Source of the DNA: Chloroflexota bacterium
Lineage (GTDB): Bacteria; Chloroflexota; Anaerolineae; JAAYEA01
Length of the DNA stretch: 32,719 nucleotides
Assembly: GCA_012689325.1 (NCBI GenBank)
Contig: JAAYEA010000470.1
Span: 1 to 32,719 of the forward strand
Direction of reading: 5' to 3'
The notes beneath the pieces are model-generated. The model saw only the letters and a list, made by a program, of their open reading frames with translations. It was not told where the DNA came from and made no database searches. A program made the position numbers and the translations under genes. Below are positions 1 through 32,719 of the stretch, piece by piece; the stretch's first letter is position 1, and every line of letters begins with the position of its first letter.

Positions 1-1
1 C

Positions 2-331
2 CGGCGAGGAACGGGGGTCAGCAACCGGCTGATCCTGGACAACCTGGCCCGGCTGGTCCAGGGCCGCGCCGAGGTCTGGGTGCGCATCCCCATCATCCCA
101 GGCTATAACGACGACCCCGCCGAGCTGGCGGCCATCGCCGACTTGCTGCATGGGCTGAAGGGCCTGTGGCGCATCGAGCTGCTGCCGTTCCATCATCTGG
201 GCGCGGGCAAGTACGAGAGCCTGGGGCTGGAATATGCCTGCGCGGGGCTCTCCATCCCCTCGCCGGATTTCATGCAGGACGCGGCGCAATCTTTTGCCGA
301 CCGCGGCCTGCCCGTGCATGCCAAGCGCTGA
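2..331 (+). CDS. Glycyl-radical enzyme activating protein, C-terminal part (5' truncated)
   Basis: The frame is open from the window edge and ends at TGA 329-331, so only the last ~109 residues are visible. The visible part contains RIPIIPGYNDDP followed by LLPFHHLGAGKYESLG, which match the C-terminal half of pyruvate formate-lyase activating enzymes (radical SAM): an IPG-x-N-D block and a PFH-x-LG-x-x-KY block. The CxxxCxxC cluster motif would lie upstream, outside the window. Its family uses S-adenosylmethionine and a [4Fe-4S] cluster to put the radical on the glycine of a partner enzyme. The partner is almost certainly the glycyl radical enzyme that begins 17 nt downstream, which would make the order activase first, enzyme second. 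The family call is firm; the exact partner chemistry is unknown. Confidence 0.85.
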   Translation, partial: RRGTGVSNRLILDNLARLVQGRAEVWVRIPIIPGYNDDPAELAAIADLLHGLKGLWRIELLPFHHLGAGKYESLGLEYACAGLSIPSPDFMQDAAQSFADRGLPVHAKR

Positions 332-348
332 TCGCGCAGGAGGAATGC

Positions 349-2505
349 GTGGCTGATCCATCTGGGACGATCTTTCGCGAGCGGGTCGAGGCGCTATCCG
401 TGACCAAGGCGGCCTTCAACAAGGCCAAGTTGGAGCGCAACGGCTTTCACGATACCGACGACCACGGCGACATCCCCTGGCCGGAGCCGATCTCCTTCGA
501 GCGGGTCAGCAACCATCCCAATGGGGGCAGCTATGGGGCGGCCTGCATCGGCGAGAATTTCCGGCGCTGGCTGGAGGTTCACCCCGTCTATATCCACCCA
601 CAGAGCGCGCTGGCGGGCTGTTGGGCGGGCACGATCCCTGGCATGGGCGGCTGGCGGCCCGAGGACCGCGCGGCGCACCTCCTGCCCACCTTTGCAAAGT
701 ACCACGTCCTGATGCCCGGCATCGGCGCCATGAACCATCTGGGCCCGGACATGCGCATCGGGTTGGACCTGGGGTGGGGCGGCCTGCTGGACAAGATTCG
801 CCGCTACCGCGCTCTGAACCGTCCCGTCGACACCTCATTCTATGACGCCGAGGAGAACCTGGTGCTGGGCGTGCAATCCTGGATCCGGCGGCATGTGGAG
901 CGGGCGCGCGAGCTGGCGCGGGCGGAGAACGACCCCGCGCTGCGCGACAACTATGCGGCCATCGCCGAGATGAACGAGTGGCTGATCGACGGCGCGCCGC
1001 GCACGCTGCGCGAGGCCTGCCAGTTCCTGGCCTGGTTCCAGTCCATCGACCGCATGTGGCACCTCGGCGGCGCGTTGGGCCAGCTCGACGAGCTGCTCCG
1101 CCCCTATTACGAGGCCGACCTGGCCGCGGGGCTTCTCAGCGACGAGGAGGCGATCTGGTACCTCGCCAGCCTCTTTTTCAACGACACCCACTACTCCCAG
1201 GTCGGCGGGCCGGCCCCCGACGGCCACGACCTGACCAGCCCCCTCTCGTTCCTGATCCTGGAGGCGGCGCATCGCATCCGCATCCCCTCCAACCTGGCCG
1301 TGCGCGTGCATGAGCGGCTGGATCCCGCGTTGCTGCGGCGGGCGCTGGAGATCCATCTGGAGGATGGCACGGGGCCGAGCTTTTCCTGCTCCGGCGGCCT
1401 GGATCGCGGCTATGCCCGCAACGGCTTTCCCATCGAGCTGGCGCGGATGCGCGCCAAGGTGGGCTGCAACTGGACCGCGCTGCCCGGCATCGAGTATTGC
1501 CAGCAGGACGTGAAGCGGCAATGCCTGGTGCAGCCCTTCCTGTACGCCTTTTACGAGATGGTGGATGATCCGCAGGCCGAAAAGAGCCTGGAGGCGCTGT
1601 GGGCGCGCTATATGGAGCACCTATGCATCTCCACCGACGCCCTCAAGGAGGGCATCGACTGGCACATGGCCCATCAGTCCGACAATGCCATCGAGATCGT
1701 GCTGAACCTCTTTTGCCACGGGCCCATCGAACGCGGCCTCGACTCCTCCGATGGCGGGGTGGACATCTATAACATCGCCTGCGATGGGCTGGGGCTGGCC
1801 ACGGTGGCCGATTCCTTCGCCGCCATCGAGCAGCGCGTGGTGGCGGAGCAGCGGCTGACCTGGGCGGAGCTGGCCCAACACCTGCGCAACGACTGGCAGG
1901 GGGCCGAGCAGGTCCGGCTGATGTGCAAGAATATCCCGCGCTTTGGCGTGGGCGGGTCGCGCGCCGATGCCTGGGCGCAGCGCCTCGCCGCGGCCTATGC
2001 CGAGATGGTCAGGGGGACGCCCACCCCCAATGGCTATGTGGTCAATCCTGGCCTCTTTTCCCATGGCGGCATCGCGCGGATGGGGAGCGACCTGGGGGCG
2101 ACGCCCAACGGCCGCCATGCCGGCGATTCCATCTCGCACAGCGCCAACCCCGACCCGGGCTTTGCGCAGAACGCCATCTCGGCGCCCACGGCCAAGGCCA
2201 GCGCCGTGGCGGCGGTGCAGCCCGGCTGGGGCAACTCGGCGCCGCTGCAGCTCGATATCGACCCGCAGTTGCTGCGCGAGCGGGGCGGGCTGGAGGCGCT
2301 GGAGACGCTGATCAAGGTGCACGACGCCCAGGGCGGGACGCTGATCAACCTGAACGTGATCTCCAAGCAAGAGGTCCTGGAGGCGCACGCCGATCCCGCC
2401 ACGCACCCGGACCTGATGGTGCGGGTGACGGGCTATAGCGCCTATTTCCACTCGCTTTCGCCGGCCTATCGCCAGCAAATCGTGGATCGCATCTTGGCCG
2501 AATGA
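349..2505 (+). CDS. Glycyl radical enzyme (pyruvate formate-lyase family), substrate unknown
   Basis: A 718-residue protein from GTG 349, chosen because AGGAGG (338-343) lies 5 nt upstream; the frame is open further upstream, but that part overlaps the activase gene. The C-terminus carries the glycyl-radical loop MVRVTGYSAYF with the radical glycine at Gly695. The predicted thiyl cysteine is Cys373 in KVGCNWTALPG. Dehydratase- and decarboxylase-type members usually have Cys-x-Glu here, and true PFL has Cys-Cys; this protein has Cys-Asn-Trp, so it is neither a canonical PFL nor a standard glycerol/choline/hydroxyproline-type lyase. Length is slightly shorter than PFL (~760). These enzymes are oxygen sensitive and cytoplasmic, so anaerobic metabolism is implied. 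The activase lies directly upstream and an MFS transporter 31 nt downstream, which may move the substrate or product. Family certain, reaction unassigned. Confidence 0.88.
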   Translation: MADPSGTIFRERVEALSVTKAAFNKAKLERNGFHDTDDHGDIPWPEPISFERVSNHPNGGSYGAACIGENFRRWLEVHPVYIHPQSALAGCWAGTIPGMGGWRPEDRAAHLLPTFAKYHVLMPGIGAMNHLGPDMRIGLDLGWGGLLDKIRRYRALNRPVDTSFYDAEENLVLGVQSWIRRHVERARELARAENDPALRDNYAAIAEMNEWLIDGAPRTLREACQFLAWFQSIDRMWHLGGALGQLDELLRPYYEADLAAGLLSDEEAIWYLASLFFNDTHYSQVGGPAPDGHDLTSPLSFLILEAAHRIRIPSNLAVRVHERLDPALLRRALEIHLEDGTGPSFSCSGGLDRGYARNGFPIELARMRAKVGCNWTALPGIEYCQQDVKRQCLVQPFLYAFYEMVDDPQAEKSLEALWARYMEHLCISTDALKEGIDWHMAHQSDNAIEIVLNLFCHGPIERGLDSSDGGVDIYNIACDGLGLATVADSFAAIEQRVVAEQRLTWAELAQHLRNDWQGAEQVRLMCKNIPRFGVGGSRADAWAQRLAAAYAEMVRGTPTPNGYVVNPGLFSHGGIARMGSDLGATPNGRHAGDSISHSANPDPGFAQNAISAPTAKASAVAAVQPGWGNSAPLQLDIDPQLLRERGGLEALETLIKVHDAQGGTLINLNVISKQEVLEAHADPATHPDLMVRVTGYSAYFHSLSPAYRQQIVDRILAE

Positions 2506-2536
2506 GGCCCCAATCTGGAACCCAGGAGGTTGCCCC

Positions 2537-3853
2537 GTGAGCGTCGAAGCTGCCGCTAATCGCGCGTACAAAAAGATCGTGAATGCCTGGTGCATGTATG
2601 ACTGGGCCAATTCCGCCTTTGCCACCACCATCATGGCCGCCGTGCTGCCGACCTTTTATGCCTCGGTGGCCGCCAGCCACCTGCCGGGCAACGTGGCCTC
2701 GGCCTATTGGGGCTACACCTCTTCCCTGGCGCTGCTCATCGCCGCGTTTCTCAACCCGGTCCTGGGGGCCATGGCTGACCACAGCGGCTCCAAGAAAAAG
2801 TACTTGGCCTTCTTTACGGCGCTGGGCATCGTCTTTACCGTCCTGCTCTTCACGGTGCGGGAGGGGGCCTGGCTGCTTTGCTCGGCGCTCTATCTCGTCG
2901 CCGAGATCGGCTTTTCCGGGGCCATCGTCTTTTACGACTCGCTCTTGCCCCACGTGGCCAAGCCGGAGGACATGGACCAGGTCTCCACCAAGGGGTACGC
3001 CCTGGGCTATCTGGGCGGCGGCCTGCTGCTGGCGATCAACCTGGGCATGATCATGTCCCCCGCGACCTTTTTCCTGCCCAGCACCGATGTCGCGGTGCGG
3101 CTCTCCTTCGTGTCGGTGGGGCTCTGGTGGGCGATCTTTTCGGCGCCGCTCTTTCGGCGCGTGGCCGAGCCCCCGGCCGCGCCCATCGCCGGCGAGCCGG
3201 CGAATCCGGTTCGCGCGGGCTTTGCCCGCCTTCAGCACACGCTGAAGGACATCCGCCGCTATCGCGAGCTTTCCAAGTTCCTCGTCGCCTTTTGGATCTA
3301 TAACGATGGCATCGGCACGATCATCAAGATGGCCACGATCTATGGATCCGAGATCGGCATCGGGCAGACCGACCTCATCGGGGCGCTGCTATTGACCCAG
3401 TTCGTGGGGATCCCCTTCTCGCTGGCCTTCGGGCAACTGGCCAAGCGGCTGGGGCGCAAGCCGTCCATCTATTTGGCGTTGGGCGTCTATACCCTGATCT
3501 CTATCGGGGGCTATTTCATGTCCGAGGCCTGGCACTTTTGGGTGCTGGCGGGCATGGTGGGGTTGGTGCAGGGCGGCAGCCAGGCGCTCAGCCGCTCCAT
3601 GTATGGGGCGATGGCTCCCAAGGCCAAAACCGGCGAGTTCTTTGGCTTCTATGACATGAGCAGCAAGTTCGCCGGCATCGTTGGCCCGTTGGTCTTTGGC
3701 CTGGTGGGCCAATTGACCGGCTCCAGCCGTCTGAGCATCGTCTCCATCGTCATCTTTTTCATCGTCGGCGGGCTCTTGCTCACCACCGTGAACGAGCAAG
3801 ACGGCATCCGTGTGGCGCAGGAAGAGAACGCCGCGGCGCTGCTGCAGTCCTAG
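2537..3853 (+). CDS. MFS transporter, UMF1/Atg22-like family
   Basis: A 438-residue membrane protein from GTG 2537, with AGGAGG at 2524-2529. WCMYDWANSAF (residues 18-28) is the hallmark start of the UMF1 (Atg22-like, COG2270) branch of the major facilitator superfamily. Hydrophobic helices run along the full length, consistent with about 12 membrane spans. The late GGSQALSRSMYG...EFFGFYDMSSKFAG segment is also typical of the family. Bacterial members are mostly uncharacterised; yeast Atg22 is linked to amino-acid efflux from the vacuole. The gene follows the glycyl radical enzyme by 31 nt and is probably co-transcribed with it, so it may carry that enzyme's substrate or product (inference). 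Its stop codon overlaps the stop of the convergent nuclease gene, leaving no room for an intergenic terminator. Confidence 0.88.
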   Translation: MSVEAAANRAYKKIVNAWCMYDWANSAFATTIMAAVLPTFYASVAASHLPGNVASAYWGYTSSLALLIAAFLNPVLGAMADHSGSKKKYLAFFTALGIVFTVLLFTVREGAWLLCSALYLVAEIGFSGAIVFYDSLLPHVAKPEDMDQVSTKGYALGYLGGGLLLAINLGMIMSPATFFLPSTDVAVRLSFVSVGLWWAIFSAPLFRRVAEPPAAPIAGEPANPVRAGFARLQHTLKDIRRYRELSKFLVAFWIYNDGIGTIIKMATIYGSEIGIGQTDLIGALLLTQFVGIPFSLAFGQLAKRLGRKPSIYLALGVYTLISIGGYFMSEAWHFWVLAGMVGLVQGGSQALSRSMYGAMAPKAKTGEFFGFYDMSSKFAGIVGPLVFGLVGQLTGSSRLSIVSIVIFFIVGGLLLTTVNEQDGIRVAQEENAAALLQS

Positions 3854-4611
3854 CGTCGCGAGTCCCGCAGAGTCGACACGACGGGGCGCGCCCCGCCGTG
3901 TTGTTGCACCTGCTGCCGGACCTGCCGCAGGCATGCGTCGAGGTCGTCCAGTTCCTGGGGGCCGAAGCGCAGCAGCGACCATCCCCTGGCCGCGAGAATA
4001 GTCGGCCAGGGCGCGCCGGCGACGGAGGGGGGCGCCTCTGCCTCGCATTCGATGCCCACGCTGCCGCGCTGACAGATGACTGCCAGGTCCAGCCGATAGC
4101 TGGCCCGCCCCTCGCGCAGCTCGTAGCCCCGCTCGGCCTCGATGCCCGCCGCTTGCAGCGCCTCCCATAGCATGCGCGCCGAGGGCGGCCCTTCCCATAG
4201 GTCGCTGATGTCCTGAGCCCGCAGCAGCCGCCCCAGCGTGGTGGGGATAAAGGTGATCCGGCGCAGCTTGGCGCTGGGCACCGGTTTGGGCAGCCGGTGC
4301 AGCGGCCCCACCTCGATCTTGTAGTAGGTGTCGCCCGCGCGGGGGTGGTCGGCTTCGTTGGGCAACAGGTCGACGCGCCGGACGATCTGGTAACGCTGGA
4401 CGGGCGCGTAATAGGCGATGGTCCAGCGCTCCTCGGGAAAGGCGCGGGTCTGGTAAAAGGCCAGGAAATCGGCGGCAAGCTGGCGCGGCGCCCGGGCCAC
4501 GGGGATGCGGTACCAACCCTGGCCCTGCAGCAGGGCGAAATCGCGCGGGCTGTTCATGATCACCACCAGCACGCGCTGCTCGTTTTCCTCTTGCGGCGCC
4601 CAGTCTGCCAC
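3850..4611 (-). CDS. Putative PD-(D/E)XK nuclease with an N-terminal PUA/EVE-like domain
   Basis: A 253-residue protein starting at GTG 4611 with a GAGG site just upstream; the frame stays open to 4773, but a TATAAT hexamer at 4647-4642 makes the longer start unlikely. The C-terminal third (about residues 145-240) has an LWEAL-helix, YRLDLAV with Asp175, GIECEAE with Glu188 and Glu190, and then AARGWSLLRF. This matches the D...ExE core and closing strand of DUF559/Vsr-like restriction-fold nucleases. The N-terminal ~120 residues (GWYRIP, LAFYQT, YYAPV, DHPRA, YYKI, RRITFIPTT) resemble a PUA/EVE-like module; that is by feel only. No methyltransferase or other restriction gene is adjacent. It converges on the MFS gene. 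It could equally be an inactive nuclease-fold protein. Nuclease fold moderately sure, function unknown. Confidence 0.6.
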   Translation of the reverse strand: MADWAPQEENEQRVLVVIMNSPRDFALLQGQGWYRIPVARAPRQLAADFLAFYQTRAFPEERWTIAYYAPVQRYQIVRRVDLLPNEADHPRAGDTYYKIEVGPLHRLPKPVPSAKLRRITFIPTTLGRLLRAQDISDLWEGPPSARMLWEALQAAGIEAERGYELREGRASYRLDLAVICQRGSVGIECEAEAPPSVAGAPWPTILAARGWSLLRFGPQELDDLDACLRQVRQQVQQHGGARPVVSTLRDSRR

Positions 4612-4641
4612 GTTCCCGACCTCGCATCGACGGATAGGCGC

Positions 4642-4671
4642 ATTATACGCCAGGGCAACATGGGAGGAAAA
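4642..4671 (-). promoter_or_regulatory. Possible promoter for the nuclease-like gene
   Basis: On the minus strand a perfect TATAAT lies at 4647-4642, about 30 nt before the GTG start at 4611. The -35 is poor (TTTCCT or TTTTCC at 17-18 nt spacing), so activity may need help. It faces away from the promoter of the cohesin-domain gene ~45 nt to the right. Confidence 0.4.
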
Positions 4672-4691
4672 GCGAGGTCGGGCCGCGGGCT

Positions 4692-4720
4692 TTGTGCCGA
4701 AGCGCCAGTGGGTGTATACT
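4692..4720 (+). promoter_or_regulatory. Promoter for the cohesin-domain surface protein
   Basis: TTGTGC (4692-4697), a 17-nt spacer and TATACT (4715-4720) form a good sigma70-type promoter. It lies ~98 nt before the ATG at 4818, leaving an untranslated leader of about 90 nt. Confidence 0.55.
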
Positions 4721-4817
4721 AGCGTCCGCTGGAAAAAGTTGATCCGGCGCGGAATGCCCCATTGTGGATTCACCCGGCGCCGCCACAGGCGGACCGCCGG
4801 CGATTTCTGAGGGAGTC

Positions 4818-5990
4818 ATGAGACGTTCGCTCGTTGTGTGCTTGCTGGTGCTGCTATTGGGATCGTGGAGCGCGCAGGCTGCCTGGGCGCGGCCGCTGGC
4901 GCAGGCTACCGTGAGCATGTCGCTGCAGCCCACGGTCCTGACGCTCGAGTACGGCCAAGAGTTCGAGCTGCTGGTGGTGATCGAGAGCGGCGCCACGCCC
5001 GTCGATGGCGCGCAGGTGACGCTGGGCTTTGACCCAGACCACGTGCGGGTGCTCGAGATCATCGCTCGGAATGACCTCAGCGACCTGCTGCCCGCGCCGT
5101 CGAACCTGCCTGATCGCTTTAGCAACAGCGAGGGGCGGATCAGCTATGCGGCGGGCAAGCTTTTCGGCACGCCGCCCAGCGGCGCCATCGAGGTCTTTCT
5201 CGTGCGTTTCCAGGCTGTGGACATCACGCCGGGGACCGCGATCGAGTTCGTGGAGGATGACCGCTTTTTCAGCAACAAGGTCACCAGCAGCGGGCAAATC
5301 CTGGGCCTGAGCCTGCTGGGCTGCGCCGTGGCCATCGAGGGCAACACGCCCACGCCCACCTCCACCGGCGCGGCGACGGCGACCCCCACCGCCACGCGCA
5401 CCGAGACCCCGGTCCCTCCGCCGACCGATGACTCTGAGGCCTATCCTGGAATCACCGAGGAGCCTTCGTTCACGCCGTCGCCGACGCCCACGCCGACCCT
5501 GACGCCCACCTGGACGCCGAGCCCGAGCGCAACGCTGGCGCCTCGCATACCGACGAATACGCCGCTGCCGCGCCGCGACGAAACCGCGACCCCCACCAAT
5601 GCGGCTGTTCCGACCCAACCCGCGACGGCGGCGCCACGCACCGGTGAGCCCCCGGCGGCGCCAACCGAGACGTCCACGCCGCCGCAGACGGCGACGCTGC
5701 CGTCCACGGCACCGCAGACGGCGGTGCCGCCGCCGTCCACCACGCCGTCCGAGGGAGCTGCCGCGCCCACCGGGGCCCCGCCGCCCTCCGATACCCCGCC
5801 AGCCGCTCCCGAGGCGCTGGGCGCTCCGAATGCAGCCGCGCTGGAGCCGGAATCCGCCGCCGCGCCGGAGGAGCAAGCCTCCTTGGGTGCCTTTGTCAAA
5901 AAGAACATCGGCTCGCTGGTGGCGATCCTGGTGATCGCTATCTCGGCGTTGGGGTTCGCGCTGGTCCGCCGGCAGATGTCGGCAGAGTAG
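4818..5990 (+). CDS. Secreted, membrane-anchored cohesin-domain protein with Thr/Pro-rich stalk
   Basis: A 390-residue protein from ATG 4818 with GAGGGAG just upstream; the frame is open from 4764 but this start gives a clean signal peptide (MRRS then a hydrophobic core, cleavage near residues 22-25). Residues ~31-175 form a beta-rich domain with SMSLQPTVLTLEYGQEF, GAQVTLGFDPDHVRVLEI and a late LGCAVAIEG strand, resembling cohesin domains. Residues ~177-355 are a low-complexity stalk of TPTPT and PPS runs. Residues ~364-383 are a membrane span followed by RRQ, so the domain should be displayed outside the cell. Cohesins bind dockerins in cellulosomes, but Chloroflexota often carry lone cohesin-like domains whose partners are unknown; no dockerin is visible here. 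It has its own promoter and ends at a strong terminator. Confidence 0.75.
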   Translation: MRRSLVVCLLVLLLGSWSAQAAWARPLAQATVSMSLQPTVLTLEYGQEFELLVVIESGATPVDGAQVTLGFDPDHVRVLEIIARNDLSDLLPAPSNLPDRFSNSEGRISYAAGKLFGTPPSGAIEVFLVRFQAVDITPGTAIEFVEDDRFFSNKVTSSGQILGLSLLGCAVAIEGNTPTPTSTGAATATPTATRTETPVPPPTDDSEAYPGITEEPSFTPSPTPTPTLTPTWTPSPSATLAPRIPTNTPLPRRDETATPTNAAVPTQPATAAPRTGEPPAAPTETSTPPQTATLPSTAPQTAVPPPSTTPSEGAAAPTGAPPPSDTPPAAPEALGAPNAAALEPESAAAPEEQASLGAFVKKNIGSLVAILVIAISALGFALVRRQMSAE

Positions 5991-6000
5991 ACCCAAAACG

Positions 6001-6038
6001 AAAGCGCTCCGGGATCCGCTGGACCCCGGAGCGCTTTT
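6001..6038. terminator. Bidirectional rho-independent terminator
   Basis: A 13-bp perfect stem: AAAGCGCTCCGGG (6001-6013) pairs with CCCGGAGCGCTTT (6025-6037), with an 11-nt loop and TTTT on the plus side. On the minus strand the stem is followed by TCGTTTTGGG. It separates the convergent cohesin-domain gene and malQ, ending only a few nt before the malQ stop. Confidence 0.85.
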
Positions 6039-6040
6039 GG

Positions 6041-7546
6041 TTAGGCTTCCTTCTTCGGCAGCCGCCCGTAGATGCGGGCCATGTCGCCAAGCTGGCGGCC
6101 GATCTCGTCGGTGAGCATCTCGGGGCGATAGCGCCAGGTCCAGTTACCGCCAGGCCGCCCCGGCATGTTCATGCGCGCCTCGCCGCCCAGTCGCAGCACG
6201 TCCTGCAGCGGCGCGATGGCCGTCTCGGCCACGGAGCCATAGGCCAGCCGGATCAGGTCCCAGGCGATGTCGTGCCCGTCGCGCGCGAGGTATTCCTGGA
6301 TGGCCCGCTTTTCCTCGGGCGGGCGCGTGGCGAACCAGCCGATGGTGGTGTCGTTGTCGTGCGTGCCGGTGTAGACCACGCAGTTCGGCTCATAATTGTG
6401 GGGCAGATACTCGTGGTCGGGGTCGCCGCCAAAGGCGAAGTGCAGCACCTTCATCCCCGGCAGTTGGAAGCGGTGGCGCAGCGCCGTGACCTCGGGCGTG
6501 ATCAGCCCCAGGTCCTCGGCGATGATGGGCAGGTGGCCCAGGGCGCGCTCCACCGCCTCGAAGAGCGCCGCGCCTGGCCCCTTCACCCATCGCCCGTTGA
6601 TGGCGGTCGGCTCCCCGGCGGGCACCTCCCAATAGGCCTCAAACCCCCGGAAATGGTCCAGCCGCACGATATCCACCATCGTCAGCATCATGCGAAAGCG
6701 GTCGATCCACCAGCCAAAGCCGCGCTGCGCGATCAGGTCCCAGCGATACAGGGGGTTGCCCCAAAGCTGGCCGGTGGGGCTGAAATAGTCCGGCGGCACC
6801 CCGGCGACGTGCGTGGAGGAGCCCTGGGCGTCGAAATAGAACATGTCGGGATGCGCCCAGGCATCGGCGCTATCATAGGCCACAAAGATGGGTATATCGC
6901 CGATGATGCGCAAGCCTCTGTCGTTGGCGTAGCGCTTGAGGGCCCGCCACTGCTGGAAAAAGAGGAACTGGTTGTACTTTTCCCGGTCGATGGCCTCGCG
7001 CAGGGTCGCGGTCCAATAGGCGATTGCCCCCGGCTGGCGGGTGGCGATGTCCGGCGCCCAGGTGTTCCAGACGGCGCCGCCGTGGTATTTCTTGAGGGCC
7101 ATAAAGAGGGCGAAATCATCCAGCCAGCCCGCCTGCTCGCGGCAAAATCCGTCGTAGGCGTGGCGCTGCCCTTCCGTGGCCCGGCCCTGGAAGCAGGCGA
7201 AGGAGCGCTCGAGGAGCGTAGCTTTGTACCCGATCACCGGCCCATAGTCCACCCGGTCCGTGGGAAACGCGGGGACATCCTGTAGATCCGCCTGGGAGAG
7301 GTAGCCATCCTCGACGAGCTTGTCCGGGCTAACGAGGAGCGGATTGCCCGCCAGGGCGGAGAAGCATTGGTAGGGCGAATCGCCATAGCCGGTCGGCCCC
7401 AAGGGCATGACCTGCCAGAGGGACTGCCCGGCGCGGGCGAGCCAATCGGCGAACCGGTACGCCGCCGCGCCCAGGTCGCCGATGCCAAAGCGCCCCGGCA
7501 GCGAGGTGGGGTGCAAAAGGAGGCCACAGGATCTTGGAAAGCGCAT
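6041..7546 (-). CDS. malQ: 4-alpha-glucanotransferase (amylomaltase)
   Basis: A 501-residue GH77 enzyme that transfers alpha-1,4-glucan chains between maltodextrins, a cytoplasmic step in glycogen/maltodextrin use. The start at ATG 7546 has GAGGAG upstream and gives the family N-terminus MRFPRSCGLLLHPTSLPG; the frame stays open 35 codons further, but that stretch runs into the divergent ilv promoter. Family motifs are intact: PLGPTGYGDSPYQ, GDIPIFVAYDSADAW, VRLDHFRGFEAYW with nucleophile Asp297, IIAEDLG with acid/base Glu344, and GTHDND with Asp397. These numbers nearly match Thermus amylomaltase (293, 340, 395). It stands alone, without other glycogen genes in the window. Its 5' end faces the ilv-leu promoter and its 3' end meets the shared terminator. 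Confidence 0.97.
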   Translation of the reverse strand: MRFPRSCGLLLHPTSLPGRFGIGDLGAAAYRFADWLARAGQSLWQVMPLGPTGYGDSPYQCFSALAGNPLLVSPDKLVEDGYLSQADLQDVPAFPTDRVDYGPVIGYKATLLERSFACFQGRATEGQRHAYDGFCREQAGWLDDFALFMALKKYHGGAVWNTWAPDIATRQPGAIAYWTATLREAIDREKYNQFLFFQQWRALKRYANDRGLRIIGDIPIFVAYDSADAWAHPDMFYFDAQGSSTHVAGVPPDYFSPTGQLWGNPLYRWDLIAQRGFGWWIDRFRMMLTMVDIVRLDHFRGFEAYWEVPAGEPTAINGRWVKGPGAALFEAVERALGHLPIIAEDLGLITPEVTALRHRFQLPGMKVLHFAFGGDPDHEYLPHNYEPNCVVYTGTHDNDTTIGWFATRPPEEKRAIQEYLARDGHDIAWDLIRLAYGSVAETAIAPLQDVLRLGGEARMNMPGRPGGNWTWRYRPEMLTDEIGRQLGDMARIYGRLPKKEA

Positions 7547-7614
7547 GGACTCTCTCCTCAGCGAGGGTATCTGGCCCATTCTAGCACAAGCCCCGCAAAA
7601 GCGGAAAAGCGATA

Positions 7615-7643
7615 TTGACAGGAACGCGAAACTATGGTATAGT
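7615..7643 (+). promoter_or_regulatory. Promoter of the ilv-leu operon
   Basis: TTGACA (7615-7620), a 17-nt spacer and TATAGT (7638-7643): five to six of six consensus bases at each hexamer and ideal spacing. The start point would be near 7650, about 22 nt before the leader-peptide ATG. Confidence 0.88.
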
Positions 7644-7671
7644 AGCGACAAATCCGAAAAGGATACAGCAG

Positions 7672-7776
7672 ATGTTTTACAGCCTGATTCTCAACGCGGC
7701 GCTTATTAGCCTCTTGTTGGTTACGCTCCTCATTATTGAGGGGCCATGCGCGGTTGGGAGTCAGGTTCGGGCCTAA
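7672..7776 (+). CDS. ilv-leu operon leader peptide (attenuation)
   Basis: A 34-residue ORF (ATG 7672, TAA 7774-7776) preceded by AAAAGGA at 7657-7663, 8 nt upstream. Residues 5-22 hold 13 Leu/Ile/Val out of 18, including LLLV at 14-17 and LLII at 19-22. The peptide ends EGPCAVGSQVRA, distantly like the PPCGAALGRGKA end of the E. coli ilvL peptide. All four Ile codons are ATT, while the structural genes use almost only ATC. It lies between a strong promoter and an antiterminator/terminator pair, which is the classical place for an attenuator leader. The expected role is as a ribosome-stalling sensor of charged Leu, Ile and Val tRNAs rather than a functional product. It could in principle be a small membrane peptide, but its position argues otherwise. 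Confidence 0.85.
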   Translation: MFYSLILNAALISLLLVTLLIIEGPCAVGSQVRA

Positions 7777-7820
7777 GGCCAGAGAAGGCCCAGGTATATG
7801 CAGACAAAGCCTCCCAACCG
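7751..7820 (+). promoter_or_regulatory. Antiterminator of the ilv-leu attenuator
   Basis: CGGTTGGGAG (7751-7760, inside the end of the leader ORF) is the exact reverse complement of CTCCCAACCG (7811-7820). The second arm is also the 5' arm plus loop of the terminator hairpin, so the two structures cannot coexist. A ribosome stalled on the Leu/Ile/Val codons (7711-7737) would leave 7751-7760 free to pair and block termination. A ribosome that reaches the stop at 7774 would tend to cover it. A smaller hairpin CCTCA-TTAT-TGAGG (7728-7741) lies between and may be a pause signal. Confidence 0.82.
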
Positions 7821-7832
7821 GGAGGCTTTTTT
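7806..7832 (+). terminator. Attenuator terminator of the ilv-leu operon
   Basis: AAAGCCTCCC (7806-7815), loop AACC, GGGAGGCTTT (7820-7829): a 10-bp perfect stem ending in six T (7827-7832). It lies 30 nt after the leader stop codon and upstream of ilvD, so it must be conditional. Confidence 0.9.
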
Positions 7833-8055
7833 GATACTTGCGGGCGGGAGGGCTGCCCGTGGGGCCTGGGACACGACCCATATACGGGATCTCGGATGAT
7901 CCCGCTGACTGCAAGATCATCTGCGGCCAGGAGGAGGCCGGGGGCCAAGGCCCGAGGCCAAATCGAGCGCAATGACGCCTTTGCACGCGAGCACCTGTCG
8001 CGCGTTCAGAGGCGTGTGTTTTTTCGGGGGCCTATCACGCTCAGGAGGGGCAGAG
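7833..8055 (+). other. Long untranslated segment between attenuator and ilvD
   Basis: About 220 nt without a convincing gene. It holds GC-rich hairpins, notably CGGGATC (7885-7891) with GATCCCG (7898-7904) and a GGCC-rich palindrome near 7935-7960, but no T-tract. I recognise no riboswitch family. The ilvD ribosome site AGGAGGGG is at 8043-8050. Confidence 0.5.
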
Positions 8056-9729
8056 GTGGACAAGATGAGAAGCGATGCTGTCAAGCGCGGTGTGGAACGG
8101 GCGCCCCATCGTTCGCTGTTGCGGGCGTTGGGTTTGACCGAAGCGGAAATGGACCGGCCCTTTATCGGGGTGGTCAATTCGTACAATGAGACGATCCCCG
8201 GGCACATGCACCTGAACAAGGTCGCCGAGGCGGTCAAGGCCGGCATCCGCATCGCGGGTGGCACGCCCTTCGAGTGCTCCACCATCGGCGTGTGCGACGG
8301 CATCGCCATGAACCACCCCGGCATGAAGTACTCGCTGGCCAGCCGCGAGCTGATCGCGGACTCGGTCGAGATCGTTGCCGAGGCGCACGCCTTTGATGCC
8401 CTGGTCCTGATCCCCAACTGCGACAAGATCATCCCCGGCATGCTCATGGCCGCGGCGCGGCTCAATGTCCCCACCATCGTCGTCAGCGGCGGGCCGATGC
8501 TCGCCGGCAACATGGGCGGCAAGGTGGTGGACCTGAACAGCGTTTTTGAGGCGGTGGGCGCGGTCAAGGCGGGCAAGATGACCGACGAAGAGCTGGCCGA
8601 GGTGGAATGTCAGGCCTGCCCCGGGTGCGGCTCCTGCTCGGGCCTCTTTACCGCCAATACCATGAACTGCCTCTCCGAGGTGCTGGGCATGGCCCTCCCG
8701 GGCAACGGCACCATTCCCGCCGTGGATGCGGGCCGCTTGCGGCTGGCCAAGCAAGCCGGCATGCAGATCATGGAGCTGTTGCGCCGGAATATCCGTCCCA
8801 GCGATATCCTGACCCCGGCGGCTTTTCATAACGCCATGGTGGTGGATATGGCCCTGGGCGGCTCCACCAACTCGGTGCTGCACTGCCTGGCCATCGCCCA
8901 CGAGGCCGGCGTCGCCATGTCCCTCTCCGAGCTGAACGAGATCAGCAACCGCACGCCGCACCTCTGCAAGATCAGCCCGTCGGGCGCGCACCACCTCGAA
9001 GACCTGCACGTGGCCGGCGGCATCCCCGCCGTGATGCACGAGGTCGCGGGCCTGGGGCTGTTGGAGGGGAGCGCCATGACCGTCACCGGCCAGACCGCGG
9101 CGGAAAACTATGCGCAGGCGCGGGTGGTGGACCGCAACGTGATCCACTCGCCACAGCAACCCTACTCGGCCACCGGCGGGCTGGCGATCCTTTTTGGCAA
9201 CCTGGCCCCCGAAGGCGCCGTGGTCAAACGCGGCGCGGTCCATCCGGATATGCTGGTGCATTCCGGACCGGCGCGGGTGTTCGATAACGAGGAGTTGGCC
9301 ACCCAGGCCATCATGGCCGGGCAGTTCCAGCCGGGCGACGTGCTGGTCATCCGCTATGAAGGGCCGCGCGGTGGCCCGGGCATGCGCGAGATGCTGACGC
9401 CCACCTCGCTGCTGGCGGGGATGGGCATGGATTCCGCCGTGGCGCTGCTCACCGATGGGCGCTTTTCCGGGGCGACCCGCGGTGCGGCCATCGGCCACAT
9501 CTCGCCCGAGGCGGCCTCCCGCGGCCCCATCGCCGCCGTGCAAAATGGCGACATCATTCACATCGATATCCCCCACTATAAACTGAGCCTGGACGTGCCC
9601 GAGGCCGAGATCGCGCGCCGGCTGGCGGCCTTGCCGCCTTTCCGCAGCCAGATCACCCGCGGCTACCTCAAGCGCTATGCCAAGATGGTGACCTCCGCCA
9701 GCACGGGCGCGGTGTTCACCGATGACTGA
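8056..9729 (+). CDS. ilvD: Dihydroxy-acid dehydratase
   Basis: 557 residues, the usual length. It dehydrates 2,3-dihydroxy-isovalerate or -methylvalerate to the 2-keto acid in valine, leucine and isoleucine synthesis. GTG 8056 is preferred over ATG 8065 because AGGAGG (8043-8048) is 7 nt upstream of it rather than 16. Motifs: [30 protein letters not shown] with Cys122, CPGCGSCSG with Cys194, GGSTNSVLH, and [11 protein letters not shown] near the C-terminus. Cys122 and Cys194 should ligate the iron-sulfur cluster. The first loop has PGH rather than the PCN of [2Fe-2S]-type relatives, so it looks more like the oxygen-labile [4Fe-4S] E. coli type, which would suit an anaerobe (inference). It is the first structural gene after the attenuator. 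Confidence 0.97.
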
Positions 9730-9777
9730 TCCAGCGCGGATGACCTTGGGCCGCGACCAGAAGAGAGGAGCGACACC

Positions 9778-11493
9778 GTGAAGCTGGATGGAGCGAGCAT
9801 CGTGTGGGCCAGCCTGGTGAAAGAGGGGGTCACGGTCACCTTTGGCATCTCGGGCGGCAAGGTGATCCATCTCTTCCACCGGCTGACCGAGTACCCGATC
9901 CACAACGTGCTGACCCGCCACGAGCAGGGCGCGGCCCACGCCGCCGACGGCTATGCGCGGGCCACGGGCAAGGTCGGTGTCTGCATCGCCACCTCTGGGC
10001 CCGGCGCCACCAACTTGGTGACCGGCCTGGCCACGGCCTATATGGACTCATCGCCGGTTGTGGCCATCACCGGTCAGGTCGCCACCCCCGATATCGGGCG
10101 CGACAGCTTTCAGGAGACGGATATCACTGGCATCACGCTGCCCATCACCAAGCACAACTATTTGGTGACCGACGTGCGGGACCTGGCCGAGGCCATCAAG
10201 GAGGCTTTCCACATCGCGCGGACGGGGCGGCCCGGTCCGGTGCTGATCGACATCCCCGCCGACGTCCAGGTGGCGCAGACCGAGTACGTGTATCCCGAGG
10301 AGGTCCACTTCCCCGGATACCGCCCCACCTTGCGGGGCCATGATCGGCAGGTCCGGATGGCGACCCAACTCATCGACCAGGCCGAGCGCCCGATTCTCAT
10401 CGCCGGGCACGGTGTGACCATCGCCAGGGGCGAGGCCGAGCTGATGGAGCTGGCGGTCAAGGCCGATATCCCCGTGGTCACCACGCTGCTGGGCAAGAGC
10501 TGTTTCCCCGAGGATCACCCGCTCTCCCTGGGCATGATCGGCATGCACGGGCAGCCTTACGCCAACCAGGCGGTGCAGGATGCGGACCTGATCGTGGTGA
10601 TAGGCATGCGCTTTAGCGATCGGGACACGGGCTCCATCTCGACCTTTGCCCCGCGGGCCAAGGTGATCCACATCGATATCGACCCTGCCGAGATCGGCAA
10701 GAACGTGCGCGTGGACGTGCCGGTGGTGGGCGACGCCCGGAACGTGCTGGAGACCATGGTTCGCCTGGCCCAGCCGACCAATCACCCCGAGTGGCTGGCG
10801 CGCATCGCCCATTGGCGCGCCGATGCGGCGGGCCACGACATCCTCTCCCGCGAGTCTGACGCCCTCTTCCCGCAATATGTGGTCCGCGCCATCTCGGAAC
10901 AGACGGAAGGCAACGCCCTCATCGTCAGCGACGTGGGCCAGAACCAGATGTGGGAGGCGCAGTACTATGTCCATCGCCGCAACAACACGCTGCTGACCTC
11001 CGGCGGCCTGGGGACCATGGGCTTTGCCTTGCCCGCGGCCATGGGCGCCAAGATCGGCCGCCCCGATGACCCCGTTTGGGTGATCGCCGGCGACGGCGGC
11101 ATCCAGATGAACATCCAGGAGCTGGCTACGATCACCCAGGAGAAGCTCAACATCAAGATCGCGATCCTGAACAACGGCTACCTGGGCATGGTGCGCCAAT
11201 GGCAGCAGTTCTTCTTCGAGGGGCGCTATTCCGGCACGCCGCTCTCCGGCCCCGATTTTGTCAAGCTCGCCGAGGCCTACGGCATCCTGGGCCTGCGCGT
11301 GACGGAAAAAGCCGAGGCGGCCCCCGCCATCCGCCAGGCGCTGGAGCACCCCGGCCCGGCCCTGATCGACTTTCGGGTGGTGCAAGAGGAGAACGTGTAT
11401 CCCATGGTGAGGCCTGGCGACTCGATCTCGCAGATGATGCGCCGGCCCAAGCCTGCGCTCCAGGACGGCGCTCCTGAGGAGGTGCAAGCATGA
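9778..11493 (+). CDS. ilvB: Acetolactate synthase large (catalytic) subunit
   Basis: 571 residues from GTG 9778 with AGAGGAG upstream. This thiamine-diphosphate enzyme joins pyruvate with pyruvate or 2-ketobutyrate in the first common step of branched-chain synthesis. It has the catalytic Glu49 in LTRHEQGAAHAADGYARATG, the SGPGATNLVTG turn, and the ThDP/Mg motif GDGGIQM (Asp439) followed by NNGYLGMVRQW (Asn465/466). The N-terminal loop reads FGISGGKVIHLF where most family members have FGIPGGA; this is a mild variation. The full-length FAD-binding middle domain is present. Its stop overlaps the start of the regulatory subunit gene (ATGA), which suits a tight complex made in equal amounts. Confidence 0.96.
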   Translation: MKLDGASIVWASLVKEGVTVTFGISGGKVIHLFHRLTEYPIHNVLTRHEQGAAHAADGYARATGKVGVCIATSGPGATNLVTGLATAYMDSSPVVAITGQVATPDIGRDSFQETDITGITLPITKHNYLVTDVRDLAEAIKEAFHIARTGRPGPVLIDIPADVQVAQTEYVYPEEVHFPGYRPTLRGHDRQVRMATQLIDQAERPILIAGHGVTIARGEAELMELAVKADIPVVTTLLGKSCFPEDHPLSLGMIGMHGQPYANQAVQDADLIVVIGMRFSDRDTGSISTFAPRAKVIHIDIDPAEIGKNVRVDVPVVGDARNVLETMVRLAQPTNHPEWLARIAHWRADAAGHDILSRESDALFPQYVVRAISEQTEGNALIVSDVGQNQMWEAQYYVHRRNNTLLTSGGLGTMGFALPAAMGAKIGRPDDPVWVIAGDGGIQMNIQELATITQEKLNIKIAILNNGYLGMVRQWQQFFFEGRYSGTPLSGPDFVKLAEAYGILGLRVTEKAEAAPAIRQALEHPGPALIDFRVVQEENVYPMVRPGDSISQMMRRPKPALQDGAPEEVQA

Positions 11494-11990
11494 GACACAC
11501 CCTGGTGACCCTGGTCGAGGACAAGCCGGGCGTCCTGACCCGCGTGGCGGGCCTCTTCCGCCGCCGCAATTTCAACATCGAAAGCCTCACCGTCGGGCAT
11601 TCCGAGACCCCCGAGATCTCGCGCATGACCATCGTCGTGAATTGCGACGACGCGGTCCTGGAGCAGGTGATCAAGCAACTCTACAAGCTGGTCAACGTCA
11701 CCAAGATCACCGACGTGACCGACGAGCAGACGGTGATCCGCGAGCTGGCGCTGATCAAGGTGCAGGCCAATGCCTCCACCCGCGCCGAGATCATCCAGTT
11801 TGCCGAGGTCTTTGAGGCCAAGATCGTGGACCTGACCCGCGAATCGGTGACCATCGAGATCACGGGCACCGAGGACAAGGTGGATGCGCTCTGCCGGCTG
11901 CTGCGGCCCTTTGGCATCAAAGAGATGGTGCGCACGGGGCGGGTGGCCATGCTGCGCGGCGTCAGCGGCAACGGCGCGGAGAAAGGGTAG
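11490..11990 (+). CDS. ilvN: Acetolactate synthase small (regulatory) subunit
   Basis: 166 residues, standard for the IlvN/IlvH family. The N-terminal ACT domain (about residues 1-78) begins [21 protein letters not shown] and carries [12 protein letters not shown], which shape the valine-binding dimer; the C-terminal domain includes [19 protein letters not shown]. It binds IlvB and gives valine feedback. The ATG sits inside the last codons of ilvB (4-nt overlap), with GAGGAGGTG upstream, so translation is coupled. The spacer to ilvC is 82 nt and contains a hairpin. Confidence 0.95.
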
Positions 11991-11994
11991 TAAC

Positions 11995-12019
11995 CAAGCA
12001 GCCCAATCCGAGCTGCTTG
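11995..12019 (+). other. Intercistronic hairpin ilvN-ilvC
   Basis: CAAGCAGC (11995-12002) pairs perfectly with GCTGCTTG (12012-12019), with loop CCAATCCGA. No T-tract follows, so it is more likely an mRNA processing or stability element than a terminator. Confidence 0.5.
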
Positions 12020-12072
12020 CGACACATAACCGCGAGGCAATTCACGCCCCGATCACGAGAGGAGAAGTCAAG

Positions 12073-13074
12073 ATGAAGATGTACTATGATGCGGATGCCG
12101 ACCTCAAGCTGTTGGCGAAAAAGCAGATCGCCGTTATCGGGTACGGCAGCCAGGGCCACGCTCACGCGCTGAACCTCAAGGACAGCGGCTGCAACGTGGT
12201 GGTGGGCCTGCGTCCGGGCGGCAAGTCCTGGGATCAGGCCAAGGCGGCGGGCCTCAAGGTCATGCCCGTCAAGGAAGCGGCGGCGACCTCGGATATCATC
12301 ATGATCTTGCTGCCCGACCATGTGCAGCCCGTCGTGTATCGCGACGAGATCGCGCCGGGGCTCAAGGCTGGCAAGATGCTCATGTTCGCCCACGGTTTCA
12401 ACATCCTCTATAGCCAGATCGTGCCTCCGGCGGATGTGGACGTCACCATGATCGCGCCCAAGGGGCCGGGCCATCGCGTCCGCGAGGTCTATGTGGAAGG
12501 CGGCGGCGTGCCCTCCTTGCTGGCGGTCTATCAGGACGTCACCGGCCACGCCAAGGACCTGGCGCTGGCCTATGCTCGGGGCATCGGCGGTACCCGCGCG
12601 GGCGTCATCGAGACCACCTTTGCCGAAGAGACCGAGACCGACCTCTTTGGCGAGCAGGCCGTGCTTTGCGGCGGCGCGACGGCGCTGATCAAGGCCGGGT
12701 TCGACACGTTGGTCGAGGCTGGCTACCAGCCCGAGATCGCCTACTTTGAGTGCCTGCACGAGCTCAAGCTCATCGTGGACCTCATCCAGCAGGGCGGCCT
12801 CTCCTATATGCGCTTCTCGGTCAGCGACACCGCCGAGCATGGCGACTATACCGGCGGCCCGCGCATCATCACCGACGCCACCCGCGCCGAGATGCGCAAG
12901 ATGCTCAAAGAGATCCAGGAGGGCACCTACGCCAACAAGTGGATCCTGGAGAACATGGCGGGGCGGCCCAGCTTTAACCTCATGCACCGCCGCGAGCGCG
13001 AGTTGCTCATCGAAAAGGTGGGCGCCAAGCTGCGCGCCATGATGCCTTGGCTGAACCCCAAGACGGTTGACTAG
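12073..13074 (+). CDS. ilvC: Ketol-acid reductoisomerase, class I
   Basis: 333 residues from ATG 12073 with GAGAGGAGAAG upstream; the frame is open further upstream but overlaps ilvN. It isomerises and reduces acetolactate or acetohydroxybutyrate using NAD(P)H and Mg2+. The Rossmann motif GYGSQGH is at residues 23-29, and the following loop GLRPGGKSW is of the short class I type with Arg and Ser that usually bind the NADPH phosphate. The magnesium ligands Asp190 and Glu194 in ETDLFGEQ match family numbering, and [15 protein letters not shown] supplies the later glutamates. [20 protein letters not shown] is also characteristic. It is followed by a hairpin before leuA. Confidence 0.97.
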
Positions 13075-13094
13075 GTTGGATCACGTCATATCTG

Positions 13095-13126
13095 GCCACG
13101 CAGCCCGTATAACCGGGCTGCGTGGC
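13095..13126 (+). other. Intercistronic hairpin ilvC-leuA
   Basis: A 13-bp perfect stem, 13095-13107 with 13114-13126, and a TATAAC loop. No T-run follows, so it is not a standard terminator; it could protect the ilv half of the transcript or end a fraction of it. The rest of the 166-nt gap shows no good promoter. Confidence 0.55.
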
Positions 13127-13240
13127 GATATCTGGGTCGAAGGGGGTGGTGGTCGTGACAGAGGATGGCCTTGCCGAGCTTGATCGTCGAAGCGAAGCGT
13201 TGCGTTCTCGAAGGCAAGACAGGAGTGAGATAGGAGACCC

Positions 13241-14827
13241 ATGGACAAGGTACAAATCTTTGACACCACCCTGCGCGATGGGGAGCAATCTCCCGGCGCC
13301 GCGCTGACCATTCACGAAAAGGTGACCATTGCCCGCGCCCTGGAGCGTTTGGGCGTGGACATTATCGAGGCTGGCTTTCCCATTTCCTCCCCCGGCGATC
13401 TCAAGGCGGTGCAACTGATCTCGCAAGAGATCCGCAACTGCACCATCTGCGGGCTGACCCGCGCGCGCAAGGAGGATATCGATGCGGCGGCGGAGGCGCT
13501 CAAGGGCGCCGCGCGACCGCGCATCCATACGGGCCTGGGCGTCTCCGAGTCGCACCTCCAGTACAAGCTGCGCATGACGCGCGAGCAGGCCCTGGAGCGC
13601 GCCGTCTGGGCCGTCAAGTACGCCAAGCAGTTTGTGGAGGATGTGCAGTATTACGCCGAGGACGCGGGGCGGGCCGATCCCCTTTATCTCTTTCAGGTGT
13701 TGGAGGCGGTCATTGCCGCGGGAGCCACGGTGGTGAACATCCCCGATACCACCGGCTACACCTCGCCGCAGGAATGGGGCGCGTTGATCAAGGGGATCAA
13801 GGAAAACGTGCGCGGCATCGAGAAGGCGACTATCTCGGTGCATTGCCACAACGACCTGGGCATGGCCACCGCCAACTCGCTGGCCGGGGTGGTCAACGGG
13901 GCGCGCCAGATCGAGTGCACGGTGAATGGCATTGGCGAGCGCGCGGGCAACACCGCCATGGAAGAGACGGTGATGGCGCTCCGCACACGCAAGGACTTTT
14001 ACGGGGTCGAGGCGACCGTCGACACCACCCAGATCTATGCCCTGAGCCGCCTGGTCAGCGAGCTGACCAGCATCCCCGTGCAGCCGAACAAGGCCATCGT
14101 CGGCGCCAACGCCTTTGCCCATTCCTCCGGCATCCACCAGGATGGCGTGCTCAAGGAGCGCACCACCTACGAGATCATCAACCCGCGCGACATCGGCGTG
14201 CCCGATTCCGAGATCATCCTTTCGGCGCGCTCCGGCCGCCACGGGCTGCGCCATCGCCTGGAGCAGCTCGGCTATCTGTTGACCGAGGAGGGGCAGTTCG
14301 AGGAGATCTATAAGCGCTTCCTGGACGTGGCCGACAAGAAAAAGACCATCAACGACCGCGATCTGGAAGCCATCGTCGCCGACGAGATGAAGCTTTTCAA
14401 GCCCACCTACACCCTCGAGTACCTTCAGGTGACTTGCGGCGATCACGCCATCCCCACGGCCACGGTCCAGTTGCGCCGGGACGACGGGGTGGTGCTTTGC
14501 GACGCCGATCACGGCGATGGCCCGGTGGACGCCATGTACAAGGCGATCAACCGCATCGTGAATGTGCCCAACAAGCTCGCCGAGTTCTCCATCGACGCCA
14601 TCTCGGAGGGCATGGATGCCGTGGGCAAGACGGCGGTACGCATCCAGGCCGACTGGACGGGCGTCGAGGCCAAGTCGCTGCCCACCGTGTTTAGCGGCTA
14701 TGGCGCTGACACCGATATCGTGGTCTCGGCGGCCAAGGCCTATATGCACGCCCTGAACAAGCTGCTCTGGATCCGCAAAGAGGCGCTGGGCAACGGGCGC
14801 AACGGGAACGGGGCGCCGACAGCATAG
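13241..14827 (+). CDS. leuA: 2-isopropylmalate synthase
   Basis: 528 residues from ATG 13241 with AGGAGA 7-8 nt upstream. It condenses acetyl-CoA with 2-ketoisovalerate, the committed step of leucine synthesis. The TIM-barrel start [13 protein letters not shown] carries the catalytic Arg12 and metal-binding Asp13; [11 protein letters not shown] supplies the metal-binding His201 and His203; GNTAMEE and SGIHQDG are also present. The C-terminal ~130 residues contain the LeuA regulatory domain, ending [22 protein letters not shown], so leucine feedback is expected. The length fits long LeuA enzymes rather than homocitrate or citramalate synthases, though citramalate activity cannot be excluded by eye. 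It is linked to the downstream leuCDB genes. Confidence 0.95.
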
Positions 14828-14834
14828 ACATCGC

Positions 14835-14856
14835 GCCGCAGCGCCAATCCTGCGGC
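14835..14856 (+). other. Intercistronic hairpin leuA-leuC
   Basis: GCCGCAG (14835-14841) pairs with CTGCGGC (14850-14856), with loop CGCCAATC. Its loop shares CCAATC with the hairpin between ilvN and ilvC. No T-tract follows. Confidence 0.45.
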
Positions 14857-14871
14857 TAGAAGGAGCCAAAC

Positions 14872-16128
14872 ATGGGCGAAACCATGTCGGAAAAGATCCT
14901 CTCCAAACATGCGGGACAAAAGCTCAAGGCGGGCCAGCTCGCGCAGATCCCGGTGGACCTGGTGCTGGCCAACGACATCACGGCCCCCATCTCGCTCCGC
15001 GAGTTCAAGCGGCTGGGCGTCGAGAAGGTCTTTGACCCCGAGAAGGTGGTCCTGGTGCCGGACCATTTCGCGCCGAACAAGGATATCAAGTCGGCGGAAC
15101 AGTGCAAGCAGATGCGCGAGTTCGCGCGCAGCCAAGAGCTCGCTCACTATTTCGAGGTGGGGCGGATGGGCATCGAGCATGCGCTGCTGCCGGAGCAGGG
15201 CCTGGTGCGTCCCGGCGAGGTGGTGGTGGGCGCCGATTCGCACACCTGCACCTATGGCGCGCTGGGCGCCTTTGCCACGGGCATGGGCTCCACCGATATC
15301 GCCGTGGCCATGGCCACCGGCCAGATCTGGATGAAGGTCCCGCAGACGATCAAGTTCGTCTATAAGGGGCGGCTGCCCAAGTGGGTCGGCGGCAAAGACC
15401 TCATTTTGCACACCATCGGCGACATCGGCGTGGAAGGCGCGCTCTATATGGCGATGGAGTTCACCGGCGAGGCCGTGGGCCAGCTCTCCGTCGATGGCCG
15501 CCTGACCATGTCCAACATGGCCATCGAGGCCGGCGGCAAGGCGGGGCTGTTCAACGTGGACGACAAGACGGTGCAATACCTCAAGGGGCGCACCGACCAG
15601 CCCTACACCATCTATCGCAGCGACCCCGATGCTGCCTATGCGCGGGTCATCGAGTACGACGTGACCAAGCTGGAGCCGCAGGTCGCCTTCCCGCACCTGC
15701 CCAGCAACGCGCGGCCGCTGAGCCAGGTGGGCCAGGTGCCCATCGACCAGGCGGTGATCGGCAGTTGCACCAATGGCCGCCTGGAGGACCTGGAGGTCGC
15801 CGCCATGTTGCTCAATGGCCGACAGGTGGCGCGCGATGTGCGCTGCATCATCATCCCCGCCACGCAGCAGATCTATTTGCAGGCCGTGCGCAACGGCTGG
15901 GCCGAGATCTTTGTCCAGGCGGGCGCGGTCTTGAGCACGCCCACCTGCGGCCCCTGCCTGGGCGGCCACATGGGCATCCTGGCGGCGGGCGAGCGCTGCG
16001 TCTCCACCACGAACCGCAACTTTGTGGGCCGCATGGGGCATCCCCAAAGCGAGGTCTATCTGGCGGGGCCTGCGGTGGCCGCGGCCAGCGCGGTTTTGGG
16101 GCGCATCGGCGGGCCGGACGAGTTATAG
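14872..16128 (+). CDS. leuC: 3-isopropylmalate dehydratase large subunit (homoaconitase-type)
   Basis: 418 residues from ATG 14872, with AAGGAG 6 nt upstream; ATG 14884 is a less likely alternative. With LeuD it isomerises 2- to 3-isopropylmalate. The [4Fe-4S] ligands are Cys299 in [11 protein letters not shown] and Cys359 and Cys362 in [30 protein letters not shown] marks the substrate region. The size matches the shorter homoaconitase/archaeal-type LeuC (~420) rather than the ~465-residue E. coli type, as is common in Chloroflexota and thermophiles. Such enzymes may also act on homoaconitate or citramalate-derived substrates; the neighbouring leuA and leuB favour leucine. LeuD begins 16 nt downstream. 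Confidence 0.93.
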
Positions 16129-16144
16129 GACAGGAGCGAGGCAG

Positions 16145-16645
16145 ATGAAGCTAAAAGGGCGAGTTTGGAAGTACGGCGATAACGTGGATACCGACGCCAT
16201 CATCCCGGCGCGCTACCTGAACATGTCCACCGCCGCCGAGTTGGCAGAGCATTGCATGGAGGACATCGACCTCAGTTTTGTCCAAGAGGTCAAGCCTGGG
16301 GATATCGTGGTGGGGGGCAACAACTTTGGCTGCGGCTCTTCGCGAGAGCACGCGCCCCTGGCGCTCAAGGGCGCCCAGGTGAGCTGTGTGGTCGCCAAGA
16401 GCTTTGCGCGCATCTTTTTCCGCAACGCCATCAACATCGGCCTGCCGATCCTCGAATGCCCCGCCGCGGTGGATGGCACCCAAGCCGGGCAGACTCTGGA
16501 GGTCGAGCTGGAGACCGGCACGATCCGCAACGTGGATACCGGCGCCGTCTTTCATGCGGAGGCTTTTCCGCCATTCATGCTCGATCTCATCCGCGCGGGC
16601 GGGCTGGTCGAGTACACCAAAGAGCAGTTGAAGGAGAGAAAATGA
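16145..16645 (+). CDS. leuD: 3-isopropylmalate dehydratase small subunit
   Basis: 166 residues from ATG 16145 with AGGAGCGAGG upstream. This is the swivel-domain partner of LeuC. It has the N-terminal GRVWKYGDNVDTDAIIPARYLN and the GCGSSREHAPLALKGA loop that closes over the substrate. Short LeuD proteins of ~165 residues pair with the homoaconitase-type LeuC, in line with its neighbour. The frame is open upstream, but that part overlaps leuC. Its stop overlaps the leuB start (ATGA). Confidence 0.95.
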   Translation: MKLKGRVWKYGDNVDTDAIIPARYLNMSTAAELAEHCMEDIDLSFVQEVKPGDIVVGGNNFGCGSSREHAPLALKGAQVSCVVAKSFARIFFRNAINIGLPILECPAAVDGTQAGQTLEVELETGTIRNVDTGAVFHAEAFPPFMLDLIRAGGLVEYTKEQLKERK

Positions 16646-17721
16646 GCTACCAGATCACGCTGCTGCCGGGCGACGGCATCGGCCCCGAGATCGTCAAGAC
16701 CGCCGTGGACGTGCTGGGCCAGGTAGCCACGACCTTTGGCCACAGTTTCGCCTATCAAGAGGCCCATATCGGCGGCGCGGCCATCGACGCCGAGGGCACA
16801 GCCCTCTCCAAGGAGACCCTCGCGCTCTGCAAGGCCAGCGATGCGGTGCTTTTGGGCGCGGTGGGCGGCCCCAAGTGGGACGATCCCCGCGCCAAGGTGC
16901 GCCCGGAGCAGGGGTTGCTGGCCTTGCGCAAGGGGCTGGACCTTTACGCCAACCTGCGCCCGGTCAAGTGCTGGCCCGAGCTGTATCACGTCTCGCCGCT
17001 GCGCGCCGAGCTGCTGCAGGGCGTCGATCTGCTGGTGGTCCGCGAACTGACCAGCGACATCTATTTCGGCAAGCCTCGCTTCCGCCGGACCTATAGCTAT
17101 GGCGAGCGGGCCGTGGATACCATGTCCTATACCACCCCCGAGATCGACCGGGTGGTGCAGTGGGCCTTCCGGCTGGCGGCTCAGCGGCGCAAAAAGGTCA
17201 CCTCCGTGGACAAGGCCAACGTGCTCGAGTGCAGCCGCCTTTGGCGCGAAACCGCCCAGCGGGTGGCCGATCAGCACCCCGAGATCCAGTACGAGGTCAT
17301 CCTGGTGGACGCCTGCGCCATGTATCTGATGAAGCAGCCCGCCAGCTTTGACGTGCTGGTCATGGGCAACATGTTTGGCGATATCCTGACCGACGAGGCT
17401 TCCATGCTGGCGGGCTCCATGGGCATGCTCCCCTCCGCCTCCCTGGGCAGCGGGACGTTGGGGCTCTACGAACCGATCCACGGCTCCGCGCCCAAGTATG
17501 CGGGGCAGGACGTGGCCAACCCCATCGCCACGATCCTCAGCGCGGCCATGATGCTGCGGTACTCGCTGGGGCTGGAGAAGGAAGCGGTCGCCGTGGAAGG
17601 GGCCGTGGCCCAATACCTGGCCGACGGCTATCGCACCCGCGATGTCATGTCCGAGGGCATGAAGCTAACCGGCACGCGCCGGACGGGCGAGCTGATCGCC
17701 GAGCGCATCCGGGCGGCGTGA
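16642..17721 (+). CDS. leuB: 3-isopropylmalate dehydrogenase
   Basis: 359 residues from ATG 16642, preceded by AAGGAG and overlapping the end of leuD by 4 nt. It oxidises 3-isopropylmalate with NAD+ and decarboxylates the product to 2-ketoisocaproate. Motifs: LLPGDGIGPEIV, GAVGGPKWDDP, VRELTSDIYFGKPR (most family members read TGG here; TSD is a small change), DKANVLECSRLWR, GNMFGDILTDEASMLAGSMGMLPSASLG and EPIHGSAPKYAGQDVANP. It is the last gene of the operon. No aminotransferase (ilvE) or threonine deaminase (ilvA) is in the cluster, so those steps must be encoded elsewhere. Confidence 0.96.
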   Translation: MSYQITLLPGDGIGPEIVKTAVDVLGQVATTFGHSFAYQEAHIGGAAIDAEGTALSKETLALCKASDAVLLGAVGGPKWDDPRAKVRPEQGLLALRKGLDLYANLRPVKCWPELYHVSPLRAELLQGVDLLVVRELTSDIYFGKPRFRRTYSYGERAVDTMSYTTPEIDRVVQWAFRLAAQRRKKVTSVDKANVLECSRLWRETAQRVADQHPEIQYEVILVDACAMYLMKQPASFDVLVMGNMFGDILTDEASMLAGSMGMLPSASLGSGTLGLYEPIHGSAPKYAGQDVANPIATILSAAMMLRYSLGLEKEAVAVEGAVAQYLADGYRTRDVMSEGMKLTGTRRTGELIAERIRAA

Positions 17722-17742
17722 CCGCTCTGACAAGCCTGCACT

Positions 17743-17780
17743 CGCAGCCAGTCTCGCCAGGGACTGGCTGCGTTCCTTTT
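17743..17780 (+). terminator. Terminator of the ilv-leu operon
   Basis: CGCAGCCAGTC (17743-17753) pairs perfectly with GACTGGCTGCG (17762-17772), with an 8-nt loop, followed by TTCCTTTT. The tail is also the left copy of the 9-bp duplication around the MITE-like element. Confidence 0.85.
17772..17780 (+). repeat. Left 9-bp target-site duplication
   Basis: GTTCCTTTT directly abuts the left inverted repeat at 17781 and is repeated exactly at 17992-18000. It overlaps the terminator tail, so the insertion struck the end of the leu terminator. Confidence 0.75.
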
Positions 17781-17991
17781 CAGGGCTTGTGCAAAGTCGC
17801 GCTCGGCGATGAACTCGCCGAGCTACGGCGGCATGGAATGCCGGGGCTGCGCCTGATGAAGTCAGGCTTCGGATTCCACGCCGCGGAGGCCCCAGAAGCC
17901 CGATTCCATCGGGCGCGGTGGTGTAGCACGGCGACTTTATCGCCGTGCGGGGCGGTGCGCCAAGGTGCTTTCTGACTTTGCACAAGCCGTG
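17781..17991. mobile_element. 211-bp MITE-like element with 18-bp inverted repeats
   Basis: The ends are CAGGGCTTGTGCAAAGTC (17781-17798) and its inverted copy at 17974-17991, matching at 17 of 18 positions. Both ends are directly abutted by an identical 9-bp GTTCCTTTT. There is no transposase ORF; the element is too short and its open frames look like chance. Inside are five perfect hairpins: 9 bp at 17801-17823, 6 bp at 17829-17843, 6 bp at 17851-17867, 7 bp at 17898-17914 and 9 bp at 17926-17948. This is the form of a non-autonomous element moved in trans by an IS transposase. I cannot name the IS family; a 9-bp duplication fits several. It sits between the leu terminator and the promoter of the next operon. 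Confidence 0.78.
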
Positions 17992-18000
17992 GTTCCTTTT
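17992..18000 (+). repeat. Right 9-bp target-site duplication
   Basis: GTTCCTTTT directly follows the right inverted repeat; it is identical to 17772-17780. The bases after it (TCGG) would have continued the original terminator tail. Confidence 0.75.
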
Positions 18001-18009
18001 TCGGTTACA

Positions 18010-18038
18010 TTGACATTGGGGCGGATTCGTGGTATAGT
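18010..18038 (+). promoter_or_regulatory. Promoter of the BMP-family ABC importer
   Basis: TTGACA (18010-18015), a 17-nt spacer and TATAGT (18033-18038): the same hexamers and spacing as the ilv promoter. The MITE-like element ends 18 nt upstream of the -35 box. Confidence 0.88.
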
Positions 18039-18044
18039 CGTACA

Positions 18045-18215
18045 GTCTGTGATGCTCCTAGTCGGCTGGCGAGATGAACAGGAGGTGGGCAGGTAGAGAG
18101 CCTGGGTACAACCTGTCGAGCAACGACGCCTCTCTAGCACGGGGTCTGTGCAAGTCATGCTGTGCAAATCGGTCACTCGTCTTTTTCAGGATCGAATCTG
18201 AGGAGGAGATATCCC
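18045..18215 (+). other. Structured 5' leader of the BMP lipoprotein gene
   Basis: A ~170-nt leader with several pairings: CTCCT with AGGAG near 18055-18084, and TAGAGAG (18094-18100) with CTCTCTA (18130-18136). It also has a direct repeat of CTGTGCAA at 18146-18153 and 18160-18167. I could not fit it to a purine, guanidine or other riboswitch family. The ribosome site AGGAGGAG is at 18201-18208. Confidence 0.4.
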
Positions 18216-20399
18216 ATGAGCAGGAGATTGGCGCTGCCTATCATCTTGATGCTTGTTGTGGCGATGCTGCTGGCATCCTGCAACACGCAGACCCCGACCG
18301 CAGCCCCGGCGGCTACGCCACAAGCGCAGGCCCAGCCCACTACCGCCCCCGCCCAACCCACCGCAGCCCCGACCACGGCGGACAAGGTCAAAGCGGCCTT
18401 CGTCTACGTGGCCCCCGCGGGCGACATGGGCTGGACTTATGAGCACGATCGCGGCCGCAAGATGCTGGAAGCAGAATTGGGCATCGAGACGGCCTTTATC
18501 GAGAACGTGCCCGAGAGCGCGGACGCCGAGCGCGTCATCCGCGACTATGCCCAGAAGGGCTATGATATCATCTTTACCACCAGCTTTGGCTATATGGATC
18601 CCACGGCGGCGGTCGCTGCCGAGTTCCCCAACACTTATTTCGAGCACTGCTCCGGCTACAAGGTCGCCGATAACCTATCCACCTATTTCGGCCGGATGTA
18701 CCAGCCGCGGTTCCTGTCGGGCCTGGTGGCGGGCAAGATGACCAAGTCCAACAAGATCGGCTACGTGGCGGCCTTCCCCATCCCCGAGGTGATCCGCGGC
18801 ATCAACGCCTTCACCCGCGGCGTGCGCACGGCGAACCCCAACGCCACCGTGCATGTGGTCTGGACCAGCACCTGGTACGATCCCGCGCTGGAGCGCGAGG
18901 CGGCCGAGGGCCTGCTGGATACCGGCTGTGATATCATTGCGCAGCACCAGGACACCACCGAGCCGCAAAAGGCTGCCCAAGAGCGCGGCGCGCTGAGCAT
19001 CGGCTATGACTCGAACATGGGCGAGTTCGTCGGCGATACCGTGCTGACCAGCCCCATGTGGAACTGGGGCCCGTACTATATCTCCCGCGTCAAGGCAATC
19101 ATGGACGGCACCTGGAAGTCCGAGCAGTACTGGGGCTCCATGAAAGAGGGCGTGGCGGTGCTGGCTCCCTTCAGCCCTCGGGTTCCCGAGGATGTGAAGG
19201 CGCTGGTCAAAGAGTACGAGACCAAGATCCTGGCAGGGACCTGGGACGTCTTTCAGGGGCCTTTCAACGGCCAGGGCGGCCAACTCGCCGTTCCCGCTGG
19301 CTCGGCGCTGACCGATGCCGAGATGCTGAGCTTTGAGTGGTTCGTGGAAGGCGTTGTCGGCGAGGCGCCCAAGCAGGCGCCGGTGGCTGCTGGCGCCGCG
19401 GCGGAAAAGCCCAAGGTTGCCTTCATCTATGTCGGCCCTACGGGCGACATGGGCTGGACCTATGCTCATGACCAGGGGCGGCTGTACCTGGAAAAGGAAC
19501 TGGGCGTCGAGACCGCCTACAGCGAGTTGGTGGCGGAAGGCGCCGATTCCGCGCGCGTGATCCGCGACTATGCCCAGAAGGGCTACGACATCATCTTTGC
19601 CACCAGCTTTGGCTACATGGATAGCGTCATCGAAGTGGCCAAAGAGTTCCCCGAAACCGTCTTTGAGCACTGCACCGGCTACATGACCGCCGAGAATGCA
19701 GGCATCTATGACGGCCGCGGCTATCAGGGCTGGTACCTGGCCGGCATGGTCGCGGGCAAGATGACCAAGAAGAACGTGATGGGCTACATCGCGCCCTATC
19801 CCATCCCCGAAGTGATCCGCAACATGAACGCCTTCGCCCTCGGCGCTCGCTCGGTCAATCCGGCTGCTACCGTTCACCCGGTATGGATCAACACTTGGGT
19901 TGACCCGGTGAAGGAGCGGGAGGCGGCGCAGGCCTTGCTCGATCTCGGCGCGGATGTCATCGCTCGCGAGAGCGACTCCACCGAGCCGGACAAGCTGGCC
20001 GAGGAAAATGGGATCTATTGCATCGGCTACAACGCCTATCAGCCGGACGTGGCCCCCAAGGCGCTGCTTACCGCGCCCGTGTGGAACTGGGGCGTCTATT
20101 ACAAGCAGGCCGTGCAGGACGTGATGAACGACACCTGGACCAACGCGCCGATCTGGTGGGGCCTGAAAGAGGGCCTGCTGTCGCTGGCGCCCATCGCCGA
20201 TTTCGTCCCGGCGGACGTCAAGACGCTGGTGGCCCAGAAGCAGCAAGAGATCGTGGACGGCAAGTTCGACGTCTTTGTGGGGCCCATCAAGGACAACAAG
20301 GGCCAGGAGCGCGTGGCTGCTGGCGCCACCATGTCCGACGAGTCCAAGCTCGCTTTCGACTGGCTGGTCGAGGGCGTGGTGGGATCGATCCCTCAATAA
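18216..20399 (+). CDS. BMP-family substrate-binding lipoprotein with two tandem binding domains
   Basis: 727 residues from ATG 18216, with AGGAGGAG 7 nt upstream. The lipoprotein signal peptide ends LLASC, with Cys22 the lipid site, then a Pro/Thr/Ala linker to ~57. Residues 58-383 and 398-724 are two complete BMP/PnrA-like domains (each the size of a normal single protein), joined by an Ala-rich linker. They align end to end: GDMGWTY-x-HD, RVIRDYAQKGYDIIF, SFGYMD, VAGKMTK, PIPEVIR, a WNWG-x-YY block and EGVVG recur at matching positions, with roughly half the residues identical by eye. BMP proteins feed nucleosides or purines to ABC importers; the ATPase and permeases follow. Whether both sites bind the same ligand is unknown. 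It should be tethered outside the membrane. Confidence 0.93.
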   Translation: MSRRLALPIILMLVVAMLLASCNTQTPTAAPAATPQAQAQPTTAPAQPTAAPTTADKVKAAFVYVAPAGDMGWTYEHDRGRKMLEAELGIETAFIENVPESADAERVIRDYAQKGYDIIFTTSFGYMDPTAAVAAEFPNTYFEHCSGYKVADNLSTYFGRMYQPRFLSGLVAGKMTKSNKIGYVAAFPIPEVIRGINAFTRGVRTANPNATVHVVWTSTWYDPALEREAAEGLLDTGCDIIAQHQDTTEPQKAAQERGALSIGYDSNMGEFVGDTVLTSPMWNWGPYYISRVKAIMDGTWKSEQYWGSMKEGVAVLAPFSPRVPEDVKALVKEYETKILAGTWDVFQGPFNGQGGQLAVPAGSALTDAEMLSFEWFVEGVVGEAPKQAPVAAGAAAEKPKVAFIYVGPTGDMGWTYAHDQGRLYLEKELGVETAYSELVAEGADSARVIRDYAQKGYDIIFATSFGYMDSVIEVAKEFPETVFEHCTGYMTAENAGIYDGRGYQGWYLAGMVAGKMTKKNVMGYIAPYPIPEVIRNMNAFALGARSVNPAATVHPVWINTWVDPVKEREAAQALLDLGADVIARESDSTEPDKLAEENGIYCIGYNAYQPDVAPKALLTAPVWNWGVYYKQAVQDVMNDTWTNAPIWWGLKEGLLSLAPIADFVPADVKTLVAQKQQEIVDGKFDVFVGPIKDNKGQERVAAGATMSDESKLAFDWLVEGVVGSIPQ

Positions 20400-20435
20400 C
20401 TGGGGCTGCTGCCTGCAACGAGAGTGCATCCATGA

Positions 20436-20471
20436 GGGAGACCCGGCTTTCAGGTCTCCCTTACATCTTTT
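20436..20471 (+). terminator. Weak intercistronic terminator or stabilising hairpin
   Basis: GGGAGACC (20436-20443) pairs with GGTCTCCC (20453-20460), followed by TTACATCTTTT. The imperfect T-tract suggests partial termination, which would make more binding protein than transporter, a common arrangement. Confidence 0.5.
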
Positions 20472-20489
20472 GCCAAGGGTGAGGAAGCC

Positions 20490-22061
20490 ATGTCGATCGA
20501 GCCATCTCATGATCAAGCGGCTGTGCGGCTGGTGGGCATCACCAAGCGTTTTCCCGGCGTCCAGGCGAACGATGGCATCGATCTGGACGTGCGGCCGGGG
20601 GAAATCCACGCGCTGCTCGGCGAAAACGGCGCGGGCAAAAGCACGCTGATGAATATCCTCTCCGGCTTTTACCAGCCCGACGAAGGGCAGATCCTGATGG
20701 ACGGCAAGCCGGTGACGTTCCGCTCCCCGCGGGACGCCATCGCGCAGGGGATCGGCATGGTCCATCAGCACTTTATGCTGGTGGACATGCTCACCGTTGC
20801 CGAAAACGTGACCCTGGGCATGGAGTCTCCTCGCTTTGTCCTCAACCTCCCCGCCACGGAGCGCAAGATCGCCGAGCTGTCGCAACGCTACCGTCTGCAA
20901 GTCGATCCCCGCGCCCGCATCTGGCAGCTCTCGGTGGGCGAGCAGCAGCGCGTCGAGATCATCAAGATGCTCTATCGCGGGGCCAAGATCCTGATCCTGG
21001 ATGAGCCGACGGCGGTGCTGACCCCCGGCGAGGTGACGGACCTTTTCGCCGTGTTGCGGCAGATGGTGGCCGAAGGAACCTCGGTGGTCTTTATCAGCCA
21101 CAAGCTGGAAGAGGTGCTGAGCATCTCGGATCGCATCACCGTGCTGCGCAAGGGGCGGGTGGTAGCCACTGTGGAGGCTTCCGCCGTCACGCCGGTGGAG
21201 CTGGCGCGGCTGATGGTGGGCCGCGAGGTCTTGTTCCGCGCCGAAAAGCAGGCGCTGCCCCCGGGCGAGCCGCTATTACAGGTGGTGGGGCTCAAGGCCG
21301 CCAATGACAAGGGCCTCCTCGCGCTGAACGGCGTCTCGCTGGCGGTGCGCGAGCGCGAGATTCTGGGCATCGCTGGCGTGGCGGGCAACGGCCAAAAAGA
21401 GCTGGCCGAGGTGATCACCGGGTTGCGCCCGAGCAAGGAGGGGCAGGTGATGATCTGCTCCAAGGACATGACCAACTGCTCCCCTCGCCAGATCATCGAT
21501 CGCGGGGTCAGCCATGTGCCGGAGGATCGGCTGGGCATGGGGCTGGTGCCGAACCTGGCCATCAGCGATAACGTGGTGCTGAAAAAGTACCGGCGCTCGC
21601 CCATCGCGCGCGGCCCCTTCCTGGATCGCTCTTCCATCGACCAGTTCGCCGATGGCCTCATCGCGCTCTATGACATCGCCGCGCCGGGGCACAGCACCGC
21701 GGCCAAGCTGCTTTCCGGCGGCAACCTGCAAAAGACCATCCTCGCCCGCGAGATCTCGGCGGAGCCCAAGGTGCTGGTAGCGGTGCACCCCACCCGCGGA
21801 CTGGACGTGGGCGCCACCGAAGCGGTGCACCGGATGCTCCTGGAGCAGCGCGCGCATGGCGCCGCGATCCTGATGCTCTCCGAGGACCTGGACGAATTGC
21901 TGGCCCTTTCGGACCGCATCGCCGTGATGCACGGCGGGCGGGTCATGGGCATTGTGGACGCCGAGAACGCGAGCCTGGACGAGATCGGCCTGATGATGGC
22001 CGGGTCGCTATCGCAGACGGCGGTGGAGGCCGGCGCCGCGCTGACGGAGGAGAGAGGATAG
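20490..22061 (+). CDS. ABC importer ATPase, double nucleotide-binding domain (BMP/nucleoside type)
   Basis: 523 residues from ATG 20490 with GAGGAAG upstream. The first domain has Walker A GENGAGKS (residues 44-51), signature LSVGE (147-151) and Walker B ILILDEPTAVLTP. The second has a degenerate Walker A (GVAGNGQKE), signature LSGGN (408-412) and a degenerate Walker B (VLVAVHPTRGLDVG). This asymmetric two-domain layout is typical of the sugar/nucleoside CUT2-like group (NupA, YufO). It energises import by the two permeases that follow, the first only 3 nt after its stop. One active and one degenerate site is usual in this family, not a defect. Confidence 0.93.
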   Translation: MSIEPSHDQAAVRLVGITKRFPGVQANDGIDLDVRPGEIHALLGENGAGKSTLMNILSGFYQPDEGQILMDGKPVTFRSPRDAIAQGIGMVHQHFMLVDMLTVAENVTLGMESPRFVLNLPATERKIAELSQRYRLQVDPRARIWQLSVGEQQRVEIIKMLYRGAKILILDEPTAVLTPGEVTDLFAVLRQMVAEGTSVVFISHKLEEVLSISDRITVLRKGRVVATVEASAVTPVELARLMVGREVLFRAEKQALPPGEPLLQVVGLKAANDKGLLALNGVSLAVREREILGIAGVAGNGQKELAEVITGLRPSKEGQVMICSKDMTNCSPRQIIDRGVSHVPEDRLGMGLVPNLAISDNVVLKKYRRSPIARGPFLDRSSIDQFADGLIALYDIAAPGHSTAAKLLSGGNLQKTILAREISAEPKVLVAVHPTRGLDVGATEAVHRMLLEQRAHGAAILMLSEDLDELLALSDRIAVMHGGRVMGIVDAENASLDEIGLMMAGSLSQTAVEAGAALTEERG

Positions 22062-22064
22062 GCC

Positions 22065-23180
22065 ATGTTCAAACTGGAGCGCAGGTACGAACGCTCCCGG
22101 TACGCCGGGTTGCTGGTCACCACGGGCTCTCTCCTGGCCGCGCTGCTTTTCTGCGCGGTGATCCTGGCGCTGGCGGGAGCCAATCCTTGGCAAACCTATG
22201 TGGCCATGGTCAAAGGGGCTTTTGGCGGCAAGTACGAGTTCTCCGAGACCATCGTCAAGGCGATCCCTTTGATGCTCTGCGGGCTGGGCGTCTCGGTGGC
22301 CTTCCGGATGCTGTTCTGGAACATCGGCGCGGAGGGGCAACTGGCCATGGGCGGGTTCGCCGCCAGCGGCGTGGCGCTTTTCGTGCCGCAGGCCTTTCCC
22401 AACCTGCCCTCCTGGTTGCTTTTGCCGCTCATGGTGGTGGCGGGCTTTGTGGCCGGGGCGCTTTGGGGCATGATCCCGGCGCTGCTCAAGGCCTATCTGA
22501 AGGTGAACGAGATCATCGTCACGCTGATGATGAACTATATCGCCGTGTTGTGGGTCGAATACCTGTTTTATGGCCCCTGGAAAGACCCCAAGGGCTACGG
22601 CTTTCCCGGGTCGGCGCTTTTCACCCAGGCGGCCTGGCTGCCCCGGTGGGAGGGGACTCGCGTGCACGGGGGGCTCATCTTTGCCATCGTGGCCGCCATC
22701 GCGATCTGGCTCATCCTCGCCCGCACCAAGTGGGGCTATGAGATCCGCGTGATCGGCGAGAACCCCACCGCGGCTCGCTACGCCGGGATCAGCCTAGCGC
22801 GCAATATCCTGCTGGTGATGCTCATCAGCGGCGGCCTGGCGGGCCTGGCCGGGATGGCCGAGGTCGCGGGCATCTCTCACCGCCTGCAAAAGGGGCTGAC
22901 GGTGGGCTATGGCTTCACGGCCATCATCGTCGCCTGGCTGGGCAAGCTGAACCCAGGGGGCGTATTGGTGGTGGCGGTCCTGATGGCGGGCTTGCTGGTG
23001 GGCGGGGACCAGATCCAGATCACCATGGGCCTGCCGGCTTCCGTGGCGTCGATCCTGCAGGGCTCCATCCTGTTCTTCATGCTGGGCGGCGCGTTCCTGA
23101 CCGACTTTCGCGTCCGTTGGGTCAGCCGGGCTCGCTTGCCCGCCGCGCCTTCGCTCGCCAAGGCCACTCCGGAGGAATAG
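22065..23180 (+). CDS. ABC importer permease 1 (BMP/nucleoside type)
   Basis: 371 residues from ATG 22065, 3 nt after the ATPase gene. It has many hydrophobic helices and the family blocks FWNIGAEGQLAMGGFAA, LKVNEIIVTLMMNYIA and VIGENPTAARYAGIS, the last being the likely contact with the ATPase. It resembles the NupB/YufP branch of the BPD-transp-2 permeases. It has a cytoplasmic N-terminus rich in Arg. It should form the membrane channel with the next gene's product. Confidence 0.92.
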   Translation: MFKLERRYERSRYAGLLVTTGSLLAALLFCAVILALAGANPWQTYVAMVKGAFGGKYEFSETIVKAIPLMLCGLGVSVAFRMLFWNIGAEGQLAMGGFAASGVALFVPQAFPNLPSWLLLPLMVVAGFVAGALWGMIPALLKAYLKVNEIIVTLMMNYIAVLWVEYLFYGPWKDPKGYGFPGSALFTQAAWLPRWEGTRVHGGLIFAIVAAIAIWLILARTKWGYEIRVIGENPTAARYAGISLARNILLVMLISGGLAGLAGMAEVAGISHRLQKGLTVGYGFTAIIVAWLGKLNPGGVLVVAVLMAGLLVGGDQIQITMGLPASVASILQGSILFFMLGGAFLTDFRVRWVSRARLPAAPSLAKATPEE

Positions 23181-23184
23181 AGCC

Positions 23185-24141
23185 ATGTTCGACGTGGAGC
23201 TTTGGGTATCCATCCTGGCGGTGACCGTGCGTTCGGGCACGTCGTTGCTCTATGCCACGCTGGGCGAGGTCCTCACCGAGCGTTCGGGCATCCTGAACCT
23301 CGGCGTGGAGGGCGTGATGATCATGGGCGCCGTGACCGGCTTTGCGGCGACCTACCATAGCGGCAGCGCGGTGGTGGGCACGCTGGTGGCCATGGTGGTG
23401 GCGGCCCTATTGGCGGCCATCCATGCCTTCCTCACCGTCTCGCTGCGCGCCGATCAGACGGTCAGCGGGCTGGCCCTGAGCATCTTTGGCTCCGGGCTGG
23501 CCAGCTTTCTCGGCCAGCGGCTGGGGCCTGCGGGCAAGCCCCTGGTTGGCCTGATCGGACCCAAGTTCGCGCGGGTGCCCCTGCCTTTTCTGTCCGACCT
23601 GCCGGTCTTGGGGCGCTCCTTCTTTCGCGCGGACGCGTTGACCTACCTGCTGTATCTCCTGGTGCCGCTGATCTGGTTCTGGCTCTATCGCACGCGGCCG
23701 GGCCTGCACCTGCGCGCCGTGGGGGAAAACCCGCGCACGGCGGACGCCATGGGCGTGAACGTGACCGCCACGCGGTACCTCTATACCATCGTGGGCGGGA
23801 TGCTCATGGGCTTGGGCGGCGCGCACCTTTCGCTGGCCTACACGCCGGGCTGGGCGGAGGGACTGACCGGCGGGCGCGGCTGGATCGCCGTGGCGATGGT
23901 GATCTTTGCGACGTGGAACCCGCTGCGGGCGGTGTTGGGGGCGCTGCTCTTTGGCAGCGTGACGGCGGTGCAGTTCCGCTTGCAGGCCGCCGGGACCACC
24001 ATTCCCGCTTCCTTCTTGGGGATGCTCCCCTACTTTTTCACCATCGTGGTGCTGGTGTTCATCACCTGGTGGGAGACCTTTAGCAAGCGGGTGGGCGCGC
24101 CCGCGGCGCTGGGCGTGCCGTATATCCGGGAGGACAAGTAG
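23185..24141 (+). CDS. ABC importer permease 2 (BMP/nucleoside type)
   Basis: 318 residues from ATG 23185, 4 nt after permease 1. Conserved blocks are TLGEVLTERSGILNLGVEGVMIMGA near the start and LRAVGENPRTADAMGVNV in the cytoplasmic coupling loop; GGRGWIAVAMVIFATWNP follows. This is the NupC/YufQ branch. It completes the importer. The stop codon TAG (24139-24141) lies inside the left arm of the palindromic repeat that begins at 24138, so the gene's natural end may have been set by that element. Confidence 0.92.
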   Translation: MFDVELWVSILAVTVRSGTSLLYATLGEVLTERSGILNLGVEGVMIMGAVTGFAATYHSGSAVVGTLVAMVVAALLAAIHAFLTVSLRADQTVSGLALSIFGSGLASFLGQRLGPAGKPLVGLIGPKFARVPLPFLSDLPVLGRSFFRADALTYLLYLLVPLIWFWLYRTRPGLHLRAVGENPRTADAMGVNVTATRYLYTIVGGMLMGLGGAHLSLAYTPGWAEGLTGGRGWIAVAMVIFATWNPLRAVLGALLFGSVTAVQFRLQAAGTTIPASFLGMLPYFFTIVVLVFITWWETFSKRVGAPAALGVPYIREDK

Positions 24142-24241
24142 GGGCGAGGCATCCCTCAGCGATACCTATTCAGGATCGTGCTTGCAGCGCTGAGCGGCGC
24201 TCGCACGATGTATCGCTTGACAGGGAGTGCCTCGCCCCTAC
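24138..24241. repeat. 104-nt nested palindromic element, also likely bidirectional terminator
   Basis: The outer arms GTAGGGGCGAGGCA (24138-24151) and TGCCTCGCCCCTAC (24228-24241) match perfectly over 14 bp. Inside, TCCCT/AGGGA, AGCGATAC (24158-24165)/GTATCGCT (24210-24217), ATCGTGC (24175-24181)/GCACGAT (24203-24209) and AGCGC/GCGCT nest around a 6-nt loop. It can fold into one long hairpin with a few bulges. I recall GTAGGGGCGA...TCGCCCCTAC ends as common in miniature elements of Chloroflexota and cyanobacteria. It lies between convergent genes. No clear target duplication is visible. Confidence 0.6.
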
Positions 24242-24246
24242 GGCGT

Positions 24247-25155
24247 TTATGCCTGCTTCTTGTTCCGGCGGAGCCGGTTGATGAGCCAGACCAGCGCCAC
24301 CAACGGGAGCAGGATCAGGATCAGGATTGGCGCGACGTAGAGCAGGATCCAGATCAGCGCGCCGCCCAGGAACTGCAGCGTCTCCACCAGCCGCTTCAGG
24401 GCGCTGGCGATGGTGGCCTGGGGCCGCCACTTGCTGTCGGAGGTCAGCGGCTGATCCACGATGTCCGGCTCCAGCGAGATGTTGATGGTCGCCATGGCCG
24501 TCATGCGGCCCAGGTACTGCATCCGGCCTTCGATGCGCTCGATCTGCGAGCGAATGTTGGTCAGCTCGCGGTAGACGGCCAGGATGTCCTCGGCCTTGCC
24601 CGTGCGCTCGCGCACCTGGGTCAGCAGCTCTAGCAGCTCGTTCTCCGTGGCCTTCAGGGTGCGCAGTTGGGCATCCAGGTCCGCGTACTCCTCCGTCACA
24701 TCGTCGCCCGAGGTGGAGGTGTTTTTCACCACATTGGCCACGGCCTTGATGCGCTCCATCGCCGCGTCGAAGGAGGCGGCGGGGACGCGCACGCTCATGT
24801 TGGCGCTCACATATTCGTTGTTCCGCCACGAGTTGCTGGACACGATATAGCCCTGCAGCTCGGCGACGATGCCGCCAACGCTTTCCATCGCCTTGTTGGT
24901 GTCACCCACCAGCAGCGCCAGGCTGCCAGTGCGGATGATCATGCGGTCCGCATCCGCCGCGACCCCTTCCCCGGTGGCATAGCCGGGCGCTGGGGTGGCC
25001 ATCGGGGCCATGGCCGGCTGGGCGACGACTTCCCGCTCGACCACGGCATACTCTGGGCGCGCATCCGCACTTTGTGAAGCCGTCCGCGGCGCTCCGGCGC
25101 ACCCGGCCAGGACCACAAGCAGCGCCAGAAAGATCAACAGATACTTGGTTTTCAT
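24247..25155 (-). CDS. DUF4349-type lipoprotein with C-terminal membrane span
   Basis: 302 residues from ATG 25155 with GGAGG 9 nt upstream. A lipobox VLAGC puts the lipid on Cys19. A disordered Ala/Pro region runs to ~70, followed by a DUF4349-like domain: RMIIRTGSLALLVGDTNKAM, VPAASFDAAMERI, and EEYADLDAQLRTLKATENELLELL. Residues ~155-212 look like a coiled coil, and 263-293 are a strong hydrophobic span followed by NRLRRNKK, so the protein may be anchored at both ends. The function of DUF4349 proteins is unknown; they are widespread in the envelope of many phyla. It lies 108 nt after the phosphoesterase gene and may share its transcript. Confidence 0.82.
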   Translation of the reverse strand: MKTKYLLIFLALLVVLAGCAGAPRTASQSADARPEYAVVEREVVAQPAMAPMATPAPGYATGEGVAADADRMIIRTGSLALLVGDTNKAMESVGGIVAELQGYIVSSNSWRNNEYVSANMSVRVPAASFDAAMERIKAVANVVKNTSTSGDDVTEEYADLDAQLRTLKATENELLELLTQVRERTGKAEDILAVYRELTNIRSQIERIEGRMQYLGRMTAMATINISLEPDIVDQPLTSDSKWRPQATIASALKRLVETLQFLGGALIWILLYVAPILILILLPLVALVWLINRLRRNKKQA

Positions 25156-25263
25156 CGCGATTTACCTCCGCACATAGCGTTGCGACGATGTATGGTGTCT
25201 CTCACTCTTACAGACGTCGCGATCGAGGCTTCGGTTCCTTGCCTGTACAGGCTTTTTCCCCGG

Positions 25264-25986
25264 TCACCAGCCCATGGCCAGCCGGGAGATCTGGCGCTCC
25301 GGCAGGCCGGCCTGCTGCATGCGCTTCTGCGTCACATAGACGGGATAGGGCACGCGCCGATAGGTGAGGGTATCTTGGTCGGTGTCCAGGATGACATAGC
25401 TGGCCCGCTCGTCGCCGTCGCGGGGCTGGCCTACCGCCCCGGGATTGATGATCAGCCGCTGCTCGCCTAGGTGCCAGACCGAGTCCGGCGTGGGAACCAG
25501 CAGATCGCAGGTGCCGTCTCTACTCTGAAAGATGATGGGCACGTGCGAGTGCCCCACCAGGCAGAAACGGGTGTCGAAATAGTCAAAGTTCTCCAGCGCA
25601 CTCAGGGTATAGACGAGGTACTCCCAGGTGGGGTAGCGGGGACTGCCGTGCACGATGGTGAAATCGCCTTCGACCACTGTTTCCGCCAGCCCGGCCAGGT
25701 AGGCCTGATTGTCCGCGGAGAGCTGCTGGCCGGTCCAGCGGCAGATGTGCTGCGCCTCTGGGTTAAAGTCCGAGATGTCGATCCGGGCGATGCTGCCCCA
25801 ATCGTGGTTGCCCGCGACGGAAAGGTGTGGTAGCCCGCGCAGCCGCTCCAGGCATTCGTTGGGGTCCGGCCCATACCCCACCACATCGCCGAGGCTCCAG
25901 ACGCGGTCCACCGACCCAGCGTCGGCCAGGACGGCCTCGAAGGCCGCCAGGTTGCTGTGGATGTCCGAGACAATGAGATGACGCAT
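25264..25986 (-). CDS. Metallophosphoesterase (YfcE/DR1281-like)
   Basis: 240 residues from ATG 25986. The five calcineurin-fold metal motifs are in order: DIHSN (Asp8, His10), GDVVGYGPDP (Asp34), GNHDW (Asn60, His61), VHGSPR (His113) and GHSHVP (His146, His148). There is no signal peptide, so it is cytoplasmic. Small members of this group hydrolyse phosphodiesters or phosphatase model substrates; a physiological substrate cannot be read from the sequence. The promoter lies in a shared divergent region with the lipoprotein gene at 26085. Confidence 0.92.
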   Translation of the reverse strand: MRHLIVSDIHSNLAAFEAVLADAGSVDRVWSLGDVVGYGPDPNECLERLRGLPHLSVAGNHDWGSIARIDISDFNPEAQHICRWTGQQLSADNQAYLAGLAETVVEGDFTIVHGSPRYPTWEYLVYTLSALENFDYFDTRFCLVGHSHVPIIFQSRDGTCDLLVPTPDSVWHLGEQRLIINPGAVGQPRDGDERASYVILDTDQDTLTYRRVPYPVYVTQKRMQQAGLPERQISRLAMGW

Positions 25987-25997
25987 AGAGCCGCGAT

Positions 25998-26027
25998 TTG
26001 CCCCCTGACCGCCAGAATGACTATACT
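25998..26027 (+). promoter_or_regulatory. Promoter for the duplicated-module lipoprotein
   Basis: TTGCCC (25998-26003), an 18-nt spacer and TATACT (26022-26027), about 58 nt before the ATG at 26085. Confidence 0.5.
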
Positions 26028-26053
26028 ATACCATAAAAGCAGCCGCGGGGAAA
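26025..26053 (-). promoter_or_regulatory. Promoter for the metallophosphoesterase gene
   Basis: On the minus strand, TATAGT (26030-26025) with a weak -35 TTTCCC (26053-26048) at 17 nt. Its -10 overlaps the opposite -10, so the two polymerases would compete for one spot. Confidence 0.45.
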
Positions 26054-26084
26054 ACCTGGGCTGGCTTGGGGAGGTGATGTCGTG

Positions 26085-26762
26085 ATGGGGAGATCCATAC
26101 GACGTTTTCGGAGCTTGCTTATCTTGGGCGCGGCGGCGCTGGCCTTGGCGGCCCTGGCCGGTTGCTTTCTCCGCGGCGGCGCCCCGGCGGGCGCGCTGAC
26201 CTACAAGGGCCCCGCCGAGATCTCGCTCAAGCCGGGTGAGACGCTGACGGGGACGGACATCGTCTATGTGGGCCTCTCGGACAGCATGGCCGAGTTCACC
26301 ATCGAAGGGCAGCGGGCGCTTAAAAAAGCCGGCGATTCGCTGGACTGGAAGGGCGAGCCGGTGGAAGGCGTCAAGCTCGACCTGGGCCTGCGCCTGCTGC
26401 TGCTCACCGACCAGACGGTCCACACCGGCGGCACGGTGGACATCGAGGTCGCCAACGCCGAGCCGGTGGCGCAGCCGGTGGAATCCGAGTCGCCGATCAA
26501 GTTCGGCGTGCCGGTGACCTATGGCATCGACCGCGGCGAGATGATCCCGGGCACGCTGATCTCCTATGAGGAGCGCGACGAGGACCGGGGGGCCAAGCTG
26601 GGCGGGATCGAGGACTATGCCTACCGCAAGACGGGGGATTCCATCGTCTGGGAGGGCAAGCTGCGCGGCAACGTCTGGCTGCGCCTGGACGTGCGCGTCT
26701 TGTTCTATAACGAGACCTCGCTGCGGGTCGGCGGCATCGCCACCCTCTGGCTGGAAAAGTAA
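26085..26762 (+). CDS. Lipoprotein of two repeated beta-rich modules, function unknown
   Basis: 225 residues from ATG 26085, preceded by GGAGGTGA 8 nt upstream; GTG 26082 is possible but less well placed. The signal peptide ends LAGC, with Cys27 as lipid site. Two copies of an ~85-residue module follow (about 38-122 and 138-223) at an offset of ~101: GDSLDWKG recurs as GDSIVWEG, VKLDLGLRLLLL as VWLRLDVRVLFY, and the closing TGGTVDIEV as VGGIATLWL. The pattern of alternating hydrophobic residues suggests beta barrels or sandwiches. I recognise no named family. It is divergent from the phosphoesterase and convergent with valS. Confidence 0.75.
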   Translation: MGRSIRRFRSLLILGAAALALAALAGCFLRGGAPAGALTYKGPAEISLKPGETLTGTDIVYVGLSDSMAEFTIEGQRALKKAGDSLDWKGEPVEGVKLDLGLRLLLLTDQTVHTGGTVDIEVANAEPVAQPVESESPIKFGVPVTYGIDRGEMIPGTLISYEERDEDRGAKLGGIEDYAYRKTGDSIVWEGKLRGNVWLRLDVRVLFYNETSLRVGGIATLWLEK

Positions 26763-26763
26763 C

Positions 26764-26794
26764 GAAGCGAGGGCTTGTATCAAACCCTCGCTTC
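26764..26794. terminator. Hairpin between the convergent lipoprotein gene and valS
   Basis: GAAGCGAGGG (26764-26773) pairs perfectly with CCCTCGCTTC (26785-26794), with a further TTG/CAA pair in the loop. No T-tract follows on either strand, so it may stabilise 3' ends as much as terminate. Confidence 0.5.
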
Positions 26795-26818
26795 AGATGG
26801 TCTCGAATCGTCTGACCC

Positions 26819-29539
26819 CTACTTGAGGCTCTCCAGCCTGGCGCGGAGCTTGGCTTCCTGCTCCGCATAGGTGGTCAGCTTTTCCCGCTCGCGCTCCACC
26901 ACCTGCGCCGGGGCTTTGGCCACAAAGTTGGCGTTCCCCAACAGGTTGCGCACCCGCGCGATCTCTCCGGCGGTCTTGGCCAGCTCGCCTTCCAGCCGGG
27001 CCACCTCTTGTTCCAGGTCCACCAGCTCGGCCAGCGGCAGATAGACCTCCACCCCGCCGATCACCAGGGTCAGCGCCTTGGCGGGCTTGGCCGCCAGCGT
27101 TTCGGCGATGGTCAGCTTGGCCTCGTCGATGCGGGCCAGCGCCACTAGCTCGGCCCGCTGCGATTCCAGCAGGCCACGGTGCGCCCCGGCGGCGATGACG
27201 GCGGCGATGCGCCGCCCCGGCTCCACCTCGTATTCAGCGCGGGCGTTGCGGATGGCGCGGATCAGTTCCATCACCAGCCCCATCTGCTCTTCCGCCGGCT
27301 CATCCAGCGCCCCGGCTTGCGGCCAGGGGGCGATAATCAGCGCCTCCCCTTCGTGCGGCAGGGCTTGCCAGAGCTCCTCGGTTAGGAAGGGCATGTAGGG
27401 ATGCAGCAGGCGCAGCGTCCGCTCTAGCGCATAGATCAACACCTGGCGCGTCACCGCCTTGACGGCGGGATCCTCGCCGTATAGCTTGGTCTTGCTGATC
27501 TCGATATACCAGTCGCAGTACTCGCTCCAAAGGAACTCGTAGATCCGCCGCCCGGCCTCGCCGTACTGGTAGTCCTCGATCAGCTGGGTCACGTCTTGCG
27601 TCAGGCGGTGCTGGCGGCTGATGATCCACCGGTCGGCCAGCGAGAGCGCCCCGGGGTCCCAGGTACCCGTGGGGGCCGCCTTTTCTTCCAGGTTGCCGAG
27701 CACAAAGCGCGCGGCGTTCCAGATCTTGTTGGCAAAGTTGCGGTTGGCCTCCACGCGGCTCATGGCGAGCTTCATGTCGTTGCCGGGCGTGGAGCCGGTG
27801 AGCAGGGTGAAGCGCAGGGCATCGGTCCCATATTCGTCCATGACCTCCAGCGGGTCGATGGAATTGCCCAGCGACTTGCTCATCTTTTGCCCATCCTCGG
27901 CGCGGATGAGGCCGTGGAGGTACACCGTCTCGAAGGGGCATTGCCCGGTCATCTCGAGCCCCTGCATGATCATGCGCGCCACCCAGAAAAAGATAATGTC
28001 GTAGCCCGTCTCCATCACCGTCGTCGGGTAATAGGTGCGCAGGTCCTCCGTGTCGTCGGGCCAGCCCAGCGTCGAGAAGGGCCACAGGCCGGAGGAGAAC
28101 CAGGTGTCTAGCACGTCCTCGTCCTGGTGGATGCGCGCGCTGCCGCAGCGGGTGCAGGCCGTCAGGTCCGTCCGAGAGGCCAGCTCGGCCCCGCAGTCGT
28201 CGCAATACCAGACCGGGATGCGGTGCCCCCACCAGAGCTGCCGCGAGATGCACCAATCGCGGATGTTCTCCATCCAGTTATAGTAGACCCGGGTGAAGCG
28301 CTCCGGCACGATCTTGATGCGGCCATCGCGCACCACCTGCAGCGCCGGCTCGGCCAGGGGCGCGATCTTGACGAACCATTGGGTCGAGATGCGCGGCTCG
28401 ATCACGGCGTCGCAGCGCTGGCAATGGCCCACCGAGTGGGCGTGGTCGACGATCTTGACCAGCAGCCCCTCGCGCTCCAGGTCTGTGACGATGTTGCGAC
28501 GGCAATCGGCGCGGCTCTGCCCGGCATACGGCCCGGCTTGCGCGTTCATGTCGCCGCCGTCGGTCATCACGTCGATGGAGGCCAGGCCGTGCCGCTGGCC
28601 GATCTCATAGTCGGTGGGGTCGTGGGCGGGCGTCACCTTGACGGCGCCGGTGCCAAAAGCCGGGTCCACCGCCTCGTCGGCGATGATGGGGATGAGGCGG
28701 CCCACGCCGGGCAGGAGCACCCGGCGGCCCACCAGCGCGGTATAGCGCTTATCCGTGGGGTTCACTGCCACCGCGGTATCGCCCAGGATCGTCTCTGGCC
28801 GGGTGGTGGCCACCTGGATGTACTCGGTGGCGCCGGCGGCCCATTGGCCGCTGCCCCAAGCGGCGCGATGGCCCGCGTCGCTGGCTCCCGGCGGCAGGAG
28901 CGGGTAGCGCACGTACCAGAGCTTGGTGGATTCATCCTGGTGGATCACCTCCAGGTCGGAGACGGCGGTGCCGCAGCGCGGGCACCAGTTCACCAGGTAG
29001 GAACCGCGATAGATCAGTTTTTTCTCGTAGAGGCGCACAAAGGCCTCGCGCACGGCCCGCGAGAGCCCCTCATCCAGGGTAAAGCGCTCGCGGTCCCAGT
29101 CGCACGAGACGCCCAGCCTCCGTTGCTGGCGGGTGATGATGTCGCCGTACTGGCGCTTCCATTCCCACACCCGCTCCACAAATCTCTCCCGGCCCAGGTC
29201 GTGCCGGTCGAGCCCTTCGGCGGCCAGGTTCTTTTCCACCACGTTTTGCGTGGCGATGCCCGCGTGGTCTGAGCCGGGAACCCAGAGCGTGGGGTCGCCG
29301 AGCATGCGGTGGTAGCGGATCATCAGGTCCTCGATGGCGCCGGTGATGGCGTGGCCTAGGTGCAGCTTGCCGGTCACGTTCGGCGGCGGCATCGAGATGA
29401 CGAAAGGTTTGCGCGAGCCATCGGCAGACGGGCGCGGCTTGAAGTAGCCTTGCTCCTCCCACCAATCATAGATGCGATCCTCCGAGCTGCGCGGCTCGTA
29501 GGTTTTCGGCAGTTCCTTGGTCTCGAATGGCTTGTTCAT
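26819..29539 (-). CDS. valS: Valyl-tRNA synthetase
   Basis: 906 residues, the family length, from ATG 29539 with GAGGGGTGA upstream. It charges tRNA-Val and edits mischarged threonine. The class I motifs are present: PPPNVTGKLHLGHA (HLGH at residues 60-63) and KMSKS at 552-556. Valine-specific features include GSDHAGIATQNVVEK and the CP1 editing region, with NWCPRCGTAVSD for the zinc-binding knuckle and a second four-Cys cluster (CDDCGAEL...CTRCGS). The last ~65 residues form the usual ValRS coiled coil that grips the tRNA (LEQEVARLEGELAKTAGEIAR). It is transcribed from its own promoter and regulated by a T-box leader. Confidence 0.98.
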   Translation of the reverse strand: MNKPFETKELPKTYEPRSSEDRIYDWWEEQGYFKPRPSADGSRKPFVISMPPPNVTGKLHLGHAITGAIEDLMIRYHRMLGDPTLWVPGSDHAGIATQNVVEKNLAAEGLDRHDLGRERFVERVWEWKRQYGDIITRQQRRLGVSCDWDRERFTLDEGLSRAVREAFVRLYEKKLIYRGSYLVNWCPRCGTAVSDLEVIHQDESTKLWYVRYPLLPPGASDAGHRAAWGSGQWAAGATEYIQVATTRPETILGDTAVAVNPTDKRYTALVGRRVLLPGVGRLIPIIADEAVDPAFGTGAVKVTPAHDPTDYEIGQRHGLASIDVMTDGGDMNAQAGPYAGQSRADCRRNIVTDLEREGLLVKIVDHAHSVGHCQRCDAVIEPRISTQWFVKIAPLAEPALQVVRDGRIKIVPERFTRVYYNWMENIRDWCISRQLWWGHRIPVWYCDDCGAELASRTDLTACTRCGSARIHQDEDVLDTWFSSGLWPFSTLGWPDDTEDLRTYYPTTVMETGYDIIFFWVARMIMQGLEMTGQCPFETVYLHGLIRAEDGQKMSKSLGNSIDPLEVMDEYGTDALRFTLLTGSTPGNDMKLAMSRVEANRNFANKIWNAARFVLGNLEEKAAPTGTWDPGALSLADRWIISRQHRLTQDVTQLIEDYQYGEAGRRIYEFLWSEYCDWYIEISKTKLYGEDPAVKAVTRQVLIYALERTLRLLHPYMPFLTEELWQALPHEGEALIIAPWPQAGALDEPAEEQMGLVMELIRAIRNARAEYEVEPGRRIAAVIAAGAHRGLLESQRAELVALARIDEAKLTIAETLAAKPAKALTLVIGGVEVYLPLAELVDLEQEVARLEGELAKTAGEIARVRNLLGNANFVAKAPAQVVEREREKLTTYAEQEAKLRARLESLK

Positions 29540-29560
29540 CGCTCACCCCTCTGGAAAAAT

Positions 29561-29836
29561 AAAAAAAGATCCCTTTCGTGCAAGGACGAAAGGGATCATA
29601 ACCCTCACGCGGTACCACCCCGCTTTTGGCAGCGCGCTCGGATAAGAACGCAACTGCCCTCTCGGTGATAACGGGGCCGTTCCCCGGAAAGGCCTACTGA
29701 GGCATGCCGTTCAGCCCTTCGACTCCCAGGCGACGTTCGGCGCGTATGCTGCGAAGGGCTTTCAGCCGGTGACCCTTCTTCTCTACCAGCGTTCTAACGC
29801 CTACTCTTCCTGCTCCACGTCTTGCTATTCACTTGA
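29561..29836 (-). ncRNA. T-box leader (tRNA-Val responsive) with terminator
   Basis: Minus-strand leader before valS. Stem I pairs CAGG with CCTG and GGCG with CGCC around an internal loop, AGAGTA on one side and GAAC-GTC-G on the other. The Val specifier codon GTC lies at 29734-29732. The apical part has the TAGAGAAGAAGGG and CTGAAAGCCC elements. The T-box sequence GGGTGGTACCGCG (29620-29608) gives a TGGT bulge that suits the ACCA end of tRNA-Val. It competes with a terminator: GATCCCTTTCGT (29597-29586), 6-nt loop, ACGAAAGGGATC and seven T (29567-29561). Uncharged tRNA-Val should promote readthrough. Confidence 0.93.
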
Positions 29837-29842
29837 GCTATT

Positions 29843-29871
29843 ATTGTAGCATAGAACAGCGTGACTGTCAA
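29843..29871 (-). promoter_or_regulatory. Promoter of valS
   Basis: TTGACA (29871-29866), a 17-nt spacer and TACAAT (29848-29843) on the minus strand. The TGA stop of the upstream VTT gene (29870-29868) is inside the TTGACA hexamer. Confidence 0.85.
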
Positions 29872-30521
29872 GATAGCAGCCGTTCGATAAACGGGACTGC
29901 CCAGCCGCCGAGGAAGGCGATGCCGATGGCTTTGAGCGTCTTGCCGAGCCAGCAACTGACCAGAAAGCCGCTCACGGGCAGCTTGAGCGCGCCCGCCGCG
30001 ATCCCCGCGAGATCGAACAGCGGGTTGGGGATGAGCGAGAGGACAAAGATGGTCAGGTAGCCGGAGAGATAGTTGTGACCGCGCATCCAGCCCATGATCC
30101 TGGCGTAGGTCTTGTGATCCGCGATGACCGCGCGGCCAGCGTAACCGGCCAGGTAGCCGGTCAACTCCCCGATCGGCTCTGCGATGCCTGCCACCAACCC
30201 GACGACGATGGGGTTGAAGGCGCTGCCCGCGGCGAGGACGCTGACCAGCCCGGGCACCGGCAAGATGATGGTGGCGTTGCTCAGCAGGCTAAAGATAAAG
30301 ACGCCCAAGTAGCCGTATTGAGGGAACTCGCGGACCTTGTCGCGAAAGACCATCACCAGCACCATGACGGTCAGGGCCGCGGCCAGCGCTAGCCAGCGCC
30401 GCCAGCGGGCCGGGACGTCGATCTCGGCTCGCGCTGGTGACGGCGGTTCGCTTTGCTCTGGGGCTGGTGCGGCTAACGTCAGGGTCTCATCGGCCTGCGC
30501 GATCATCCCCTCAGATGGCAT
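29868..30521 (-). CDS. VTT-domain (DedA/SNARE-associated-like) membrane protein
   Basis: 217 residues from ATG 30521 with AGGAGAACG upstream; Met6 is an alternative. A ~35-residue Pro/Ala/Glu-rich cytoplasmic tail precedes the membrane segments from about residue 43. The region FSLLSNATIILPVPGLVSVLAAG, with later GELTGYLAGYAGR and SLIPNPLFDLAGIAAGALK, matches the VTT/DedA fold with its re-entrant loops. Bacterial members move lipid carriers such as undecaprenyl phosphate or phosphatidylethanolamine, or affect membrane energetics; the substrate here is unknown. The gene starts 7 nt after the cyclophilin stop and is surely co-transcribed. Its stop overlaps the valS promoter, and I see no terminator between them. 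Confidence 0.85.
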   Translation of the reverse strand: MPSEGMIAQADETLTLAAPAPEQSEPPSPARAEIDVPARWRRWLALAAALTVMVLVMVFRDKVREFPQYGYLGVFIFSLLSNATIILPVPGLVSVLAAGSAFNPIVVGLVAGIAEPIGELTGYLAGYAGRAVIADHKTYARIMGWMRGHNYLSGYLTIFVLSLIPNPLFDLAGIAAGALKLPVSGFLVSCWLGKTLKAIGIAFLGGWAVPFIERLLS

Positions 30522-30528
30522 CGTTCTC

Positions 30529-31284
30529 CTAGCTTTCCTCGATGGTGATGGTCAGGATCTTGGTCGCCGGGGCGGGGTTGGCGTCGTCCGGCTGGCGCAC
30601 CGTCAGCGACTCGGCGACCTCCATGCCCTCCACCACCTTGCCAAAGACGGCGTGGGCGCCATCCAGTTGCTCCTGCGCCGAGTAGGTGATGAAGAACTGG
30701 CTGCCGTTGGTGTTCGCGCCGCGGTTGGCCATGGAGACGATGCCCGGCCCGTCATGCTTGAGGTCGGGGCTGAACTCGTCCTCGAAGGTATAGCCGGGGC
30801 CGCCCGTGCCCGTGCCGGTGGGGTCGCCCGCCTGGGCCATGAACCCGGCGATCACCCGGTGAAAGGTAGTGTTGTCATAGTAGCCCTGGCGCGCCAGGAA
30901 GACAAAGTTGTTCACGGTCTTGGGCGCCTTGTCGGCATAAAGCTGTATCTTGATGTCGCCGATCTCGGTCTTGATGGTGGCATAATACTGCTTGGCGGCG
31001 TCGAGGGCCATGGCCGGCGGCTCGGACCAGCTCAAAGCGGGCGCGGCTTCCTCCTGTTTGCTCAGCGGGCCCCACACCAAGGCCCACACGAGCGCGAGGA
31101 GCACGACGGCCGCCACAGCCAGGCCGATGATGATCGGCGTGCTGCTGCGCGGCGCCTGCTTTTTCTTGCGCGTTGGTTCCTTCTCGGTCCGGGCAGCCGC
31201 CTTGCTGGGGACGCCGCTGGCGACGCGCTGCGTGACGGCCGCGGACCGCCGGTCGCTTCGCTTCCGCTGAGATCGTTTGGTCAT
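30529..31284 (-). CDS. Membrane-anchored cyclophilin-type peptidyl-prolyl isomerase
   Basis: 251 residues from ATG 31284 with AGGAGGAG upstream. The first ~46 residues are very basic ([16 protein letters not shown]), residues ~49-72 are one membrane span, and residues ~101-250 are the isomerase. It keeps the catalytic FHRVI (Arg143) and [27 protein letters not shown] (195-200) and [10 protein letters not shown] close the site. The domain should face outward to assist folding of exported proteins; orientation is inferred from the positive N-terminus. It lies 36 nt downstream of the TPR gene and 7 nt upstream of the VTT gene. Confidence 0.93.
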
Positions 31285-31320
31285 CTGATGTGCTCCTCCT
31301 GTGATGATGATAGCCCGGGC

Positions 31321-32719
31321 CTAATTGGCTCCGGATGATTTGAGCTGGCTCTCCATCTGCGCGATGAAGGATTCGAGCGCCGAGCGCTCTTCTTGGGGCG
31401 CGTTCTCCAGCGCGGCCTTGGCCTCCGCCAGGGACTCGGCGTAGCGGCCGAGCTGCTGATACAGTATAGCCAGATTCTTGTGGCTCGCATAATCGGCGGG
31501 CGATATCGCCAGGACCTGCAAGTTCTCGCTCACCGCCTCCTCTAGCCTGCCTTGCTTGGAATAGACGTATCCCAGCGCGCTATGCGCCTGCACCAAGTCG
31601 GGCTTGATTTCCAGGGCCTTCAGATAGGCGTCTTCCGCATCCTCGTAGCGCTGCTGGTTGAGGTAATAGTTGCCCAGGTAAAGGTGCGTCTCCTCGTATT
31701 GCTGATCCAGGGCGAGGGACTTTTGGAACTTGGTCAGCGCCGTTTCCAGGTCGCCCCTCATGGCGTGGATCAGCCCCCACTCGTTGTACAGCTTGGGGGT
31801 GTTGGGGCTGAGGGCCGTGGCGTCCTCATAGTATTGCAGCGACCTGCTGAGCGCCTGTTCGCGCTCGGCGGGATCGTCCGTCATCTCGGCGATGGTGCGC
31901 TGCAGGCGCGCCAGGTTGGCCGAGTGATCGGTGTTCAGCGGGTTCAATTGCCTGGCTCCCTCGAGCGTTTGTTGCGCTCGCTCCAACCACGGCGCGCGCT
32001 GCTCGGCGTTCGCGATGGCGGTTGCCTTCTCCAGATAGGCGCGGCCCAGGAAGAGATAGTAATAGTCCTGGTCGCGCGCGTAATCGATGGCTTCCTGGTA
32101 CAGCCGGATGGCGATATCCCAGTTTTGCGCCTGGTCGTAGAACTTGGCCTGCTTGTAATAGATGTCGGCCTTGACCATCCCCAGGTTGAGGTTCACGATG
32201 AGCACGGCGCAGATGGCGAGGGAGAGCGGGACCATCGCCGCCTGCACCCACCGCGTGGCCGGCCGCAGCGCCAGAGTGGGCAGCGGCGTCTCTCGCCAAA
32301 GCGCCAGCGCCACGATGAACAGGAGCGCCAAGGCGGCGCCGTAATACGGCCCGATGGCGAGGGCGACGTCGGCGCCCGGCTGAATCCGGCTGGCGTGAGG
32401 CAGCGCAAAGGCCAGGAAGGCGGCCAGCGTGATCCCCACATAGATCGCCAGCGTGGTCAGGTGCCGGGCCAGTGGTTTGTCATCCTCCGCGCGCGCCGCG
32501 GGCGTCTGGCTCAGGGCAAAGAGCCCGCCGACGAACCAGGTGAACAAGAACAGCCACAACAGCGCCGGCGAGCTGGTGGGAGCATCATTCACGATCAGCA
32601 CGGTCAGCGCGTTGGCGACGATCTTGGCCGAGTTGGCCAGGCCTTGTTGGTTGGTGATAAAGTCGTAAGCCAGGGTGACCAAGACCAGGGCCGCCAGCAG
32701 CGCCCAGGCCACCGCGCCC
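31321..32719 (-). CDS. Multi-span membrane protein with C-terminal TPR repeats (5' truncated)
   Basis: The frame is open to the window edge, so the N-terminus is missing; GTG 32712 is probably internal. The visible ~465 residues begin with about five hydrophobic segments (LLAALVLVTLAYDF; LLWLFLFTWFVGGLFAL; LAIYVGITLAAFLAFAL; YGAALALLFIVALAL; and VPLSLAICAVLIVNL). They end with a run of tetratricopeptide repeats, the last four being canonical (NEWGLIHAMRGDLETALTKF; LGNYYLNQQRYEDAEDAYLK; ALGYVYSKQGRLEEAVSENL; LAILYQQLGRYAESLAEAKA). The layout recalls large O-antigen-ligase-like or glycosyltransferase-like membrane proteins with TPR tails, but the diagnostic part is off the window. Function unassigned. 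It probably heads the cluster with the isomerase and VTT genes. Confidence 0.8.
   Translation of the reverse strand, partial: GAVAWALLAALVLVTLAYDFITNQQGLANSAKIVANALTVLIVNDAPTSSPALLWLFLFTWFVGGLFALSQTPAARAEDDKPLARHLTTLAIYVGITLAAFLAFALPHASRIQPGADVALAIGPYYGAALALLFIVALALWRETPLPTLALRPATRWVQAAMVPLSLAICAVLIVNLNLGMVKADIYYKQAKFYDQAQNWDIAIRLYQEAIDYARDQDYYYLFLGRAYLEKATAIANAEQRAPWLERAQQTLEGARQLNPLNTDHSANLARLQRTIAEMTDDPAEREQALSRSLQYYEDATALSPNTPKLYNEWGLIHAMRGDLETALTKFQKSLALDQQYEETHLYLGNYYLNQQRYEDAEDAYLKALEIKPDLVQAHSALGYVYSKQGRLEEAVSENLQVLAISPADYASHKNLAILYQQLGRYAESLAEAKAALENAPQEERSALESFIAQMESQLKSSGAN

Follow-up and report, generated by a model that had tools for sequence, protein, structure and literature searches.

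An ISAs1-type MITE in Chloroflexota and the spacing of its insertions from predicted sigma70 promoters

An insertion between the leu terminator and a predicted promoter

The window, by which we mean the whole 32,719-nucleotide stretch of DNA that was analyzed, is one whole contig of a 5.29-Mb Chloroflexota source genome assembled in 580 contigs. An ilv-leu cluster (ilvD, ilvB, ilvN, ilvC, leuA, leuC, and leuB) is followed there by a 211-bp element (17781 to 17991, as read from the window sequence) and then by a gene with its own predicted promoter. The features of this region are as follows.

16651..17721, + strand: leuB, with which the ilv-leu cluster ends, from an approximate start (residues 134-480 of the ORF at 16252-17721 match TIGR00169, E=7e-146)
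17743..17780, + strand: intrinsic terminator of leuB, a stem-loop (stem 17743-17772) and T-rich tail, from a terminator scan
17772..17780, + strand: 9-bp target duplication, left-hand repeat, GTTCCTTTT, read directly
17781..17798, + strand: left terminal inverted repeat, CAGGGCTTGTGCAAAGTC, with identical ends on full-length ISAs1 elements
17801..17826, - strand: REP-like hairpin GTAGCTCGGCGAGTTCATCGCCGAGC, from a GTAG-plus-hairpin pattern
17923..17948, + strand: REP-like hairpin GTAGCACGGCGACTTTATCGCCGTGC, inverted relative to the GTAGCTCGGCGAGTTCATCGCCGAGC unit, from the same pattern
17974..17991, - strand: right terminal inverted repeat, one mismatch, read directly
17992..18000, + strand: 9-bp target duplication, right-hand repeat, GTTCCTTTT, read directly, about -53 to -45 relative to the start site predicted for the following promoter
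18010..18038, + strand: predicted sigma70-type promoter, TTGACA-N17-TATAGT with TG before the -10 box, scoring 11/12 in a consensus scan
18216..20399, + strand: downstream gene with a lipoprotein-like start, resembling an ABC transporter substrate-binding protein (NF047927, E=3e-42, below the curated cutoff)

An earlier, sequence-only reading of this DNA had described a MITE with 18-bp inverted repeats, exact 9-bp duplications directly abutting both arms, and no internal transposase. Rereading confirmed this: the two 18-nt arms match at 17 of 18 positions, each adjoins one of the exact direct repeats, and none of the window ORFs places a transposase inside the 211 bp. In single-stranded form, the element has a much stronger fold than shuffled sequences do (z=-7.7). 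Consensus scans also recovered the leu terminator before the element and the promoter after it, as that reading had proposed; both the terminator hairpin and its GTTCCTTTT tail are retained after the insertion, and 18 bp separate the element end at 17991 from the -35 box that starts at 18010.

Copies, parent insertion sequences, and interior repeats

The repeat arrangement had been considered unlikely to arise by chance, and the source genome bears this out: an 18-bp end pattern allowing at most 3 mismatches found 52 matches there, compared with 1 for a reversed control pattern. Other copies of the element are likewise plentiful, with 38 BLAST matches in the source genome, many of them cut by contig ends. 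The refutation that the sequence-only reading had named, a lack of any other copies combined with a conserved 211 bp in related genomes, therefore does not apply. Complete copies range from 85 to 281 bp, and other copies have their own exact abutting direct repeats (GCTTGGCCG, GGGTACCGA, GATGGGCAAA, and GTAAGCCTT), the target duplications of these being 9 to 10 bp long. Among predicted elements in five other genomes, a duplication, mostly of 9 bp, was detectable in 48 of 78, compared with 1.9% of randomly paired flanks. In the sole genome of the same family, leuB is followed by unrelated sequence, which offers no empty allele for comparison, and the window element was not found; in four of the other relatives from the class, only fragments of it gave matches.

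When public genomes were searched for the exact end, 64 stretches were returned, many from Chloroflexota. Comparison with insertion sequences, which the sequence-only reading had called for, revealed the same 18-bp ends on full-length ISAs1-family elements at four loci (L112, L122, L127, and L151), each 1306 to 1336 bp long with an ORF of 366 to 427 amino acids. All four ORFs matched the NCBIfam ISAs1 transposase model NF033564 at about E=1e-62 to 1e-65, as well as Pfam PF13808 and PF01609. The flanking duplications were exact and 10 bp long in L151 and L127, and 8 bp long in L112. At L127 (5492-6974), a full-length ISAs1 element of 1330 bp has inserted next to a 144-bp MITE; the direct repeat, ATCATAATC, is present three times and thus common to the full-length element and its neighbor. 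On the strength of the ends that it shares with elements encoding ISAs1 transposases, the window element is classed from its sequence as an ISAs1-type MITE, having only the ends in common with its parents. Together, the copies, their duplications, and these common ends make transposition by an enzyme acting in trans, with a 9-bp target duplication, well supported. The transposases of L151, L112, and L122 carry an N-terminal extension of about 35 to 60 residues with a conserved FDVN motif; type ISAs1 lacks the extension, which, judged from sequence, is a candidate targeting part.

An autonomous parent was also sought within the source genome and rejected: its 580 contigs encode no intact ISAs1 transposase, and a single DDE_Tnp_1 match lacks such ends. 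Only ISAs1 transposase remnants were found, and the source of the transposase is therefore lost, unassembled, or outside the bin. Old copies do not require a resident transposase, and repeats collapse in assemblies of many contigs.

The interior of the element consists of two GTAG-plus-hairpin units in opposite orientation, as in REP dimers. The source genome holds 25 such units, some of them without element ends, and none of the reversed pattern. The likeness to GTAG-tagged REP/BIME sequences (passages of PMC3733652; TnpAREP, PMC8266576) lies in these two inverted units; according to the same passages of PMC3733652, GTAG repeats are already known from Chloroflexi, and other species have REP dimers enclosed by larger palindromes. 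The difference is that here the dimer is enclosed by ISAs1-type ends with a 9-bp duplication, so that the complete unit would have been mobilized as a DDE transposon. In the source genome, no cognate RAYT adjoining these repeats was found. Its only Y1_Tnp (RAYT-like) gene (L199; G000 contig 336, ~12987-13334) is directly flanked by hairpins beginning TTAGCCGCAGG, which are probably the REP family of that gene itself, and at about 1.2 kb to either side there are GTAG hairpins or remnants of elements. We therefore rejected this RAYT as the mover of the interior repeats, because its immediate flanks carry different (TTAG-type) hairpins. In one relative from the class (L231; G047 contig 402), a Y1_Tnp gene has beside it inverted GTAG hairpins repeated in tandem about every 120 bp, and the two likely form a REPtron; most other RAYT loci have no inverted GTAG array adjoining.

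Element interiors differ between genomes despite the common ends. At ten loci (L094, L102, L105, L106, L109, L116, L117, L120, L133, and L140), the same ISAs1-type ends enclose different palindromes, for example, TTCGACAGGCTCAGGATGAGCGG, CACAGAGGCACAGAG, and TGGATTCCCGCCTTCGCGGGAAT, which resemble well-known dispersed bacterial repeats. That such interiors are captured independent host repeats was considered and set aside: in Dehalococcoidia 277c_29, at loci chosen by their ends, the cores occur almost only inside element ends (25 versus 2).

Spacing between element ends and predicted promoters

Promoters were predicted as matches to the sigma70 consensus scored out of 12, and the offset was defined as the number of flanking base pairs between the element end and the start of the -35 box. 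The pattern described here was first seen in the flanks of the source genome and was then tested on two sets of flanks not used to find it. In the source genome, half of the end flanks (24 of 48) had a promoter scoring at least 10/12, compared with 2.4% of random pieces, and the -35 box most often started after exactly 18 bp (z=11.2 at offset 18), the window copy being one such case; at that offset, 11 flanks scored at least 9/12, against 0.008 expected. The same offset was found in the first test set, 83 flanks from the public-genome scan (z=7.0), and in the second, 99 further flanks from five genomes (z=8.2).

Pooling yielded 231 distinct flanks, and in 52 of them a promoter with a score of 9/12 or more stood at offsets 16 to 20, with 0.75 expected. 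The peak is 1 to 3 bp wide at offsets 17 to 19, with exactly 18 at its top and an almost empty background elsewhere, and among the strongest promoters 28 of 36 fell at offsets 15 to 21. Among the same pooled flanks, no promoter of at least 9/12 at offsets 16 to 20 read toward the element, and wrong spacers between the -35 and -10 boxes produced far fewer matches. Each box gives a peak of its own, the -35 at 18 and the -10 at 41, with similar scatter whichever of them is used as the anchor. Neither the duplicated 9 bp nor the next 9 bp contained a strong motif. About three quarters of the flanks had no recognizable promoter at this spacing, and some elements lacked one on both sides. The sequence-only reading had named the T-tract of the leu terminator as the target, and the duplication does cover the terminator tail; the feature common to sites in the lineage, however, is a promoter about 18 bp beyond the element and not a T-tract.

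Tandem insertions fit with promoter-spaced insertion. At L094 and L320, two consecutive elements are accompanied by the same (near-identical) direct repeat three times, and L321 (G062 contig 14, 1-1000) consists of four tandem elements with near-identical direct repeats, on whose two outer sides strong divergent promoters stand at offsets 19 and 18. After one insertion, the promoter-side copy of the duplication would keep its distance, and a second element could therefore enter the same place.

Beyond the Chloroflexota elements, type ISAs1 and close relatives from Aeromonas and enterobacterial plasmids, at eight distinct sites with perfect 10-bp duplications, lacked any promoter at this spacing (7 was the highest score); the pattern is thus a product of neither the method nor the family at large. 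Family-wide promoter targeting was accordingly rejected, the pattern being absent both from these eight sites and from a few other proteobacterial elements with clear ends. The spacing was seen in a few other ISAs1 lineages (L170, L177, L163, and L343), which may share it.

Origin of the spacing and comparison with known systems

The spacing could in principle be left behind by selection: an ordinary ISAs1 MITE would insert nearly at random, and copies in genes or core promoters would be purged, leaving short intergenic ones, often near promoters. The elements that have no nearby promoter are in keeping with this account, as is type ISAs1, whose lack of promoter preference means that the family needs no such targeting. 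Selection, however, would give a range of distances, whereas the observed peak is 1 to 3 bp wide and was repeated in two test sets; we consider near-random insertion unlikely, and the narrow peak supports targeting instead. Shared ancestry would also yield a fixed spacing, were the promoter-bearing copies duplicates of one ancestral MITE-plus-promoter unit, yet the promoter-side flanks in the source genome are unrelated outside the boxes (mean identity, 28%) and the spacing is therefore not inherited from one such unit. Each copy, moreover, has its own target duplication, which already contradicts a shared unit, and the interiors vary among genomes, so that common descent of the spacing is hardly credible. 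We consider it very improbable that the window element, however it arose, has been retained to insulate the gene at 18216 or to serve it as an upstream regulatory element; its strong structure and its position directly between terminator and promoter would suit such a role, but copies from 85 to about 280 bp long precede many unrelated genes.

A possible, if doubtful, alternative dispenses with a polymerase-promoter complex: the transposase would itself recognize the DNA of the promoter, such as the TTGACA box. The -35 box begins 9 bp beyond the duplicated bases, within reach of a transposase complex, and the transposases of the lineage have the N-terminal extension that is absent from type ISAs1. 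Against direct recognition stand the -10 box, whose peak, 41 to 46 bp from the element end, is as strong as that of the -35 box, and some sites that have a good -10 box and a poor -35 box. We infer guidance by polymerase, which we prefer since each of the boxes matters and the more distant one lies more than 40 bp away.

Under polymerase guidance, a transposase encoded elsewhere would bind the CAGGGCTTGTGCAAAGTC ends of the 211-bp element and insert it via a 9-bp staggered cut at a target chosen by the promoter, probably through bound RNA polymerase holoenzyme. If the -10 box is placed at -12 to -7, the 9-bp duplication falls at about -53 to -45 relative to the start site, a region occupied by the upstream edge of the polymerase and the alpha C-terminal domains, and the cut would fall at this edge. 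The core promoter would be left intact and the host gene still expressed. In the window, the targeted promoter would be that of the gene at 18216, at which the insertion was probably aimed, and the tail of the leu terminator would have been hit because it lies at that distance from the promoter. Overall, we put a probability of roughly 0.78 on the window element being a Chloroflexota-lineage ISAs1 MITE, moved in trans, whose insertion was directed by a promoter, probably via RNA polymerase holoenzyme. To the broader proposal, that bacterial DDE transposons of one lineage, along with their MITEs, select their targets by RNA polymerase bound at sigma70 promoters and insert at a fixed position just upstream of it, we give even odds.

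MITEs are common, and as a MITE the element is of a known kind; the new part is the fixed promoter spacing across genomes. With the ISAs1 family (type ISAs1 of Aeromonas; NF033564), it shares CAGGG ends and target duplications of 8 to 10 bp, and its full-length relatives have the family's 1.3-kb length and a DDE transposase with PF13808 and PF01609 domains, whereas the window element is nonautonomous and shares the ends only. The Chloroflexota lineage differs from type copies in having both the N-terminal extension and the promoter-linked insertion pattern. Bacterial MITEs such as RUP, NEMIS/Correia, Nezha, and ERIC, as described in passages of PMC3733652, are similarly 70 to 300 bp long with terminal inverted repeats of 15 to 30 bp, noncoding, intergenic, structured, and moved in trans, but they have other ends and another parent family. 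No mention of a fixed promoter spacing of MITEs was found in those passages of PMC3733652, and a search of open-license papers on promoter-targeted insertion sequences returned nothing relevant.

If the proposal is true, it shows how parasitic DNA can multiply where genes are densely packed and yet leave them unbroken, each insertion points at, and so marks, a real promoter in uncultured bacteria, and the elements provide a simple system for testing RNA polymerase guidance of a bacterial transposase. They would also parallel, in bacteria, the promoter-targeted integration of yeast Ty3 and Ty1, which are guided by the polymerase machinery to sites upstream of promoters, at a distance that is fixed or varies little, and spare the host gene. 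The likeness, integration upstream of promoters at a narrow distance, is one of analogy only: Ty3 and Ty1 are retroelements that use an integrase and RNA polymerase III factors.
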